This document shows positions 1-64,000 of a stretch of 64,000 nucleotides of DNA, in pieces; position 1 is the first letter of the stretch; each line of letters starts with the position of its first letter. The stretch is taken from positions 1 to 64,000 of the forward strand of contig JAHJAA010000073.1 in the NCBI GenBank assembly GCA_018814305.1, written 5' to 3'. Under the pieces are notes generated by a model. That model had not been told where the DNA came from and searched no databases. It was given only the letters and a program-made list of their open reading frames with translations. The DNA is from Pseudomonadota bacterium. Its GTDB lineage: Bacteria > Desulfobacterota > Desulfobulbia > Desulfobulbales > JAGXFP01. Both the position numbers and the translations under genes were made by a program.

Positions 1-604
1 AGCCTGTGATACCTTCATCCCTGAACCGGAGCGCGATATCGATAAACCGTTTTTGATGCCGGTAGAGGACGTATTTTCGATCTCTGGCCGTGGAACGGTT
101 GCAACCGGACGAATTGAACGTGGTATCGTCAAGGTCGGTGACGAAGTATCGATCGTTGGTATTCGTGATACGGCAAAGACAACGGTTACCGGCGTTGAGA
201 TGTTTCGGAAGCTTCTGGATCAGGGGCAGGCCGGAGACAACGTAGGTATTCTGTTACGCGGCACCAAGCGTGAGGATATTGAGCGAGGTCAGGTCTTGGC
301 CAAGACCGGTAGCATTACGCCGCATGTAAAGTTTAAGGCCGAATGCTATATTTTGTCGAAGGAAGAGGGTGGTCGTCATACGCCGTTTTTCAATGGTTAT
401 CGTCCCCAGTTTTATTTTCGGACGACGGACGTTACCGGTGTTGTGACCTTGCCTGAAGGTGTGGAGATGGTTATGCCCGGTGACAATGTGACAGTAGAGG
501 GCACGCTGATCACCCCGATCGCCATGGAAGAGGGCCTGCGTTTTGCAATCCGTGAAGGTGGCCGTACCGTTGGCGCCGGAGTTGTTAATCAGATAATCGA
601 GTAA
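1..604 (+). CDS. tuf: Elongation factor Tu, C-terminal half (5' truncated)
   Basis: Elongation factor Tu carries aminoacyl-tRNA to the ribosome as a GTP complex. Only about the last 200 residues are in the window; the frame is open from base 2 and reads the EF-Tu stretch ending in [18 protein letters not shown], then domain II ([11 protein letters not shown]) and the C-terminal beta-barrel. The GTPase domain lies upstream of the window. The TAA stop is 11 nt before rpsJ, the usual tuf-rpsJ order of the str/S10 junction, so both are probably on one transcript. The family call is certain; whether this is one of two tuf copies cannot be seen. Confidence 0.98.
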
Positions 605-615
605 GGTGAATACCC

Positions 616-927
616 ATGCTTCCGACTCAGAAAATTCGTATAAGGTTGAAGGGCTATGATCACAAGCTCCTGGATAAATCAACCATGGAGATAGTTGATA
701 CTGCCAAACGGACCGGAGCCAGTATTGCTGGACCTATTCCACTACCGACTTCAACCAACAAATATTGTGTTCTCAGGTCTCCCCACGTGGATAAGAAATC
801 ACGTGAACATTTTGAGATGAGGACCCATCGAAGGTTGCTTGATATCCTTGAGCCGACACAACAGACCATTGATGCACTGATGAAGTTGCAGTTGTCAGCC
901 GGTGTTGATGTTGAAATCAAGCTTTAA
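616..927 (+). CDS. rpsJ: 30S ribosomal protein S10
   Basis: This is the 103-aa S10 protein of the 30S head, which in many bacteria also acts with NusB in antitermination. It has the normal family length and opens with the typical [14 protein letters not shown] stretch. The ATG follows an AGGTGAA ribosome-binding site 11 nt after tuf. It is the first gene of the S10 operon. No separate promoter is evident in the short gap, so transcription from the tuf side is likely. Confidence 0.98.
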
Positions 928-943
928 TTCAAATTTAGGATAA

Positions 944-1585
944 ATGGGTAGTTATATGCCTAAGAAAATAGGGATACTTGGTAAAAAGGTCGGAATGACC
1001 AGGGTTTATTCTGCTGAAGGTGCGGCGATCGTGGTAACTGCCATTGAAGCCAGCCCTTGCACCGTTCTCCAGGTTAAGACCGATGATAAGGACGGATATA
1101 GTGCCATCCAGATCGGCTTTGATCCAAAAAAAGAGTCTCGGATGACGAAACCTATGCAGGGCCATGTCAAGGCCGCTGGGCAGGGTGGTTTCTATCATAT
1201 TAAAGAATTTAGGGTTGATGATTCTTCAAAATATGAGGTCGGGCAGCAGATTAGTATGACTGATTTATTCAATACCGGTGATTTGGTTGATATCAGCGGT
1301 AGGGCCAAAGGTCGAGGTTTTCAGGGTGTTATAAAACGGCATGGCTTCAAAGGCGGTCGGGATACCCATGGTTCCATGTTTCATCGAGCACCTGGTTCTA
1401 TTGGCTGCAGTGCTTGGCCGAGTCGAGTTGTAAAGGGTAAAAAAATGCCCGGTCAGATGGGAAATAATCTGGTGACCAAGAAAAATGTTATTGTCGTTGA
1501 TATTCGCCCCGAGTCCAATGTTATGTTGGTTCGCGGTAATGTTCCCGGTTCTAAACAGGGTTTACTGCAGATTTTTATAAAGTAG
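944..1585 (+). CDS. rplC: 50S ribosomal protein L3
   Basis: L3 binds 23S rRNA early in 50S assembly and lies near the peptidyl transferase centre. The protein is 213 aa from ATG 944, which has AGGA four bases upstream; an in-frame ATG at 956 would give the more usual N terminus MPKKIGILGKKVGMT and 209 aa. The conserved central loop with SMFHRAPGSIG and the basic region RAKGRGFQGV are present. It lies between rpsJ and rplD, as in the standard S10 operon. Confidence 0.98.
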   Translation: MGSYMPKKIGILGKKVGMTRVYSAEGAAIVVTAIEASPCTVLQVKTDDKDGYSAIQIGFDPKKESRMTKPMQGHVKAAGQGGFYHIKEFRVDDSSKYEVGQQISMTDLFNTGDLVDISGRAKGRGFQGVIKRHGFKGGRDTHGSMFHRAPGSIGCSAWPSRVVKGKKMPGQMGNNLVTKKNVIVVDIRPESNVMLVRGNVPGSKQGLLQIFIK

Positions 1586-1668
1586 ATTTGTTTTCTAAAA
1601 CAAACTTGGAACAAGCTTTCGGGTTGAACGTCATATACTCGTACAACACACGTTGGGGGTGCCATACA

Positions 1669-2292
1669 ATGGCAGTTACAGAAGTTTATAACATGAAAAA
1701 AGAAAAGATCGGCGAAGTTGACCTGAACGATTCAATTTTCGGAGTTGAGGTCAAGCCTTATATCATTCATGATATAGTTCGGATGCAACTAGCCTGCAGA
1801 CGAAGTGGAACGGCCAGCACTAAAACTCGGGCTGAAGTTCGGGGTACAGGAGCCAAGCCCTGGCGGCAGAAAGGTACGGGAAGGGCACGAGCCGGTTCTC
1901 GACGTTCGCCACTGTGGCGCGGTGGTGGTACGACTTTTGGTCCTAAGCCTCGTGATTATAGCTATAAAATTCCTAAGAAAGTTAGACGCCTCGGATTGTG
2001 TATGGCCTTAAGTTCTCGCTTTTCAGAGGAAAATCTCATGGTAATTGATGATTTTCAATTAGCGGAAATAAAGACCAAGGGTTTTGTTGAGGTCATGAAT
2101 AATTTTGACTTTGATAACGCCTTGATCATAACCGCTGGTTCCAATGAAAATTTGGAACGTTCTTCAAGGAATGTTCCTGGATTCAAAGTGATGCCTACGA
2201 CTGGATTGAATGTTTATGATATTCTCCTGCACAGAAAAATAATGCTGACCAAGGAAAGCCTCGGACAGTTAGAGGAGAGGTTATTGTCATGA
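1669..2292 (+). CDS. rplD: 50S ribosomal protein L4
   Basis: L4 is an early-assembly 50S protein whose loop lines the exit tunnel; in E. coli it also represses its own operon. From ATG 1669 (GGGGGT just upstream) the product is 207 aa, the normal length. An in-frame extension up to 1588 is open but does not resemble L4. The tunnel-loop signature GTGAKPWRQKGTGRARAGS is intact. The stop overlaps the rplW start by 4 nt, so translation is probably coupled. Confidence 0.97.
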   Translation: MAVTEVYNMKKEKIGEVDLNDSIFGVEVKPYIIHDIVRMQLACRRSGTASTKTRAEVRGTGAKPWRQKGTGRARAGSRRSPLWRGGGTTFGPKPRDYSYKIPKKVRRLGLCMALSSRFSEENLMVIDDFQLAEIKTKGFVEVMNNFDFDNALIITAGSNENLERSSRNVPGFKVMPTTGLNVYDILLHRKIMLTKESLGQLEERLLS

Positions 2293-2579
2293 AAAATATT
2301 TGTACCGTGGTGAAAAAACCTTGTCTTACCGAAAAGGGAATGACTTTGCAGGAAGAGCACAATCAGGTTGTGATGAGGGTCGATACTCAAGCCAATAAGA
2401 TTGAAATCAAAGAGGCTGTAGAAAAACTCTTTAAGGTTAAGGTCGACAAGGTTCGTATTGCCAATATGCATGGTAAGACCAAGAGAGTTGGACGCCATTC
2501 GGGCCGCCGGAATGACTGGAAAAAGGCCTATGTTTCTCTCGCTGATGGTCATAAAATTGATTTTTTGAGTGATCTGTAA
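2289..2579 (+). CDS. rplW: 50S ribosomal protein L23
   Basis: L23 surrounds the polypeptide exit and is a docking site for trigger factor and SRP. The protein is 96 aa, typical for L23, with PCLTEKG near the N terminus and the RVGRHSGRRNDWKKAYV segment that contacts rRNA. It overlaps the end of rplD by four bases (ATGA). A 70-nt gap with a T-rich run separates it from rplB. Confidence 0.97.
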   Translation: MKNICTVVKKPCLTEKGMTLQEEHNQVVMRVDTQANKIEIKEAVEKLFKVKVDKVRIANMHGKTKRVGRHSGRRNDWKKAYVSLADGHKIDFLSDL

Positions 2580-2649
2580 GTCTGAACAAAGCTTTTTTTT
2601 TCAGATTTGAAGATAAATGTTGAAGTAATAAACTTAATTGGGGTTTGAA

Positions 2650-3471
2650 ATGCCAACTAAGACCTATAAACCGACATCTCCTGGCAAAAGGACACTGGTA
2701 ACCATAGCCAATCCGGAATTGTCTAAGGCGAGACCGGAAAAGGCACTGGTCAAATCATTGAATAAGACCGGTGGGCGTAACAATTATGGTCGGATTACCG
2801 TCCGTCATAATGGTGGCGGGCATAAGAGAAAATATCGTGAGGTCGATTTCAGACGTGATAAGATCGACATCCCTGCCAAGGTTGCTACAATTGAATATGA
2901 TCCGAATCGATCAGCGAACATTGCCTTACTGAATTACGCAGATGGTGAAAAGAGATATATTATTTCGCCTCTGGGAATGAAAGTTGGTGATATGGTTGAG
3001 GCCGGAGAAGTGGTTGACATAAAACCCGGGAATTGTATGCCCATGGGTAATATGCCACTCGGTGCTACCATTCATAATGTTGAAATGAAGATCGATAAAG
3101 GTGCTCAGTTAGTCAGAAGCGCCGGAACATCTGCCCAGTTGATGGCTAAGGAAGGTGATCACGTCTTGGTCAAACTTCCCTCCGGCGAAGTCAGGCGTTT
3201 TCATCGTAAATGCCGGGCGAGTATCGGTCAGATTGGGAATGTCGAGCATGAGCGACGAAAACTTGGTAAGGCCGGCCGGAATCGATGGCTTGGCAATCGT
3301 CCCAAAGTGCGCGGTGTGGCAATGAATCCTTTTGATCATCCGATGGGGGGTGGTGAGGGGAAGAGTTCAGGTGGACGACATCCCTGTTCTCCTTGGGGTA
3401 TGCCATCCAAGGGATATAAGACGAGAAAGCGCAAAACGTCTGATAAAGACATTGTCACTAAACGGTCATAA
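2650..3471 (+). CDS. rplB: 50S ribosomal protein L2
   Basis: L2 is a universal 50S protein needed for subunit association and peptidyl transfer. From ATG 2650 the product is 273 aa, standard length, starting [21 protein letters not shown] four codons upstream is also in frame but less likely. The conserved C-terminal segment [16 protein letters not shown], containing the functionally important histidine, is intact. It lies between rplW and rpsS. Confidence 0.98.
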
Positions 3472-3485
3472 GAGGGGGTTGAAAA

Positions 3486-3761
3486 GTGGGTCGCTCTGTT
3501 AAAAAAGGACCATTCGTTGATGACCATCTGATGAAAAAGGTCAGTAAGTCTAAGGAAACCGGATCACGCAAAGTCATTAAAACCTGGTCACGACGGTCCG
3601 ACATCATTCCGGATATGGTCGGTCTGACTTTTGCTGTCCATAACGGGAAAAAATTTATCCCGGTGTTTGTTTCGGAAAATATGGTTGGCCAGAAACTTGG
3701 AGAATACTCGCCGACTCGGACTTACTACGGTCATACCGGCGGTAAGAAAGGTAAGAAGTAG
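3486..3761 (+). CDS. rpsS: 30S ribosomal protein S19 (GTG start)
   Basis: S19 is a 30S head protein that contacts S13 and the A-site finger. The 91-aa product begins [15 protein letters not shown] and ends with a basic tail, both typical. The start codon is GTG, placed behind AGAGGGGG; no in-frame ATG near the family N terminus is available. It lies between rplB and rplV and has the standard length. Confidence 0.98.
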
Positions 3762-3843
3762 GACTTCTCCATTCGGTCGCAGTATTCGTTTGATATAACG
3801 ACTGATCTTAAACCTGTTTCCGTTAGTAAGGAGAACTTTAGCC

Positions 3844-4176
3844 ATGGAAGCTAAGGCATTTGCCAAACATATAAAAATATCTCCGCAGAAGGCTCGACTT
3901 ATTGCCGACCTCGTCCGGGGAAAAGATGTTGAGACCGCCCTGAATACTTTACGGTTTATGCCGAAAAAGGGCGCTCGGATCTTACGTAAAGTTATTGAAT
4001 CTGCAGTTGCCAATGCAAGTCAGAATGATTCGATTGATGTGGACACTCTTTTTGTTAAGAAAGTGAGTGTAGATGGTGGTCCCATGCTGAAAAGAATTCG
4101 ACCAAGAGCCATGGGACGGGCATCAAGAATTTTAAAGAGAACCAGTCATATTACTGTTGTGCTTGAAGAACATTAA
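3844..4176 (+). CDS. rplV: 50S ribosomal protein L22
   Basis: L22 lines the exit tunnel with a long beta-hairpin. The product is 110 aa, normal for the family, with the N-terminal motif [14 protein letters not shown] and the hairpin ending [11 protein letters not shown]. It starts with ATG behind a clear AAGGAG. An 82-nt gap separates it from rpsS and a 97-nt gap from rpsC; I see no gene in either. Confidence 0.98.
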
Positions 4177-4273
4177 TAAGCATCTGGACTTTTCAACCGG
4201 TTTATAAGTGCCGGAAATCAACGGAATGTCTTTACTTAGGTAAAGCAAATACTATTTTGAATGGAGGGTTATT

Positions 4274-4918
4274 TTGGGTCAGAAAGTTAATCCTATAGGT
4301 TTAAGGCTCAATATTGTTAAGACCTGGGATTCCATCTGGTACGCTGACCGGGATTATGCAAAGTTTTTCCTGGAAGATCAAAAGATACGGCGTTATTTGA
4401 AAAAACGTCTTTTTCATGCCGGTGTATCCAAGATCGAGATTGCCAGAACCGGTGAAAAAGTCAAAGTAAAGATCCATACTGCCCGGCCCGGTATTGTTAT
4501 CGGCAAAAAAGGAGCGGAGATAGAAGTTCTCAAGCGGGATCTTGATCATTTCACAAAACGTGAATGCCATGTTGATATTCAGGAAATTCGACGCCCTGAA
4601 GCCAATGCTCAACTCGTGGCGGAAAATGTCGCCATGCAGCTTGAACGACGAATTGCCTTCCGCCGGGCCATGAAGAAAGCCGTGAATGTCGCCTTGAAGT
4701 TCGGTGCAAAAGGTATTAAGATCGCCTGTTCCGGTCGGCTGGGTGGGGCTGAAATGTCCCGATGTGAATGGTCTCGTGAAGGCAGGGTACCTCTGCATAC
4801 CCTCCGAGCTGATATTGATTATGGTTTTGCTGAGGCTATGACTACCTACGGAAAAATAGGAGTCAAGGTCTGGATTTTTAAGGGTGAAGTTCTCTCCGAA
4901 ACTGATATTGAGCAATAA
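4274..4918 (+). CDS. rpsC: 30S ribosomal protein S3 (TTG start)
   Basis: S3 forms the mRNA entry site of the 30S subunit with S4 and S5. The 214-aa product begins [12 protein letters not shown] and carries the KH domain with the GXXG-type loop in [10 protein letters not shown] near residue 75. The start codon is TTG, seven or so bases after GGAGGG. The family N terminus fits this start exactly. It lies between rplV and rplP. Confidence 0.98.
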
Positions 4919-4978
4919 GTCTCTTCGTTACGAATGATTGCCGGAAACCTCGTTGTTCCGGTTATATGAGGATTAGAC

Positions 4979-5395
4979 ATGTTAAGCCCCAAGAAAGTAA
5001 AATTTAGAAAACAGATGAAAGGCCGGATGCGAGGGTCTGCCATCCGGGGATCATCCATTGAGTTCGGTGAATTTGCCCTGAAAGCGATTGAATGCGGATG
5101 GATGTCTGCCCAGCAGATTGAGTCTGCTCGTATTGCTATCAATAGAAGGGTTAAACGTGGTGGTAAGATGTGGATCCGGGTTTTTCCCTATAAATCCATC
5201 ACTAAAAAACCTGCCGAAACACGAATGGGTAAGGGTAAGGGAAGTCCTGAATATTGGGTTGCTCCAATTAAGCCAGGTAGAATTCTTTATGAAATTTCGG
5301 GTGTTGAACCAGAACTTGCTAAAGAAGCCTTGAGGCTTGCCAGCAATAAGCTGCCTTTCGCAACCAAGATTGTTACCAAGGATACAAGCTTATGA
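4979..5395 (+). CDS. rplP: 50S ribosomal protein L16
   Basis: L16 organises the A-site region of the 50S subunit. The product is 138 aa with the typical [19 protein letters not shown] start and the conserved [19 protein letters not shown] stretch. An ATG follows TGAGGATT. The stop overlaps the rpmC ATG by four bases, as in many S10 operons, which suggests coupled translation. Confidence 0.98.
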
Positions 5396-5583
5396 AAGTA
5401 AAGGATATCCGAGAGCTGAGTGCAGCGGATCTCGCAGTTAAGGCAAAGGATTTGTCGGAAGAATTGTTTAATCTTCGATTTCAACATGGGATACGTCCCT
5501 TGGAGAATCCGGCTAAGATTAGATTGCTTCGGAAAGACATCTCCAGAGTGAAAACAATTTTAACTGAAAAATCTCGCGCCTAA
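5392..5583 (+). CDS. rpmC: 50S ribosomal protein L29
   Basis: L29 is a small helical hairpin protein at the exit tunnel next to L23. The product is 63 aa with the family features: N-terminal helix around [24 protein letters not shown] and the second helix ending near [10 protein letters not shown]. The ATG overlaps the rplP stop. An 81-nt gap with a hairpin follows before rpsQ. Confidence 0.97.
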
Positions 5584-5592
5584 GCTGATTCG

Positions 5593-5629
5593 GGGGCGGA
5601 CTGAGCACCTGAGGTGCTATGTGTCCACC
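5593..5629 (+). other. Hairpin in the rpmC-rpsQ gap
   Basis: AGCACC (5604-5609) and GGTGCT (5613-5618) form a perfect 6-bp stem with a 3-nt loop, extended outward by the imperfect pairing of GGCGGAC with GTCCACC. There is no T-tract, so it is not a standard terminator. An mRNA processing or stability element inside the operon is possible; this is an inference from base pairing only. Confidence 0.4.
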
Positions 5630-5664
5630 GTATTACATGAAATAGAGACTACAGGAAGGCTGAA

Positions 5665-5931
5665 ATGGCTGAAGTAGGGATTCAAAGACATAAACAGAAA
5701 TTAACCGGTGTTGTGGTTAGTACTCGGATGCAGAATACAGTTGTTGTTAGGATTGAGCGGTTGGTCCAACATAAACTATATGGAAAATTTATGCGTCGAC
5801 ATGTCAAATATATGGCAGATGATCCCAACGGTGATTGTAATGTTGGTGATAGGATTACCATTGAGGAATGTCGACCGTTGAGCAAACACAAAAGATGGCG
5901 GCTCCGGGAGATTGTCGAACGGGCTGCTTGA
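5665..5931 (+). CDS. rpsQ: 30S ribosomal protein S17
   Basis: S17 is an early-assembly 30S protein with an OB fold that binds 16S rRNA. The product is 88 aa. It shows the conserved GVVVSTRMQNTVVVRIER strand pair and the GDRITIEECRPLSKHKRW motif typical of S17. The ATG is preceded by AGGAAGG. It lies between rpmC and rplN; the gap to rplN is 106 nt. Confidence 0.98.
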   Translation: MAEVGIQRHKQKLTGVVVSTRMQNTVVVRIERLVQHKLYGKFMRRHVKYMADDPNGDCNVGDRITIEECRPLSKHKRWRLREIVERAA

Positions 5932-6037
5932 TCCGTCTGATCATTGTTGAACGGTGTCTGCATGACTGGTAGTTTGTTTTTCTCCCGGCAGACTGATCAG
6001 AATCTAATCATGTTATCGAAGAGTCGTTGGTGAAGAG

Positions 6038-6406
6038 ATGATACAAACTGAGACTGTATTAAATGTTGCAGATAATAGTGGTGCCAAAAAGGTTCTGTGT
6101 ATCAGGGTTCTTGGCGGTACCCGTCGCCGGTATGCACGAATTGGTGATGTTATCGTCGTGGCTGTAAAAGAGGCTATCCCCCATGCTAAAGTAAAGAAGG
6201 GTGACGTATTGAAGGCAGTTGTGGTCAGAACTGCCAAAGAACTTCGGCGCATGGATGATACTTCAGTTAAATTCGATGATAATTCCGCTGTTTTACTGGG
6301 TAATAACGGAGAGCCGATCGGGACCCGTATTTTTGGACCAGTTGCTCGGGAATTAAGAATTAAGGGATATATGAAAATCATTTCTCTTGCTCCTGAAGTA
6401 TTGTAA
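6038..6406 (+). CDS. rplN: 50S ribosomal protein L14
   Basis: L14 lies at the subunit interface and forms bridges to 16S rRNA. The protein is 122 aa, exactly the usual length, and begins [18 protein letters not shown] with the conserved CIRVLGG and [13 protein letters not shown] motifs. ATG start behind GGTGAAGAG. It begins the spc part of the fused operon, followed by rplX. Confidence 0.98.
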
Positions 6407-6490
6407 AAACCATGATTCTGGTAAGATTATGATTGGTCCTTGACTGATCGTTTTTTGCTAATGACAACAGGCATATAAGTAGGCTTCTGA

Positions 6491-6814
6491 ATGAAAAAGA
6501 TAAAACAGAATGACCAGGTTGAAGTTATCGCCGGTAAGGATAAAGGCCGAGTTGGTAAGGTTATTAATGCCTATCGTGACTCGGACAGGATCATTGTAGA
6601 GCGCGTGAACATGATTAAACGTCACACCAAGCCAAGTGTGGCTAATCAACAAGGTGGAATTATCGAAAAAGAGGCGGCAATTCACGTTTCCAACGTTATG
6701 TTGCTCTGCCCAAAATGTTCCAAAGCCGCGCGAATTGGTGTCAAGGTGTTGGACAATGGAGAAAAATTCCGGTTCTGCAAAAAATGCGGAGAATCGGTTG
6801 AGGCCAAATCCTGA
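6491..6814 (+). CDS. rplX: 50S ribosomal protein L24
   Basis: L24 nucleates 50S assembly and sits at the tunnel exit. The product is 107 aa with the N-terminal KOW motif ([14 protein letters not shown]). The C-terminal part has two CXXC pairs (CPKC and CKKC), the zinc-finger-like tail seen in many bacterial L24 proteins. ATG start. It lies between rplN and rplE. Confidence 0.97.
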
Positions 6815-6843
6815 AAGGGATTGATGGTTTTGGGAGAGTGCAA

Positions 6844-7383
6844 ATGTCTGGTTTAATGGAACATTATAAAGAAAATTGTGTGCCACAGCTGATTGAGACT
6901 TTCGGTTATAAGAGCATTATGGAGGTGCCTAAGATCACTCAGGTTGTGCTCAATATGGGTCTTGGTGAGGCTGTGCAGAATCCTAAAATTATTGAGGGCG
7001 CTGCAAATGAGTTGACCATGATTGCCGGCCAGAAAGCCGTTGTGACCAAGGCCAAGAAATCAATTGCCGGCTTCAAACTCCGCCAGGGGATGCCCATAGG
7101 CTGTCGGGTAACCCTTCGTGGCGAGAAGATGTATGATTTTTTGACTAAACTTATGCATATAGCTCTGCCGAGGGTCCGCGATTTCCGTGGTGTCTCTCCT
7201 AAGGCATTTGACGGGCTCGGTAACTATGCCATGGGAATCAAGGAACATATTATCTTTCCAGAAATTGATTATGACAAAATCGATAAAATTAAGGGACTGA
7301 ATATTGTCATCGGCACCACTGCCAAGACCGATGAAGAGGGTCGTTCCCTGCTTCGGTCCATGGGAATGCCTTTTAAAAAATAA
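6844..7383 (+). CDS. rplE: 50S ribosomal protein L5
   Basis: L5 binds 5S rRNA in the central protuberance. From ATG 6844 the product is 179 aa, standard length, with GGGAG seven bases upstream; a GTG at 6838 is in frame but lies too close to that site, and ATG 6856 is another option. Family motifs [15 protein letters not shown] and [12 protein letters not shown] are present. It lies between rplX and rpsN. Confidence 0.97.
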
Positions 7384-7401
7384 ACGGTCGAGGAGGAAGA
7401 G

Positions 7402-7587
7402 TTGGCTAAGAAATCATTAATTGCCAAGAGTCAACGGACCCCGAAATTTTCGGTCCGTGGCTATAACCGGTGTCCATTGTGCGGCAGGTCTAGGGCTTTC
7501 ATACGTAAATTTGGAGTCTGTCGTATATGCTTTCGGAGCCTGGCTTCTCGTGGAGAAGTTACCGGGGTCACCAAATCAAGCTGGTAA
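7402..7587 (+). CDS. rpsN: 30S ribosomal protein S14, zinc-binding type (TTG start)
   Basis: S14 is a 30S head protein. This is the short 61-aa zinc-ribbon form: CPLC and CRIC provide the four cysteines, unlike the roughly 100-aa zinc-free form. It starts with TTG directly after a strong GAGGAGGAAGAG site, 18 nt after rplE. The presence of only the zinc form in the operon suggests no zinc-economy switch at this locus, though a second copy elsewhere cannot be excluded. Confidence 0.97.
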
Positions 7588-7633
7588 TTTGCCGGTTAAT
7601 TTGAATTGAAAAATACGTTGAGGAGTATGCTTT

Positions 7634-8032
7634 ATGTCCATGAGTGATCCCGTGGCCGATATGCTTACCAGGGTTAGAAACGCCACAATGGTAAAGTTTG
7701 AGAGCGTTGATATGCCGCTTTCAACTCTTAAGGTTGATGTTGCCAAGATTCTTAAGGAAGAAGGCTACATAAATGACTACCATATCCGTCAAGACAAGGT
7801 TCAGGGCACGTTGTCCATTGATTTGAAGTATGATCATAATCATCAGCGGGTTATCAGCGGACTTCGTCGCGTCAGTAAGCCTGGTTGCCGGAAATATGTT
7901 AAAGCAAACGAAATTCCGAAAGTCATGAGTGGACTGGGCATCGCTATTATTTCCACCTCCCAGGGAGTTATGACTGATCATAAAGCGCGGACTTTACAGG
8001 TTGGTGGTGAGTTGCTCTGTGAAGTCTGGTAA
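7634..8032 (+). CDS. rpsH: 30S ribosomal protein S8
   Basis: S8 organises the central domain of 16S rRNA and in E. coli represses the spc operon. The 132-aa product starts MSMSDPVADMLTRVRNA and ends in the conserved GGELLCEVW, both diagnostic. ATG start behind GAGGAG. A gap of 182 nt follows before rplF, the longest gap in the spc part; it holds no evident gene. Confidence 0.98.
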   Translation: MSMSDPVADMLTRVRNATMVKFESVDMPLSTLKVDVAKILKEEGYINDYHIRQDKVQGTLSIDLKYDHNHQRVISGLRRVSKPGCRKYVKANEIPKVMSGLGIAIISTSQGVMTDHKARTLQVGGELLCEVW

Positions 8033-8214
8033 CCGATGCTTCGGTTTGCTTGATTGTTAATGTTCATTTTTAGACTTTAGCTTTCGTGATGGACTTTTGG
8101 TTAAGACCTTCAGGATGAATGATAGTTGACAGGAATTTTTTTCGTCATCGTCATATTTAAAGTAGTAGTGGATGAGTCCGACTATTTAATTTTTTATCAT
8201 AGTGGAGAAGATTC

Positions 8215-8751
8215 ATGTCCAGGATTGGCAAAAAACCCATTTCAGTGCCAAAGGGTGTAAAGGTAGACCTTAAAGGTGTAAATGTTAAGGTCACCGGTCC
8301 CAAGGGGGCGTTGGAACGAAATGTTCGGCCCGAAATCGAAATGGCACAAAATGATGGGATAATTGAGATTAAGTGCCGTGATAACAGTAAACGAACAGAT
8401 GCTTTTTCAGGATTGACCCGCACATTGATCAACAATATGGTTATTGGGGTCAGTGAAGGGTTCAAGAGGAAGTTGATTATTGAGGGCGTCGGGTATCGTG
8501 CTTCTGTTGCTGGAAATGTTTTAACCCTGAATGTCGGCTACTCAAATCCGGTAGAGTTTTCTCTTCCTGCCGGTGTTGGAGCTACCGTTGAGAAGTCTGA
8601 TATCCTGCTGGATTGCATCGATAAGGAGTTGCTTGGACTTACCGCTGCTCGAATCAGACAGGTGCGGAAACCTGAGCCTTATAAAGGGAAGGGGATCCGA
8701 TATGAAGATGAGAAGATTGTTCGGAAGGTTGGCAAGTCAGGCGGTAAATAA
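8215..8751 (+). CDS. rplF: 50S ribosomal protein L6
   Basis: L6 lies near the GTPase-associated region of the 50S subunit and consists of two duplicated domains. The product is 178 aa and starts MSRIGKKPISVPKGV; the C-terminal KPEPYKGKGIRYEDE motif is diagnostic. ATG start behind GTGGAGAAG. It lies between rpsH and rplR. Confidence 0.98.
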   Translation: MSRIGKKPISVPKGVKVDLKGVNVKVTGPKGALERNVRPEIEMAQNDGIIEIKCRDNSKRTDAFSGLTRTLINNMVIGVSEGFKRKLIIEGVGYRASVAGNVLTLNVGYSNPVEFSLPAGVGATVEKSDILLDCIDKELLGLTAARIRQVRKPEPYKGKGIRYEDEKIVRKVGKSGGK

Positions 8752-8832
8752 TTTATCAGCGGTTGTTGATAATATTAAATCGCGATAGATCAACATTCTT
8801 TTATCAAGTTTACTAGGCGTTAAGGCAAAGAA

Positions 8833-9198
8833 ATGGCAAAGACAAATCCAAAAACTGTGGCGCGGGCAAAAAGGATTAAGCGAATCAGAAAAAAGATTTG
8901 CGGGACTCCTGAGTGTCCTCGATTACGTGTTTTCAAAACTGCAAAACATATTTATGCCCAGTTGATTGACGATGTTGCCGGGCATACCATGGTGGCCATG
9001 TCCACCATGGAGAGTACCCTTGTGGGTTCAGATGAAAAAGGTAAGATCAGCAAGGCCCATAAGGTCGGTTTGCAGCTTGCGGAAAAAGCTAAGCAGCAAG
9101 GCATTGAAAAAGTAGTTTTCGACCGCGGTGGGTATATTTATCATGGTCGGGTTAAATCCCTATCGGATGGGGCTCGGGAAGGCGGTCTTGTATTTTGA
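8833..9198 (+). CDS. rplR: 50S ribosomal protein L18
   Basis: L18 binds 5S rRNA with L5 in the central protuberance. The protein is 121 aa with a basic N-terminal tail followed by PRLRVFKTAKHIYAQLIDD and the C-terminal FDRGGYIYHGRVKSL motif. ATG start; the site GGCAAAG upstream is weak. It lies between rplF and rpsE, the canonical position. Confidence 0.98.
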   Translation: MAKTNPKTVARAKRIKRIRKKICGTPECPRLRVFKTAKHIYAQLIDDVAGHTMVAMSTMESTLVGSDEKGKISKAHKVGLQLAEKAKQQGIEKVVFDRGGYIYHGRVKSLSDGAREGGLVF

Positions 9199-9255
9199 TG
9201 ATTGGAATATTACCGAATGATTTAATACTCTACTGGGATAACGTGGGGGTGTACC

Positions 9256-9762
9256 TTGTCTAATTTTAAAAATGACAATACCGAAGATCAACTTATTGAA
9301 AAAGTGGTCTTTATTAACAGAACAGCGAAGGTCGTAAAAGGTGGTCGGCGTTTCAGCTTTAGTGCCATCTGTGTTGTTGGTGATGGGAATGGTAAGGTCG
9401 GACAGGGACTCGGCAAAGCCAATCAAGTCCCTGAGGCCATCAGAAAGGGGATTGAGAAAGCCAAATTTGATATGAAGAAAGTATCCATTACCGACACCAG
9501 TATCCCGCATGAAATAGAAGGTCGTTTTGGTGCCGGTAAGGTTATGTTGAAACCGGCTTCCGAAGGTACCGGTTTGATTGCAGGTGGTGCTGTACGGGCT
9601 GTCCTCGAAGCAGCCGGCGTTCAGAATATATTGACGAAGTGTCTTGGTTCTCACAACCCGCACAATCTTGTCAAAGCGACCTTGGAAGGGTTGCGCAGTC
9701 TGAGAAGTGTTGAACAGGTTGCGTCGAGACGTGGAAAAACAGTTGAAGAGCTGGGTTTGTAA
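9256..9762 (+). CDS. rpsE: 30S ribosomal protein S5 (TTG start)
   Basis: S5 contributes to decoding fidelity and the mRNA helicase site at the 30S entry channel. The product is 168 aa with the N-terminal dsRNA-binding-like domain ([21 protein letters not shown]) and [12 protein letters not shown]. The start codon is TTG behind GTGGGGGTG. It lies between rplR and rpmD. Confidence 0.97.
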
Positions 9763-9857
9763 ATTAGAGCAGGTTCAGTTTCTTTGGAGCAAGCTAAGAC
9801 GGCCTTTTTTTCCCACGTCTCGATTCCAATATCCTTTGCGATTAGTAAGGAAAGATA

Positions 9858-10034
9858 ATGAAAGATATTAAAGTGACTTTGCGAAAGAGCATGATCGGCA
9901 GTACCGAAAAGATACGAGCTACTTTGGTCGGTCTAGGCTTGACCAAGATGAGGAAAACTGTGGTGCGAAAAGACACCCCGGAAATCAGAGGCATGATCAA
10001 GAAAGTTGCCCATCTGATTGATGTGGAGGGATAA
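9858..10034 (+). CDS. rpmD: 50S ribosomal protein L30
   Basis: This 58-aa gene starts with ATG behind AAGGAAAG. The translation has the L30 pattern: basic first strand (KVTLRKSMIG), then TLVGLGLTKMRKTVVRKDTPEIRGMI without breaks. L30 is a small 50S protein near the 5S rRNA region. The stop lies two bases before the rplO ATG, matching the spc order rpsE-rpmD-rplO. Confidence 0.96.
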   Translation: MKDIKVTLRKSMIGSTEKIRATLVGLGLTKMRKTVVRKDTPEIRGMIKKVAHLIDVEG

Positions 10035-10036
10035 TC

Positions 10037-10483
10037 ATGCTGACTCTTAGTAATTTATCGCCGAATCCAGGCTCAACTAAAAAACGTAAAAGAATTGGTC
10101 GAGGTCCAGGTTCCGGTCATGGGAAAACCTCGACCAGAGGACATAAAGGGGCTAAGGCCCGCTCCGGTAGTGGCATCAAGCCTGGTTTTGAGGGTGGTCA
10201 GATGCCCTTGCAGAGACGTATTCCCAAGCGGGGATTTACAAACCTATTCAAAAAAGATTTTGCAATTGTCAATCTGAAGGACTTGGAGCGTTTTGAAGCT
10301 GGAAGTACCATCGATCGGGCTCTCCTGGCAGAAAGTGGTCTGGTTTCTGCTAAAGAAACTTTTGTAAAGCTCCTTGGAACTGGTGATGTTTCAAAATCAT
10401 TGACCATTAAGGTCGATAAGGTCAGTGAATCCGCTAAGGCCAAAGTCGAGGCTGCTGGTGGTAAGGTCGAGGTTATGCCCTAA
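10037..10483 (+). CDS. rplO: 50S ribosomal protein L15
   Basis: L15 is a late-assembly 50S protein with a long glycine-rich N-terminal extension. The 148-aa product shows this extension (GRGPGSGHGKTSTRGHKG) and the MPLQRRIPKRGF motif. The ATG is two bases after rpmD; the stop TAA shares one base with the secY ATG (TAATG), so secY is probably translationally coupled. Confidence 0.98.
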   Translation: MLTLSNLSPNPGSTKKRKRIGRGPGSGHGKTSTRGHKGAKARSGSGIKPGFEGGQMPLQRRIPKRGFTNLFKKDFAIVNLKDLERFEAGSTIDRALLAESGLVSAKETFVKLLGTGDVSKSLTIKVDKVSESAKAKVEAAGGKVEVMP

Positions 10484-11793
10484 TGCAAGCCGGTTTCCAA
10501 TCAGCAGCTAATATTCCAGAGCTTCGCAGAAGGATAACCTATACCTTTCTGATGCTTGCCGTATACCGGATCGGGGTTCAGATTCCGACTCCTGGGATTA
10601 ATGGTGAAGCGCTTACGGCATTTTTTCAAAAAAATGCCGGGACACTTTTTGACATGTTTAACATGTTTTCTGGTGGCGCTTTGGAGAATTTTTCAATTTT
10701 CGCCCTTGGCATCATGCCATATATTAGTGCTTCAATTATTTTCCAGCTCTTGACAGTGGTCATTCCCCAGCTTGAGGCACTTTCTAAAGAGGGTGAGAGT
10801 GGTCGGCGCAAGATAACACAGTATACACGTTATGCTACCGTTGCCCTTAGTCTCGTCCAAGGGATGTTTATCAGTATTGGGCTGGAGAGTATGGCTGCGC
10901 CAGATGGCGGTGCCATGATCGTGAATCACTCCGGTTGGGCTTTTCGGTTAATGACCATGGTTACTCTGACATCGGGCACTGCTTTTATTATGTGGCTTGG
11001 TGAGCAGATGAGTGAGCGAGGAATCGGTAACGGGATATCCCTGATCATTACCGCAGGGATTGTGGCCAGGATGCCTGCTGCCATCGCCAAAACATTCAAG
11101 ATGGTCGGCGCTGGCGATATGACGCTTTTTTTCCTTCCGATTCTCCTGGTTATGATGCTCTTGGTCATCGGAGTAATTATTTTCTTTGAAACTGCCCAAC
11201 GCCGGATCCCGATACAATACGCCAAAAGGATTGTCGGGCGACAGATGTATGGTGGACAACAGTCACATCTTCCCCTGAAAATTAATATGTCCGGGGTTAT
11301 TCCCCCGATTTTCGCTTCATCAATTATGATGTTTCCCGCCACTATCGGTGGGTTTATCAAAGTTGATTGGGTCCAGCGAGTTAGTTCTTATCTTCAATGG
11401 GGGAGTCCTCTCCATACGGCAATGTACATCGGGTTTATAGTATTCTTTTGTTTCTTTTATACAGCGGTAACCTTTAATCCGGTTGATGTTGCAGAAAATT
11501 TAAAAAAGAACGGCGGTTTTATTCCAGGAATCAGGCCAGGGAAGAAATCTGCGGAATTTATAGATAAAATTATGGTCCGCTTAACTGTCATCGGTGCGAT
11601 TTATGTCAGTGCGGTTTGTGTCCTTCCAACCATTTTGGTGCGACAACTGAATGTGCCCTTTTATTTCGGTGGTACCGCTTTATTGATCGTTGTCGGTGTG
11701 GCCATCGATACCATATCCCAAATTGAAGCCCATACAGTCATGCGGAATTATGACGGGTTCCTGAAAACAGGAAGAATTCGGGGCCGGCGTTAA
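10483..11793 (+). CDS. secY: Protein translocase subunit SecY
   Basis: SecY is the channel subunit of the SecYEG translocon in the inner membrane. The protein is 436 aa, typical, with about ten hydrophobic segments, an N-terminal cytosolic helix (PELRRRITYTF), the plug region after the first membrane segment, and the conserved loop VTFNPVDVAENLKKNGGFIPGIRPG before the last segments. It lies in the spc operon between rplO and map, overlapping rplO by one base. Confidence 0.98.
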   Translation: MQAGFQSAANIPELRRRITYTFLMLAVYRIGVQIPTPGINGEALTAFFQKNAGTLFDMFNMFSGGALENFSIFALGIMPYISASIIFQLLTVVIPQLEALSKEGESGRRKITQYTRYATVALSLVQGMFISIGLESMAAPDGGAMIVNHSGWAFRLMTMVTLTSGTAFIMWLGEQMSERGIGNGISLIITAGIVARMPAAIAKTFKMVGAGDMTLFFLPILLVMMLLVIGVIIFFETAQRRIPIQYAKRIVGRQMYGGQQSHLPLKINMSGVIPPIFASSIMMFPATIGGFIKVDWVQRVSSYLQWGSPLHTAMYIGFIVFFCFFYTAVTFNPVDVAENLKKNGGFIPGIRPGKKSAEFIDKIMVRLTVIGAIYVSAVCVLPTILVRQLNVPFYFGGTALLIVVGVAIDTISQIEAHTVMRNYDGFLKTGRIRGRR

Positions 11794-11808
11794 AGGATCA
11801 GGCAGGTA

Positions 11809-12570
11809 ATGGGCCGGGCGATTATCCTGAAATCTCAAGCTGAGATTCAGAAAATGCAGGAAGCGAATCGGATTGTTGCCGGTGCATTGTCCTTGTTGCA
11901 AGAACGCATTGAACCAGGTTTGACGACCCTTCAGTTGGACAAATGGGCTGAGCAGTTTGCTCTGTCACATAAAAGTACCCCGGCGTTTAAGGGGTATCGA
12001 GGGTTCCCAGGTAGTTTGTGTGTTTCAATTAATGAAGAAGTTGTTCACGGAATTCCTTCCCCTTCAGTTGTGTTACATGAAGGGGATATCGTTAGTATAG
12101 ATTTTGGGGTTCGTTTCAAGGGGTATTACGGTGATGCTGCCATTACTCTTCCTGTCGGGAACGTTTCTGCTCGCAAGGGTGATTTAATTGAGGCAACCCG
12201 AGTTGCACTTGAAAAAGCGATAGAGCAGGTTCGGCCGGGTAACCGGATCAATGATATCTCTACCGCAGTAGAGCAACAGGTTGAAGCGTGTCATTTTTCG
12301 GTAGTACGTCAATTTGTTGGTCATGGTATCGGCAGCGAACTCCATGAACCTCCTGAAATTCCTAACTATCGGCGACGTGAACGTACCGAAAAGCTTTTGC
12401 CAGGAATGGCATTGGCCATCGAACCAATGGTCAATGCCGGATCGTACGAAGTAAAAGTATTAAAAGATGGGTGGACAGTAGTTACTGCTGACGGTCAACC
12501 GTCAGCCCATTTTGAGCATACGGTTGTAGTCACCGAGGGAGAACCTTTGGTTCTCAGTCGCCTCGATTGA
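11809..12570 (+). CDS. map: Methionine aminopeptidase, type I
   Basis: Map removes the initiator methionine from nascent proteins after deformylation. The 253-aa product has the pita-bread metal ligands of the family: Asp in SIDFGV, Asp in GDAAIT, His in GHGIG, Glu in AIEPMV and Glu in the terminal HTVVVTE. It lacks the N-terminal zinc domain of eukaryotic enzymes, as expected for type I. It starts 15 nt after secY and ends before a hairpin with a T-rich tail that separates it from infA. Confidence 0.97.
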   Translation: MGRAIILKSQAEIQKMQEANRIVAGALSLLQERIEPGLTTLQLDKWAEQFALSHKSTPAFKGYRGFPGSLCVSINEEVVHGIPSPSVVLHEGDIVSIDFGVRFKGYYGDAAITLPVGNVSARKGDLIEATRVALEKAIEQVRPGNRINDISTAVEQQVEACHFSVVRQFVGHGIGSELHEPPEIPNYRRRERTEKLLPGMALAIEPMVNAGSYEVKVLKDGWTVVTADGQPSAHFEHTVVVTEGEPLVLSRLD

Positions 12571-12600
12571 TGATGTTTTTTTTGTAAGTAGAAAAAAAAT

Positions 12601-12643
12601 GGGGAAAAAATAATAAAATAGTTTATTATCCCCCCTTTATTTT
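12601..12643 (+). terminator. Putative terminator or attenuator between map and infA
   Basis: GGGG (12601-12604) and CCCC bracket a perfect stem of ATAATAAA (12610-12617) and TTTATTAT (12622-12629) with a 4-nt ATAG loop; a run of As bulges on the 5' side. T-rich sequence (TTTATTTT) follows. This could end or attenuate the spc transcript before infA. Support is base pairing only. Confidence 0.5.
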
Positions 12644-12674
12644 ATCCAGAAGAAGAGGTCCATAGGAATATTAT

Positions 12675-12902
12675 ATGCCGAAGGAAGAGGCAATTCAGGT
12701 AGAAGGAACTATTGTTGAACCATTACCGAATGCCATGTTTCGGGTAGAGTTAGATAATGGGCATAAGGTGCTGGCCCATATATCCGGAAAAATGAGGATG
12801 CATTTTATTAAAATCCTGCCCGGAGACCGGGTAACAGTTGAGTTATCCCCATATGATCTTACCCGGGGACGGGTGACCTTCAGGTCAAAGAATAAGAAAT
12901 AA
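12675..12902 (+). CDS. infA: Translation initiation factor IF-1
   Basis: IF-1 binds the ribosomal A site during initiation. The 75-aa product is a single OB/S1-like domain with the hallmark stretches [20 protein letters not shown] and [18 protein letters not shown]. Length is normal (about 72). ATG start at 12675. It is between map and rpmJ, a common order; the hairpin upstream suggests it may have its own transcription signal. Confidence 0.97.
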
Positions 12903-12916
12903 GGGAAATCAAGAAG

Positions 12917-13030
12917 ATGAAAGTAAGATCATCCGTTAAGAAAATGTGTAGTGATTGTCGAGTATTTAAGCGCAATGGCGTTATTAGAGTTTCTTGTAAA
13001 GTCAAGAAGCACAAACAACGACAGGGCTGA
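12917..13030 (+). CDS. rpmJ: 50S ribosomal protein L36, zinc-binding form
   Basis: L36 is a 37-aa zinc-ribbon protein of the 50S subunit. ATG at 12917 lies behind AAGAAG, 14 nt after infA. The translation starts [11 protein letters not shown] and contains the ligand set Cys11, Cys14, Cys27 and His32, so this is the zinc-containing C+ form. It lies between infA and rpsM, the usual place. Confidence 0.96.
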
Positions 13031-13076
13031 TCGGAACAATTTTGTTGAATATTGAGTCGAGCAAGGGAGGTTCGTC

Positions 13077-13442
13077 TTGGCGCGTATAGCTGGTGTTGAC
13101 TTACCAAAAAATAAGCATATGGAGATAGCTTTAACCTATATCCATGGCATAGGAAGAGCTACGGCTAGAAAAATTCTAACCGAAGTAAAATTGCCTTTCA
13201 ATATGAGCAGTGATGATCTCGATGAGGTTAACGTCTCCGATATCAGAAAGGTTATTGATGAACAGATTCCCGTCGAAGGAGATCGGCGACGGGAGGTGGG
13301 CATGGATATCAAACGTCTGATGGATCTTGGTTGTTATCGCGGCATGCGGCACCGAAAGGGATTGCCTTGTCGTGGGCAGCGGACCAAAACCAATGCCAGA
13401 ACACGGAAAGGTCCTCGTCGTGGAGCCGGTATTAAGAAGTAA
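13077..13442 (+). CDS. rpsM: 30S ribosomal protein S13 (TTG start)
   Basis: S13 is a 30S head protein that bridges to the 50S subunit and contacts P-site tRNA. The product is 121 aa, starting [22 protein letters not shown] and ending in the basic tail [12 protein letters not shown]. The start codon is TTG behind AAGGGAGG. It is the first gene of the alpha part of the cluster, followed by a 136-nt gap with a hairpin. Confidence 0.98.
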
Positions 13443-13510
13443 ATCAACTTAATGTTTCATTTGTAAAAGATGATGCGTTAGCTGGTTTTTCTTAGGATAA
13501 TTTTTTATTG

Positions 13511-13550
13511 AGGATCTCCATGCTAAGTTAGTCTATGTGGAGTCCTTTAT
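13511..13550 (+). other. Hairpin in the rpsM-rpsK gap
   Basis: AGGA plus CTCCA on the 5' side pairs with TGGAG plus TCCT on the 3' side (13511-13520 with 13538-13546), with one bulged T and a roughly 17-nt loop. TTTATTC follows, so it may act as a weak terminator or attenuator within the alpha operon. There is no covariance evidence. Confidence 0.4.
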
Positions 13551-13578
13551 TCAATTTTTTCAGGTTCAGGAGTAACAG

Positions 13579-13971
13579 ATGGCAAAGCCAAAACAGCAAA
13601 AGATGAAGCGAAAGGAACGAAAAAGCATTCCCGAGGGGATTGTGTCGATCCGATCGACTTTTAACAATACCATTGTGACCTTCGCCGATAAGCAGGGGAA
13701 TGTTATTTCATGGTGCAGCTCTGGTTGCCTTGGTTTCAAGGGGTCACGTAAGAGTACCCCTTTTGCTGCGCAGAATGCTGTTGAAACAGCGGCTCAGAAG
13801 GCAATGGACCATGGGATGCGGAAGGTAGAAGTAAATGTCAAAGGTCCTGGCCCGGGACGTGATGCTGCGGTGCGGGCATTACAGACGGTTGGGCTTGATG
13901 TTTCCTATATCAGTGACGTGACTCCGATTCCCCATAATGGATGTAAACCTCCCAAGCGGAGGCGGGTGTAA
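13579..13971 (+). CDS. rpsK: 30S ribosomal protein S11
   Basis: S11 lies on the 30S platform and contacts the mRNA near the E site. The 130-aa product has the family motifs [30 protein letters not shown] and the C-terminal [21 protein letters not shown] start behind AGGAG. It lies between rpsM and rpsD; 129 nt of intergenic sequence follows. Confidence 0.98.
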
Positions 13972-14100
13972 GGACGCGGCTGGTCGTCATGTGTCGAGGG
14001 CTTTAATACAGGTGTTGGGATTGCCGGATAGGGGTTTGTTTTCATTGGAGCTTTCTCCCCCATTACAATCGGCAGCTGCAAGAGAATACGGAGGATTAAA

Positions 14101-14730
14101 TTGGCTAGATATACAGGTGCTGTCTGTCGACAGTGCAGACGTGAAAAACTGAAGCTGTTTTTGAAGGGTGATCGGTGCTACACCGACAAATGTGCTTTTG
14201 AGCGACGTTCGTTTGCTCCTGGGCAACATGGGCAGGCTCGAGTCCGTAAAGTATCCGATTACGCCATCCAGTTGCGGGAGAAGCAGAAGGTTCGGCGCAT
14301 GTACGGAATTATGGAAGGTCAGTTTAGGCAATACTATAAGCGTGCAGCCAGTGATAAAGGTGTCACCGGCGAAAAGCTGCTTCAATATCTTGAACGTCGT
14401 CTTGACAACGTTATCTATCGAAGTGGTTTTGCAGACTCACGGAATCAGGCACGTCAGTTGGTGAAGCACAATCATTTTCTGGTAAACGGGAAAAAAGTGA
14501 ATGTGCCATCTTTCCTCGTTACTCCTGCTGATGAGATTTCTCTCAGGGAGAAGAGCCGTAAAATTGAAGCTATCGTAGACAGTCTTGAGGCTGTAGCTCG
14601 ACGTGGTGTTCCAACTTGGCTTGAACTGGATAAGGACGGTTTCAAAACCACCGTGAAGTCTCAACCGGAACGTCAGGAAATTACTATGCCGATTCAGGAA
14701 CAGCTGATTGTAGAGCTTTATTCCAAATAA
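14101..14730 (+). CDS. rpsD: 30S ribosomal protein S4, zinc-binding form (TTG start)
   Basis: S4 initiates 30S assembly, contributes to fidelity and in E. coli represses the alpha operon. The 209-aa product has an N-terminal zinc knuckle (Cys9, Cys12, Cys26, Cys31) and a C-terminal S4 RNA-binding domain around [20 protein letters not shown]. The start codon is TTG behind GGAGG. The zinc ligands mark the C+ type. A long hairpin lies between it and rpoA. Confidence 0.98.
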
Positions 14731-14748
14731 TTGCTTTTTTTCTTTTCT

Positions 14749-14790
14749 TTTGCCCGCGATGGGATCTGCCATATCCGATGCGCGGGCAAA
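14749..14790 (+). promoter_or_regulatory. Long hairpin between rpsD and rpoA
   Basis: TTTGCCCGCG (14749-14758) pairs perfectly with CGCGGGCAAA (14781-14790), and the inner ATGGGAT and ATCCGAT halves extend the stem, leaving a short loop. A pyrimidine run precedes it but no T-tract follows, so it is not a classic terminator. It may be a leader element that tunes rpoA, or an S4 target; both are inference. Confidence 0.45.
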
Positions 14791-14856
14791 CTTGTTTGGT
14801 TAATGATCAAATCAGGACTGTTTTACCGGGCATGAACCTATTGCGGAGTTTTGATA

Positions 14857-15921
14857 ATGGATAACGAGCAGAAGCAGAAGACTGAGCTGGAATCCGATCC
14901 TTTTTACCGGAACTGGCGTGAGTTAATAATGCCGGAACGTGTTGAAGTTGATAAGGATTCTCTCACTGAGAACTACGGAAAATTTATTTGCCAGCCCCTT
15001 GAGCGGGGATTTGCCACGACTCTTGGTAACTCCTTACGCCGGATCCTGTTATCATCTATTCAGGGCGCTGCCATTACTTCGGTTAAGATTGAAGGCGCCA
15101 TGCATGAGCTTTCATCTCTTCCCGGAATCATGGAAGACGCTACCGAGATTATCCTAAATCTTAAGGAACTTCGGTTACGCTTGAATGCGTCCGAGGCAAA
15201 GACCGTAAAAATCGAAAAAGTCGGGCGGGGGCCGGTTACCGCATCTGATATCATCTCCGATGGTACAGTTGAAGTGATGAATCCTGATAAATATATTTGT
15301 ACCATCACCGGCGAGGATAGCAAATTCAATGCTGAATTGAACGTTGAATGGGGGAAAGGGTATGAACCGGCTGAGAAACATAAGTCGGAGGATCAGGTTA
15401 TAGGGGTTATTCCCATTGACGCAATTTTTACTCCCATCAAGAATGTGAAATTCATTGTCAGCCAGGCTCGGGTTGGACAGCAGACCGACTATGACAAGTT
15501 GACCATGGAGATTACCACTGACGGGAGTGTCCGTCCAGAAGATGCCTTGGCCTATTCCGCCAAGATTTTAAAGGAACAGATGGCGGTTTTTATTAATTTT
15601 GATGAAAACCTGGTTGAACCGGAAGTTGAAAGTGAAGTGTCCCTTAGCTCAGAAGATGTTAATCCCTTCCTTTCACGACCGGTTGATGACCTTGAACTTT
15701 CCGTTCGTTCTGCTAATTGTTTACGCAACGCTAATATTCGGTTTATCGGTGAGTTGGTTCATCGAACGGAAGCCGAGATGCTGAAGACTAAGAATTTCGG
15801 TCGCAAATCCCTGAATGAGATCAAACAACTTTTGGGTGAAATGGATCTGGGCCTTGGTCTGAAAATTGATGGATGGGAAAGACCTGAGTCGAGCGATACC
15901 GTTGACGATCAGGATGATTGA
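14857..15921 (+). CDS. rpoA: DNA-directed RNA polymerase subunit alpha
   Basis: The alpha subunit dimerises to nucleate RNA polymerase and its C-terminal domain contacts UP elements and activators. From ATG 14857 (GGAG eight bases upstream) the product is 354 aa. The N-terminal domain has the signatures RGFATTLGNSLRRILLSS and VNVEGAxHE-like KIEGAMHELSSLPG; the C-terminal domain begins around DDLELSVRSANCLRNANI. It lies between rpsD and rplQ. Confidence 0.98.
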   Translation: MDNEQKQKTELESDPFYRNWRELIMPERVEVDKDSLTENYGKFICQPLERGFATTLGNSLRRILLSSIQGAAITSVKIEGAMHELSSLPGIMEDATEIILNLKELRLRLNASEAKTVKIEKVGRGPVTASDIISDGTVEVMNPDKYICTITGEDSKFNAELNVEWGKGYEPAEKHKSEDQVIGVIPIDAIFTPIKNVKFIVSQARVGQQTDYDKLTMEITTDGSVRPEDALAYSAKILKEQMAVFINFDENLVEPEVESEVSLSSEDVNPFLSRPVDDLELSVRSANCLRNANIRFIGELVHRTEAEMLKTKNFGRKSLNEIKQLLGEMDLGLGLKIDGWERPESSDTVDDQDD

Positions 15922-15950
15922 TTTCCAGGTAATAATAAAGTGAGGTTGTC

Positions 15951-16337
15951 ATGAGACATCGAAAGGCAGGGAAAAGACTGGGCCGAACTAGTTCACATCG
16001 TATTGCAATGGTCAGAAACATGGTCACTTCCCTTTTAGAGCATGAAAGGATTGTTACGACGACTCCCAAGGCGAAAGAAGTCCGCAAGGTTGCTGAGAAG
16101 ATGATAACCCTGGCAAAACGCGGCGATCTTCATGCCAGGCGGCAGGCCTTGGAAGTTATTAGAGATAGAAAGGTTGTTGAAAAGCTTTTTGGGACCTTGA
16201 AAGATGAGTACATGGAGCGCAATGGCGGATACACCAGAATAATTCGCACTGGTAACCGGATCGGTGATGCCGCAGCCATGGCGATTCTTGAGTTGGTTAA
16301 TTACCAGGCCGATAAGGGAATTCCTGCCGAAAATTGA
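15951..16337 (+). CDS. rplQ: 50S ribosomal protein L17
   Basis: L17 sits at the exit of the tunnel. The 128-aa product begins [17 protein letters not shown] and carries the conserved [15 protein letters not shown] and [16 protein letters not shown]. It is the last gene of the ribosomal cluster and is followed 24 nt later by a strong intrinsic terminator. Confidence 0.98.
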
Positions 16338-16361
16338 TCTGTATTGACGTTTACATTGACG

Positions 16362-16398
16362 AAAGCTGGTATGACTCATTCATACCAGCTTTTTTTTT
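16362..16398 (+). terminator. Intrinsic terminator of the ribosomal cluster
   Basis: AAAGCTGGTATG (16362-16373) and CATACCAGCTTT (16381-16392) form a perfect 12-bp stem with a 7-nt loop, followed directly by a run of Ts to 16398. It lies 24 nt after rplQ and ends the S10-spc-alpha transcript. Confidence 0.93.
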
Positions 16399-16538
16399 GT
16401 CGAGAACACCAGTGATATGCGCTTGATTCTAAGGCGGAGAAAATTCTACCATCGACCGAGGATTCCGGGTATGTTTATGTGTTGTACGAAACGTCATTTC
16501 ATGTATGGTAACGTTGCTATCCTTCCTGCGAGATAACC

Positions 16539-17336
16539 ATGGTCCGGGTTAACGAAGAGCCATATGATTTTCGGCCGGGTATCAAGGTCAAGGATCTTAT
16601 CGCCGAACTAAAGCCAGATGCTGATGTCTATATTGTCAACGGCTTCCCGACAACAATTGACACGGAAATTTTCGATGGTGATAGCTGTTGGTTGATCAGG
16701 AGAGGAGAAACGCCACCGGCGGAAGAGATGGAGAGACTCCTGTATGCCAGGCATACTCCAGGCGTGCATGAGAAGGTTCGAAATTCTATTGTAGGTATTA
16801 TGGGTCTTGGCGGTCTTGGTTCAGTTGTGGCCATTGCCTTGGCCCGGGTTGGAGTCGGGACGCTCCTCCTGGCAGATTATGACGTGGTCGAACCAAGTAA
16901 TCTCAATCGGCAACAGTATTTTATTGATCAGATCGGGATGAAGAAAACCGAAGCCCTGCGCGAAAATCTGGCCAGAGTTAATCCCTATCTCCGGATCGAA
17001 CTGATCGACGTAATTCTGACTGAACAGACCATTCCCCATTACTTTCAAGAGGTCGATGTGTTGGCCGAATGTTTCGATACTGCAGAGATGAAAGCGGTTG
17101 GTCTGCGTTGTGCCCTTACTGCTCTTCCTGGTCTCGCCTACGTGGGTGCTTCAGGAGTGGCCGGGTATGAAGAAAATAATCTGATTCGTACGGAGATGAT
17201 CCGCGATCGAATATATTTGGTCGGTGATCGAGAAACCGCAGCACAACCAGGTCAGGGTTTGATGGCCCCTAGGGTTGGGGTGGCTGCGCATCATCAGGCC
17301 AATCAGATTTTAAGAATTTTATTAAACCAAACTTGA
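16539..17336 (+). CDS. thiF: ThiF-type adenylyltransferase with N-terminal ThiS-like domain
   Basis: This protein probably adenylates the C-terminal glycine of the sulfur carrier ThiS during thiamine thiazole synthesis. Residues 1-60 resemble a ThiS-like beta-grasp domain without the terminal Gly-Gly; the rest is an E1-like Rossmann fold with GIMGLGGLGS (ATP loop, around residue 88) and NLNRQQY (the conserved Arg/Gln region). The length of 265 aa fits the ThiF family that carries this N-terminal domain. It is upstream of thiS, thiG and thiH, which supports the role. I see no TPP riboswitch before it. Confidence 0.88.
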   Translation: MVRVNEEPYDFRPGIKVKDLIAELKPDADVYIVNGFPTTIDTEIFDGDSCWLIRRGETPPAEEMERLLYARHTPGVHEKVRNSIVGIMGLGGLGSVVAIALARVGVGTLLLADYDVVEPSNLNRQQYFIDQIGMKKTEALRENLARVNPYLRIELIDVILTEQTIPHYFQEVDVLAECFDTAEMKAVGLRCALTALPGLAYVGASGVAGYEENNLIRTEMIRDRIYLVGDRETAAQPGQGLMAPRVGVAAHHQANQILRILLNQT

Positions 17337-17444
17337 TGGATCCGGGCAAGCCGGCTTATCCAAAAGGGATCCCTTGGGCGCACGATGACTGTAGGGATTT
17401 CTTGCCGTAGGAAACTTTTATGTCATCTTGTCCGACCAATATCG

Positions 17445-17466
17445 AAACCATGTTCTATGGTTTTTT
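17445..17466 (+). terminator. Hairpin with T-tract between thiF and thiS
   Basis: AAACCAT (17445-17451) pairs with ATGGTTT (17457-17463) across a 5-nt loop and runs into six Ts. It lies 28 nt before the thiS ATG, so it would limit read-through from thiF or act as an attenuator. Two perfect palindromes, AAGCCGGCTT and AAGGGATCCCTT, lie just upstream near 17348 and 17364. Confidence 0.55.
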
Positions 17467-17493
17467 AAAATGGGATCAATAACTAGAAATCTT

Positions 17494-17694
17494 ATGGAAA
17501 TTATATGTAACGGAAAAGATATGGAGATCCAATCGGGGACGACCATTGAAGGGTTGATTCTCGGTATGGATTTAAATCCGGATACGGTGGTGGTTGAATG
17601 TGATGGCCAAATCGTCTTACGGGAAGAGTATGGCAACCATGTTCTTAACACGGGCTCCCGTGTTGAGCTGATTCGTTTTGTCGGAGGGGGCTGA
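17494..17694 (+). CDS. thiS: Sulfur carrier protein ThiS
   Basis: ThiS carries sulfur as a C-terminal thiocarboxylate to ThiG. From ATG 17494 the product is 66 aa, the normal size, starting [15 protein letters not shown] and ending RFVGGG with the required terminal Gly-Gly. The frame is open to a start at 17428, but that extension overlaps the hairpin and does not resemble ThiS. The stop TGA overlaps the thiG ATG by one base. Confidence 0.92.
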
Positions 17695-18461
17695 TGCTGA
17701 GCATTGCAGACCGCACCTTTCGGTCACGTCTTCTTGTGGGTACCGGTAAGTTTTCTTCGTCGGCTATGATGGTTGCTGCCATTGAGGCCTCTGCCAGTGA
17801 GATTGTTACCGTTGCCTTACGGAGGATAGATCTTGAGGATCCAGGCGACGATATCATGTCCATGTTATCTCGTGATCGTTATCTCTTTCTCCCCAATACC
17901 TCCGGTGCTCGCGATGCCGATGAGGCTGTCCGCCTGGCTCGAATGGCCAGGGCGTCTGGGGGGGGGGAGTGGCTGAAACTTGAGGTTACCCCCGATCCGC
18001 GCACCCTGTTGCCGGACCCGGTGGAGACCTTAAAGGCGACAGAGATTTTGGCAGCTGAAGGTTTTAAGGTCATGCCCTATATGAATGCCGACCCTATTCT
18101 GGCCCTTCGTTTGCAGGATGTTGGAGCCGTGGCCGTCATGCCTCTGGGGGCACCCATCGGAACCAATCTGGGGATGATCACTCGTTTTCAGATCGAGATT
18201 ATTATCGAACAAGCCCGGGTTCCGGTGATTGTTGACGCCGGTCTCGGCGCCCCTTCCCATGCCGCCGAGGCCATGGAAATTGGGGCTGATGCGGTTCTTG
18301 TCAACACGGCCATTGCCGTGGCTGGTGATCCGGTCAGAATGGCCCGGGCCTTTGCCATGGCAGTGGAAGCTGGTCGTGACGCCTTTGAATCCGGCCTTGG
18401 CCGCAAGCAGATCGAAGCAGTGGCCTCATCACCTACCACCGGACTTGATTTTCTCAAATAG
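17694..18461 (+). CDS. thiG: Thiazole synthase ThiG
   Basis: ThiG condenses deoxyxylulose 5-phosphate, dehydroglycine and ThiS-thiocarboxylate into the thiazole phosphate of thiamine. The 255-aa TIM-barrel protein has the Schiff-base lysine at about Lys95 in [10 protein letters not shown], the phosphate-binding [11 protein letters not shown], and [10 protein letters not shown] near the C terminus. It overlaps thiS by one base and precedes thiH. A run of ten Gs at 17958-17967 lies within the reading frame just before the catalytic lysine; slippage there would destroy the protein. Confidence 0.97.
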
Positions 18462-18548
18462 GATTCCTCGTCGAATGGGGTGAGTCGAAAGTATTCTTTT
18501 TCTGTTGGCGAGAAATGAGAAGCGGGATTAATCTTTTATCCGGAATCC

Positions 18549-19712
18549 ATGGTGGAAATTTATAGTAATCTGGTAGCAGGTGAATTTATCGTTCCGCCGT
18601 TTCAGGAACTTGGTCCGTTGATTGGAGCTCGAACCGCTGGCGATGTGGAGAAAGCGCTGGTTGCGGAGCGGATCGATGTGGATCTTTTTGCCGCCCTTCT
18701 GTCGCCTGAGGCGGAACCATATCTGCCGATCATGGCCCAGCGGGCCGGAGAATTGACCCGCCGCCGCTTTGGCAGAGTGATCCAGCTCTATGCCCCCCTC
18801 TATCTTTCAAATTACTGCGGAAACCGTTGTGCGTATTGTGGCTTTTCAGCGGAGAATGTGATTGATCGTCGGGTATTAAGCCTGGAAGAGGCTGAGCAGG
18901 AGGCCAACCTGCTTGCCGAACGGGGGTTTCAGCATATTCTCTTGGTGTCGGGGGAGGCCCCCGGGCGTTTGGCGGTCGATTATCTCGCCCAACTGGCCAG
19001 GCGCTTGCACCATCGGTTTGCCTCCATTGCCATCGAAGTCCAACCCCTCTCAGAGCCGGACTATGCCCAGTTGTTTTTGGCGGGAATAACCAGTGTTGCG
19101 GTCTATCAGGAGACCTATGATGTCGAGGTTTATCCAAAGGTCCATCTGGCTGGTCCGAAACAGGATTATCGATACCGGCTTGACACCCCAGCCCGAGTAG
19201 CCCGGGCTGGCATGCGTGAAATAGGGATTGGCGCCTTACTGGGGCTATCCGACTGGCGGTTGGAGGGGCTGGCCCTTGGGATGCATCTGGCCTGGTTGCG
19301 GCACCGTTTCTGGCGCACTGCGTTTACCGTTTCCTTCCCCAGAATCCGGCCTTCTGCCGGGGGGTTTGCCCCCATGACTTGGGTTGGTGAACGTCAGTTA
19401 GCCCAATTGATTTTTGCACTGAGAATCTTTGATCCTGATGTGGGCCTGGTCTTGTCAACCCGAGAAGAGGCTCGTTTCCGGGATGGGATGATCGGAATGG
19501 GTCCGACCCGTTATTCGGCTGGTTCTTGTACTGCCCCCGGGGGGTATTCGGATCCCGAGCAGACCGGAGAGCAGTTTGCCATCGGTGATCTGCGTACCCT
19601 TGATGAGGTCTGTCTGGCCATCCGTGCCAAGGGGTATGATCCCGTCCGTAAGGATTGGGATCCTGTCTTTCAGCAGCACGCTGGAGGGGAGGTCTCACGC
19701 CAGTACAAATGA
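18549..19712 (+). CDS. thiH: 2-iminoacetate synthase ThiH (radical SAM)
   Basis: ThiH cleaves tyrosine to dehydroglycine and p-cresol for thiazole synthesis, the anaerobic alternative to ThiO. The 387-aa product has the radical-SAM CX3CX2C motif at Cys90, Cys94 and Cys97 (NYCGNRCAYCGF) and the family C terminus with SAGSCTAPGGY. It lies 87 nt after thiG. The use of ThiH rather than ThiO fits an anaerobe. The long antisense frames over it are shadows. Confidence 0.96.
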   Translation: MVEIYSNLVAGEFIVPPFQELGPLIGARTAGDVEKALVAERIDVDLFAALLSPEAEPYLPIMAQRAGELTRRRFGRVIQLYAPLYLSNYCGNRCAYCGFSAENVIDRRVLSLEEAEQEANLLAERGFQHILLVSGEAPGRLAVDYLAQLARRLHHRFASIAIEVQPLSEPDYAQLFLAGITSVAVYQETYDVEVYPKVHLAGPKQDYRYRLDTPARVARAGMREIGIGALLGLSDWRLEGLALGMHLAWLRHRFWRTAFTVSFPRIRPSAGGFAPMTWVGERQLAQLIFALRIFDPDVGLVLSTREEARFRDGMIGMGPTRYSAGSCTAPGGYSDPEQTGEQFAIGDLRTLDEVCLAIRAKGYDPVRKDWDPVFQQHAGGEVSRQYK

Positions 19713-19856
19713 ATGACAACCGGAAACCGCAAAGTCCTGTCCCGGTTATATTTCTAACGCTCGTTTCGTTGATTCCGGGTGATCCTAAGGCACTGATTCT
19801 CATCCAGTAAATATACTCTGATCATCTTTGTATTTACCAAATAAAGGAGGCTGTAG

Positions 19857-21146
19857 ATGGCTAATTTAAAAAAGATGTACTCAACCATTTTGGGGGATCA
19901 TTTCCCCATGGACATGACGATTTCCTTTGGCGATCAGTCCCTGGTTTATCGCAAGAAGACCTGGAAAATTGTCCAGGAGGATGGTGTCGTTGATGAGCGG
20001 GGTGTGCGGTACGGCGAAAATCCCGACCAAGAGGCGGCCCTCTATGAGTTGGTTAATGGGAATCTGGTTTTGGGTGACTGTCGGTTTATTGAACCTGGTC
20101 ATGGCCTGGTCAGCGGTATTAATGTTGAAGATATGCTCCAGGTGGGCAAACATCCAGGCAAGATTAACCTGACTGATCTGGACAACGGGCTCAATATCAT
20201 CAAGTACCTGATGGATCGACCGGCCGCCGTTATCCTGAAACACAACAACCCTTGCGGAGCCGCCTACGGGGCAACTCTGGCCGAGGCGTATGATCGGGCC
20301 AATCGTGCCGATCGCATCGCCGCCTTCGGGGGGGCTATTATTTTAAACCGCCCGTGTGATAAGTCCACGGCTAAGGCCTTGAGTAACAATTATCTCGAGG
20401 TGGTTTGCGCCCCTGATTTTGAAGATGGGTCTCTTGAAATTCTCCAGGCCCGAAAGAATCTGCGGGTTATTCGGATCAGCCGGATCGATCGGCTGGCTGA
20501 ATTTGAAAAATTTCGTTTTGTTGATTTCAAGAGCTTGATAGACGGTGGGATCATCGTCCAGCAGTCGGCGGTTAATTCCATTCGGAGCGTTGCTGATATG
20601 AAACCAGCCGAATCGACCTCAAAGGAAACGGTCTACCGGGTTGAACGGGAACCGACCCAGCGGGAGATTGATGATATGTTGTTCGGATGGGCCGTGGAAC
20701 ACGGGGTGACTTCAAATTCCGTAATCTATGTTAAGGACGGCTGCACAGTGGGGATCGGGACCGGCGAGCAGGATCGGGTCGGGGTGGCAGAGATCGCCGT
20801 ACACAAGGCCTATATTAAATATGCGGATATCCTCTGTTTTGACCGGTTCGGTCTGCCCTATGCCGATCTGGTGCTTGAGATCGAGCAGGGCAAACGCAAT
20901 CGTAAAGATCAGGAAGAAATTGATGCTAAAACCGCCGAGGATCGGGCCGGTTTACCTGGTTCGGTAATGATATCCGATGCCTTCTTCCCCTATCGGGACG
21001 GTGCGGATGTGGGTATCCGTCAGGGAGTGTCTGCTATCCTCCAGGCTGGGGGGTCCATGCGGGATTTTGAGACGATCCAGGCCTGTAATGAGGCCTCGCC
21101 CCAGGTGGCCATGAAGTTTACCGGTCAGCGCTCTTTCAAACATTGA
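19857..21146 (+). CDS. purH: AICAR formyltransferase-type PurH lacking the IMP cyclohydrolase domain
   Basis: This protein should catalyse formyl transfer from 10-formyl-THF to AICAR, the penultimate step of IMP synthesis. It is 429 aa against about 520 for bifunctional PurH: the N-terminal MGS-like cyclohydrolase domain is absent, replaced by about 50 residues of unknown fold. The AICARFT part starts at RYGENPDQEA (51-60) and holds the catalytic pair Lys128-His129 in LKHNNPCG. The C-terminal GSMISDAFFPF-like segment is present. Start is ATG behind AAAGGAGG. The cyclohydrolase step must be encoded elsewhere. The call as AICARFT-like is firm; activity is inferred. Confidence 0.85.
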   Translation: MANLKKMYSTILGDHFPMDMTISFGDQSLVYRKKTWKIVQEDGVVDERGVRYGENPDQEAALYELVNGNLVLGDCRFIEPGHGLVSGINVEDMLQVGKHPGKINLTDLDNGLNIIKYLMDRPAAVILKHNNPCGAAYGATLAEAYDRANRADRIAAFGGAIILNRPCDKSTAKALSNNYLEVVCAPDFEDGSLEILQARKNLRVIRISRIDRLAEFEKFRFVDFKSLIDGGIIVQQSAVNSIRSVADMKPAESTSKETVYRVEREPTQREIDDMLFGWAVEHGVTSNSVIYVKDGCTVGIGTGEQDRVGVAEIAVHKAYIKYADILCFDRFGLPYADLVLEIEQGKRNRKDQEEIDAKTAEDRAGLPGSVMISDAFFPYRDGADVGIRQGVSAILQAGGSMRDFETIQACNEASPQVAMKFTGQRSFKH

Positions 21147-21195
21147 TGGTGGGACGATACGCTCGCGATTGCTGCCCCTTTAGAAATGTTTCCTG

Positions 21196-21234
21196 AACAA
21201 GGCCGCCGAAGACTTAGGTCCCGGCGGCCTTGTT
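21196..21234. terminator. Hairpin between converging genes
   Basis: AACAAGGCCGCCG (21196-21208) and CGGCGGCCTTGTT (21222-21234) form a perfect 13-bp stem with a 13-nt loop. It lies between the purH-like gene and the converging 434-aa gene, which ends three bases later. No T-tract is present on either strand, so it may act as a bidirectional block or a stability element. Confidence 0.6.
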
Positions 21235-21236
21235 CG

Positions 21237-22541
21237 TTAAAATTCCTCGATGTTCTTGCGGAACCAACCGATCAGCTGGTTCTGAATGGTTTTGAGATCC
21301 AGTTGATAAATATCCTCGGGAAAGAGAAGTTCCGCCACTCCTGATTCAAAGATGCGTTTCACCTCATATTCATCGTGGGAAGTACCCCGCTGGTAGATGT
21401 AGTTGAGATAGGAAGTATGGGTGTGGACAATGAACTCCACCCGCATCCCACCCATTCGGGCGAAAAATTTAAACATCGGGGTATTGGCGTTACTGCCGGC
21501 ACTGCGGCTCGAATGCTGGCCACCATTTAAAGTATCAGAGACATCCTCAAGGGTCATGAATGAGCCGGCCTTGATGGCGCAGCGGGTCAGGTGCTGCTGG
21601 AAGTAATTGACATCCGGGAGCGATTCCAGCACAGCCATCAGCCCCAGCTCGTCGTCGACCGCCACTGCCGGGTTTTCCTCCCCTTTCCGTAAAAGTTTTA
21701 ACACCTTGGCTTCGGGTGGTTTTTTTCGGATAGAGACATAGATTGGAACCTCCTTGCCGTTGATTCGGAAGCTGCGGCGTTTGATCAGGGTGATCTTCTG
21801 GCCGGGGCGTTTTTTAAGATGTTCCTTTTCGGCTGGGGTCACCACGGATACTGACCGACAGGAAAAATTTTCTCTGTCATGTTCACTGAGGAGATAGACC
21901 AGCTTCAGCTCGCCGATCTTGAAATCGTTGCTCCAGACATGTTCGTTTAAAAAGTCGAGAAACCCGGCAAATTTATTCTCCACATCGGTTTCTCGTTCCC
22001 GTTGATCAATGGCCCCGGCGAGACTCATCAGAATCAATTTACGTTTGGCCTCAAAGCGGGCTTTCTTGTGATATCGGTCATCGAACATGATCAGGAGGAG
22101 TTCCACCGGACTGGTCAGCATATCGATCTCGTTGGTCATCTCGATATAGGGGGCATAGTTGGCCAGAATCTTCCCTTTGAGATAGCGAATGACCCCATCG
22201 GCGGTCCGGGAGTACTCTTTTATTTTCGACGCGATTTCCCCGGAGGTGCCCCTGATCCCGAACATATTGCCCAACAGGAGGTTGGCCCGTTCATGGATGC
22301 GGGTGCGCTTGGTCCCATTGCCCAACAGGGTGTTGATTTCGGCAAAGGATCGGATATCGAGAAATTCGAAGATCTGATTTCTGACGATGCGATATTTTCT
22401 TTTCAGGCTGTCGCCGTCGATCTCTTTGACCCATCGCCTGGTTTCCCTTGAAAAGAGACGGGTGTCCGGCGCAGTGTCACCGGTGGCGAAAAGGCCCTTC
22501 TGCTCCAGCAGGTAGAAGATGGTTTTGGGATTGGTGTGCAT
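21237..22541 (-). CDS. Uncharacterised 434-aa protein
   Basis: I do not recognise this family. The 434-aa protein has no signal peptide or membrane segment. It is rich in charged residues, with a helical N-terminal half. A more conserved-looking C-terminal half contains KITLIKRRSFRINGKEVPIYVSIR-like strands (around 245-270), DELGLMAVL (near 300), and EFIVHTHTSYLNYIYQRGTSHDEYEV (around 375). The combination of charged strands and a late Glu/His-containing segment is faintly like nucleotidyltransferase folds such as RelA/SpoT, but I cannot support that. It ends at the hairpin facing purH and stands apart from rlpA by 281 nt, so it is probably monocistronic. Confidence 0.8.
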   Translation of the reverse strand: MHTNPKTIFYLLEQKGLFATGDTAPDTRLFSRETRRWVKEIDGDSLKRKYRIVRNQIFEFLDIRSFAEINTLLGNGTKRTRIHERANLLLGNMFGIRGTSGEIASKIKEYSRTADGVIRYLKGKILANYAPYIEMTNEIDMLTSPVELLLIMFDDRYHKKARFEAKRKLILMSLAGAIDQRERETDVENKFAGFLDFLNEHVWSNDFKIGELKLVYLLSEHDRENFSCRSVSVVTPAEKEHLKKRPGQKITLIKRRSFRINGKEVPIYVSIRKKPPEAKVLKLLRKGEENPAVAVDDELGLMAVLESLPDVNYFQQHLTRCAIKAGSFMTLEDVSDTLNGGQHSSRSAGSNANTPMFKFFARMGGMRVEFIVHTHTSYLNYIYQRGTSHDEYEVKRIFESGVAELLFPEDIYQLDLKTIQNQLIGWFRKNIEEF

Positions 22542-22822
22542 GGTTGGATTGCCTTTTTAGTCGTATTTCCTTTATTCATTATTTCCGGATTTAAAACTCT
22601 TTCAAGGGTCCGGCATCGGGCATGGAAATGGAACGTTTCGAATTATCGTTCATTCAAGGTTGGTGCCGAGAAACGGTGCGATCTGTGGATATATGCTAAT
22701 ACCTTGTTTTTATAATGTTTTTTTCGAGAGTTTCTCGGGTGATCATTCTTAGATAAAGTGAGAATAAGGACAAAATTGTCCCTTCAGTATCCGTTTCAGA
22801 GGTCTGAAATCACAAAAATGAA

Positions 22823-23722
22823 TTAATGAGCAACCACAAAGGCCCCGGGGAACCCGGTCTGCTCAAGGGCAGATTCCAGGTGGCGTGCTTCGGCCAGAGT
22901 CCCTTCGGATTTGACCTGGACCCGATAAAAGAGTTGATCGCCGGGTTGAAAGGTCTGGATGACACAGTTCTTACCCCAGGAAATCATTTTCTCTTTGAGC
23001 TGATCTGCATTGGCTCGGTTGGTGAATGAGCCGATCTGGACATAGAAGTCGCCTGATTGGAAGTCCTGCCATTCCTTGAAGCGCTCAACTTGGGCCTCGC
23101 CCTGCTGGTAACTGATCGCCTCGCCTAAAGCGGTCAGTCGGACCCGGGCCGTGCCCTTATCGGCATAGCCGAGCTTGGTCGCCCCAGTCTTGGACAGGTC
23201 GATGATTCTTGATTTAACAAAGGGTCCCCGGTCATTGATCCGGACGGTGATTTCCCGGTCGTTGTCTAGATTTTTAACCACAACATAGGTGTTCATGGGG
23301 AGGGTTTTATGGGCGGCGGTCATGTCGTACATGTTGTAGGTTTCGCCGTTGGAGGTCTTCTTGCCGTGGAAATCTGCGCCGTACCAGGAGGCGATGCCGT
23401 TTTCAAGGTAGCCGTGGGCTGATGGTAGGGGGTAATAGGTTTTGCCGTTGATCTTGTAAGGCCGTTGGGTTGGATGAATTTTGGCCTCATCGGGTACCTG
23501 TTTGGCTGGGGTCGAGAAGTTTTCTGCGGGCGCTGACGCGGTTTTTTCCCTCTTGGTTGGAGGAGAGCCGTTCTCGATCATGACCTTGCCGCCTGGCAGG
23601 CCGCAACCTCCCAAGGCAAGGAGGGCTACGAAAATACCTGCGGTAACCATTATCCGACCTGCTGCCAAGGCCGGAGTGATACGATGGTGTTTATTCATTG
23701 CTTGGGGATGGCGATTCGGCAC
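22823..23722 (-). CDS. rlpA: RlpA-like septal ring lytic transglycosylase lipoprotein
   Basis: RlpA proteins are outer-membrane lipoproteins that cleave denuded glycan strands at the septum. The 299-aa product has an N-terminal signal with lipobox LGGC near residue 40, the double-psi beta-barrel with GIASWYGADFHGKKTSNGE and VRINDRGPF (catalytic Asp), and a C-terminal SPOR domain (about 225-299) that binds septal peptidoglycan. The GTG start at 23722 has GGAGG eight bases upstream; ATG 23698 is an alternative with a poorer site. The start lies inside the end of the cytochrome gene (32-nt overlap), so translation is likely coupled. Confidence 0.93.
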   Translation of the reverse strand: MPNRHPQAMNKHHRITPALAAGRIMVTAGIFVALLALGGCGLPGGKVMIENGSPPTKREKTASAPAENFSTPAKQVPDEAKIHPTQRPYKINGKTYYPLPSAHGYLENGIASWYGADFHGKKTSNGETYNMYDMTAAHKTLPMNTYVVVKNLDNDREITVRINDRGPFVKSRIIDLSKTGATKLGYADKGTARVRLTALGEAISYQQGEAQVERFKEWQDFQSGDFYVQIGSFTNRANADQLKEKMISWGKNCVIQTFQPGDQLFYRVQVKSEGTLAEARHLESALEQTGFPGAFVVAH

Positions 23723-25175
23723 TGGTCTTTCCTCCAGATGGTGCTGGTTCAGGTGGGGTTTCCCGTAAACGGAGACGATAAAAGGCCCCTGCCGGGCCGA
23801 TGGTATGAGGGGTGTAAGGCAAGAGAGTCGGCCCTTTTCCCTGGATAGAGTCGAAAACGGTTTCTCCCTGGTCGTTGACCCAGGAGAGTTGAAGGTCGAG
23901 AATGGGCCGCATCACCGCCAGGCGTCCGTCCTTGCCCCGGCCGATAACCACCCGTTCCCATCGTCTGAGCGAATAGCCCTGCAGCCATATTCCAGGTTTT
24001 TCGAGGCCGGTGAGTTTGTCGGTCATGACCGGTGGGAGCAGCTCATCCCCATAGAGATTGGTGAGGAGGGTGTTTTCAACTTCAAAGCTTGATTGGACGA
24101 TGAGATAACTCCACTCCTCGAATTCATTGAGATCCATCCGGAGCAGGGCATGGCCCCGGTCGAAGAAACTCCATTGGGCATGGCAGACCGTGCAGTCGGC
24201 CTGACCGGTAAACATTTGGTGGACTGGACTGTTGGCTGGGGGAATGGGCAACTGTTGGCCAGCATTTCGGGTGGTAATGAACAACCGACTGTCCTGCTCC
24301 GACAGATTGGCGGCTGGCACTGGTGATCCCGGTCGCCAGAGATGACACCCTGCGCAACTGAGCGGAGTGGCTCCTTGCATTAATTCAGCACCGGAGTGAC
24401 AATCGACACAGGATAGTCCGGCCTGTTGGTGGACGTCGGGAGTCAGGTGGTGGCGTTCCACCCCGAAGGGGCGCTCTGGATATTCACCGTCGGGTCGGTA
24501 GGGGGTCCGGTATTCATCTTTAAAATCATGTTCAAACAACCCGTAATAATCACTGCCCACCCGATTGGCGTAATGGCAGTGGAGGCAATTGGTATCGGCG
24601 GGGCGCCGCTGAAATACATGACTTTTCAGGCGACCGTTTTCATAACTGAGATGGCACGCAGCACACCCGGTACCTCGCTGAACGCCATCGTAATCATCGC
24701 CTGGGGAACTGATATGGCAGTGGAGGCAAGAACGTCTGAGCAGATCGTCAACCAGTTCCAGAAGGGTCGAAGGGGTGTTGTTGTCCGGGATATCTGCAGC
24801 GGAGGTCAGTTCCTGGTCGGCACCAAAGTGACGGCGGACCGTATTGATCTCTGTTGCCACGGTATAATGGAGTGAATGACCGATATCATTGACCTGGGAA
24901 TGGCAAGGGCTGCAGCTCTGAACCATTCGGTCGGGGGCGGCCGGGTGGATAATCAGGCCGATATGGGCGTGGGTGAGGTCGTTGACGGTGGCATCACCCT
25001 GGTGGCAGATGGTACAGGACAGGGAATGGTTGTCGTCCAGAGTAACGGGGTGACAGCTCAGGCAACTCGACTGTCCTCCGGAGATGAGGTCGATAGTGGC
25101 CGCTTGACCATGGGATACCCCCAGGAACAGGCCCAGAGAGAAGAGTATGACGAAAAGAGACCGGGATAGGTTCAT
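23691..25175 (-). CDS. Secreted nonahaem c-type cytochrome
   Basis: The 494-aa product has a signal peptide (residues 1-26, ending GQAA) and nine CXXCH haem-binding motifs, in order CLSCH, CTICH, CSPCH, CLHCH, CAACH, CLHCH, CVDCH, CAGCH and CTVCH, all in the first two thirds. The last third (about 340-494) lacks haem sites, looks beta-rich and ends in a Pro/Ser/Glu-rich tail. It is probably a periplasmic or surface electron carrier of an anaerobic respiratory chain; the partner is unknown. It is divergent from pyrG and overlaps rlpA. Not assignable to a named cytochrome family by eye. Confidence 0.9.
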   Translation of the reverse strand: MNLSRSLFVILFSLGLFLGVSHGQAATIDLISGGQSSCLSCHPVTLDDNHSLSCTICHQGDATVNDLTHAHIGLIIHPAAPDRMVQSCSPCHSQVNDIGHSLHYTVATEINTVRRHFGADQELTSAADIPDNNTPSTLLELVDDLLRRSCLHCHISSPGDDYDGVQRGTGCAACHLSYENGRLKSHVFQRRPADTNCLHCHYANRVGSDYYGLFEHDFKDEYRTPYRPDGEYPERPFGVERHHLTPDVHQQAGLSCVDCHSGAELMQGATPLSCAGCHLWRPGSPVPAANLSEQDSRLFITTRNAGQQLPIPPANSPVHQMFTGQADCTVCHAQWSFFDRGHALLRMDLNEFEEWSYLIVQSSFEVENTLLTNLYGDELLPPVMTDKLTGLEKPGIWLQGYSLRRWERVVIGRGKDGRLAVMRPILDLQLSWVNDQGETVFDSIQGKGPTLLPYTPHTIGPAGAFYRLRLRETPPEPAPSGGKTSAESPSPSNE

Positions 25176-25257
25176 GGGGCACGATGGCCTGGTTGGAGTG
25201 CTTTGGGGAAGGGTCGGAATAGGGTCTGTTTTTCAGGTGAAAACGGGCAGAATTTCG

Positions 25258-25285
25258 TAGACAAATATTGGCTGGTTGCTATAGT
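25258..25285 (+). promoter_or_regulatory. Possible sigma-70 promoter for pyrG
   Basis: TAGACA (25258-25263) and TATAGT (25280-25285), each one mismatch from consensus, are separated by 16 nt. They lie about 115 nt before the pyrG start in the divergent cytochrome-pyrG gap. Motif match only. Confidence 0.4.
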
Positions 25286-25400
25286 GGAAACACACATTTT
25301 ACCCCCTCCATCCGGGTTCGCCGGACTATGTCAATATCCACAGGTCAACTGCGGAGAGCTTTATTTTTAATATTATTTTACCCATTCGGGAAGAGATCTA

Positions 25401-27059
25401 ATGAAAAAAGAAATCCGACCTACCAACAAGACCAAGTTCATCTTCATCACCGGCGGGGTGCTCTCTTCCCTTGGCAAGGGGTTGGCAGCCGCCGCCATTG
25501 GTGCCTTGCTGGAGAGTCGTGGACTCAGCATAACCTTTCAGAAACTGGATCCCTACATTAATGTGGACCCCGGTACTATGAATCCCTTTCAGCATGGCGA
25601 GGTCTATGTGACCGATGACGGTGCGGAAACGGATCTGGATCTGGGCCATTATGAGCGTTATACCTCAGCGGTGCTTGGGCAGAAGAACAACTATACCTCG
25701 GGGCGGATCTATCATACGGTGATCACTAAGGAACGGCGGGGCGAATATTTGGGTGGCACGGTCCAAGTTATCCCCCATGTTACTGATGAGATCAAGAAGG
25801 CCATTCTGCAACTGGATGGTGACTATGATGTGGCCATCATCGAGATCGGCGGCACCATCGGCGATATTGAAGGACTGCCGTTCATTGAGGCGATTCGGCA
25901 GTTCAGGCTTGATGTGGGCAAGGAGAACTCGATCTTTATCCATGTGACCTGGGTTCCGTTTATTAAGACCGCCTGTGAATTCAAGACCAAGCCGACCCAG
26001 CACAGCGTCAAGGAACTGCTGGCCATTGGAATCCAGCCGGATATTTTGCTCTGCCGCACGGAAAAACAGTTAACCCGAGAGTTGAAGGAAAAGATTTCGC
26101 TGTTCTGTAACGTCCCCACCGATGCGGTGATTACGGCCCAGGACGTCAAGAGCATCTATGAGGTGCCGCTTTGTTTCAATCGAGAGGGTCTCGATGACAA
26201 GATCCTCAAGCTCTTAAATGTCTGGACCGGCTCACCCAAACTTGAGGCCTGGCAGGAACTGGTCTACCGGATTCAGCATCCCACCTCCAAGGTGATTATT
26301 GCCATTATCGGTAAATATGTCGATCTGACCGAATCGTATAAAAGTCTGCATGAGGCTCTGGTCCATGGCGGGGTAGCCAACGACGCCCATGTTGAACTGC
26401 GCTACGTCAGTGCCGAGGACCTGGAAAATCAGGACGCCGAAACCCTCCTTGCCGGCTGCCACGGGATTCTGGTCCCCGGTGGATTTGGTCAGCGTGGCGT
26501 GGAAGGTAAGGTCCGGGCGATTAATTATGCCCGGGAAAAGAAGGTGCCTTTTTTCGGGATCTGTCTCGGCATGCAGCTGGCAGTGGTGGAATATGCCCGG
26601 AATGTCTTGGGCTGGAAGGATGCCGACAGCAACGAATTCAGCCTGGAAACAGCCCATCCGGTCATTTATTTGATGAAGGAATGGTTCGATTACCGGACCA
26701 ATAAGCTCCAGGTCCGGGATGAGACCTCGGAGATGGGTGGCACCCTGCGGTTGGGCGCCTATCCCTGCCGGATGATCAAAGATACCTTTGCCTGGGAGGC
26801 TTATGGGAAAGAAGAAGCCCTTGAGCGTCATCGCCACCGGTATGAATTTAACCCGAAATTCCGAGAAGAGCTTGAGGCCAAAGGCTTGGTGATCAGCGGG
26901 GTCTCGCCGGACAATACCCTGGTAGAGATTGTTGAGATCAAGGATCATCCCTGGTACCTTGGTTGCCAGTTTCATCCGGAATTTAAATCAAGGCCCATGG
27001 CCCCTCATCCTCTCTTCCGGGAATTTATCAAAGCCGCCCTGGGCCATTCCAGTAAATAA
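25401..27059 (+). CDS. pyrG: CTP synthase
   Basis: PyrG aminates UTP to CTP using glutamine and ATP. The 552-aa product has the N-terminal synthase domain ([14 protein letters not shown], residues 17-30; [10 protein letters not shown] for CTP feedback) and a C-terminal class I glutamine amidotransferase with the nucleophilic Cys in [12 protein letters not shown] and the catalytic CQFHPEF. Length is standard. The ATG follows GGGAAGAG. A hairpin with T-rich tail separates it from kdsA, so it may be a single-gene transcript that partly reads through. Confidence 0.98.
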
Positions 27060-27082
27060 TTTGTAGCCCTGGCTACTCCTCA

Positions 27083-27125
27083 CTCGTGTCGCGTCTTTTT
27101 AGGGTTTTCGCGACACGAGCATTTT
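27083..27125 (+). terminator. Hairpin after pyrG
   Basis: CTCGTGTCGCG (27083-27093) and CGCGACACGAG (27109-27119) form a perfect 11-bp stem with a 15-nt T-rich loop; CATTTTC follows. It lies 24 nt after pyrG and before kdsA, and is likely an intrinsic terminator with a short T-tract. Confidence 0.7.
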
Positions 27126-27157
27126 CTCGAGTTTCCTAATTCATCCTTGAGGTGGCT

Positions 27158-27997
27158 GTGGATATTGTCAAGATACATGATCAGATCGAGGTCGGCCCGG
27201 GCCGACCTTTTTTGTTACTGGCCGGACCCTGTGTCCTGGAGTCGGAGGCCATGGCCCTGGAAGTGGCAACTCAATTACGAGCGATCACGGCCCGACTCGG
27301 CATCTCCTATGTGTTTAAGGCCTCGTTTGACAAGGCGAATCGGACCTCCCTCAACGCCTTTCGGGGACCGGGTCTCAACAAGGGGCTCGAGATTCTGGGC
27401 CGTATCCGGGCCACCGGAGTGCCGGTGATCTCGGACATCCATGAGGTCTCCCAGGTAAAGCCTGCCGCCGAGATTCTTGATGTTCTCCAGATTCCAGCCT
27501 TTCTCTGTCGTCAGACCGATCTTATCGTTGCTGCTGCCGAAACCGGCAAGGCGGTGAGCATTAAGAAGGGTCAATTCCTTTCCCCCTGGGACATGGAGCA
27601 CGTGGTGACGAAGTTCCGGTCCACCGGTAATCGAAATCTTCTCCTGACCGAGCGGGGGGCAATGCTCGGCTATAATAATCTGGTGGTGGATATGCGTTCA
27701 CTGCCGGTAATGCGCTCATTCGGCTGTCCGGTGGTCTATGACGCCACCCATTCGGTGCAGCTGCCGGGCGGGGCTGGTGGTAGTTCCGGGGGGCAACGTG
27801 ATTTCATTCCGACCTTGAGTCGGGCTGCAGTGGCCGCCGGGATCGATGGAATCTTCATGGAGGTTCACCCCGATCCGGATCGGGCTCTTTGTGATGGTCC
27901 CAACTCATGGCCGCTTGATCGGGTCGAAGTGTTATTGCGGGATCTGCTGGCCGTTCATCAGCTGGTGAATCCCATGGTTCATGGAGCGGACTCATGA
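27158..27997 (+). CDS. kdsA: 3-deoxy-8-phosphooctulonate synthase
   Basis: KdsA condenses PEP and arabinose 5-phosphate to KDO 8-phosphate for lipid A-core synthesis. The product of about 279 aa has the family motifs [22 protein letters not shown] and [13 protein letters not shown]; the near-terminal [17 protein letters not shown] is also typical. GTG 27158 with GAGG five bases upstream is preferred; GTG 27152 gives two more residues. The stop overlaps the next ORF by 4 nt. It heads the kdsA-kdsC-lptC set, all LPS genes. Confidence 0.96.
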
Positions 27998-28647
27998 GTG
28001 GCAATGATTCCTGTCCTCCCGGAGCCAACGGCTATCCCTCCGATTGCGAACTGACCCAGGGGCTGCGGGAACGCGCTTTTGCCCGCCAGGATGAGGTCTC
28101 CCGGGGGTATGCCTGGAAGGCCAATCTGACCCGGGCTGCGGCTATCCAGCTTCTTTTACTTGATGTGGATGGGGTCTTGACCGATGGTTCCCTGATCTTT
28201 CTGCCTGACGGGAGTGAGATTAAGGCCTTTTCCAGCAAGGACGGGTTCGGGCTCAGGTTGGTGAAAGAAGCGGGGGTTGAGGTGGGGATCATTACCGCCC
28301 GGACCTCGGCTGTGGTCCAACGGCGGGCGGAAAACCTGGGCATTACCCGGCTCTATCAGGGCCGGGATAATAAACTGGAGGTTTTTTCCGAGATCCTGGC
28401 TGAAACCGGTTTGACCAATGAGCAAATTGCCTATGTGGGTGATGATTGGCTGGATCTGCCCATCTTGAGTCGGGTTGGCCTGGCGGTCTCCGTGGCCGAT
28501 GGCACCCAGGAGGTGCGGGAACGGGTCCATTATGTGACCAGGGCCATGGGGGGACGAGGGGCCGTAAGGGAAGTGTGTGATCTATTGATTGAGGCCAAGG
28601 GCCGGCGTAATGAGCTCCTGGGGCGCTACCTTCCCGGGGGGGGATAA
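27994..28647 (+). CDS. kdsC: KDO 8-phosphate phosphatase (HAD family)
   Basis: KdsC dephosphorylates KDO 8-phosphate. The HAD core has [14 protein letters not shown] (nucleophile and acid/base Asp), ITARTS, and [10 protein letters not shown] (metal-binding Asp). At 217 aa it is longer than the usual 170-190 because of about 50 N-terminal residues that contain two cysteines and no obvious domain; a later start is possible but no strong site is seen. It overlaps kdsA by four bases and lptC by one base (ATAATGA region), so the three genes are coupled. A run of eight Gs lies at the 3' end. Confidence 0.93.
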
Positions 28648-29210
28648 TGAATCTCAGCCGTAATGCGGTGTGGTTACTGCCGCTGGTGCTTTGCCTTACC
28701 GCGCCACTCTGGTGGCCTGCCGCCGGGAATCTCTTAAGGCCCCGGGGTGAAAGCCCGCCGGAGCTCACCGAGACTGGACAGCAGCAGGGTTTTGTTATGG
28801 AGAAGGTTTTCATGACCCAGGAACGGCGAGGCCTGATGGAATTGGAACTCCAGGCCGCCCGGGTGTCCGGAAAGGTTGATAGTGGCCTCCTTCTTCTGGA
28901 GCAGGTCACTGCCCACTTGCAGGATGACCAGGATCAAAAAGGGGTGATTACCGCCGGCGAGGCGGAATATCGCGGCGACCAGCATATCCTGACCCTTTAC
29001 GATCATGTCCGGGCTGAGATCCCGACGGGCTATGAGATCCAAACCAAAGCTGTTCGCTACCTGGTCAAATTTAGAAAGGTAAAAACAGCCGAGACGGTTC
29101 AACTTCTCGGGCCGGGGATTACGGTCAAGGGAGAAGGTCTGTTCTATGATCTTGGTAGCGGTCGTCTGCGGGTCGGCGGGGTTGGACGGGTCTTGGTGGA
29201 TCTGTCGTAA
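28647..29210 (+). CDS. lptC: LPS export system protein LptC
   Basis: LptC is the bitopic inner-membrane protein that passes LPS from LptBFG to LptA. The 187-aa product has one N-terminal membrane segment (about residues 7-24) and a periplasmic beta-jellyroll with alternating strands around GLMELELQAARVSG, GVITAGEAEYRGDQHILTL and GYEIQTKAVRYL. The sequence is divergent, as is normal for LptC; context after kdsA and kdsC supports the call. lptA and lptB are not in the window. A foldable inverted repeat begins four bases after its stop. Confidence 0.82.
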   Translation: MNLSRNAVWLLPLVLCLTAPLWWPAAGNLLRPRGESPPELTETGQQQGFVMEKVFMTQERRGLMELELQAARVSGKVDSGLLLLEQVTAHLQDDQDQKGVITAGEAEYRGDQHILTLYDHVRAEIPTGYEIQTKAVRYLVKFRKVKTAETVQLLGPGITVKGEGLFYDLGSGRLRVGGVGRVLVDLS

Positions 29211-29214
29211 TCGA

Positions 29215-29318
29215 AACTGTTCAGCAGCACCACATCTTGCGGTGATCGGGCCGGTTCACGTAGGCGGGCTACGCATCGCCAGCCCGCTTACCGCAATCTG
29301 CGGTGCTGCTGAACAGTT
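29215..29318. repeat. 104-nt inverted repeat with inner arms between lptC and pyrF
   Basis: AACTGTTCAGCAGCACC (29215-29231) and GGTGCTGCTGAACAGTT (29302-29318) are perfect 17-bp inverted repeats. Inside, TTGCGGT (29237-29243) pairs with ACCGCAA (29290-29296), and the core can form two further arms, GTGA with TCAC and GCGGGCT with AGCCCGC. The whole folds as a multi-armed structure. It might be a terminator of the kds-lpt transcript, a structured RNA or a REP/MITE-like element; no T-tract follows. Confidence 0.7.
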
Positions 29319-29410
29319 CCAGTTCATGTATAATTGGTCTTCTTTTGCCAGGAGCTGGAATGTTACCCGTGAACAATGAAAGGATGGCTTAGAAATAAGG
29401 TGAGCGTATC

Positions 29411-30118
29411 ATGAAGGATATCCCAACCCGTGACCGGATCATTCTGGCGCTTGATGTTGAGACCACCGAGGCGGCCAGGGAGCTGGTACTCAAAACCGAG
29501 TCACATCTTGGCTTCTACAAAGTTGGCCTGCAGCTCTTTATGGCAGGGTGGTTTGAGACGGTGGACTGGCTGGTGGATCGAGGCCATAAGGTCATGCTTG
29601 ATCTTAAATTTTTCGATATTCCGGAAACCGTCAAACTGGCCGTGGCCGCCATCCGTGATCGGGGGGTGTCCCTGGCCACCATCCATGGCAACGATCCGAT
29701 TATCCGGGCCGCCCTGGAAGAGAAGGGAAGTCTCCGTCTGTTGGCGGTTACCGTCCTTACCAGTTTCGGCGAGGATGATCTTCGAGCCATGGGCATGACC
29801 CAATCTATTGAAGACCTGGTCACCTTCCGGGCCAGACGGGCTCTGGAGTTGGGTTGTGACGGGGTGGTCTCCTCCGGGATGGAGGCGGCCCGTCTCCGCA
29901 AGGAGTTGGGTGAAAAACTTCTCATCGTTACCCCCGGCATTCGGCCCGGGGCCAATGTTCTGGATGGAGCCGACGATCAGACCCGGATCATGACCGCCAA
30001 ACGGGCCATTGCCGGTGGTGCCGACCATGTGGTGGTGGGACGTCCCATCAGTCGGGCAAAAGACCCAATTGCAGTGATCGCAGCCATGCAACGGGAGATT
30101 GAAGGGGTGACCGGTTGA
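29411..30118 (+). CDS. pyrF: Orotidine 5'-phosphate decarboxylase
   Basis: PyrF makes UMP, the last step of de novo pyrimidine synthesis. The 235-aa TIM-barrel product has the catalytic DXK-X2-D array Asp64, Lys66 and Asp69 in VMLDLKFFDIPETV, and the C-terminal ITPGIRPG-like VTPGIRPGAN and HVVVGRPIS. Length is standard. A TATAAT lies at 29329-29334, 82 nt before the ATG, without a good -35 partner. It converges with the hybrid kinase gene. Confidence 0.97.
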   Translation: MKDIPTRDRIILALDVETTEAARELVLKTESHLGFYKVGLQLFMAGWFETVDWLVDRGHKVMLDLKFFDIPETVKLAVAAIRDRGVSLATIHGNDPIIRAALEEKGSLRLLAVTVLTSFGEDDLRAMGMTQSIEDLVTFRARRALELGCDGVVSSGMEAARLRKELGEKLLIVTPGIRPGANVLDGADDQTRIMTAKRAIAGGADHVVVGRPISRAKDPIAVIAAMQREIEGVTG

Positions 30119-30152
30119 TCTTTTTTTGCTGATATTGATTTCTCACTGGAGT

Positions 30153-32177
30153 TTACCCTCTTTCTAAAGTGCTTTCTTTGCCATGGCCTTGCTTTAAGGT
30201 TGTGATAATCAGTCTGAGCAGTTCTTCTTCATCAAACGGCTTAGAGATATAACCATCCATCCCGGCGGCGAGGCATTTCTGGTCGAAACCTTCGATGGCA
30301 TGGGCGGTTATGGCAATTATGGGGAGATGCTGGTCGCCAGCTTCAATGGCTCGGTAACGGCGGGTGACCTCGCAACCGTCCAGATAGGGCATCTCAATAT
30401 CCATAAGAACCAAGTCAAAATGCTTCTCCTGCATAGTCTCTAAGGCCTGCTCTCCGTTTTCAACTTCGGTTAACAACCATCCTTTTGCGGTCAGTATTTC
30501 GTTGACCAGGATCCGGTTGATTGGTTCATCATCTGCCAGAAGAATATGGATTTCTTTTGGGAAAGAAGGCTCTGGCATGGTTTTGGAAAATCGTTTGGTC
30601 GGAGTTGGAAACTCATCGGCAAGGGCTTCCAGACGAACTGTAAAATGAAAGGAACTGCCCTGGTGGTTTGGCAGAGGATTGCTTTCAATCCAAACTCTGC
30701 CGCCCATTAACCTGGTGAGTTCGCTTGAGATCGCAAGACCTAAACCACTGCCGCCATAATTCCTGGAAAAGGAAGGCTCTGCCTGGGTGAAAGCCTTGAA
30801 GATCTTTTCTCTGATTTCCACAGGAACTCCGATACCGGTGTCTCTGACCTCAAAGTGCAGGATCCTGCTCTTGCCGACCCGGTTTGCCTCCTCAACAAAG
30901 ATCTCCACCCCACCGTGCTTCGTAAATTTAACCGCATTATTCACCAGATTGATGAGGACCTGGGTAAGACGCAGGGGATCTCCGATCAGATTGTCTGGTA
31001 TTTGTTCATCAAGATGCTGAGTAATCGTAAGATCTTTAGCCTTTGCCTGTTCATTCAGGGGGGCCAGGGCTGACGAAATGGTTTCGCGAAGCGAGAAATT
31101 GCATACTTCCAGATCAAGGCGGCGGGCATTGATCTTCGAAAAGTCGAGAATATCGTTAATAATTCGAAAAAGTCGATCGGCAGAATCTTTGACCATTTGG
31201 GTATAGAGTAATTGTTTTTCTTCTTTAATATCCATTTTAAGGAGCAGGTCAGTAAGGCCGATTATGCCATTCATGGGAGTTCGCACTTCATGGCTCATGT
31301 TGGCAAGGAACTCGCTCATTGCCTGACGGGAGGCCTCAGATTCTTCTTTGGCACTCAGGTGTTCTTCATTGATCAGATTCAAGTCGCCGATCTTGGTCCT
31401 GATTGTTTTTGCCAGGAGGTTGAGGTCATGTGCCAGGTTCGAGAATTCATTATTCCCGCTTTCCGTAATGTTCTGATCAAAGCGGCCTTCAATCAGCGTT
31501 TTGACCCCGGAGGATACTTTCTTGAAGGAAGAACGGAGGTCTTGAAGGAAAAGCCAAGTGGAAGTCAGGATGAGCAAAGAGGCCAGCAGAGAAGTGAGGA
31601 CAGTGAATCTATAGGCTTTATTAATAACTTGAGCATATCGTTGCTTGAGCTCTTCAGCCTCTGCTCTTTTATCTTCAATTGCGCGGTTTATGAGATTGAT
31701 GAATTCATTCTTGAATATTGTTTTTGATAGTTCGGTGAACAGCTTTTCTGATTCGTACTGATTGCCAGCTCTATTGTACTCTTGAATCCGGGCAAGTTTT
31801 CTTTCCATAATGATGAGGATGGCCTGGATTTCATTGATGATTTCAACCTCTTTGCTGTCGGGGTCCGTTTGGTTGTTGTCAGGGATCAGGTTTCCAGAAT
31901 AGACCGCTTTACGGTATTGCTCCATCGGCACTTCAATGGCAAATCGTTCTTTAATTTTTTCAGCCTCATCGGTGTATAAAACATCACCCATTTCTTTCAT
32001 GTATTTATGGACTGAAGTTTTAATATCGACCAAGGCAACAAATTTATGGTGAGCGGTATATTGCCTTTGCTGGAAGAGGTTAACGGTGTTTAGAGTCCAT
32101 TGGTTTGAATAGAAGTGAGCTGTGATCATGGCAAAGACGATCACCAGATAGATAAACATTCGGGTCTCTATCTTCAT
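30153..32177 (-). CDS. Membrane hybrid sensor histidine kinase
   Basis: The 674-aa product has an N-terminal membrane segment (about 7-24), an extracytoplasmic helical sensor region to about 185, a second segment (about 192-212), a HAMP domain, a dimerisation domain with the phosphorylated His in ANMSHEVRTPMNG (near 296), an ATPase domain with the G boxes DTGIGV and GGSGLGLAI, and a C-terminal receiver with acidic ADDE, phospho-Asp near 593 in LVLMDIEMP and Lys in YISKPF. The signal and output are unknown; no response regulator is adjacent. ATG 32177 is preferred over GTG 32186. It is transcribed alone, converging on pyrF. Confidence 0.93.
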   Translation of the reverse strand: MKIETRMFIYLVIVFAMITAHFYSNQWTLNTVNLFQQRQYTAHHKFVALVDIKTSVHKYMKEMGDVLYTDEAEKIKERFAIEVPMEQYRKAVYSGNLIPDNNQTDPDSKEVEIINEIQAILIIMERKLARIQEYNRAGNQYESEKLFTELSKTIFKNEFINLINRAIEDKRAEAEELKQRYAQVINKAYRFTVLTSLLASLLILTSTWLFLQDLRSSFKKVSSGVKTLIEGRFDQNITESGNNEFSNLAHDLNLLAKTIRTKIGDLNLINEEHLSAKEESEASRQAMSEFLANMSHEVRTPMNGIIGLTDLLLKMDIKEEKQLLYTQMVKDSADRLFRIINDILDFSKINARRLDLEVCNFSLRETISSALAPLNEQAKAKDLTITQHLDEQIPDNLIGDPLRLTQVLINLVNNAVKFTKHGGVEIFVEEANRVGKSRILHFEVRDTGIGVPVEIREKIFKAFTQAEPSFSRNYGGSGLGLAISSELTRLMGGRVWIESNPLPNHQGSSFHFTVRLEALADEFPTPTKRFSKTMPEPSFPKEIHILLADDEPINRILVNEILTAKGWLLTEVENGEQALETMQEKHFDLVLMDIEMPYLDGCEVTRRYRAIEAGDQHLPIIAITAHAIEGFDQKCLAAGMDGYISKPFDEEELLRLIITTLKQGHGKESTLERG

Positions 32178-32484
32178 GGGTTCCACTTAAGGAGAGGGGG
32201 ATTGGAATTCATAGCCAGGATCATAACATAATCGGTGATATATGTTGTCTCGTTGCTGAGCAACATGAGTGAAGGTTTTGTATAAATGTCTGTGAAATAT
32301 TCTATTTTGGGCATGGTGTCCATAACTCTGTGTCCTTGGGTATGATGAATGTACCGCGAAAGAATTGGCAGGATCGAAATTCCAGCAGGAAATGAATCTA
32401 ATCGCGTAATGATTGGGGGGAAGGCTTATTAAGGATAGCACCAAAGATTAAAGGGAAAGTGAAGTCCATCGCAACGCGATTGTA

Positions 32485-33111
32485 TTATCTGTTGGTGGTG
32501 GCGAGTCCTATCCCCACCCCGATAAAAGTTCCGCCGATCAGCTTGTTAAGGTGTTTCGCCAGCTTGCTTCTTGAGAAATAAGGTATAATTTTTTGCCCCC
32601 CAATCGCGTAGATCATGAAACAACCAAAGGCGATGACTCCTCCTGAACTCAGCAGCAGGGCGAACTGGGAGAGGTAGGTATCATTGGGGTCGATAAACTG
32701 GGGGAAGACCGCGGTGAAGAAAACAATTGCCTTGGGATTCCCTGCCGTCACCAAGGCACCCTGCAGGTACATCTTTCTTAAAGGGGCATGGGGGGCTGTA
32801 TCAGAGCCTTGGGTCGATAGCTTCATTCCCGGGGTTTTCCATAGAGAGAATCCCATATAGATCAGATAAGCCGCCCCCACCCATTTTATCATCAGGAACA
32901 GTGTTGCCGAGGCCAATAATATTACCCCAAGACCGGCCATGGAAACAGCAGCCTGCATCATGGTTACCGATAAATTCCCCAACGCTGAGGCCACTGTTCT
33001 CTTGGCACCGTACTGCATCCCGTGGGTTAGGGCCAGCAACATGCTTGGTCCGGGTAGGATTGAGGCCACGAAAACCGTTGCCAGATAGAGCAAAATTGAG
33101 TGGGGAGACAT
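32485..33111 (-). CDS. LysE/RhtB-family amino-acid exporter
   Basis: This 208-aa integral membrane protein of the LysE/RhtB superfamily has about six hydrophobic segments, the N-terminal PGPSM motif near residue 21, and VGAAYLIYMGFSLW in the third segment. Members export amino acids or homoserine lactones; the substrate here cannot be told. A second member starts 26 nt upstream, so the two are likely cotranscribed and arose by duplication or pairing. Confidence 0.9.
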   Translation of the reverse strand: MSPHSILLYLATVFVASILPGPSMLLALTHGMQYGAKRTVASALGNLSVTMMQAAVSMAGLGVILLASATLFLMIKWVGAAYLIYMGFSLWKTPGMKLSTQGSDTAPHAPLRKMYLQGALVTAGNPKAIVFFTAVFPQFIDPNDTYLSQFALLLSSGGVIAFGCFMIYAIGGQKIIPYFSRSKLAKHLNKLIGGTFIGVGIGLATTNR

Positions 33112-33136
33112 GAGTCCTTTCTTCCAGGGAAAATTT

Positions 33137-33751
33137 TTAATGATCGGTCAGGGCAAGGTTGGCACCCAGGGCGGCAAAGGTGACGGCAAAAGAACGTTGC
33201 AGCCAGACCAGCAGCCGGGGTGAATGAACCACGTATTTCCTGACCCCGGTGGCCGTGAGGCCGTAGACAATAAAAATCACCAGGGTCATTACCATGAAGA
33301 CCAGACTGAGCATCAGCATCTCACCCGTCGGGGTCGCGGAGTTGGGCGAGATAAACAGCGGCAGAAAGGCCAGGAAGAAGATTGATAATTTCGGGTTGAG
33401 GATGTTGAGCAGAAATCCTCGGATGGCAATCTGTCGAAATCCCTGATCACCGGCTGAAGGGCTGAAGGTGATCATCCCCTTTTCCCGCCACAGTGACCAG
33501 GCAAGATAGAGCAGGTAGCTGGCGCCGACCAATTTAACCGCCTGGAAGGCCACGGCGCTCATGTGGAGAATCATCGACAGTCCCAGGACACTGGCCGTCA
33601 GGTGGGGGATGATTCCGGCAGTGCAACCAATGGCGGCGGCAATACTTGCCCGTTTACCCAGAAAAAGCCCCGTTGAAACCGTATAGATCACTCCGGTTCC
33701 AGGGATCAATACCACGATCAGTGAAGTAAGCAAAAATTCGGTGTTGAACAT
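33137..33751 (-). CDS. LysE/RhtB-family amino-acid exporter
   Basis: A second 204-aa LysE/RhtB transporter immediately upstream of the first. It has LIPGTGVIYTV in place of the PGP motif of its neighbour, the conserved VGASYLLYLAWSLW segment, and about six membrane helices. Sequence identity between the pair is modest by eye, so they are not a recent duplicate and may carry different substrates or form a heteromer. Start is ATG with no strong upstream site. Confidence 0.9.
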   Translation of the reverse strand: MFNTEFLLTSLIVVLIPGTGVIYTVSTGLFLGKRASIAAAIGCTAGIIPHLTASVLGLSMILHMSAVAFQAVKLVGASYLLYLAWSLWREKGMITFSPSAGDQGFRQIAIRGFLLNILNPKLSIFFLAFLPLFISPNSATPTGEMLMLSLVFMVMTLVIFIVYGLTATGVRKYVVHSPRLLVWLQRSFAVTFAALGANLALTDH

Positions 33752-34238
33752 TCCAATCTCTGATGAAAGAACTGTCTTTAATATTAAGGGCGGAGCCTGT
33801 TGGAATGGCAGGCGCTTGATACAAAGATTACCAAGGTGGTCTCAGAAACGACTTGATACTCTCCAGGCAGGCACCTGCAAGATTGGACATAGAACATGTG
33901 GCGGATGAAAAGAAATTGCTTGTGGGGGCCTGGCCCAAAATGGGGGGCATGCCTGTCAATCCCTCCCCAAATCTTCTTCATTTATGATGATACCTTCATA
34001 TAATGAGCTGCGGTGCGTCGTGTCAATACGAAATCCTTGTTCAGAACCGGTAAAAAAATTATGGTAAAATGTTCTTGGTCGCTAGCAATCCAGGAGGAAA
34101 GCCCTCTTTTTCGTTAGAGAGGGGGCTATCCGGATAATCATCGAGCGTCTCTGAATTGCAGGCATACTTCTCTGTTCAAGTGAGCAACCTGTGGACAATC
34201 AATAGTATTCTGGTGGATACATTTTGGTGAGGATTCAA
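33752..34238. other. Intergenic stretch without a supported gene
   Basis: About 490 nt between the divergent LysE pair and the lipoprotein gene. A leftward frame at 33784-33981 (65 codons) has no site or homology signal and is not called. A hairpin of AGCCCTCT (34100-34107) with AGAGGGGGCT (34117-34126) is visible, with no T-tract. Promoters for both flanking genes should lie here but I cannot fix them. Confidence 0.5.
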
Positions 34239-35003
34239 ATGGGTTTTCCGTCTATTATTCCCAGGTCTGGGGTGAGGTGTTTTTTGGCGTTCCTGATCCT
34301 GGCGGGGTTGATTTCCTGTAGCGATCTGAAAGGAGTCCCGGTACCCCATGAAGTTCCTCAGGATGGGCGACCTAGCGTGAGTGGAGAGGCGGAAGAATTG
34401 TATTGGTGGAGGGCCAAATTTATCAATGCCCTGGATGAAGATGAAGAGCCTCGCTGGGTTTCCGACCTCATGGTTGCAGATCTGGTCATTGAGCCGGTGA
34501 TCGTGGAATATGCCTCTACCCTGGCCTTATGGCGTTTCCATCGCCGGGCGGTCCATGATGCCAATGGTCATATCTTCAGTTTCATCTTCTATGCAGATCG
34601 TCAAACCGCCGCAGAGGTGTTTGCCATGATTGAAAGGAGTCCTGACCTGGCCAGGCTGATCCAGCACGGGCTTATTGAAAAGTACGTGGGCGATCTTGGT
34701 GAAGAAAATGATCGAACAAATCCTGGCGCCACCAGTGATGGTAAATGGTCGGTTCCCCTGCAAGAAGTGTGGCCTGCCTATATCATGGGTGCCAGCGTCA
34801 CCTGGTTGGGCCTCATTAATCAATTCTTTAATGCAAGTGGAGCGGCTGAACAGGATTTCGATGAACTGGTCGGTGATTACGAGAAGGTCAATATGGCTCT
34901 TGGTACTTTATGGCGGGAAGAAGGCCAGCACGCTTTTCTGCATCATCTGAACGCCTTGTTCGGCTATGAGCCCATGCTGCTGAAGGTCAAAACAGAATTT
35001 TGA
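34239..35003 (+). CDS. Predicted lipoprotein of unknown function
   Basis: From ATG 34239, with GAGG six bases upstream, the product is 254 aa; a TTG at 34224 is also in frame. It has a lipoprotein signal with lipobox LISC (Cys about residue 27), so it is probably anchored in the envelope. The mature part is acidic and helical, with the motifs ALWRFHRRAVHD and FSFIFYADRQTAAEVFAMI. The C-terminal segment HAFLHHLNALFGYEP contains clustered histidines. I do not recognise the family. It converges with pgpA and seems monocistronic. Confidence 0.85.
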   Translation: MGFPSIIPRSGVRCFLAFLILAGLISCSDLKGVPVPHEVPQDGRPSVSGEAEELYWWRAKFINALDEDEEPRWVSDLMVADLVIEPVIVEYASTLALWRFHRRAVHDANGHIFSFIFYADRQTAAEVFAMIERSPDLARLIQHGLIEKYVGDLGEENDRTNPGATSDGKWSVPLQEVWPAYIMGASVTWLGLINQFFNASGAAEQDFDELVGDYEKVNMALGTLWREEGQHAFLHHLNALFGYEPMLLKVKTEF

Positions 35004-35019
35004 TCCGGCCGCAAATATT

Positions 35020-35478
35020 TCAGTTGAGACCGAAGAGTCGGCAGGTTGCCTGGAGGAGGATCAGGGCGTAGAGTCCGGCCATCAGGTCGTCAAGGACAAT
35101 GCCCAGGCCACCGTGAAAATTTTTATCAAAGAAGTTGGCCGGGAAGGGCTTGGTGATGTCGAAGATTCGGAAGTAGATGAAACCAAGAGCCAGGACTATG
35201 GGATTCACTGGGGCGCCGATCAGGGTGACCAGCAGACCGGCCACCTCATCGATGACCACAGCTCCTGGATCGGCCCGGTCGAGGATCTTTTCGGCGGATC
35301 CGGCGGTCAGGACCGCCACCACGATGATGATCGCCAGCGCAATCAGGTAATCGGGGAGCGATAACCGGGCCAGGGCGAGATAGATCGGCAGCCCCAGCAG
35401 AGTTCCCCATGTTCCAGGGGCCTTGGGCAGATACCCCAGGCCGAAACCGGTGGCAATCGCCATGATCAAGCGGTCCAT
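35020..35478 (-). CDS. pgpA: Phosphatidylglycerophosphatase A
   Basis: PgpA dephosphorylates phosphatidylglycerophosphate to phosphatidylglycerol at the inner membrane. The 152-aa product has the family pattern GFGLGYLPKAPGTWGTL near the N terminus, VIDEVAGLLVTL in the middle and FRIFDITKPFPANFFDKNFHGGLGIVLDD, which holds the catalytic acidic and basic residues. Its start shares one base with the larC stop. It is last in the priA-def-fmt-larC-pgpA run. Confidence 0.95.
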   Translation of the reverse strand: MDRLIMAIATGFGLGYLPKAPGTWGTLLGLPIYLALARLSLPDYLIALAIIIVVAVLTAGSAEKILDRADPGAVVIDEVAGLLVTLIGAPVNPIVLALGFIYFRIFDITKPFPANFFDKNFHGGLGIVLDDLMAGLYALILLQATCRLFGLN

Positions 35479-36671
35479 TACTCACCGTCCTCGGCGCGAA
35501 AGGTTGTGGGGTCACAGCAGGTCACAGCCCGGTAAACCTCTTGCAGACTGAGGTTTTCGGCCAGGGCCAGGCGTCGGCAATCCTCATACTCCGGGGTCAG
35601 GATCAGGCCGGTCGGGGTTTGAACCTCCTTGACCTGAACGTGGCCCCACGGGGTGGAAACCGTGCCGGATCTTCGGGGCAGGGTCCACCGCTGTTCAATC
35701 CGGGAGCGGACCCCGATGGCGCTGGTGTCACTGAGCAGGCAGCGTTTGATTTCCCAGCCTTCACCAGGGCGGGTGATCACCTTGATCAGAAATCCGGGTC
35801 GGCCCTTCTTCATCTGGGCCGGAATCAGCAGCACATCCAAGGCCCCTAACCCGTATAATTTCTCGGTCAGGAAGGGATAGCCCTCCGGTGACCAGTCGTC
35901 CAGATTGGTCTCGATGACCTCCACCTCCCGGGCTTCCTCCACCGCTTCACTTTTGCCCAACACCAGACGCAGCAGATTGGGGCGGTCCGGGAACCGGTGA
36001 TTGCCCCGTCCATACCCCACCTGATTGATGGTCATTGAGGGATAGGGCCCGAAGCGATTGGCCAGGGACTTGACGATGGCGGCGCCGGTGGGGGTGACCA
36101 TTTCCTGATCCAGGTCCACCCCGTAGACCGGGACATTCTTAAGGATTTCACAGACCGCTGGCGCCGGCAACGGCAGACGGCCGTGGGCACAATCGACCAT
36201 CCCCGAGGGCATGGGGAGTGGTGAGACCACCAGTTGTTTGATTCCGAAGAAATCAAAACCGAGGGCAGTCCCGACGATATCGATAATGGAATCAACCCCG
36301 CCGACTTCATGGAAATGAACCTCATCCTCCGGGCAGCCGTGGATTTTGGCCTCGGCGCGGGCCAGGGTGGTGAAGATTGCCAGGGCGCATTCCTTGATCG
36401 TGTGGGAGAGCTGGGAATTGTGGATCAGCTCCCGGATCAGGCGCCAATCCCGGGCTGGCTGGGGTGTCTTGGTGGTTACCGTAAAAGAAGTGGCGGCGAT
36501 TACCCCATCTCGATCCTGGCGGATGGCAAGGTCGAGGGGGCAAAGGTCAAGAGTGTTGAGGCCCTGACGGAGGATCTCTTCGGGCAGACCTGCGTCCAGC
36601 AAGGCGCCGACCATCATATCCCCACTGATCCCGGCAAAGCAGTCCAGATAGGCGATGGTTGGGGTGGTCAT
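35478..36671 (-). CDS. larC: LarC-family (DUF111) nickel-pincer cofactor protein
   Basis: LarC inserts nickel into the pyridinium pincer cofactor of lactate racemase and related enzymes. The 397-aa product starts with the typical YLDCFAGISGDMMVGALLDAG, has VHFHEVGGVDSIIDIVG (conserved His/Asp metal region) and the C-terminal VIETNLDDWSPEG domain in one continuous frame, unlike the Lactiplantibacillus case that needs a frameshift. No larA, larB or larE is nearby, so its target enzyme is unknown. It sits between fmt and pgpA. Confidence 0.92.
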   Translation of the reverse strand: MTTPTIAYLDCFAGISGDMMVGALLDAGLPEEILRQGLNTLDLCPLDLAIRQDRDGVIAATSFTVTTKTPQPARDWRLIRELIHNSQLSHTIKECALAIFTTLARAEAKIHGCPEDEVHFHEVGGVDSIIDIVGTALGFDFFGIKQLVVSPLPMPSGMVDCAHGRLPLPAPAVCEILKNVPVYGVDLDQEMVTPTGAAIVKSLANRFGPYPSMTINQVGYGRGNHRFPDRPNLLRLVLGKSEAVEEAREVEVIETNLDDWSPEGYPFLTEKLYGLGALDVLLIPAQMKKGRPGFLIKVITRPGEGWEIKRCLLSDTSAIGVRSRIEQRWTLPRRSGTVSTPWGHVQVKEVQTPTGLILTPEYEDCRRLALAENLSLQEVYRAVTCCDPTTFRAEDGE

Positions 36672-36683
36672 GAGTGGTGTTCC

Positions 36684-37628
36684 CTATGCCCCAAGATGGG
36701 TTCGCGCGGGCACGTCGCGGCCCCGGAGGAAATCGGCCACGGCCATTCGACGGCTGCCGGCTAACTGCATTTCCTTGGCCAGAAGATACCCCTGACTGGT
36801 GGCGATGAGCAGTCCTTCCTGATCGGCCCGGCAGATAGTACCGGGTTGTTCTTGGACCGGGTGGTCGATGACCAGGGGGGTAAAGAGGCGAAGCTGGATA
36901 TTGTCCAGGGTCGTGGTGGCGGTGGGCCAGGGGTCGAGACCCCGAATCAGGCAGCTGATTTCAGCGGCGGATCGGTGCCAGTCGATACTTCCTTGATCCT
37001 TGGTCAAGGGCGGGGCCAGGGTTGCCAACCGATCATCCTGGTCGATTTTTGGTAAGGGACCGTTGTGGAGCAGGTCCAGGGTGGTCAGTAGAAGCTTCCC
37101 CCCCAATTCGGATAATTTCGCTGCCAGGGTAGCTGAGGTGTCATCGACCTCGATTGCCATGGCCCCCGGCAGAATAATTGCACCGGTATCGAGGCCTTCG
37201 TCCATCTGCATGATGGTGACACCGGACTCGGTCTCGCCATTTAGGATCGCCCATTGGATCGGGGCCGCTCCCCGGTATTTGGGAAGGAGTGAGCCGTGGA
37301 CATTGATGGTTCCGTGGGGTGGGAGATTGAGGATTTGGCCGGGCAGGATCCGGCCATAGGCGGTAACCGCGATGAGATCAGGCTTAAAGGCGGCGATCTC
37401 ATCGAGAAACTCTTGGGTTTTTAAACGGATGGGTTGAAGCACCGGCAGATCATGGGCCAGGGCCAGTTCCTTGACCGGAGAAGGGGATAGCTTGCGCCCT
37501 CGGCCCCGGGGTCGGTCGGGTTGGGTCACCACCGCCACCACTTGATCGGGTCCTGCTAGCAGGGCCTTAAGAGAGGGGACGGCAAAGTTCGGGGTCCCCA
37601 TGAAGATAATTCGGAAGGGAGTGGCCAT
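36684..37628 (-). CDS. fmt: Methionyl-tRNA formyltransferase
   Basis: Fmt formylates initiator Met-tRNA. The 314-aa product has an N-terminal Rossmann-like domain (RIIFMGTPNFAVPSL), the catalytic region INVHGSLLPKYRGAAPI with the Asn-His pair, and a C-terminal OB-like domain that binds tRNA. It follows def by two bases, the standard def-fmt pair. ATG start at 37628. Confidence 0.98.
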   Translation of the reverse strand: MATPFRIIFMGTPNFAVPSLKALLAGPDQVVAVVTQPDRPRGRGRKLSPSPVKELALAHDLPVLQPIRLKTQEFLDEIAAFKPDLIAVTAYGRILPGQILNLPPHGTINVHGSLLPKYRGAAPIQWAILNGETESGVTIMQMDEGLDTGAIILPGAMAIEVDDTSATLAAKLSELGGKLLLTTLDLLHNGPLPKIDQDDRLATLAPPLTKDQGSIDWHRSAAEISCLIRGLDPWPTATTTLDNIQLRLFTPLVIDHPVQEQPGTICRADQEGLLIATSQGYLLAKEMQLAGSRRMAVADFLRGRDVPARTHLGA

Positions 37629-37630
37629 GG

Positions 37631-38149
37631 TCAGGATTCGTTCTCCTTGTCCTCCATGAGGATTTTTTTGAGTTTCTTCTTGTAGAGGGTCCGCTTCAGT
37701 GAACTTAGATGGTCGATGAACAGAACGCCATGGAGGTGATCGATCTCATGCTGGAGCACTCGGGCATGATAGCCTTCGGCCTCAAAGTTTAGAGGCTTGC
37801 CGTCCAGGGTGGCAGCCTCAACTCTGACCCACTCAAAACGCTCCACATTGGCCGAGAACTCACGGACGCTGAGGCAACCCTCTTCATCGATCGCCTTGCC
37901 CTGGCCCTCGACGATATTCGGGTTGATCAAGGCGGTGCATTGACCCTTTTCCCCTTCAGGCGCAAGATCATAGACGATAATCTGTTGGGATACCCCGATC
38001 TGGGGGGCGGCCAGGCCGACGCCCGGGGCCTTGTACATGGTTTCGGCCATATCGGTGGCCAGAACTTTCAGGGCCTCGTCAAAAACAGTCACCGGCTTCG
38101 CCTCTTTTCTGAGGATGGGATCCGGAAAGGTGATAATTTTTCTTATCAT
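37631..38149 (-). CDS. def: Peptide deformylase
   Basis: Def removes the N-formyl group from nascent peptides. From ATG 38149 the product is 172 aa, family size, starting MIRKIITFPDPILRKEA. The three signature motifs are present: GVGLAAPQ, EEGCLSV (metal Cys) and QHEIDHLHG (two metal His and catalytic Glu). An in-frame opening to 38221 adds 24 atypical residues. It is followed two bases later by fmt and lies after priA. Confidence 0.96.
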   Translation of the reverse strand: MIRKIITFPDPILRKEAKPVTVFDEALKVLATDMAETMYKAPGVGLAAPQIGVSQQIIVYDLAPEGEKGQCTALINPNIVEGQGKAIDEEGCLSVREFSANVERFEWVRVEAATLDGKPLNFEAEGYHARVLQHEIDHLHGVLFIDHLSSLKRTLYKKKLKKILMEDKENES

Positions 38150-38380
38150 GATCTCGTGATGAAGTTTGTCGCCAATTTTCGGCGGTTGCAACATGGGGTC
38201 GACCGTGCCGACCATTATCAATTATGTCGTAATAGAATAATCATTCCTGTCTGTAAAGGCCGGGATTATCGAACCGAACCGGGATTATTTCCCGATAGTA
38301 TACGAATCCGGCAGGGTAATCAGGATCCAAAAGTTGCCCCGTAATGAAGAGAAACAGGGAGGCGATTCCAAGCACCACAT

Positions 38381-40834
38381 TTATAGCATGTTTTCGGGAT
38401 CCACGTCCACCGTCATTTTGAGGTCGCCGCCGCTGCCTGCAGGGCATTGGACCAGGAGTTCCCGACAAAAGGCCTGCAGGGTCGCGGTGTCCTTTCCTTT
38501 AAGCAGAAGTTGCCAGCGGAAGCGGTCCCGAAGGCGGGCCAGGGGGGCTGGGGCCGGGCCGAGGATTTCAATCCGATAGCGATTAAGGGCCAGTTCGGCT
38601 CCAGTCTTGGCGGTTTTTTCCGCCAGGGTGCGAACCAGTTGATTGTCGCTGCCTTCAAAGCGGAGGTTGATCAATCGACCAAAGGGCGGGTAGCCCAAGG
38701 CTCGGCGTTGACTGATTTCCTGCTCGTACAGGGCTTGATAATCATGGTCCCGGGCGGAGCGGATGGCATAATGATCCGGGACCAGGGCCTGGACCAGAAC
38801 CCGGCCGGGTTTTTCTCCCCGGCCGGCTCGGCCGGTGACCTGGGAAAGGAGTTGGTAGGTCCGTTCCCCTGAACGGAAATCCGGAAGGCCGAGACCAGCA
38901 TCGGCCCAGATCACCCCCACCAGGGTGACGTGGGGGAAGTGATGGCCCTTGGTAATCATCTGGGTGCCTACCAGTATATCGATTTCCCGGTTATGGACCG
39001 CCTTGAGGGTGGCGAGAAAATCAGTCCGTTTCAGGGTGGTGTCCCGATCCAGCCGTGCAATCCGCGCCTCAGGGAAGAGTCGGATCAGTTCCGCTTCCAC
39101 CCGCTCGGTACCGAAGCCGATGGCGACAAGTTTCGTTGAGCGGCAGTTGGGGCAGATGGTGGAGCTGGGCGCGGTATGGCCGCAGTAATGGCAGGCCAGT
39201 TCCCCTCGACCTTGGTGAAGGGTCATGGAGATCTGGCAATGGGGGCACGAGAGCGGCTGCCCGCAACTCTGACAGATCAGCAGGCTGGCGAAACCGCGGC
39301 GGTTGAGAAAAACCAGGCTCTGATTGCCTTCGGCAAGATTTTCTTTGATTGCCCGGACCAGCTCTCTGGAGAACAGCGGGGGGCGGCCGGAGACCGTGGG
39401 GATTTTTTTGAGATCGATCAGGGTCACCGGCGGCATCTCTCGGTTTTCGATTCGTCGGGGCATGGTGAGCAGGGTGTACTTGCCGTTTGCGGCGTGGTGA
39501 AAGCTGGTGACCGAAGGGGTAGCTGACCCCAGGATGATCGGGCATTTTTCCAGGCTTGCTCGGAGTACGGCCAGGTCCCGGCCCTGATAGCGCAGTCCGT
39601 CTTCCTGTTTGTAAGCCCCGTCATGTTCCTCGTCGACAATGATCAGCCCTGGGTCGGTCAGGGGGGCAAAGATGGCTGAGCGGGCGCCGATGATGATCGG
39701 AGCCTGGCCCGAGACGATGCGCTGCCATTGGTCATACCGCTCGCCGGTGGTCAATCCGCTGTGGATCAGGGCTACCCGGTCACCGAACCGGGAGAAAAAA
39801 TGGCCTTCAAGTTGGGTGGCCAGGGCGATCTCCGGGACCATGACCAGAACCGAACGGCCCTTGGTCAGGGTAATGTCCGCAGCCTTGAGGTAGATCTCGG
39901 TCTTGCCGCAACCGGTGACTCCGTGCAATAAAAAGGGCGCAAATTTGCGGAGGCCAAGGGTTGGTTTGAGGGTGGCCATGACCGCTTCCTGGTCCGGGGT
40001 CAGCTGATCAGGTTCCGCGAAGTAGAGCGGTGGCTCACCAAAGGGATCCCGGTACACCGGTTGTTCTTCCAGGGTGACGATACCCCGTTCGGCCAGGGTC
40101 TTGAGGGCGGCGCGGGCGCCACTGTAGAGGCTGGCCAGATTGGCCCGGGAGACCGGGCCAGCCGTGATGGCCGCCAATTCCGCCAGGGAATCAAGGGTTC
40201 TCTGTTCGCTTTTTTTGAGCCCCTCAACGGGGTGAGGTTGGGTGAGGAGGCGCACACAGATTTCACTCTTTGAGCCGGTGGTGGCGCCGGTAAGGACTTC
40301 AACGATGGTCAGTAATCCCTCCTCGGCCATGGCTTCCAGAAGTTTCCGGTCGCGGGCCTTGGCCCTGATCTTGCGGGTGGCTGCCGGACTTAATTCATTT
40401 CGTTCATACAGGGTCGTCAACCAGTCCGGGCCTTCGGTGACCGGATATCTCGCCATGGTAGTCTGCTTTTTTTCAGGATCGAGGGTGGTTTTCCAGCCAC
40501 TGCTGCTGGTAAGTCCGGCGGGCAGGGCACCGCGAATCACCTCACCCAGAGGGTAATGGTAATATTCGGTAATCCAGCGAAAAAAGGGGACCATAGTGGC
40601 TGGGAAAAGGGGCTGGGAGTCAAGAATGCTGGAGATGGGACGGATTTTTGTTTTGGGGTCAAGGGGAGGGGACGGTCCCAGAACATAGCCGGTGACTAGA
40701 CGGCGCCCCAGAGGGACCAGGACCCGGCAACCGACCATCGGCACTTCTCCCCCCGATGGCCCGGCGTAGGTGAGGGTCTGGGACAGCGGTGAGGCGATTG
40801 CAACTTCGAACAATGGTTGATGGTTTCGATTCAT
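38381..40834 (-). CDS. priA: Primosomal protein N' (replication restart helicase)
   Basis: PriA recognises stalled forks and reloads the replisome. The protein is about 817 aa. It has an N-terminal DNA-binding domain (FEVAIASPLSQTLTY), a superfamily 2 helicase core with Walker A GVTGCGKTEIY and the DEXX-type box VDEEHDGAYKQ, an inserted zinc-binding region with eight cysteines in CQSC, CPHC, CHYC and CPNC pairs, and motif VI RAGRGEKPG. ATG 40834 and GTG 40840 are equally plausible starts. It heads the leftward priA-def-fmt-larC-pgpA run and is divergent from tilS. Confidence 0.96.
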   Translation of the reverse strand: MNRNHQPLFEVAIASPLSQTLTYAGPSGGEVPMVGCRVLVPLGRRLVTGYVLGPSPPLDPKTKIRPISSILDSQPLFPATMVPFFRWITEYYHYPLGEVIRGALPAGLTSSSGWKTTLDPEKKQTTMARYPVTEGPDWLTTLYERNELSPAATRKIRAKARDRKLLEAMAEEGLLTIVEVLTGATTGSKSEICVRLLTQPHPVEGLKKSEQRTLDSLAELAAITAGPVSRANLASLYSGARAALKTLAERGIVTLEEQPVYRDPFGEPPLYFAEPDQLTPDQEAVMATLKPTLGLRKFAPFLLHGVTGCGKTEIYLKAADITLTKGRSVLVMVPEIALATQLEGHFFSRFGDRVALIHSGLTTGERYDQWQRIVSGQAPIIIGARSAIFAPLTDPGLIIVDEEHDGAYKQEDGLRYQGRDLAVLRASLEKCPIILGSATPSVTSFHHAANGKYTLLTMPRRIENREMPPVTLIDLKKIPTVSGRPPLFSRELVRAIKENLAEGNQSLVFLNRRGFASLLICQSCGQPLSCPHCQISMTLHQGRGELACHYCGHTAPSSTICPNCRSTKLVAIGFGTERVEAELIRLFPEARIARLDRDTTLKRTDFLATLKAVHNREIDILVGTQMITKGHHFPHVTLVGVIWADAGLGLPDFRSGERTYQLLSQVTGRAGRGEKPGRVLVQALVPDHYAIRSARDHDYQALYEQEISQRRALGYPPFGRLINLRFEGSDNQLVRTLAEKTAKTGAELALNRYRIEILGPAPAPLARLRDRFRWQLLLKGKDTATLQAFCRELLVQCPAGSGGDLKMTVDVDPENML

Positions 40835-41089
40835 GGACACGGCATGGCAACGGCCCGGTTCTCTTGGGGAGGGATCTGGGTGTGAATCCGTTGATGGTTG
40901 TATTTTTGTCGGGACCGTCCGGACCCGGCCGTGGCGTTTTTCTTGTCGTTTTCGGGCCGGGTGTGGTTAATTGCAGGGACGATCGTTGGTCTCCTTGGCA
41001 ATGGGGACCCAGAATCTTTGCATTATGATGAATGACGGGGGGAATGTCATGGACTTTCTCCAAAAAGTTATCCCGGATGATTTTCACGT

Positions 41090-42553
41090 ATGACCCAGCA
41101 TATTCTTGAAAAGGATACCGAAGAGTACATTCGTCGCCATGGTCTGGTTAAGGCTGGGGATGTTTTGGTGGTCGGGGTGTCGGGTGGGGCTGATTCCATG
41201 GCCTTGCTCCAGGTCCTGGCTCGTTTGGCTCCGGATCTTAACCTCGGGTTGGTGGTGGCCACGGTGGATCATGGTTTGCGCCCCGCTGAAACCGTCCGGG
41301 AAATTGCCTTGGTTGAACAGACGGCCCGGGAGTTGGGGCTTGATTTTTTTGTCAAAGCCCTACCGGTCCGGACGTATGCCGAAAAACATGGGCTCTCCCT
41401 GGAAGAGGCCGCCCGGGATTTGCGGTACGATTTTCTGGCGGAGACTGCCCGGCAAGTAGGGGCGCGCTGTATCGGGGTAGCCCATACCGCCGATGATCAG
41501 GCCGAGGGAGTGTTACTCCGGCTGATCCGCGGCACCGGCCGGGCCGGACTCGGCGGGATGAAGCCTTTAAGCGATCTCCAGGTCATTCGGCCCTTTCTTG
41601 AGATCCCCAAACAGCGACTCCTTGAGTATCTGGCCCAGCGGGGCATCCCCTATCTTGAGGACAGCTCCAATTCTGACCCGGTGTACCTCCGAAACCGGGT
41701 CCGGCATATCCTGCTCCCCCTGCTGGTTGAAAAGTTCAATCCCGCCATTCGGGCGACTCTTAATCGGACGGCAACGATTTTCCGTGACGAGGATACCGTG
41801 CTCGATACCCTGGCGGAACAGGGCTTTCTGCAAGTGGTTGACTGGCAAGAGGCGGATCCCCCCCAAGCCGGAATCAAGATAGGGGAGTTGTTGTTGTTGC
41901 CCCTGGCCCTGCAACGACGGGTGGTCGAGAAAGTGTTGCTCAGGATGGGCTCCGCTCCCTCGTTTGCCCGGGTGGAGGAGCTTATTGCCCTGGCCGGTTC
42001 TGGGCGTAACAGCGGGGATCTGCATCTTCATCATGGTCTCCGGGTGGGGAGGCGTGAGGGGTTGATCTATTTTTATTTTCCCCAGGGCCGGGTGGTTGGT
42101 AAGGGTCGGTTGCCTGAAGCTCGACCGGGTGAGGACTGTGAAGTTGTTCTCCCCGGGGTTGGCGTGTACCTGTTGCCCCAGAGCGGGCGGCAGGTGCGGG
42201 TCTCCTTCAGTGACCAGCTGCCATCGCCAAAGGAACTCCGGGAGGGTTTGACTGAATTTCTGGATGCTGAGCTGATCACCTTTCCCCTTGAGGTTCGATC
42301 CCCTCGACCCGGTGATCAATTCTATCCTTTAGGCGGGAAGGGGCACAAAAAGGTGGCGGCTTTTCTGGCGGATCTGAAAATTCCGGTTCGGGAACGAGGG
42401 AGAGAAATGATCCTTACTTCCAACGGCAGGATCCTGGCGATCCTGGGTCGCCGGATCGATCACAACTTTCGGCTGACCTCGGCGACCCGGCGGGTTATGG
42501 CCGTATTAATGGATGATCCAGTGGAATCAAATACCTCTGGGGAGTCAGGGTAA
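41090..42553 (+). CDS. tilS: tRNA(Ile)-lysidine synthase
   Basis: TilS attaches lysine to C34 of the CAU-anticodon tRNA-Ile so that it reads AUA. The 487-aa product has the PP-loop VGVSGGADSMALL near residue 30, the second motif VDHGLRP, and RGTGRAGLGGMKPL. The C-terminal region (about 370-470) matches the TilS substrate-binding domain with SPRPGDQFYPLGGKGHKKV. Length fits the long TilS form. It is divergent from priA. Confidence 0.95.
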   Translation: MTQHILEKDTEEYIRRHGLVKAGDVLVVGVSGGADSMALLQVLARLAPDLNLGLVVATVDHGLRPAETVREIALVEQTARELGLDFFVKALPVRTYAEKHGLSLEEAARDLRYDFLAETARQVGARCIGVAHTADDQAEGVLLRLIRGTGRAGLGGMKPLSDLQVIRPFLEIPKQRLLEYLAQRGIPYLEDSSNSDPVYLRNRVRHILLPLLVEKFNPAIRATLNRTATIFRDEDTVLDTLAEQGFLQVVDWQEADPPQAGIKIGELLLLPLALQRRVVEKVLLRMGSAPSFARVEELIALAGSGRNSGDLHLHHGLRVGRREGLIYFYFPQGRVVGKGRLPEARPGEDCEVVLPGVGVYLLPQSGRQVRVSFSDQLPSPKELREGLTEFLDAELITFPLEVRSPRPGDQFYPLGGKGHKKVAAFLADLKIPVRERGREMILTSNGRILAILGRRIDHNFRLTSATRRVMAVLMDDPVESNTSGESG

Positions 42554-42741
42554 GGCTTCCGGAATGATTCTCTGAGGGTGAGGAATTTGAGAAAAATCGT
42601 TTTGACGAGGTTCTCCACGACGGGGGGGTGCTGCCTGGCCGGTTATGGTTGTTTTTTGGCTGGTATTTTCAAGGAAATCAGGTACATTTCTCATTGGTTG
42701 ATTTTAGGTGCCTTTTCAGTAATTATTCCTTTGTGATATTA

Positions 42742-43194
42742 ATGGGAAGAGGTCTTCTGAATAAAAGTCTGATCGTGGCGGGGGTGTTGTCCTTGCTGAT
42801 TGGCCCCGGTGTTGTTCCTGCCATGGCTGTTCAGGCCCATGGTGGTTCCGAGGGACTCGTTGCCCACCAGATTGGACATCTGCTCTTCATTATTGGCATG
42901 GGATACCTGTTACTCCGTTCATTATATTTACGCCTGAACACCCAGGGCTGGCCGTATTTTAAAGGGTTTCTGGCCTTTATCCTGTCATGGAACCTGCTGA
43001 CCTTTACTGGCCATTGGTTGAACGAATCGGTTGATCCCGGTAAATATCTCAAGGTTGATGGGCAGCTCGCCGGATTTACCGTCAACGGTTTTACTGACCT
43101 TATCTTTTATTTCAGCCGACTAGATCACCTGCTGCTGGTCCCTGCCTTTGTTTTACTGCTCATGGCCCTGAAGCGGTGGAGGAGCGTGCCATGA
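42742..43194 (+). CDS. Small His-containing membrane protein paired with a kinase
   Basis: From ATG 42742 the product is 150 aa, with a signal peptide-like start ending PAMAVQA; an in-frame opening to 42628 is unlikely. After AHGGSEGLVAHQIGH there are about three to four membrane segments. Histidines fall at their ends or inside (GHLLF, TGHWLNE, RLDHLLL), a pattern that could ligate haem or metal. It overlaps the next gene, a hybrid kinase, by four bases (ATGA), so it is probably a sensory partner of that kinase. The family has no name I can give; the role is inferred from context. Confidence 0.82.
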   Translation: MGRGLLNKSLIVAGVLSLLIGPGVVPAMAVQAHGGSEGLVAHQIGHLLFIIGMGYLLLRSLYLRLNTQGWPYFKGFLAFILSWNLLTFTGHWLNESVDPGKYLKVDGQLAGFTVNGFTDLIFYFSRLDHLLLVPAFVLLLMALKRWRSVP

Positions 43195-45545
43195 CTCTGC
43201 CCTGGTGGCCGGTGATACTCACCGATATGGCAGGTTCACTGGTCACTCTTGGCCTTGCCGTCTGGAGTGCTGTCCTTGCCTGGCGGTGGGCCCATCGTAA
43301 GTCCGATGACGTTTTCCGTAACTATATCTCCTTACTGACCCTGGCCATCGTCTGTTTCGCCATCTCCCGTTCCTTTGGTCATCTGGTCAAGCAACTCTTG
43401 TTGATGAATGAATTGCCCGGGGTCTGGAAGGCCATCTCGCCATTTAGCGGGGCGGTTAACTCCATGACCTTTGTGGTGATCTTTGCCTTCGGCATTTATT
43501 TTCATCGATTCCAGCGGGTCCACGACGAGATCGAGAATTATCGCCAGAATCTGGAGCTGCTGGTGGAAGCTCGGACGACCGAACTTGCTGAGGCAAATAC
43601 TTCTCTTGAGCATGAGATCGCCGAACGGCGCCAGGTTGAGGAGGATATCCGCCAGTCCCAAACGGTTCTTGAGTCCGTTCTTAACAGTTCAAATCCTCTT
43701 TGTATCACCTCCCTTGACTTTGAGGTGCTCCAGGGCAACAAGGCCTATTTTGAGATCTGGCCGGGCCAGGAGGATGAACAGGGCAATCGGGTTAAATGTT
43801 ATGAAGTCCGACCCGGAGATTATTGTCATACTGAGCAATGTCCCCTCGTCTTGATTCAAAAAGGGCAGCAGTTTGTTTCTCAGGAAAACACCAAGATGAC
43901 AGCTGTCGGAGAGCTCAGGGATTTCATCGTCACCGCTCGTCCTTACCGGAATGCCGACGGTGAGCTCATCGGCATTGTCGAGGGCTTTCAGGATATCAGC
44001 ATCCGTAAACAGGCGGAAGAGGACTTGGCCGCCGAGCGGGAACGGCTGGCCGTTACCCTGCGCAGTATTGGTGACGGCGTGATCACCACCGATATTAATG
44101 GCATGGTGGTCATGATCAACCAGGTGGCCGAGGAACTGACTGGTTGGCGGCAACGGGAAGCGGCTGGCCGTTCCTTGACTGAAGTGTTTAATATTATTAA
44201 CGAACGGACCCGTCAACCCTGCCGGAATCCGGTTGAGCTGGTGCTGGAGTCGGGAAAAATTATCGGTCTGGCCAATCATACCGCCTTGATCGCCCGGGAG
44301 GGTACCGAACGGAGCATTGCCGACAGCGGGGCCCCAATCCGCGATAAAGATAATCGGATTATCGGGGTGGTGCTGGTCTTCCGGGACGTGACCCAGCAGT
44401 TATTGATGGAGAATGAACTCCAGAAGGCCAAGAAACTGGAGTCCGTGGGGGTCCTGGCCGGTGGGATTGCCCATGATTTCAATAATATTCTGATGGCCAT
44501 CCTGGGGAACATCAATCTGGCCAGCCTGCTGTTGCCCCCCGGCGAAAATCTGCATACCCTGATGATGGAGGCGGAAAAGGCCTGTCTTCGGGCCAAGGGG
44601 CTGACCCATCAGCTTTTGACCTTTTCCAAGGGCGGGGAACCGGTCAAGGAGGCCGCAGCTATTCCGGAGATCATCCGAGATTCAGCAGAGTTTGTTCTTC
44701 ATGGCGAAAACATCGTCTGTAACTATGAGATTCCCGATGATCTCTGGCTGGTGGACATTGACCGGGGTCAGATGAGTCAGGTTATCCAGAATCTGATTAT
44801 CAATGCAAAACATGCCATGCCCCAGGGCGGGACCATCCAGGTCTCCTGTGAAAATGTATTTCCCGGGGAGGGTGAACCCGTTCCCCTCCCCACAGACCAG
44901 CGCTTTGTGAAGGTGGTGATCAGTGATAACGGGATGGGGATTCCCCAGAACCTGATTGATAATATTTTTGATCCCTATTTTTCAACGAAGGCAGAAGGCA
45001 CGGGCCTAGGGCTTGCTATTACCCATTCGATTATCAAAAAACATTATGGTTTTATTACTGTGACCTCTCTCCCGGGGAAGGGGACCACCTTCACCTTTTA
45101 TCTGCCGGTGTCGGTCGAACAGGAAGTCATCATTGCGGTTGAAAGTGTTGTCCGCGATCCTGTGGAGGGAATACGAAGGATTTTGGTGATGGACGACGAT
45201 GCCATGGTTCGGATGGTTGCAGCTAAGATGCTGGAGACTTTGGGCTTTGAGGTCCTGCTCGCGGCAAACGGGGATACGGCTGTCCGAATTTTCCGTCAGG
45301 CCTGTGAAGACAAGGAAATAATCGACCTTCTGATAATGGACCTGACTATTCCCGGTGGCATGGGGGGGAAAGACGCCGTCAAAGAGATCCTGCAGCTTGA
45401 TCCGACCGCCAGGGTTGTGGTGGCCAGCGGTTATTCCAATGATCCGGTGATGGCTGATTATAAGGCCTACGGCTTTATGGCCGCCATCAGCAAACCCTTC
45501 CGACTTAAAGATCTTGAGGACGTCATTAACCAGACTTTCGGTTGA
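43191..45545 (+). CDS. PAS-domain hybrid histidine kinase with three-helix membrane sensor
   Basis: The 784-aa product starts at ATG 43191 behind GGAGGA. It has three membrane segments (about 5-30, 43-70, 85-105), a coiled coil (110-160), a PAS domain with a Cys/His cluster (CYEVRPGDYCHTEQCP, about 203-218) that may bind metal or sense redox, a second PAS domain (about 285-400), a kinase core with His in AHDFNNILMAILG (near 428), an ATPase domain (DNGMGI, GTGLGLA) and a C-terminal receiver with Asp in LLIMDLTIPGG. The family resembles NtrB-type kinases. It overlaps the small membrane protein upstream and has no output regulator beside it. Confidence 0.93.
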   Translation: MTLPWWPVILTDMAGSLVTLGLAVWSAVLAWRWAHRKSDDVFRNYISLLTLAIVCFAISRSFGHLVKQLLLMNELPGVWKAISPFSGAVNSMTFVVIFAFGIYFHRFQRVHDEIENYRQNLELLVEARTTELAEANTSLEHEIAERRQVEEDIRQSQTVLESVLNSSNPLCITSLDFEVLQGNKAYFEIWPGQEDEQGNRVKCYEVRPGDYCHTEQCPLVLIQKGQQFVSQENTKMTAVGELRDFIVTARPYRNADGELIGIVEGFQDISIRKQAEEDLAAERERLAVTLRSIGDGVITTDINGMVVMINQVAEELTGWRQREAAGRSLTEVFNIINERTRQPCRNPVELVLESGKIIGLANHTALIAREGTERSIADSGAPIRDKDNRIIGVVLVFRDVTQQLLMENELQKAKKLESVGVLAGGIAHDFNNILMAILGNINLASLLLPPGENLHTLMMEAEKACLRAKGLTHQLLTFSKGGEPVKEAAAIPEIIRDSAEFVLHGENIVCNYEIPDDLWLVDIDRGQMSQVIQNLIINAKHAMPQGGTIQVSCENVFPGEGEPVPLPTDQRFVKVVISDNGMGIPQNLIDNIFDPYFSTKAEGTGLGLAITHSIIKKHYGFITVTSLPGKGTTFTFYLPVSVEQEVIIAVESVVRDPVEGIRRILVMDDDAMVRMVAAKMLETLGFEVLLAANGDTAVRIFRQACEDKEIIDLLIMDLTIPGGMGGKDAVKEILQLDPTARVVVASGYSNDPVMADYKAYGFMAAISKPFRLKDLEDVINQTFG

Positions 45546-45596
45546 AAGCGAGGGATGTTCTCTGCTTTTTCAAGTTAGAGAGACTTCCTGGTTGTT

Positions 45597-45998
45597 CTAA
45601 GTTTCCCAGTGATTTACCTCAGAAATTTGTCTGTTCAACGTCCAAAAATCATAGAGATACCCAAAACCTAATAATCCCCCAGTTACCAGATAGATCAGTC
45701 CGGTGATCCACTTCCCCATATACATCCGGTGGATTCCCAACAGGCCGAGAAAGGTCAGTAAGATCCAGGCGGCGGTGTAATCGACGACCCCGGCCCTGAA
45801 GCGGCGCCCTGCTTCCCGTTCCATCCCGGGGATCAGGAACAGGTCGATCAGCCAGCCGATGCCGAGTAATCCCAGGGTAAAGAAGTAGATTGTGCCGGAG
45901 ATCGGTTTTCCGTAGTAGAAACGATGTGAACCGGTAAAACCAAAGATCCAGAGGATGTAGCCGATGCTGATCAGGTGGGTGTTTCCGGGAGAGTCCAT
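45597..45998 (-). CDS. Tandem TM2-domain membrane protein
   Basis: The 133-aa product is a tandem repeat of the TM2 domain: residues 19-56 and 86-125 each carry GXHRXYXGK followed by a hydrophobic pair with GLLGXGXLXD. TM2 proteins are small inner-membrane proteins of mostly unknown function. It ends just after the converging hybrid kinase and is two bases from the upstream lipoprotein gene, so the two are likely cotranscribed. Confidence 0.9.
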   Translation of the reverse strand: MDSPGNTHLISIGYILWIFGFTGSHRFYYGKPISGTIYFFTLGLLGIGWLIDLFLIPGMEREAGRRFRAGVVDYTAAWILLTFLGLLGIHRMYMGKWITGLIYLVTGGLLGFGYLYDFWTLNRQISEVNHWET

Positions 45999-46000
45999 GT

Positions 46001-46327
46001 TTATTGCTTGCCGGTGGTGGCGCTGTATGAGTAGGAAGAGACCACATCCTGATCGTTAAAACGGATGATCAGGTCCCTGGTTCGGGCTGAGTGGAAGAGG
46101 CTGTAGCGGTAAAAGCCGTAGGTCCAGGTTTTCTTTCCGTCTTCCAGTCCGGTTCGCCAGGGTTGACCGAAAAGGTTCTCAATCTCGGCGGTGGAGGTGC
46201 GATTCAAAACAATGTTCCCTGCTTCATTCGTTGGAAATGGCCGGCCAACCGTGGCACAGCCTGCCATGGCTAGGGTTGAAAGGAGGGTCAGGGGGAGGAG
46301 CAACGATTTCAGGGACGATTTTATCAT
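46001..46327 (-). CDS. SmpA/OmlA-like (BamE-type) lipoprotein
   Basis: This 108-aa lipoprotein has the signal SLAMAGC-type lipobox (TLAMAGC, Cys near 24) and a small domain with STAEIENLFGQPWRTGLEDG and WTYGFYRYS, the layout of the SmpA/OmlA fold seen in BamE. BamE itself helps the BAM complex insert outer-membrane proteins, but this protein could be another member of the fold. ATG start; the AGGAGAG site lies upstream. It is the first gene of a pair with the TM2 protein. Confidence 0.78.
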   Translation of the reverse strand: MIKSSLKSLLLPLTLLSTLAMAGCATVGRPFPTNEAGNIVLNRTSTAEIENLFGQPWRTGLEDGKKTWTYGFYRYSLFHSARTRDLIIRFNDQDVVSSYSYSATTGKQ

Positions 46328-46540
46328 GGGAGCTCTCCTGGGCGAGATGGGATGAAGAAAGAGGACTTTTCGATCAGGTTACTGATCGGGAGACAAAGAA
46401 GCAAGCGCCACCAGTGAATTTTTTTTGGGGCTGATCGTCAGGTCGATTCAGGGTTCTCCTGAGGATCTGATTCCCCGGTTTCGTCGTCTTGATAAAAATG
46501 CGGTGTTGGCTTTTTGGAATCAGGCGGGTACAAAGGAGCT

Positions 46541-46939
46541 ATGAAGATTGATATTACTCAAAATCCACCAGCCGATCTGTTTCGGAAGCGCCGGCCCTAT
46601 ATCCGGGTGGCGACTGTCCTGCTGGTCTTGGTGCTTTGTGGTGTTTCGCTTGGGCTGTACGGGATATTTACCGACAAGCCATATGGTGTTCTTCTTGAGG
46701 ATGTGGCGCTCGGTCTCTTTGTGGTGCCCAGTATTATCTTTGTCTATTTTGGCGGGAAACTCCAGGCCTATAAGAAACTCTCGGTTGAACAGACCAAGGA
46801 GTTGGATGGGTTTCGCCAGGATGATCCGGTGATTGATGCTTATTGTGCCAAAGTAGTCGCAAGCGGGCGCAAACCGGTGATGGCCGAATACGAGGCCTGT
46901 AAAGATCGGGTTGAAGACCGGGAATTTAAGGAACAGTAA
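46541..46939 (+). CDS. Small two-helix membrane protein, uncharacterised
   Basis: From ATG 46541, with AAGGAG close upstream, the product is 132 aa. It has two membrane segments (about 24-46 and 59-77) and a hydrophilic C-terminal tail with two cysteines (DAYCAKVVASGRKPV and YEACKDR). I do not recognise it. The Fe-S carrier gene follows after 21 nt, so they may be cotranscribed; whether the cysteines relate to Fe-S metabolism is unknown. Confidence 0.8.
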   Translation: MKIDITQNPPADLFRKRRPYIRVATVLLVLVLCGVSLGLYGIFTDKPYGVLLEDVALGLFVVPSIIFVYFGGKLQAYKKLSVEQTKELDGFRQDDPVIDAYCAKVVASGRKPVMAEYEACKDRVEDREFKEQ

Positions 46940-46960
46940 AGATCCTGGGAGGGATTGATC

Positions 46961-47320
46961 ATGAATATTACTATATTGGAAAATGCGTTGAAGATGCTGG
47001 GCAGTAAACTGGAATCAGATCAGTTTTTAAGAATTGGGGTGACCGAGGGCGGGTGCGCCGGATTGACCTATAGTGCTGAAATCAGCCGGGAAATGAAGCC
47101 CGGAGAGCAGGTGGTCCATACGGTAGGCGCCATCCGGATCGTTGCCACCGAAGAGGCCGCCGGCTATCTGGAGGGTCTGGTGATTGATTATGCCGATGAT
47201 CTGATCAACGGCGGGTTGCAGTTTACCAATGCCAACACCAAGAAGACCTGTGGCTGCGGCAAGAGTTTCAGCCTGTCTGGCTTTCCGGTAATTTCAGGGG
47301 GGAGTTGCACCACAAAATAA
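46961..47320 (+). CDS. A-type iron-sulfur cluster carrier (IscA/ErpA/HesB family)
   Basis: A-type carriers hold and pass Fe-S clusters to apoproteins. From ATG 46961, with GGAGGG upstream, the product is 119 aa. The three conserved cysteines are present: one in EGGCAGLTY and the CGCG pair near residue 90, with a slightly long C terminus ending GGSCTTK that adds a fourth cysteine. Without a surrounding isc or suf operon I cannot say whether it is IscA, ErpA or another paralogue. Confidence 0.9.
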   Translation: MNITILENALKMLGSKLESDQFLRIGVTEGGCAGLTYSAEISREMKPGEQVVHTVGAIRIVATEEAAGYLEGLVIDYADDLINGGLQFTNANTKKTCGCGKSFSLSGFPVISGGSCTTK

Positions 47321-47651
47321 TGCTCATTCGCTAATAATCCCTGCGTCAAATTGCCACAGGGGGTGAGTGAGCATTGTGTGGTATTATACATCATAACCTG
47401 TTCGTCGGTGGTTACACCTTCCCCTTATCGGCGCAACAGGCTTTCCTCCCCTGGAAGGGCCTGGGTCATAGCAATGATTCAGGCCTTTGCTGTTATGGGG
47501 GATAAATCACGATTTGTCATGATTCTTTTGAGGGGCAGTGTCGCCGTTGTCGTCCGAGGGCGTTCGATTATTTATTGCATAATCCGACCCGGAATGGTAT
47601 TTGTCTCAACCTGATCATGCTGGGTTTGGTGATCTTAAAAAGTCTATCAAC
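47321..47651. other. Intergenic region before tRNA-Arg with a hairpin
   Basis: AATGCTCATTC pairs with GAGTGAGCATT (one G-U) near 47323-47333 and 47365-47375, enclosing a CCCTG/CAGGG arm, which may end the Fe-S gene transcript. A promoter for the tRNA should lie in 47550-47640, where TTGTCG and AT-rich TATTGCATAAT occur, but spacing is imperfect. No gene is supported. Confidence 0.4.
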
Positions 47652-47728
47652 GGGCGGGTAGCTCAGCTGGATAGAGTGTTGGCCTCCGAAGCCAAAGGCC
47701 GCGGGTTCGAATCCCGCCTCGCCCACCA
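47652..47728 (+). tRNA. tRNA-Arg (CCG anticodon)
   Basis: The 77-nt sequence folds as a complete cloverleaf. GGGCGGG pairs with CTCGCCC in the acceptor stem, the anticodon arm is TTGGC-CTCCGAA-GCCAA with CCG at the centre (reads CGG, arginine), the T arm is GCGGG-TTCGAAT-CCCGC, and CCA is encoded. It marks the left end of an AT-richer, gene-poor stretch, a typical integration site, though no attachment repeat is visible. Confidence 0.97.
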
Positions 47729-47761
47729 GCCAATAATCCGGTGTCATTCGGAATTGTTCAG

Positions 47762-47794
47762 AAAGCCCTGAATTCTCGGGGCTTTTTCTTTTTT
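47762..47794 (+). terminator. Terminator after tRNA-Arg
   Basis: AAAGCCC (47762-47768) and GGGCTTT (47779-47785) form a 7-bp stem with a 10-nt loop, followed by T-rich TTCTTTTTTT. It lies 34 nt after the tRNA and is the likely end of its transcript. Confidence 0.85.
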
Positions 47795-47847
47795 TGTCCT
47801 GCCGAATCCTTCTTGCTCTGCTGAAGTCCAAAGGTAGGAGCACACTT

Positions 47848-47861
47848 GGGGACATATCCCC
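47848..47861. repeat. Short REP-like palindrome
   Basis: GGGGA (47848-47852) and TCCCC (47857-47861) are inverted repeats around CATA. This type of short GGGGA palindrome flanked by CACTT resembles the REP sequences mobilised by single-domain tyrosine transposases in some Deltaproteobacteria. Only one copy is seen in the window and no transposase is present. Confidence 0.3.
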
Positions 47862-48112
47862 TATAGGTTTTTGCGATACCTCCCTAAAAGTGAAGCCGGT
47901 GGATATCCTCTCCCGCGACGGATCCCCTGCCCTCCTGGCCGACACCCCGATTTCGTACACTTAAACTCCAGGTTGAATATAGTAAGCTCTTTGTCTCAAA
48001 CCTACGAAACGGAAACTATTGAGGTATCGTCAGGTCAATGAGGCTGGACTGAATAATTTAAGCCCGCGAAATAGTTTCAATAAACTTGCTTTGTCGGTTA
48101 GATTGTGTCTGA

Positions 48113-48499
48113 TCAGGAGAAGGGGGATGTCAAGATATCAAACCTAATCTTGGGTGCGAATGCGTCTTTTTTATTCGTCGTTTCTCTCATTTCCTGATTT
48201 GTCTCTGAGTTTCGGTCAGCACCACCAATCATGACCAGAGAAGGCATATCTCCCCCGCTCTTTATGGTATGCATGCCGTCATCGACCAAGTAGATCTTTG
48301 TTGAGCACTCATTTTTCCCTCCGGTCGTTTTAATTTTAACGAATTGACCCTGTGCGTACAATTTTGGGAGAGATTCGGTCCACCTCCTTCCAGCTAAGGC
48401 ATTCGCCTCTGTCCACCTAATACAATCTAAAATTGATCTGTTCGTGAAGCCAACCTGTGCCGATTGAAATGATATGAAAATTTGATGAAAAATGGGCAA
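48113..48499 (-). CDS. Doubtful hypothetical protein
   Basis: This is a 128-codon frame in the gap between tRNA-Arg and the three-gene cassette. It starts with TTG without a ribosome-binding site and has no internal early ATG. The translation has no signal, membrane segment or motif I can recognise. It could be a remnant of a transferred gene or a chance frame. It is listed because about 930 nt here would otherwise be empty. Confidence 0.2.
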   Translation of the reverse strand: MPIFHQIFISFQSAQVGFTNRSILDCIRWTEANALAGRRWTESLPKLYAQGQFVKIKTTGGKNECSTKIYLVDDGMHTIKSGGDMPSLVMIGGADRNSETNQEMRETTNKKDAFAPKIRFDILTSPFS

Positions 48500-48663
48500 G
48501 AAAAAGGTATGCCTTACTCATTGCTGGCTTGAAGGGAATGGGTGTTAGGAGCGGTATTCCTCAAGGACAAGATGTTTTGGAAATATCTTTACTTAAGCCG
48601 AACCATTTAGGAAAGCTTGCTCGGAAACTTTATTTTTGCCACCACCATCGGAAGGGGGTTAAC

Positions 48664-49284
48664 ATGGTTGCAAGACTATTCTTCAGCAGTCTTGACAACA
48701 GATTGCACGGAAAAGCAAATGCCGTCATGGAGTTTCTCATGTCGATCCACAATAGTCGCAAACATTGCGGAGACTTATTTTGCGGGAAATGTGGTATAGC
48801 AAGGGAAATCCTAGAGAATATTTCGGATTCCGATAAACAAATAATCCATGAAATCCTTTCTTCCATTTCAATTTATGAATTAACTGATTTCGGAGTTTTT
48901 GAACCACTCATCCATAGAATTGACGCAAAAGGATACATCTCGGTTTTCCAACGAGCAGCTAAAGAAATCAATTCAGGAAACATCAGAGACATAGATTTCT
49001 TTCTCCATATGACTAGATCCCGCCTAAGAAAAAAATTTGAAAACTTTATCGAAAATTTCCCAGATATCCTTAGACGAGGAACCGAACTGGCAATTACCAC
49101 TAAAGACTATTCCCTTGTGGAAACTGTTATCTTGATACTTGAGGAGGAAGCTCAAAAATATCCTGAACTAATCAGTACCGCTAGGGAATACGCACAAAAT
49201 GACCAGCAGATGCAACGCGTCCTCTACAACACTCTACGACGCATAAGGCCCGAAATGAGAAATTTCGCAGGTAAAACCAACTGA
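48664..49284 (+). CDS. Cassette gene A: helical protein with Cys cluster, unknown
   Basis: From ATG 48664, with GGGGG nine bases upstream, the product is 206 aa; the frame is open to 48529 but that part is atypical. Near residue 35 it has a Cys/His-containing segment HCGDLFCGKCG that could bind zinc, then a long helical, charged remainder with no membrane segment. No homologous family is recognisable by eye. It is AT-rich compared with the flanking core genome and lies 24 nt upstream of gene B on the same strand, so the three genes A-C probably form one operon. A defence or stress role is inferred only from the company it keeps. Confidence 0.75.
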   Translation: MVARLFFSSLDNRLHGKANAVMEFLMSIHNSRKHCGDLFCGKCGIAREILENISDSDKQIIHEILSSISIYELTDFGVFEPLIHRIDAKGYISVFQRAAKEINSGNIRDIDFFLHMTRSRLRKKFENFIENFPDILRRGTELAITTKDYSLVETVILILEEEAQKYPELISTAREYAQNDQQMQRVLYNTLRRIRPEMRNFAGKTN

Positions 49285-49308
49285 AACTTGACAGAAGGAA
49301 GCGGAAAG

Positions 49309-50043
49309 ATGGTTCAGTTGAAATATTTTGGAGATGATAGAGATTTTTTCAAATACGACCTTCTCTCATCAGTTCTCTCAGAAAACATCTTTGCAACCTA
49401 CGGTTTTGTCCCTATGCTCACTTTTCATCGAGAAGACGGTGAAGGAAATATCACTCCACGACACATAAATGGCAAATCCGGGGAATTGTACCGCTTCATC
49501 AGTGCTTGTCCGAATAGGGACCTGAATCATTGGCAAAAGTGGATGCAAAGATTTTCTGTCAACTACCAAACAATTCAACCGGTTAACGAAACATTCTTCA
49601 GGCATCATACCAGAGCAAATTACTGGCAAAAGTTTAAAGATATTATCAACAGTGATTATGCTCTAATTTTTTTTGACCCCGACACAGGTTTACAGGCTGG
49701 CAGAAAGTCCACTATCAAACCTGGCGATGAGGAAAAGTACATCCTAAACCAAGATCTCCTGTTATTAACAAACAAACTCGCTTCCACATCGGTATATGTT
49801 ATTTATCAGCACTTACAGAGGAACAGAAACAAACGTGAAGAAGATATAATACGTAAAATAACAGCCTTGCGAGAGTCATATGTTGGTCTGCAAGTATCTG
49901 TGTATTACGAAAACGATCTGTCTTTTTTCTTCTTAAGCAAAGAAGATGTATTACATTCAAAAATTAACTCCATTTTGGCAAAATATTACCGAAATAGCAC
50001 AGTAAAGCAGAAAAATGTGTTTCTGCAGGTAACTGCCGCTTAA
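49309..50043 (+). CDS. Cassette gene B: conserved protein with a DPDTG motif
   Basis: From ATG 49309 the product is 244 aa (TTG 49288 is in frame, site GGAAG fits 49309). It opens with LKYFGDDRDFFKYDLL, has YALIFFDPDTGLQAG near residue 115 and SVYVIYQHLQRNRNKREED near 160, then an alternating strand-helix end. The layout DPDTG followed by YQHL is reminiscent of Rossmann-like methyltransferases such as the RlmJ or three-Cys-motif-partner groups, where a DPP-type motif sits in the same place; this is only an impression. It lies between genes A and C with short gaps. No signal peptide. Confidence 0.75.
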   Translation: MVQLKYFGDDRDFFKYDLLSSVLSENIFATYGFVPMLTFHREDGEGNITPRHINGKSGELYRFISACPNRDLNHWQKWMQRFSVNYQTIQPVNETFFRHHTRANYWQKFKDIINSDYALIFFDPDTGLQAGRKSTIKPGDEEKYILNQDLLLLTNKLASTSVYVIYQHLQRNRNKREEDIIRKITALRESYVGLQVSVYYENDLSFFFLSKEDVLHSKINSILAKYYRNSTVKQKNVFLQVTAA

Positions 50044-50077
50044 ACAAAAATAAAAAATCGACCCAAAGGTGATACGA

Positions 50078-50824
50078 GTGGACTGGGAAGAGCTTTTGAA
50101 ATTATTAAAGAACAATGTCAAACCCGGTCAAATCACCACGTATGGTAACCTGTCTGAATTTTTTTATGGTGCGAGAAATGCTGCCCAGGCAATTGCTGCC
50201 ATGCTGAATGCAGCTGTAACTGCTGACCATCAAAATCGCATTCTGACCAATCGGGTAGTTACTACAAATGGGTTAATACGTATCGATGGACAAAAAAAAC
50301 AACTCCAGAATGAAGACATCTCATTCCGACCAGATGGCCGAGTTGATTTTCAACAACATCCTCCGTTGAGATTTGAAGAAGATCCTCAAGAAGAGAACGA
50401 CCCAGCTGATATAGAGATTCATAGCGAACAAGCCACAGCAAAACCAATACATACTTCTTCAAGTACAGCTTACACTTATTTTAATGAAATCATTGAACAA
50501 ATATCCCAAAACCCTCCTGCGGAATTCATGCATATATTGAGAGAAATTATTTACGAAGAAGGCTTGTTCGCCAATAAGATTGTCAATGCAATTCAGCAGA
50601 GATTAGCCAACCATTTCAATACCCCAGAGGACGATGGAATATTTAATTTGATTCAGCTGGCAGAGAAACACAATCAATTGATGCCTGGAGCGATCAATTT
50701 GGCTCACACTATAAGAAAAGAGAGGAATCTCATTATTCACAACGAAATTGTTCCTACTGAGTTAAGAGGAAGAAATTTGATCGTGCTAACAGCTGCATTA
50801 CTGCTATGGCCCCAGCTTCCCTGA
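50078..50824 (+). CDS. Cassette gene C: alkyltransferase-like domain fused to HEPN-like domain
   Basis: From GTG 50078 (AGGTG six bases upstream) the product is 248 aa. Residues 1-95 look like an alkyltransferase-like (ATL) winged-helix domain: VKPGQITTYGNLSEFF and ARNAAQAIAAML match the MGMT fold, while the Cys of PCHR is missing (NRVVTTNG instead), so it should bind DNA without transferring alkyl groups. A linker (about 96-130) is acidic. The C-terminal part (130-248) is helical and holds RKERNLIIHNE, an R-X4-H motif (about Arg216, His221) as in HEPN/DUF4145 domains, many of which are RNases in defence systems. The domain calls are inferences from short motifs. Confidence 0.7.
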   Translation: MDWEELLKLLKNNVKPGQITTYGNLSEFFYGARNAAQAIAAMLNAAVTADHQNRILTNRVVTTNGLIRIDGQKKQLQNEDISFRPDGRVDFQQHPPLRFEEDPQEENDPADIEIHSEQATAKPIHTSSSTAYTYFNEIIEQISQNPPAEFMHILREIIYEEGLFANKIVNAIQQRLANHFNTPEDDGIFNLIQLAEKHNQLMPGAINLAHTIRKERNLIIHNEIVPTELRGRNLIVLTAALLLWPQLP

Positions 50825-51253
50825 AAACTGGACTGACTAACCAAGATATCTCCCTAAGATTTTGACAAGGGAATAGTCAATATATCTCTTGAGTATGTTG
50901 TCTCGAATGTTTGGAAATTTGCTGACTTGCAACGCTACTAGTTTTGCTGGTGTCAGAGTACCATTAAAGGCGGCCGGGAAGTCCAGAGAGAAAACCTGCA
51001 AGGATAAAAATTTTGAAGTGGGAAATATCGTTTCTTCACCTCTTTATTTTGTGATAGTCTAAAGATAATCTTTCGGATAGGTAAGTATTTCGGACGTTGA
51101 TGCCTTAATAGTCATGGCGGAAAATTTCCAAATATTTAGCATAAAGCTTGGCTTCAACGGATTTCAAAATCGGAATCCGATCTTGAAATCCGTTTTTGAA
51201 AAAGCGATTTTCTATCACCTCGTCAATATATTTAAAAAATTGGAGGAAATATT
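50825..51253. other. AT-rich intergenic region before gap
   Basis: About 430 nt after the cassette without a supported gene. Its main feature is the extended hairpin at 51156-51199 (listed separately). The rest is AT-rich with no recognisable tRNA or repeat. Possible promoters are too numerous in AT-rich sequence to choose one. Confidence 0.5.
51156..51199 (+). terminator. Extended hairpin with T-tract upstream of gap
   Basis: AACGGATTTCAA (51156-51167) pairs perfectly with TTGAAATCCGTT (51183-51194), and an inner ATCGGA/TCCGAT stem fills the middle, so almost the whole 39 nt is paired. Ts follow. It ends the upstream transcript or acts as a leader attenuator for gap, 55 nt further on. Confidence 0.7.
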
Positions 51254-52273
51254 ATGTTTAAAGTCGCGATTAATGGTTTTGGGCGAATAGGAAGACTTAC
51301 ATTTCGAAAAATCTTTGGAGATGATCGTTTTGAAGTTGTGGCAATTAACGATTTAACAGAGCCAAAGATGCTTGCTCATCTTCTGAAGTATGACAGTGTG
51401 CAGGGGCGTTTCGGAGGACATACTGTCGGTTCTGATGGTGATTATCTTGTCATTGATGGCAAAAAAACCAGAGTTTACAAAGATGCAGACCCTAAGAATC
51501 TTCCTTGGGGCAATCTTGGGGTGGACATTGTTTTAGAATGTACCGGATTTTTCTGCTCAAAGGCCAAGAGTCAAGCGCATCTTGATGCAGGTGCAAAGAG
51601 GGTCCTTATTTCAGCTCCTGCAGGCAGTGATCTTCCAACCATTGTTTATGGCGTGAATCATCATACCCTGAAAAATGATGCTCTCATTGTCTCCGGTGCA
51701 TCCTGCACAACCAATTGCCTTGCTCCTATGGCAAAGGCACTGAATGATTATCGTGAGTTAAGAACAGGCTTCATGACTACGATTCATGCATATACGGGCG
51801 ACCAAATGCTTCTTGATGGACCGCACCGTAAAGGTGATTTTCGCCGGGCAAGAGCCGGTGCAATAAACATTGTGCCTAATTCAACCGGTGCTGCGAAAGC
51901 TATCGGCCTTGTCATTCCTGAACTTGACGGAAAGCTTATCGGATCAGCACAACGCGTACCAGTTCCTTCTGGTTCCATCACTATTCTTGATGCTACCTTG
52001 AAGGATGAGACCGAGACTGTATCTGTTGAAGGAATCAATGAAGCAATGAAAAAGGCTGCTGATGAATCCTTTGGCTATTCTGACGAGGAGCTGGTGTCAA
52101 GCGATATAATTGGTATTAGTTATGGTTCACTTTTTGATTCTACTCAAACACTTGCTCAGCGTTGTGGAACCAAGATTTATGAGGTTAGAGTTGTTTCCTG
52201 GTATGACAATGAAATGAGCTATGTCAGTCAATTAATCAGAACATTAGGCCTTATGGGGAGTTTAATGAAATAA
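51254..52273 (+). CDS. gap: Glyceraldehyde-3-phosphate dehydrogenase, type I
   Basis: GAPDH oxidises glyceraldehyde 3-phosphate to 1,3-bisphosphoglycerate in glycolysis and the reverse in gluconeogenesis. The 339-aa product begins with the NAD-binding [17 protein letters not shown] and has the catalytic Cys in [17 protein letters not shown] and the His in TIHAYTGDQ; the C-terminal [16 protein letters not shown] is intact. ATG start behind TTGGAGG. It is AT-richer than the core genes to the right and left and stands alone after a long hairpin, so acquisition by transfer is possible. No pgk or tpi is nearby. Confidence 0.97.
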
Positions 52274-52554
52274 GCGCAATTTATTTATTCAACTGGAGTT
52301 TAGAGTTATCATTTTGGACCTTTGTTGAATTTGCTTGAACCGTTGGGACCCCTGGGTTTTTTCATGGGTGGTTTTAAAAACTCAATGTGTCCGTCAAGAT
52401 CGTCACATATTCATTTTATCAATGGGTTCACCGCATGCCCATTTCCTAAGGCAGGTACATGATGGCGAAGATCTTTCTTTGTAATTTTGTGTCACTGACC
52501 TCACTGTAATTATGATACGATCAGTCATAATCTGAAATTTCTACGGGGGGGCTT

Positions 52555-53253
52555 ATGGGAGTATTCGTCATTAAATACTTTTTTTCATGGGATGGAGGGT
52601 ATGCAAATTTTGATCTTGAATTTGATGAAGAAACTATTTCTTTGCTGAATAACCCACCTGAGGAAATCCCCAACTGGGCAAAGCTGAGTTACTGTCAATG
52701 CCCAAACTGTCCACTTGACTCAAACGAAGTTGAGTATTGTCCAACTGCAGTCAGTTTTATTCCAGTTGTTGATAGTTTCAAGAATATTGAATCGGATTCA
52801 GAAGTCGAGGTAGAGGTCAGAGTCGCCAATCGAAAGGTCGCAATGAGAGCACCAGCCCGAAGAGCGATCAGCTCTGTTGTGGGGCTCCTGTTTGCTGGTT
52901 CGGGATGTCCCCGCACATTATACTTCAGGCCCATGGTTCGCTATCATATTCCGGTTGCAACTGAAGATGAAACGATCATGCGTGCCATGTCCATGTTTCT
53001 TCTTGCCCAGTATTTCAAATATAAAAGTGGCAAGAAACCCGATCTGGAGTTAGCAGGATTACGAAAAATCTATGATGAGCTCCAGATTGTTAATATGACA
53101 ATGGCGGAACGACTACGTTCCATAGAAGGGACCACCCTGCCAGTGAATTCCGTTATTTTATTGGATATGTACACGAAAATTATTCCAGATAAGATAGACA
53201 CCTCACTGAAAGATTTATCATATCTGTTTAACACATTTCTAAACAAAATTTAA
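52555..53253 (+). CDS. Conserved protein with N-terminal Cys cluster, unknown
   Basis: The 232-aa product starts at ATG 52555 behind ACGGGGGG. Near residue 47 it has CQCPNCPLDSNEVEYCP, a cluster of four cysteines likely to bind zinc or a cluster. A middle segment follows with AISSVVGLLFAGSGCPRTLYFRPMVRYHIP, and the last 80 residues are helical. I recall similar unnamed proteins in Deltaproteobacteria but cannot name the function. There is no signal peptide. It lies 90 nt before the PilZ gene on the same strand. Confidence 0.82.
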   Translation: MGVFVIKYFFSWDGGYANFDLEFDEETISLLNNPPEEIPNWAKLSYCQCPNCPLDSNEVEYCPTAVSFIPVVDSFKNIESDSEVEVEVRVANRKVAMRAPARRAISSVVGLLFAGSGCPRTLYFRPMVRYHIPVATEDETIMRAMSMFLLAQYFKYKSGKKPDLELAGLRKIYDELQIVNMTMAERLRSIEGTTLPVNSVILLDMYTKIIPDKIDTSLKDLSYLFNTFLNKI

Positions 53254-53343
53254 GTTATAACCATTTAGGGTATCGATATATCAGTGAGTTATCCGATTGT
53301 TGTGAGCATATGCTGAATTTTTCATTCGAAAAACGAGGCCATT

Positions 53344-53904
53344 TTGAAAGCCATAAAAGAAGAATACCAAAAGATTTTTGTCGACCAGGAAGGGGGGGGT
53401 GTCATCAAATGTCCTTCATGCTCGAAATCTACCCTCGTCGATTCATCAGTCTTAAGAGAGAAGGCCCTCCTGGACCATTGCATGGTCCGCTGTACATGCC
53501 ATACAAGATTTGCGGTAAAATTTGAATTCCGGAAGGATTTTCGTAAGAATAGCAAGCTGACTGGCGAATATGTGAGCCTGCCCAAGGGGAAGATCAGGGG
53601 AGGAATGAAGGTTGTTAATATTTCCCCAAAAGGTATTGGTCTCAAAATCGATGATTCAGCCCAATTTAAAATAGGCGATGAACTCCTCCTTTTGTTCACC
53701 CTAGATGACACCAGCGACTCTCTCATTGAAAAAAGAGCGATCATTCGATTTATCAAACAGAATTATATCGGCTGCGAGTTTCTTGGCTCTTTTCCCATCG
53801 GCAAAGCTCTTGGGGTTTACCTTGAGAGCGAAGCCGATCAAGATGATCAACGTTCCCCAACAGAAAAAGATCATTTCGACTGGCCGACCAACTTCATCAG
53901 ATGA
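53344..53904 (+). CDS. PilZ-domain protein with N-terminal zinc-ribbon-like part
   Basis: The 186-aa product starts at TTG 53344 (GAGG upstream). Residues 20-55 hold CPSC and CTC-H pairs, a zinc-ribbon-like element. Residues 60-160 are a PilZ domain with the two cyclic-di-GMP motifs: RKDFR (RXXXR) and NISPKG (NXSXXG). It is therefore a likely cyclic-di-GMP receptor; the output is unknown. A run of eight Gs at 53392-53399 lies in frame near the 5' end. A strong terminator follows. Confidence 0.88.
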   Translation: MKAIKEEYQKIFVDQEGGGVIKCPSCSKSTLVDSSVLREKALLDHCMVRCTCHTRFAVKFEFRKDFRKNSKLTGEYVSLPKGKIRGGMKVVNISPKGIGLKIDDSAQFKIGDELLLLFTLDDTSDSLIEKRAIIRFIKQNYIGCEFLGSFPIGKALGVYLESEADQDDQRSPTEKDHFDWPTNFIR

Positions 53905-53973
53905 AAATAGTGATGGCTTGACATTTTGTTCAATATCGTAGCGGGTCTGTTTTGTGGACGACACGCCAATATT

Positions 53974-54010
53974 AAAAAGGGAATCAAGCAGTTGGCTTGA
54001 TTCCCTTTTT
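53974..54010. terminator. Bidirectional terminator between PilZ gene and next gene
   Basis: AAAAAGGGAATCAAGC (53974-53989) and GCTTGATTCCCTTTTT (53995-54010) form a perfect 16-bp stem with a 5-nt loop, with T-runs on both strands. It separates the rightward PilZ gene from the leftward small secreted protein gene. Confidence 0.93.
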
Positions 54011-54026
54011 TTATGACCGGGGTGTG

Positions 54027-54317
54027 TCAGTTGTTTTCAATTGGGGGCGCATCGTCCGGTTTTGCCCAGGGGAACACTTTAATGCCGTTTACTTGCTCTT
54101 CCTCGTTATTCGGGGCAATCTGGGTATCATCGGAGAGGTATGGATTCTCTTCATAGATACCCTCATCGCTCCTGTTGTCGCCGATGTTTTCATCTTCGTA
54201 TTGAACTTCGGTAGAGGCGTCATCGCTTGCGGCAACATGAGCCGGCAGAACATGGATCATTGCGATATAGAGCAGGGTAAGGAAAAGTCCACTGATTGTC
54301 TTGGTGATATACTTCAT
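54027..54317 (-). CDS. Small acidic secreted protein, unknown
   Basis: The 96-aa product has a signal peptide (residues 1-30, ending VAAS) and an acidic, low-complexity mature part rich in Asp, Glu and Asn with YEDENIGDN and NNEEEQVNG. AAGGAT precedes the ATG. I do not recognise it. It is likely periplasmic or secreted. It ends at the bidirectional terminator and is 110 nt downstream of the decarboxylase operon, so it could be the last gene of that transcript, although the gap makes this uncertain. Confidence 0.72.
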   Translation of the reverse strand: MKYITKTISGLFLTLLYIAMIHVLPAHVAASDDASTEVQYEDENIGDNRSDEGIYEENPYLSDDTQIAPNNEEEQVNGIKVFPWAKPDDAPPIENN

Positions 54318-54427
54318 GGCAGTATCCTTTGTGTTGGAAAGTATGGGGCTCGGAGTCTCCTCCGGAAGTCAATGAATGCCTGACGGATGTTAGGGCGCAG
54401 GCGGCCCTGTTTGTCTCCTATCCGTTC

Positions 54428-55753
54428 TCAGTTTTTTCTTTCCATTTCAACGACCTCCGGCAAAGGTTTGATGAAGTTCTGGCGAAGACTATAGGTGTAG
54501 GCGCCTTGGGTCGGAATCATCAGGATGTCACCGGGCTGAATGTCCTCTCCCCAGTAACTGTATCCCCAAACGTCGTGGGGAGTGCAGAGTGAACCGAGGA
54601 TGTGGCATTTTCTTTCGGTCAGGGCAGGGCGGCTCAGGTTCAACACTGGGAAGTAGTCGATTTCGAAGCGCTCCCAGCCCACGGTATTGGTGCCACCATC
54701 GGTGATAACCAGATCATCGCCCTTTTTGTCGATCACTGTCAGCAGCAGATGCATGGCATCATTACAGATCCAGCGACCTGGTTCAAAGCAGATCCGGCAG
54801 GAGAGTTGGGAGAGGATCTCCTCACGCAGTACCGGCGCAATGGTTGTGGCAAAAAACTCGATGGGGCGTGATTCGATTCGATAGCGATTATTAGATGGCG
54901 GAGAGTCAGGGTCAAGGGCCTTGCGGACTCCACCGGCGGGAGTGCCTGCCTCCTGTAGCCATTCGCCCTGGGGAGGCCAATAGCCCCCGCCGATATCAAG
55001 GAATTGAAGGGCTTGGCGATGGCGTTCCGGTAAGGCCGCCAGAATCGGTCCCAAGATCTTGATGAAGCGAACCTGGGCCTCGGGACCAAGATTCCAGCTG
55101 GTATGAAACTGAAGCCCTGCCAGGTTGACGGCGGGTAACTGTTCGGCGTTTAGGAAAAAACGAGCCAGGTCAGCAAGTGGGATCCCGAATTTACGCCAGA
55201 GCCCTTCCGGGTTGGTGGTCAACCGTACTCCGGCTTGAATTGTTACTCCCTGACCAGTGGCAATTTTTGCCAGTCGTTCCAGTTCCAGGAAGCTATCGAT
55301 CAGAATGGTTACCCGGTGATGGTTTTTGACCGCAAGTTCGAGCTCGGCATCGGTTTTTCCCGGTCCGCTGAAGATGATCTCCTGGGCTCCCAAGTCAAGG
55401 GCCATGGTCAGCTCCTGGCCGCTGGAAACATCAAGGCCGAGCCCGGCACCCACGAGGATCTCGGAAACCCTGGGGCAGTTGTTACTTTTTACCGCAAAAT
55501 AATAGGAGGTCCGGGGGCAAATATCACTGAAGGCCTGTCGGAATTGGCTCGCTCTTTCCAGCAATACCTCCGGATCCAGGAGATAGAGGGGGGCCGGGTG
55601 GTTATGGAGCAGTGCCATAAAGTCCTGGCGTCGCTCAAAAAATGGGGCAATGAAGCGGATCAGTTCTGCCTCGGGAAAGAGTGGGGCCTCCGGAGGGAAG
55701 CTTTGCGTAATGTTGTTGGTTGGAGCCATGGTCGTGTCCGGTTTTTCAGGCAT
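54428..55753 (-). CDS. Fold-III PLP-dependent amino-acid decarboxylase (operon gene 4)
   Basis: This 441-aa alanine-racemase-fold decarboxylase is of the DAP/ornithine decarboxylase type. The PLP lysine is in YYFAVKSNN, the GGG loop in DIGGGYW, the EPGR motif in CFEPGRWI, and the late catalytic Cys-Asp in LCTPHDVWG. An N-terminal stretch of about 40 residues precedes the barrel. It should decarboxylate a basic or di-amino acid; the substrate cannot be told from sequence, and it is not a plain lysA or speC neighbour. The start ATG 55753 overlaps the end of the ATP-grasp gene, so the last four genes of the operon are coupled. ATG 55729 is an alternative. Confidence 0.9.
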   Translation of the reverse strand: MPEKPDTTMAPTNNITQSFPPEAPLFPEAELIRFIAPFFERRQDFMALLHNHPAPLYLLDPEVLLERASQFRQAFSDICPRTSYYFAVKSNNCPRVSEILVGAGLGLDVSSGQELTMALDLGAQEIIFSGPGKTDAELELAVKNHHRVTILIDSFLELERLAKIATGQGVTIQAGVRLTTNPEGLWRKFGIPLADLARFFLNAEQLPAVNLAGLQFHTSWNLGPEAQVRFIKILGPILAALPERHRQALQFLDIGGGYWPPQGEWLQEAGTPAGGVRKALDPDSPPSNNRYRIESRPIEFFATTIAPVLREEILSQLSCRICFEPGRWICNDAMHLLLTVIDKKGDDLVITDGGTNTVGWERFEIDYFPVLNLSRPALTERKCHILGSLCTPHDVWGYSYWGEDIQPGDILMIPTQGAYTYSLRQNFIKPLPEVVEMERKN

Positions 55754-57005
55754 AGTTGACGGTGAGTTGGGCGCGCAGATCCCGGCACTGGTGTTCCAGG
55801 TTGATATCGGGAGCCGGGGTGAAAATGGCATGCCCCAGATACCAGGAATCATAGTCTGCAGGTGGCATGGTCACCACGGAATCGACAGATTTAATCAGGT
55901 TGACCTCACTTACTCGGGGGTCGTTGCTTATGGCAGTGGCATCAATAGCGGTGATCCGGCCTGCCCGGCGACTGTGGAGGCGAAGTCCGATCTTTTCCCG
56001 ACCTCTGTTGCGTGGGGGTAACGGTTGTCCTGCGGCCAACTCCAGAGTCAAGACCAGGATGTCAATATCACAGGCCTCCCGGATGAGTTGGGGCAGGCAG
56101 TCTCCTCCGGGGCGGGGAGTCATCTCTAGCAGCGAGATTCCTTGAGGGTCAACCAGGAAGTCGACCATGCAGATGAGGCCGGTACAGCCCAGGGCAGAGG
56201 CCCCTTGGCCAAGAATTGTTCGGAGGGTCTCTACGCTGAAGCTGGTCGGGGCATCTAAGAGAAGGGCGTATCCCATGATGGTTCCGAAGGGGGCCTCAGG
56301 GGTGGAGGGTGCGGCGTGAAGTTTTCTGGTCAGGCGAAGTATTTCCACGCGGTCCGGCAAAACGATAAAGTCACAGCTGAACTCTTCGCCATGGATAAAC
56401 TCCTCGGCGGCGATCCCATCATGATTTCGGTATAATTCGCGCCCATGCCGAGCGCGGAGACCCTGGCGGATCAGCTGGTAGGAAGAGGCGCAGGCCTCGG
56501 CGGTATCGCAGCGAAACACCAGTTCACTGCCGCTGCCCGCGACAGGTTTTAAAACGCAGGGCGCGGCGATTCCTGCGAAAAATTCAGCAGCCTCGGGGGC
56601 AGATCGGACCAGTCTGGTCCGTGGGGAACGCACCCCTGACTTTTGCCAGGTTTGTTTGCTGAGTAATTTGTCGCGGCAGAGGCCAATGCTTTCCCTGGTT
56701 GGAAAGGGCAGATTGTGACGGGTTGCGAGGACGGCGGCCAGATCCAGGGACTCGCAGTCAAAGCAGGCCACGCCAACGAGGGTTATGTGGTATTCTCGGA
56801 GATGGCGGTCAAGGGCGATGAAAATTCCCTCGGGGTCGGTGAGATCACCGAGAAGCTCTTCATCGGGTGTGGGCTTGGGTTCTTGGGCCTTTTCCCTGAT
56901 TGAAGGAGCGGTCAGATAGAGGGCTCTGCCGGGAGCGGCCCGGCGGAGCCAGTCGATATAGTCGGTGGTGGTGCCCACCACCAGAACCTTTGGGTTATCG
57001 GGCAC
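55746..57005 (-). CDS. ATP-grasp carboxylate-amine ligase (operon gene 3)
   Basis: The 419-aa product has the ATP-grasp layout: an N-terminal alpha/beta domain (VLVVGTTTDYIDWL), a middle domain with CVLKPVAGSGSELV (ATP-binding Lys, residues about 150-163) and EEFIHGEEFSCDFI, and the metal-binding LEMTPRPGGDC. Such enzymes join a carboxylate to an amine through an acyl phosphate. In this operon a plausible job is to link an amino acid or acid to an amine made by one of the decarboxylases; this is inference. It overlaps the GNAT gene by 11 nt and the PLP decarboxylase gene by 8 nt. Confidence 0.9.
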   Translation of the reverse strand: MPDNPKVLVVGTTTDYIDWLRRAAPGRALYLTAPSIREKAQEPKPTPDEELLGDLTDPEGIFIALDRHLREYHITLVGVACFDCESLDLAAVLATRHNLPFPTRESIGLCRDKLLSKQTWQKSGVRSPRTRLVRSAPEAAEFFAGIAAPCVLKPVAGSGSELVFRCDTAEACASSYQLIRQGLRARHGRELYRNHDGIAAEEFIHGEEFSCDFIVLPDRVEILRLTRKLHAAPSTPEAPFGTIMGYALLLDAPTSFSVETLRTILGQGASALGCTGLICMVDFLVDPQGISLLEMTPRPGGDCLPQLIREACDIDILVLTLELAAGQPLPPRNRGREKIGLRLHSRRAGRITAIDATAISNDPRVSEVNLIKSVDSVVTMPPADYDSWYLGHAIFTPAPDINLEHQCRDLRAQLTVNYA

Positions 57006-57966
57006 GACTGAGTTCCGTGGAGCAGGTCTCAGGGTCCGCAGCCCCCAGATGGATTTGCGGAGATTTGATTTCGTAGAGGGGGCGAGGGGTCAGGTGAAAG
57101 CGCTTTTTCCAACCGAAATCACCGCAAAGAAAGTCAACGGAGGCGCATTTTATTCGGCAGGACCATTCCAGATGATGGAGGTTGATGAGTTTGGCCACTC
57201 CGGGAAATTCGGGGTTGGTGGCCCCGGCCAGCAGGGTGTACTGGTTATTCCAGAGCACTCCAAGATCAATGGCGGCAACCTGACCACCCAGTAGAAGGGT
57301 GGTGACTCGCAAAAGGTTTTGCTCTCGGAGCCAGGCGGCCAGTTGGGTGAATGAGTCGAGGAACCTGGGGTCAAAGAAGTAGGATGTTTCCCCAAAATTA
57401 TCCTGGTTGATCTGGAACATGACGGCAAGGTCATTAAAATGATCGTACCGATAACCCACGCCGTGGGCCTCCAGCGGGGCCAGCTCCCGGGTGAGCTGCT
57501 TCCTGGACTTTCCTGAAAACAGTTGCCAGTATCGGGAAAAGTCATACTCAACCGTGGGGGGATAAAAACAATATCCTACTTCATCTACTGCCACTGGAAA
57601 AGAATCCAGCGGCAGGGAGTCGGGGGTGAGATAGCGCAGGTGAAGATGTCCCGGGACGCTGTCCAGCAGGTCTTGGAAAATTTCGGGGTTTTCCACCGGG
57701 ATCCGATTCTGTTCGAGCCAGGTCTTCTGCTGCCAGATCTCGCCGGGATACTGGCCGTAATAACCACCCTCTTCGATCCAGCTCAAAGCCAATAACCCGC
57801 GGATAACCCCGTTTTCCTCAGCCATGACGAAGAAGGGTTTTCGGCCAAAGCCCTGGGCAAAGATGTGGCGGACCTCCCAAAGGTCGAAGAAACAGGACCG
57901 GGGCCAGACGGTTTCCCATGCCCGGTGGCACTCTTCCGGGTCCTCACTGATGCGGATCCGGTTCAT
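56995..57966 (-). CDS. GNAT-fold acyltransferase, FemAB/BioF2-like (operon gene 2)
   Basis: The 323-aa product resembles the GNAT-fold acyltransferases related to FemAB and the acetyltransferase-6 group. It has a degenerate first half (SCFFDLWEVRHIFAQGFGRKPFF) and a second half with LLGGQVAAIDLGVLW and AGATNPEFPG, the usual acyl-donor region, ending WKKRFHLTPRPLYEI. It would transfer an acyl or aminoacyl group onto an amine. It starts one base after the SpeD-like stop and overlaps the ATP-grasp gene. Substrate unknown. Confidence 0.85.
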   Translation of the reverse strand: MNRIRISEDPEECHRAWETVWPRSCFFDLWEVRHIFAQGFGRKPFFVMAEENGVIRGLLALSWIEEGGYYGQYPGEIWQQKTWLEQNRIPVENPEIFQDLLDSVPGHLHLRYLTPDSLPLDSFPVAVDEVGYCFYPPTVEYDFSRYWQLFSGKSRKQLTRELAPLEAHGVGYRYDHFNDLAVMFQINQDNFGETSYFFDPRFLDSFTQLAAWLREQNLLRVTTLLLGGQVAAIDLGVLWNNQYTLLAGATNPEFPGVAKLINLHHLEWSCRIKCASVDFLCGDFGWKKRFHLTPRPLYEIKSPQIHLGAADPETCSTELSRAR

Positions 57967-57967
57967 A

Positions 57968-58393
57968 CTACATCCTTAAAGAAACATTGAGGGTAGAGTG
58001 GGAACCTCCGAAAAAGTTCTGGGCAAAGGCCTGTACCGTTTCCGGCAGATAGGGCTTACAACTGAATACATCCAGGTAGACCGCATTCGTCAGGTTGGCG
58101 AAGTGGGCCGAAATCAGCGAGGTTTCAATAAGCTGCACCATGGAGTAGCCGGCAACTTTTTCGTCCTCGCCAAAATGGACCACCTGGGTATCGCCGAAAC
58201 GCTTCATTTCGATCAGGTCGCACAACTCTACGACGAAGCGGCGGATGGCCTCCGCATCGCGAATGGTCTCAGGGGTGCAGTTGTATATGTCGATGGAAGA
58301 GGCGATTCCCCAGGCGTTTTTGGCGATGGCCTCGTTCATGACATGGAGACCCCGAAGTCCCTCCTGTTCTTTGGTTACGGCTGAACTCTGCAT
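57968..58393 (-). CDS. SpeD-like pyruvoyl decarboxylase (operon gene 1)
   Basis: From ATG 58393, with AAGGAG six bases upstream, the product is 141 aa; the frame is open to 58570 but that extension is atypical. It belongs to the S-adenosylmethionine decarboxylase (SpeD/SpeH) fold. The active-site spacing of the small bacterial class is kept: Ser84, Ser92 (the pyruvoyl-forming residue), His97 and Cys112 match Ser55, Ser63, His68 and Cys83 of the Thermotoga enzyme with gaps 8, 5 and 15. But cleavage would be Thr91-Ser92 instead of Glu-Ser, and the HTWPE-type substrate region reads AHFANLTNA. The substrate may therefore not be AdoMet. Confidence 0.82.
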   Translation of the reverse strand: MQSSAVTKEQEGLRGLHVMNEAIAKNAWGIASSIDIYNCTPETIRDAEAIRRFVVELCDLIEMKRFGDTQVVHFGEDEKVAGYSMVQLIETSLISAHFANLTNAVYLDVFSCKPYLPETVQAFAQNFFGGSHSTLNVSLRM

Positions 58394-58497
58394 TGTTTCT
58401 CCTTTTTTAGGAAGTTTTATAACGGGAGTATTGCCCTTGTATTTGACGCTGTAATGGTCTCCCCTGTACGATTTGGGGGAGACTCCCGGATTATGTT

Positions 58498-58512
58498 GCA
58501 CTAATGGTGCCA
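58498..58512 (-). promoter_or_regulatory. Sigma-54 promoter of the SpeD-like operon
   Basis: Read leftward, the sequence is TGGCACCATTAGTGC: TGGCAC for the -24 element, ten bases between the GG and GC pairs, and GTGC for the -12 element. The spacing is exact and only the first T of TTGC differs. The start would fall near 58486, giving a leader of about 93 nt to the ATG at 58393. A sigma-54 activator gene lies next door in the divergent direction, which makes a chance match less likely. Confidence 0.75.
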
Positions 58513-58587
58513 AAAATGGGTGTGTTTTGTAACTCTTAGATATTAAACAATAAATTTTGAATATATTCATGGCGAAGAGTAGGCGAC

Positions 58588-58627
58588 CATTACATAAATA
58601 AGAAAATATTTTCTTGTTTATGTAATG
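58588..58627. repeat. 40-bp near-perfect palindrome
   Basis: CATTACATAAATAAGAAAAT (58588-58607) is followed at once by its reverse complement with one mismatch (58608-58627), with no spacer. It can form a cruciform and lies in the divergent gap between the SpeD-like operon and the activator gene. It might be a protein-binding site for the activator or for another regulator; the lack of a T-tract argues against a terminator. Confidence 0.8.
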
Positions 58628-58721
58628 ATGCTAAAGCCCTATTTTATGGTCTATTCAGCTAGCAGGATCGTTTGGGGGATTGGGTCTTGGTTGATTGTTC
58701 CTGTCTTTTCGTCGAATTTTG

Positions 58722-58733
58722 ATAGTGCACTAT
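58722..58733. promoter_or_regulatory. 12-bp palindrome, possible activator site
   Basis: ATAGTGCACTAT is a perfect 12-bp palindrome about 210 nt upstream of the -24 element, a normal distance for an NtrC-type upstream activating sequence. The half TAGTGCA recurs within the promoter itself. Binding by the neighbouring activator is inferred. Confidence 0.4.
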
Positions 58734-58908
58734 AGCTGCCTTTTGGGGGTGGTCTGGATAAAAAAGAATTTTAATTCCTTTTTACGTATTTTCGGGGTAG
58801 TTATGGTGGTTAAAAAAGGAATTGTATTTCTGATTGCAGTTGAGGAACAATAATAGTCCCTGGGCAAGGGGGGTCTTTGCTCCAGGTTAAAGATCAGAGG
58901 GGGGATCA

Positions 58909-60357
58909 ATGTTAACGAGACTTGTGTTGGCAATTGAGGATGCCGGTCTGCAAAATGTTCTCGAAGAGAGTTTTGCTTCAGCCGATGTTCAGGTTGAATC
59001 CTGTGGGCAGGAGAAAAATCCCTGGCAGCGGGTGGTGCAGAGTTGCGGAGACATTATCGTGGTCAGCGAGAGCTTGATTCCCCAACCGGTTGAATCCAGT
59101 TTGACGGTGTTGAATAACCTTCCGGAAACTCCGACCACTGTAGTGCTGCATGGATTCGATTCTTCCGAGGAACATGCCCAATTGATGGCAGCTGGGGCTG
59201 ATGTGGTTTTGTACTCGGGGATTATGAAGACGAGCCTGGTTGACGCCATCCAAACTACTCTAGATTATCGGCAACAGTTGGGTCCGGTGGAGGCCCTTGA
59301 GCGCTGGAACAAGGTCCAGCCTAAATTAACGGATTTTATTTCCAACAGCGAGGAGATGCAGATCTTCATCAATGAGGTCAAACTGGTGGCCTCAAGTGAT
59401 TCTATTTTGCTTCTGTTGGGAGAGACCGGGGTTGGCAAGGAGCATTTAGCCAAGGCGATTCATGCCGAAAGTCCTCGGGCCTCGGCCCCATTTGTGGCCT
59501 TGAATATGGCGGCCCTGCCGGAGCAACTCCTGGAGAGCGAACTGTTCGGTCACACCCGGGGGGCCTTTACCGGAGCGACCCGGTATCGGCGTGGCGCCTT
59601 TGAATTGGCCCATGGCGGGACCATCTTTCTTGATGAAATAGGGGAGATGCCCCTGCATCTGCAGACCAAACTTCTGCGGGTGTTGCAGGATTACGAAATT
59701 CGCCCGGTGGGCAGCGAGAAACCGGTCTGGGTTGATGTGCGGGTGATTGCCGCCACCAACCGTGATTTAGAAGTAGAAGTGGCCGAGGGGAATTTTCGGA
59801 AGGATCTCTACTATCGGCTCAGCGTCATGACCCTGACCATCCCTCCCCTTCGTCATCGACAGGAGGACATCCCCGCCATGGTCCGGCGGTTCATGACCTA
59901 TTATCGGTATAAGATCGGGCGGGACGTAAGCCAGATATCCGATCAGGCTCTGAAGGCTCTTCGCCGCTATGATTGGCCGGGGAATGTCAGGGAGTTGATG
60001 AATGTGATCGAGCGGGCCATGCTGATCTGTAAGGCCCATGAAATATCGATCCAGGATCTACCCTCCGGGTTCCATCAGGGTCTGCTGCCGACCCGATATC
60101 AATTCCTGCCGGGACCGGACGCCTATCCTGCCTCCTGGAAGGAAAAAACGCTCCCCGAGGTGCAACGTGAGGTGTTGGACCAGGTTGAGGCGATCTATAT
60201 CCAAATGATCCTGAACGAGACCGGGGGACGGGTCAACCAGGCCGCCGAAAAAGCCGGAATCAACTCCCGTAGCCTCTATAATAAGATGAAACGTCTGGGT
60301 ATCCGCAAAAGTGATTTTAGAAAGCCAGGCAGGGGGGAAGTGAGGGGTAAGGGGTGA
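58909..60357 (+). CDS. Sigma-54 activator (NtrC family) with degenerate receiver
   Basis: The 482-aa product has three parts. Residues 1-120 have the receiver layout but lack the phospho-acceptor Asp (Ser near 53 in [10 protein letters not shown]) and the usual C-terminal Lys, so control is probably not by phosphorylation. Residues 140-375 are the AAA+ domain with Walker A GETGVGKE (171-178), GAFTGA (218-223, contacts sigma-54) and Walker B TIFLDEI. The C-terminal Fis-type helix-turn-helix holds [26 protein letters not shown] start behind GAGGGGGG. It is divergent from the SpeD-like operon, whose sigma-54 promoter is its likely target. Confidence 0.93.
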
Positions 60358-60429
60358 GGAGTAAGGGGGAAACCCTCCCTTACAACCGAACCAATCAAAC
60401 CAATTCAACTAATTCAACTAATCGAACCT

Positions 60430-61017
60430 TTATTCTTCAATATCCCGGAAGTCAGCCCGGGTTTCTTCGAGTTTCTTTTTATAGGTTTCGGCATCGCCGT
60501 ATTCAAGGAAGTTTTTATAACGGTTGTGGATGGTGCGGACTTTACGGGCATGTTTGATGGGGCACCAGTACTGCTCGGTTCGGGCGCCGATTTCCTGGAT
60601 ATACCCAATCAGGCCGTTGAAATAACCACAATAGATACAATTGATTTTTTCGATGGGATTGAGGTATTGGAGGGCATGTCGATCCACCACGATATAGTCA
60701 CTGCGCCTGACCTTGGGTATCCCGTATATTGGAAAGCTGAACGCCTGAAAAATTGAGACGAAAAGATCGAGCAGGGCGGCGGGAATGAGGCAAGCCCAGA
60801 CCAATGGGCCGGTCAGGATATTCAGGAGTGAGGCCTGGGTGATGTAAGCTGGAATGCTGGTGGTCAAGGAGCGGTGGTATTGCCGGGTGGTTTCCTGGAA
60901 GTAGATCTTTTTATCCTGGATGATGTAGTAAAATTCCTGCTGTTTTTTCTGGATTTCGGTGGAAAGACGTTTTTCGAGTATTTTGATCTGCTCGATAATT
61001 TCATGGATGTTGTTCAT
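60430..61017 (-). CDS. Membrane-anchored conserved protein with Cys/His segment, unknown
   Basis: The 195-aa product has an N-terminal coiled coil (1-50), a hydrophobic region (about 55-97) with two membrane segments, and a cytosolic part with YIVVDRHALQYLNPIEKINCIYCGYFNGL and YWCPIKHARK, where three cysteines and nearby histidines could bind metal. I recognise it as a conserved but unnamed membrane protein type. It is transcribed leftward, converging on the activator gene. The short gap to that gene has short ATTCAACTA direct repeats. Confidence 0.82.
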   Translation of the reverse strand: MNNIHEIIEQIKILEKRLSTEIQKKQQEFYYIIQDKKIYFQETTRQYHRSLTTSIPAYITQASLLNILTGPLVWACLIPAALLDLFVSIFQAFSFPIYGIPKVRRSDYIVVDRHALQYLNPIEKINCIYCGYFNGLIGYIQEIGARTEQYWCPIKHARKVRTIHNRYKNFLEYGDAETYKKKLEETRADFRDIEE

Positions 61018-61153
61018 GGAAGACCCGGCCTCCTCGGTCGGGTGATGTCAGGCTTGGTGTAACTAGTTGGTCAGGCGTTGAGTGGTTCTCCTCGAATTGA
61101 TTATTACTGATCTCTTTTTAGAGTACTTGAATCGGCCCAGGAGTCAATCTTCT

Positions 61154-61522
61154 TCAGCCCTTGAAGACCAAATGGCGGGAGCAAAAATAGTTGATTACCA
61201 CGATTCCTCCCTCGGTGATCAACTTGCTGATCGGCTCCATGGTGGGGGGCAGCCACAAGGCCAATTGTCTGAGAACCAGAGTGGAGAGCAGGGTCGAGAA
61301 GATCCATAAGAGGCTGTAGGCCAGGGCCTCCCGCCACCAGGCCTTGGGTGAATCTCGGCGGAAGGTCCAGTGCCGGTTGAGAAGAAAGGCGGTGATCGCC
61401 CCAATGAGGCGGGCCAAGGGATTGGCGATGAGCAGAATGATCCCCACCTGCCGTAAGAAGACAAAGGTTAGAAAATCGGCCCCGAAGGCCACCCCGCCGC
61501 TGACCACATATTTAACGACCAT
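61154..61522 (-). CDS. GtrA-family membrane protein
   Basis: GtrA-like proteins are four-helix membrane proteins thought to flip polyprenyl-linked sugars for envelope glycan modification. From ATG 61522 the product is 122 aa with four hydrophobic segments and the family motifs KYVVSGGVAFGADF, NRHWTFRRD near the middle and NYFCSRHLVF at the end. It overlaps the end of the upstream large membrane protein gene by 11 nt, so the two are coupled and likely act in one glycan pathway. Confidence 0.9.
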   Translation of the reverse strand: MVVKYVVSGGVAFGADFLTFVFLRQVGIILLIANPLARLIGAITAFLLNRHWTFRRDSPKAWWREALAYSLLWIFSTLLSTLVLRQLALWLPPTMEPISKLITEGGIVVINYFCSRHLVFKG

Positions 61523-64000
61523 GGATTTGTTCCGCCAGCATGGTCCAGCGATTCCGGGGGAATTCCTGGCGTAAACGGTCGAGCCCAACTGCCACTTGAT
61601 CGGGGCGGTCCAGGGACTCGTCAATCATCGCCAGACGGTAAAGGCTTTCCGGGACCCAGTAGGCATGATACTCCTCGGTCAGCAGTCGGTAGCGCTGGGC
61701 CGCCTCCTCCTTCTGGTCGTCAAGGTCCAGGGAGCGTGCCGCCCAGAACAGGGCCTCTTCTTTCTGGGCCTTGACATGCCGCCCGGCAAAGGCCTGATCA
61801 AAATAACGGGCCGCCTCCTCATACTTCTGGGAGCGGAAGTATTGGTGACCCCGCTGGTAAACCCGCTTTGGAGATTGAAAGTAGAGTCCTCCGCAGGCCA
61901 TTAACAGAAGGGGAATGGCAGTGAGTCTGATCAGCCACCAGCGCCGGGAAAATCGGGAATTTGAGCGGTGGGTTTCTTCTATCAGATGTTGACCACGTCT
62001 CTGGAGTACGAAAAATAAGCCATAGCCCAGGATAAAGAAGAGGGCAAGAACCGAGGCGATTTTACCCCAGCGCATGACCTTGGTTGAGCCATAGAACAGT
62101 TCAACCTCCCGATGCGCGGGAACCACCATCATATATCCGGGTGAGACGAGATAGATCGTTTCACCGTTCTTGCTCTGCCAACGGGGATTGAAGCCAAAAC
62201 GAATCAGATGGGGGACCCCGATGGCGCTGGTGGTAAAACGGATTCGCTCCCGTTCGATGGTGACTCCACTGACGGCTTGGATACGTTCAATTCCCGTTGG
62301 TTCAGGCCAGGCCAGGCCTTGTCTTTCCTGGGTCTGTTGAGGGGTGAGAAAGGCCAGGGGTGGGTCATCCGGACTCTTTAATTTTTGAAACCAGGCAAAA
62401 GATTTTTCTTTCCAGTTCTGGCGCCCGGTTACGGAGACCGGACCGTTAATTGGAGTCACGTAGCTGTTGGAGAAGTCTTTTAATCGGTAGATTTCGAAGG
62501 GGGGGCTTCCGCCGATTATTTCATAGAGGCCGGATTTGGTTAATTCTTTCTTGGCATTATCACTTCTAACCAGGATGTCCTGGGTGTTGAGAACCGCCAT
62601 ATGGAGTGCTGCCCGCACCGGATCAAGACTTCCCGAAGGGAATTGGGACAAGGGAGACGAGGGCCGGGCCGAGATCTCCGATTGGAGTTGGTAGATCACC
62701 GGACCCAGGGGGGCTGATTCCATATAGAGACCTTCCAGGACTGGGCGGCCACCAAGAAACATCGGCAGGGTCTCAAGGACCCGGGTGGAGCCGAGGTCAT
62801 TATTATCCGGATCGTGTTCAAAAACCAGGCGGGGCGAGTTGAGGTCGCCCTTGAGCTTGGGGAAGAGTTGCTCCAGGGTAGGCCACATGACCTTGGACTC
62901 CAGGCCGGAATGGTTCCATAGGGTCCAGTGGGGGGCCTGTCTTACCTCGAGGCTTAGAAAGCCCAGGGTCAGAAAGAGCAGGCCGATTCCAGCAAGACCG
63001 CGGGCGGGAAGGGTGATGATCAGTCTTTCGAGAAGGTTGCCGAAGAACCAGCCACTGACCACACAACCCATCAGCCAGGCATAGGGGAAGAATCGAATGT
63101 CTGCCAGGCCGATTCGCTCTGAGGCAAACCAGCCGACCAGGGCAATGACCCCTCCGAAGAGGAAGAGCAGGGCGTGATCAATCCGGTCGGTCGTCCAGCC
63201 CCGCCGGACGTTTGGGATGAGCGGGGTAATGAATATTGCGAGTAGACCGGCAATGAGCACCGGACGGACCGTCATCGGTAGAATATCCTGCCAGTTGTTG
63301 AGCAGGTAAGGAGAATCGTTAGGGGTGATATAGGGGCCGGTCTCGATGAGCGGCCAGAGCCAGAAACCCAAGAGGAGAACAGCCAGGCTATGGGTGCGGA
63401 CCAGATAGAGAAAATTGGCCTTGAAACGGCCGGTTTGGAAGAGAAAGGCCGTGGTGGTAAAGCCGGTTACCAGCAAGGCGTAGCCGTGGGACATGCCGAC
63501 CAGAACCTCAAGGCAGCCGCCCAAAACCCAGTATCGTCCATCCTTGATCCCCCGGCTCCAGACCGCCAGGGTGATCACCGAGAAGACCATTCCGTAACTG
63601 TAGGCGAATTCTCCAGCCAGGGTGCTTAATAGATTACCACCCCAGATCGAGTGCTGCTCATGGAGCATGAAACAAAGGGCCCCCAGAGATCCTGCCAGGG
63701 CCGATAACCGGTGGAAACCGAGAAATCTCCCAACCCCATAGACGATGGCCGGGAGAACGATAATCCCGAGCATGGCTGTTACTTTGAAGGCGACGGCAAA
63801 GGAGAGGAGTTTGGCCAGTAAGGCCATGGTGATGAAGGGCAACGGGAAATAGTAGGAAAGAAAAGGAAAGCCGCCAAAAACCTCGGGGAGCCAGGCGGAG
63901 AGCTTGCCCTGGGGGAAGATGTCGGTAACAAAGATCTTTGCTCCGAAGATCTGGGAGGCCATGTCCCCACCGGTGGGAAGATTGGCGCTGAGCATCAATT
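61512..64000 (-). CDS. Large multi-span membrane protein with C-terminal TPR-like region (5' truncated)
   Basis: The frame stays open to the right end of the window, so the N terminus is missing; at least 828 aa are present. The first visible residues (LPTGGDMASQIFG) match the start of the 6-pyruvoyl-tetrahydropterin-synthase-related membrane family, which resembles GT-C glycosyltransferases. About ten hydrophobic segments follow to near residue 360, then a large soluble domain. After another membrane segment near 660 and one at 690, a TPR-like tail (about 715-820) has repeats such as AARYFDQAFAG and AAQRYRLLTEEY. It probably handles lipid-linked sugars at the inner membrane. Confidence 0.8.
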   Translation of the reverse strand, partial: LMLSANLPTGGDMASQIFGAKIFVTDIFPQGKLSAWLPEVFGGFPFLSYYFPLPFITMALLAKLLSFAVAFKVTAMLGIIVLPAIVYGVGRFLGFHRLSALAGSLGALCFMLHEQHSIWGGNLLSTLAGEFAYSYGMVFSVITLAVWSRGIKDGRYWVLGGCLEVLVGMSHGYALLVTGFTTTAFLFQTGRFKANFLYLVRTHSLAVLLLGFWLWPLIETGPYITPNDSPYLLNNWQDILPMTVRPVLIAGLLAIFITPLIPNVRRGWTTDRIDHALLFLFGGVIALVGWFASERIGLADIRFFPYAWLMGCVVSGWFFGNLLERLIITLPARGLAGIGLLFLTLGFLSLEVRQAPHWTLWNHSGLESKVMWPTLEQLFPKLKGDLNSPRLVFEHDPDNNDLGSTRVLETLPMFLGGRPVLEGLYMESAPLGPVIYQLQSEISARPSSPLSQFPSGSLDPVRAALHMAVLNTQDILVRSDNAKKELTKSGLYEIIGGSPPFEIYRLKDFSNSYVTPINGPVSVTGRQNWKEKSFAWFQKLKSPDDPPLAFLTPQQTQERQGLAWPEPTGIERIQAVSGVTIERERIRFTTSAIGVPHLIRFGFNPRWQSKNGETIYLVSPGYMMVVPAHREVELFYGSTKVMRWGKIASVLALFFILGYGLFFVLQRRGQHLIEETHRSNSRFSRRWWLIRLTAIPLLLMACGGLYFQSPKRVYQRGHQYFRSQKYEEAARYFDQAFAGRHVKAQKEEALFWAARSLDLDDQKEEAAQRYRLLTEEYHAYWVPESLYRLAMIDESLDRPDQVAVGLDRLRQEFPRNRWTMLAEQIHGR

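Follow-up and report, generated by a model that had tools for sequence, protein, structure and literature searches.

A tentative conflict or stress operon of three AT-rich genes in a Desulfobulbales genome, with a predicted methyltransferase and an ATL-HEPN-like protein

Within the 64,000 nt of contig JAHJAA010000073.1 that were analysed (the window), the three genes A, B and C may constitute a small operon acquired by horizontal transfer, which would serve in conflict or stress by combining nucleic-acid modification with RNA cleavage. We put the probability of this reading at roughly 0.35. The function of the operon, the catalytic activities, the substrates and the joint action of the three proteins are what we infer, along the following lines. 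B would be an RlmJ-like SAM-dependent methyltransferase that puts a mark on adenine in RNA or DNA. C would be the effector, and its ATL-like domain would sense the state of the DNA or its bases (unmodified, damaged or phage-modified). The HEPN domain of C would then cut RNA, so that growth or phage development is halted. A would bind zinc and, as a helical adaptor, link B to C or hold the two in check.

The three genes are codirectional, with gaps of 24 nt between A and B and 34 nt between B and C, and a Shine-Dalgarno-like stretch lies 5' of each start (Table 1). This agrees with the orientation and spacing given in the preliminary description. Distant homologues exist for each of them and, thus, A, B and C are regarded as real genes and not as chance ORFs. 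In searches of Pfam, NCBIfam, PADLOC and PHROGs, no match of any of the three exceeded the curated cut-off, and no PDB relatives were found by sequence for B or C, the two tested. A minus-strand ORF of 128 aa at 48113-48499 had no relatives and was left out of the module.

Table 1. Features of the A-B-C locus; positions are counted from the first letter of the window.
Feature	Position	Strand	Properties
tRNA-Arg(CCG)	47652..47728	+	935 nt upstream of A, not adjacent to the cassette
Terminator-like hairpin	47760..47787	+	between tRNA and cassette; -16.7 kcal/mol, z -3.9
Gene A	48664..49284	+	ATG start, 206 aa
Gene B	49309..50043	+	ATG start, 244 aa
Gene C	50078..50824	+	GTG start, 248 aa
Domains of C			ATL/MGMT-like DNA-binding domain (residues ~4-86), acidic linker, C-terminal HEPN-like domain
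Codons of RNLIIH (C residues 216-221)	50723..50740	+	HEPN motif of the canonical Rx4H form, unchanged in 5 relatives
Near-perfect 19-nt inverted repeat	51156..51194		between C and gapdh; -25.8 kcal/mol, z -4.9

The GC contents of A (0.396), B (0.380) and C (0.403) are well below that of the window (0.503), and GC as well as GC3 are near-identical among the three. The cassette had been described as AT-richer than its flanks. This is correct for the window as a whole, but the right flank is about equally AT-rich, with 0.434 for gapdh, 0.415 for the DUF6901 gene and 0.443 for the PilZ gene. Thus, the AT-rich pocket is wider than the cassette and extends from ~47.8 to 54.4 kb. Between 47800 and 54400, GC ranges from 0.36 to 0.48, and the rest of the window consists of ribosomal and other housekeeping genes. 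The tight codirectional spacing, the Shine-Dalgarno-like sites and the foreign-looking, AT-rich pocket argue for a conflict or stress operon. The inverted repeat behind C is a possible terminator.

The tRNA-Arg gene, previously placed next to the cassette, does precede A, but it is not a close neighbour. Given its distance, the strong intervening hairpin and the fact that no second copy of its 3' end was found anywhere in the window, the link between tRNA and cassette is weak. An island integrated at the tRNA was rejected as there is neither an att repeat nor an integrase and the tRNA is too distant. In a search for an empty site, relatives that carry the erpA-like gene of the left flank had no tRNA within the 1.5-kb flanks.

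Apart from its place in the trio, B reveals a widespread family with a predicted methyltransferase fold, for which neither Pfam nor NCBIfam holds a model; Pfam fits no member checked. It comprises 66 relatives in GTDB genomes from many bacterial and archaeal phyla. The signatures of the family are GDxxDxxKY, FFDPD[TN]G and YQH, and its conserved positions are G8, D9, D12, K15, R102, F121-x-D123-P-D-x-G127, E149 and Q167-H168, while B itself carries Asp at position 149 where the family has Glu. In the N-terminal motif, G8, D12 and K15 were conserved in 53, 57 and 56 out of 58 sequences, respectively, and D123, P124, D125 and G127 of motif IV are invariant (58/58).

The AlphaFold2 model of B, calculated with 58 sequences, reached a pLDDT of 91 and a pTM of 0.91 and has a Rossmann methyltransferase fold. 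In a Foldseek search against the PDB, the eight best matches were all RlmJ/DUF519, followed by other methyltransferases. The matches to RlmJ had E-values between 1e-5 and 2e-4 with a probability of 1.00 and TM-scores of 0.40-0.50. RlmJ (DUF519/RsmJ, PF04378) is the 23S rRNA m6A2030 methyltransferase. Hence, the methyltransferase-like nature suspected for B is borne out as far as the predicted structure goes.

Besides being the best fold match, RlmJ shares with B the GxxxDxxK N-terminal helix (motif X) in the same spacing, namely G8-x3-D12-x2-K15 in B and G11-x3-D15-x2-K18 in the E. coli enzyme, and an Asp-Pro in motif IV, where D123-P124 of B is found at the place of D164-P165. In RlmJ, the catalytic K18 is brought into place by D15, and motif IV contains the essential residue D164 (PMC3814359). 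The predicted fold of B together with this motif spacing argues for the conflict operon. B differs from RlmJ in motif IV, as the unusual, invariant DPD[TN]G of its family replaces the m6A catalytic motif, which is DPPY/F in RlmJ. The identity between the two is below 15%, and the B family is patchy and mobile and has the additional conserved R102, E149 and QH. Profile comparisons of B with RlmJ, RsmD and MGMT by hhalign were all negative, with a probability of 1.9% for a shallow RlmJ profile; thus, sequence homology of B to RlmJ is not claimed. The model supports a methyltransferase fold with RlmJ as the nearest one, and not membership of the RlmJ family. The negative profile comparison and the lack of the DPPY tyrosine count against the conflict operon.

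The active-site Cys of MGMT lies in PCHR[VI]. In ATL proteins, which consist of an MGMT-like domain, this Cys is replaced, typically by Trp, and the Arg finger is kept. When 6,473 ORFs were ranked with an MGMT/ATL profile, the N-terminus of C came second after the genuine MGMT with an E-value of 0.003, and the next unrelated ORF followed at 1.7. C residues ~13-65 align with the TYG...RVV core of the ATL/MGMT domain (PF01035) and, like ATL, have no catalytic Cys. LTNRVV stands in place of PCHRVV, so that Thr occupies the Cys position. Differences to ATL/MGMT are this Thr in place of Cys or Trp, a Gln that apparently stands in for the base-flipping Arg finger, a Pfam score below the cut-off and the fusion to a HEPN-like domain.

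The C-terminal domain of C is predicted to be all-helical and matched a profile of HEPN relatives, which come from a few genomes of the same phylum, with an E-value of 1e-11. The catalytic HEPN motif is Rx4-6H, in which the Arg is followed by N, D or H (PMC3710099), and DUF4145, one of the HEPN families, is frequently linked with restriction modules (PMC3710099). Sub-threshold matches to DUF4145 were obtained for two relatives of the C domain (E-values 0.0017 and 0.0053). The all-helical prediction, the RNxxxH motif and the C-terminal position are common to C and DUF4145-type HEPN domains (PF13643, CL0291), while C itself has no Pfam match and is fused to an ATL-like head. The combination of ATL-like and HEPN-like parts, as read in the preliminary description, agrees with these matches of the two halves. 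The ATL-like match and the intact HEPN residues argue for the conflict operon; the AlphaFold2 model of C, unusable with a pLDDT of 39, counts against it.

If active, such a reader-plus-RNase architecture would link the sensing of base state to RNA cleavage. A fusion of ATL-like and HEPN domains was not found in the literature searched. The wHTH-HEPN-REase proteins of the EC042_2821 type (PMC3710099) are similar to C in that a DNA-reading winged helix is joined to a HEPN domain with an active site, but C has no nuclease domain and there are no R-M genes at the locus. A new type of modification-linked immunity is quite improbable. In it, an RlmJ-like methyltransferase with DPDxG as a variant motif IV would mark nucleic acid, an ATL-like reader fused to a HEPN RNase would kill or arrest the cell in response to an incorrect mark or base state, and a zinc adaptor would stand between them.

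HEPN RNases are common toxins (PMC3710099) and the Rx4H motif of C is intact; C could accordingly be the toxin of a toxin-antitoxin-like module, to be neutralised or modified by A and/or B. The small size of the genes and their tight spacing would suit such a module. However, known HEPN toxin-antitoxin modules use a nucleotidyltransferase or small antitoxins, whereas B has a predicted methyltransferase fold, and neither A nor B accompanies the HEPN relatives of C. This explanation is considered unlikely.

A role in housekeeping or repair would have B modify rRNA like RlmJ and C act as an ATL-type sensor of alkylation damage, with a HEPN-like domain that only binds protein. The fold match of B to RlmJ, the relationship of C to ATL/MGMT and the fact that the genome has no PF04378 (RsmJ) match of its own are in line with it. 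It is opposed by a very patchy distribution: out of 395 genomes of the phylum, homologues were found in four for B, in five for C, one of them spurious, and in three for A. Moreover, the HEPN catalytic residues are intact and C has apparently Gln for the Arg finger and Thr for Cys. On balance, this role appears rather improbable.

A is a zinc-finger-like helical protein, and its N-terminus contains the Cx4CxxC cluster (HNSRKHCGDLFCGKCG). The Cys cluster had been noted before and is conserved in one relative, L012, which has an extension C-terminal to its A-like domain; this extension matches no family and may be a nuclease. The C-terminal helical domain of A is common to two remote proteins. 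Another relative, L011, shares this domain only. The gene of the L011 protein (98 aa, 1411-1707) has a TPR ORF on one side and a gene for an HNH-PNP-EAD7 effector on the other, the product of which matches many PADLOC effectors. EAD domains are part of NTP-dependent conflict systems (PMC7159879), and the A-like protein is possibly an undescribed helical adaptor of such systems. Although the location of this relative next to these two genes recalls STAND/EAD conflict systems (PMC7159879), the cassette itself has neither an NTPase nor an EAD. An A-like gene was found inside an xdh-like gene cluster, and A had no match in plasmids and phages.

The conflict operon is further favoured by this A-domain relative beside an effector and by the occurrence of B relatives on a plasmid and on a prophage-like contig. 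One relative of B is located on a mobilizable plasmid. In the prophage-like contig (L079, 6000-12100), the B-family gene lies beside a gene combining ParB-like and DNA-methylase parts, with a terminase and a serine recombinase nearby. At L002 (40-2175), the B-family gene directly follows a PD-(D/E)XK-like gene, which lies between it and an Mrr restriction gene two genes away. B itself gave no match in plasmids and phages by tblastn, nor did C in plasmids. Viral contigs gave no match when B, C, A or the C domain served as query; only the B alignment found a match, on one prophage-like contig.

A co-occurrence of the three genes elsewhere, proposed earlier as a check, was not found in the collections searched, which within this scope is the outcome that the preliminary description had named as refuting its reading. 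There was no second A-B-C trio, as A or C were absent from all 66 B loci, and neither was detected in 16 genomes with a B homologue, among them the genomes of the three nearest ones (43-50%). The searches for A and C used single-sequence queries, which reach fairly close relatives, so that diverged partners could be missed. No recurrent neighbour of the B relatives could be identified; they lie among housekeeping genes, and their neighbours include gltD, hydrogenase genes and ligA. The absence of another trio, of a recurrent partner of B and of a PADLOC match speaks against a conflict operon.

These results fit the main rival explanation, namely that A, B and C are three independent nomadic genes that became adjacent in an insertion-prone AT-rich pocket. 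They would lie on one strand and may be transcribed together, but would have no common function, each working alone as its relatives seem to do. It carries a weight nearly equal to that of the conflict module, the toxin-antitoxin and housekeeping explanations being less likely. The closest B homologues occur by themselves, with neither A nor C, the C-type HEPN proteins turn up as single insertions at diverse sites, such as behind xseA or next to a transposase-like gene, and the A-like gene of the xdh-like cluster points in the same direction. In contrast, the short gaps, the separate Shine-Dalgarno-like sites and the near-identical GC and GC3 are better explained by an operon. The picture suggested by the sequences is one of nomadic genes that may have come to form one operon here.

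As for the defence system proposed originally, the domain assignments hold up well, but the step from them to a three-gene system is weak: no PADLOC match was found, the window otherwise seems to consist of housekeeping genes and the B relatives are isolated, with genes of no evident connection around them. No defence genes were recognised elsewhere in the window, a minor part of which was covered by profile scans. A conflict role for the trio is plausible.

In the relatives of C, a DUF5710-like domain and a coiled coil precede the C-type HEPN domain. Such proteins are encoded at L006 (991-1848), L007 (1495-2337), L117 (934-1812) and L118 (1498-2367), and their family is inserted after xseA or elsewhere within one bacterial class. 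A further candidate relative, L009, was rejected since it overlaps lepA/lepB on the opposite strand.

The gapdh gene at 51254-52273 sits in the foreign-looking pocket and has a GC3 of 0.34. Two further GAPDH-like genes with 53% and 35% identity to it are present in the genome and, therefore, this copy may be acquired. A perfect 16-bp inverted repeat at 53974-54010 (AAAAAGGGAATCAAGC) with -23.3 kcal/mol and a z of -5.0 is probably a bidirectional terminator.
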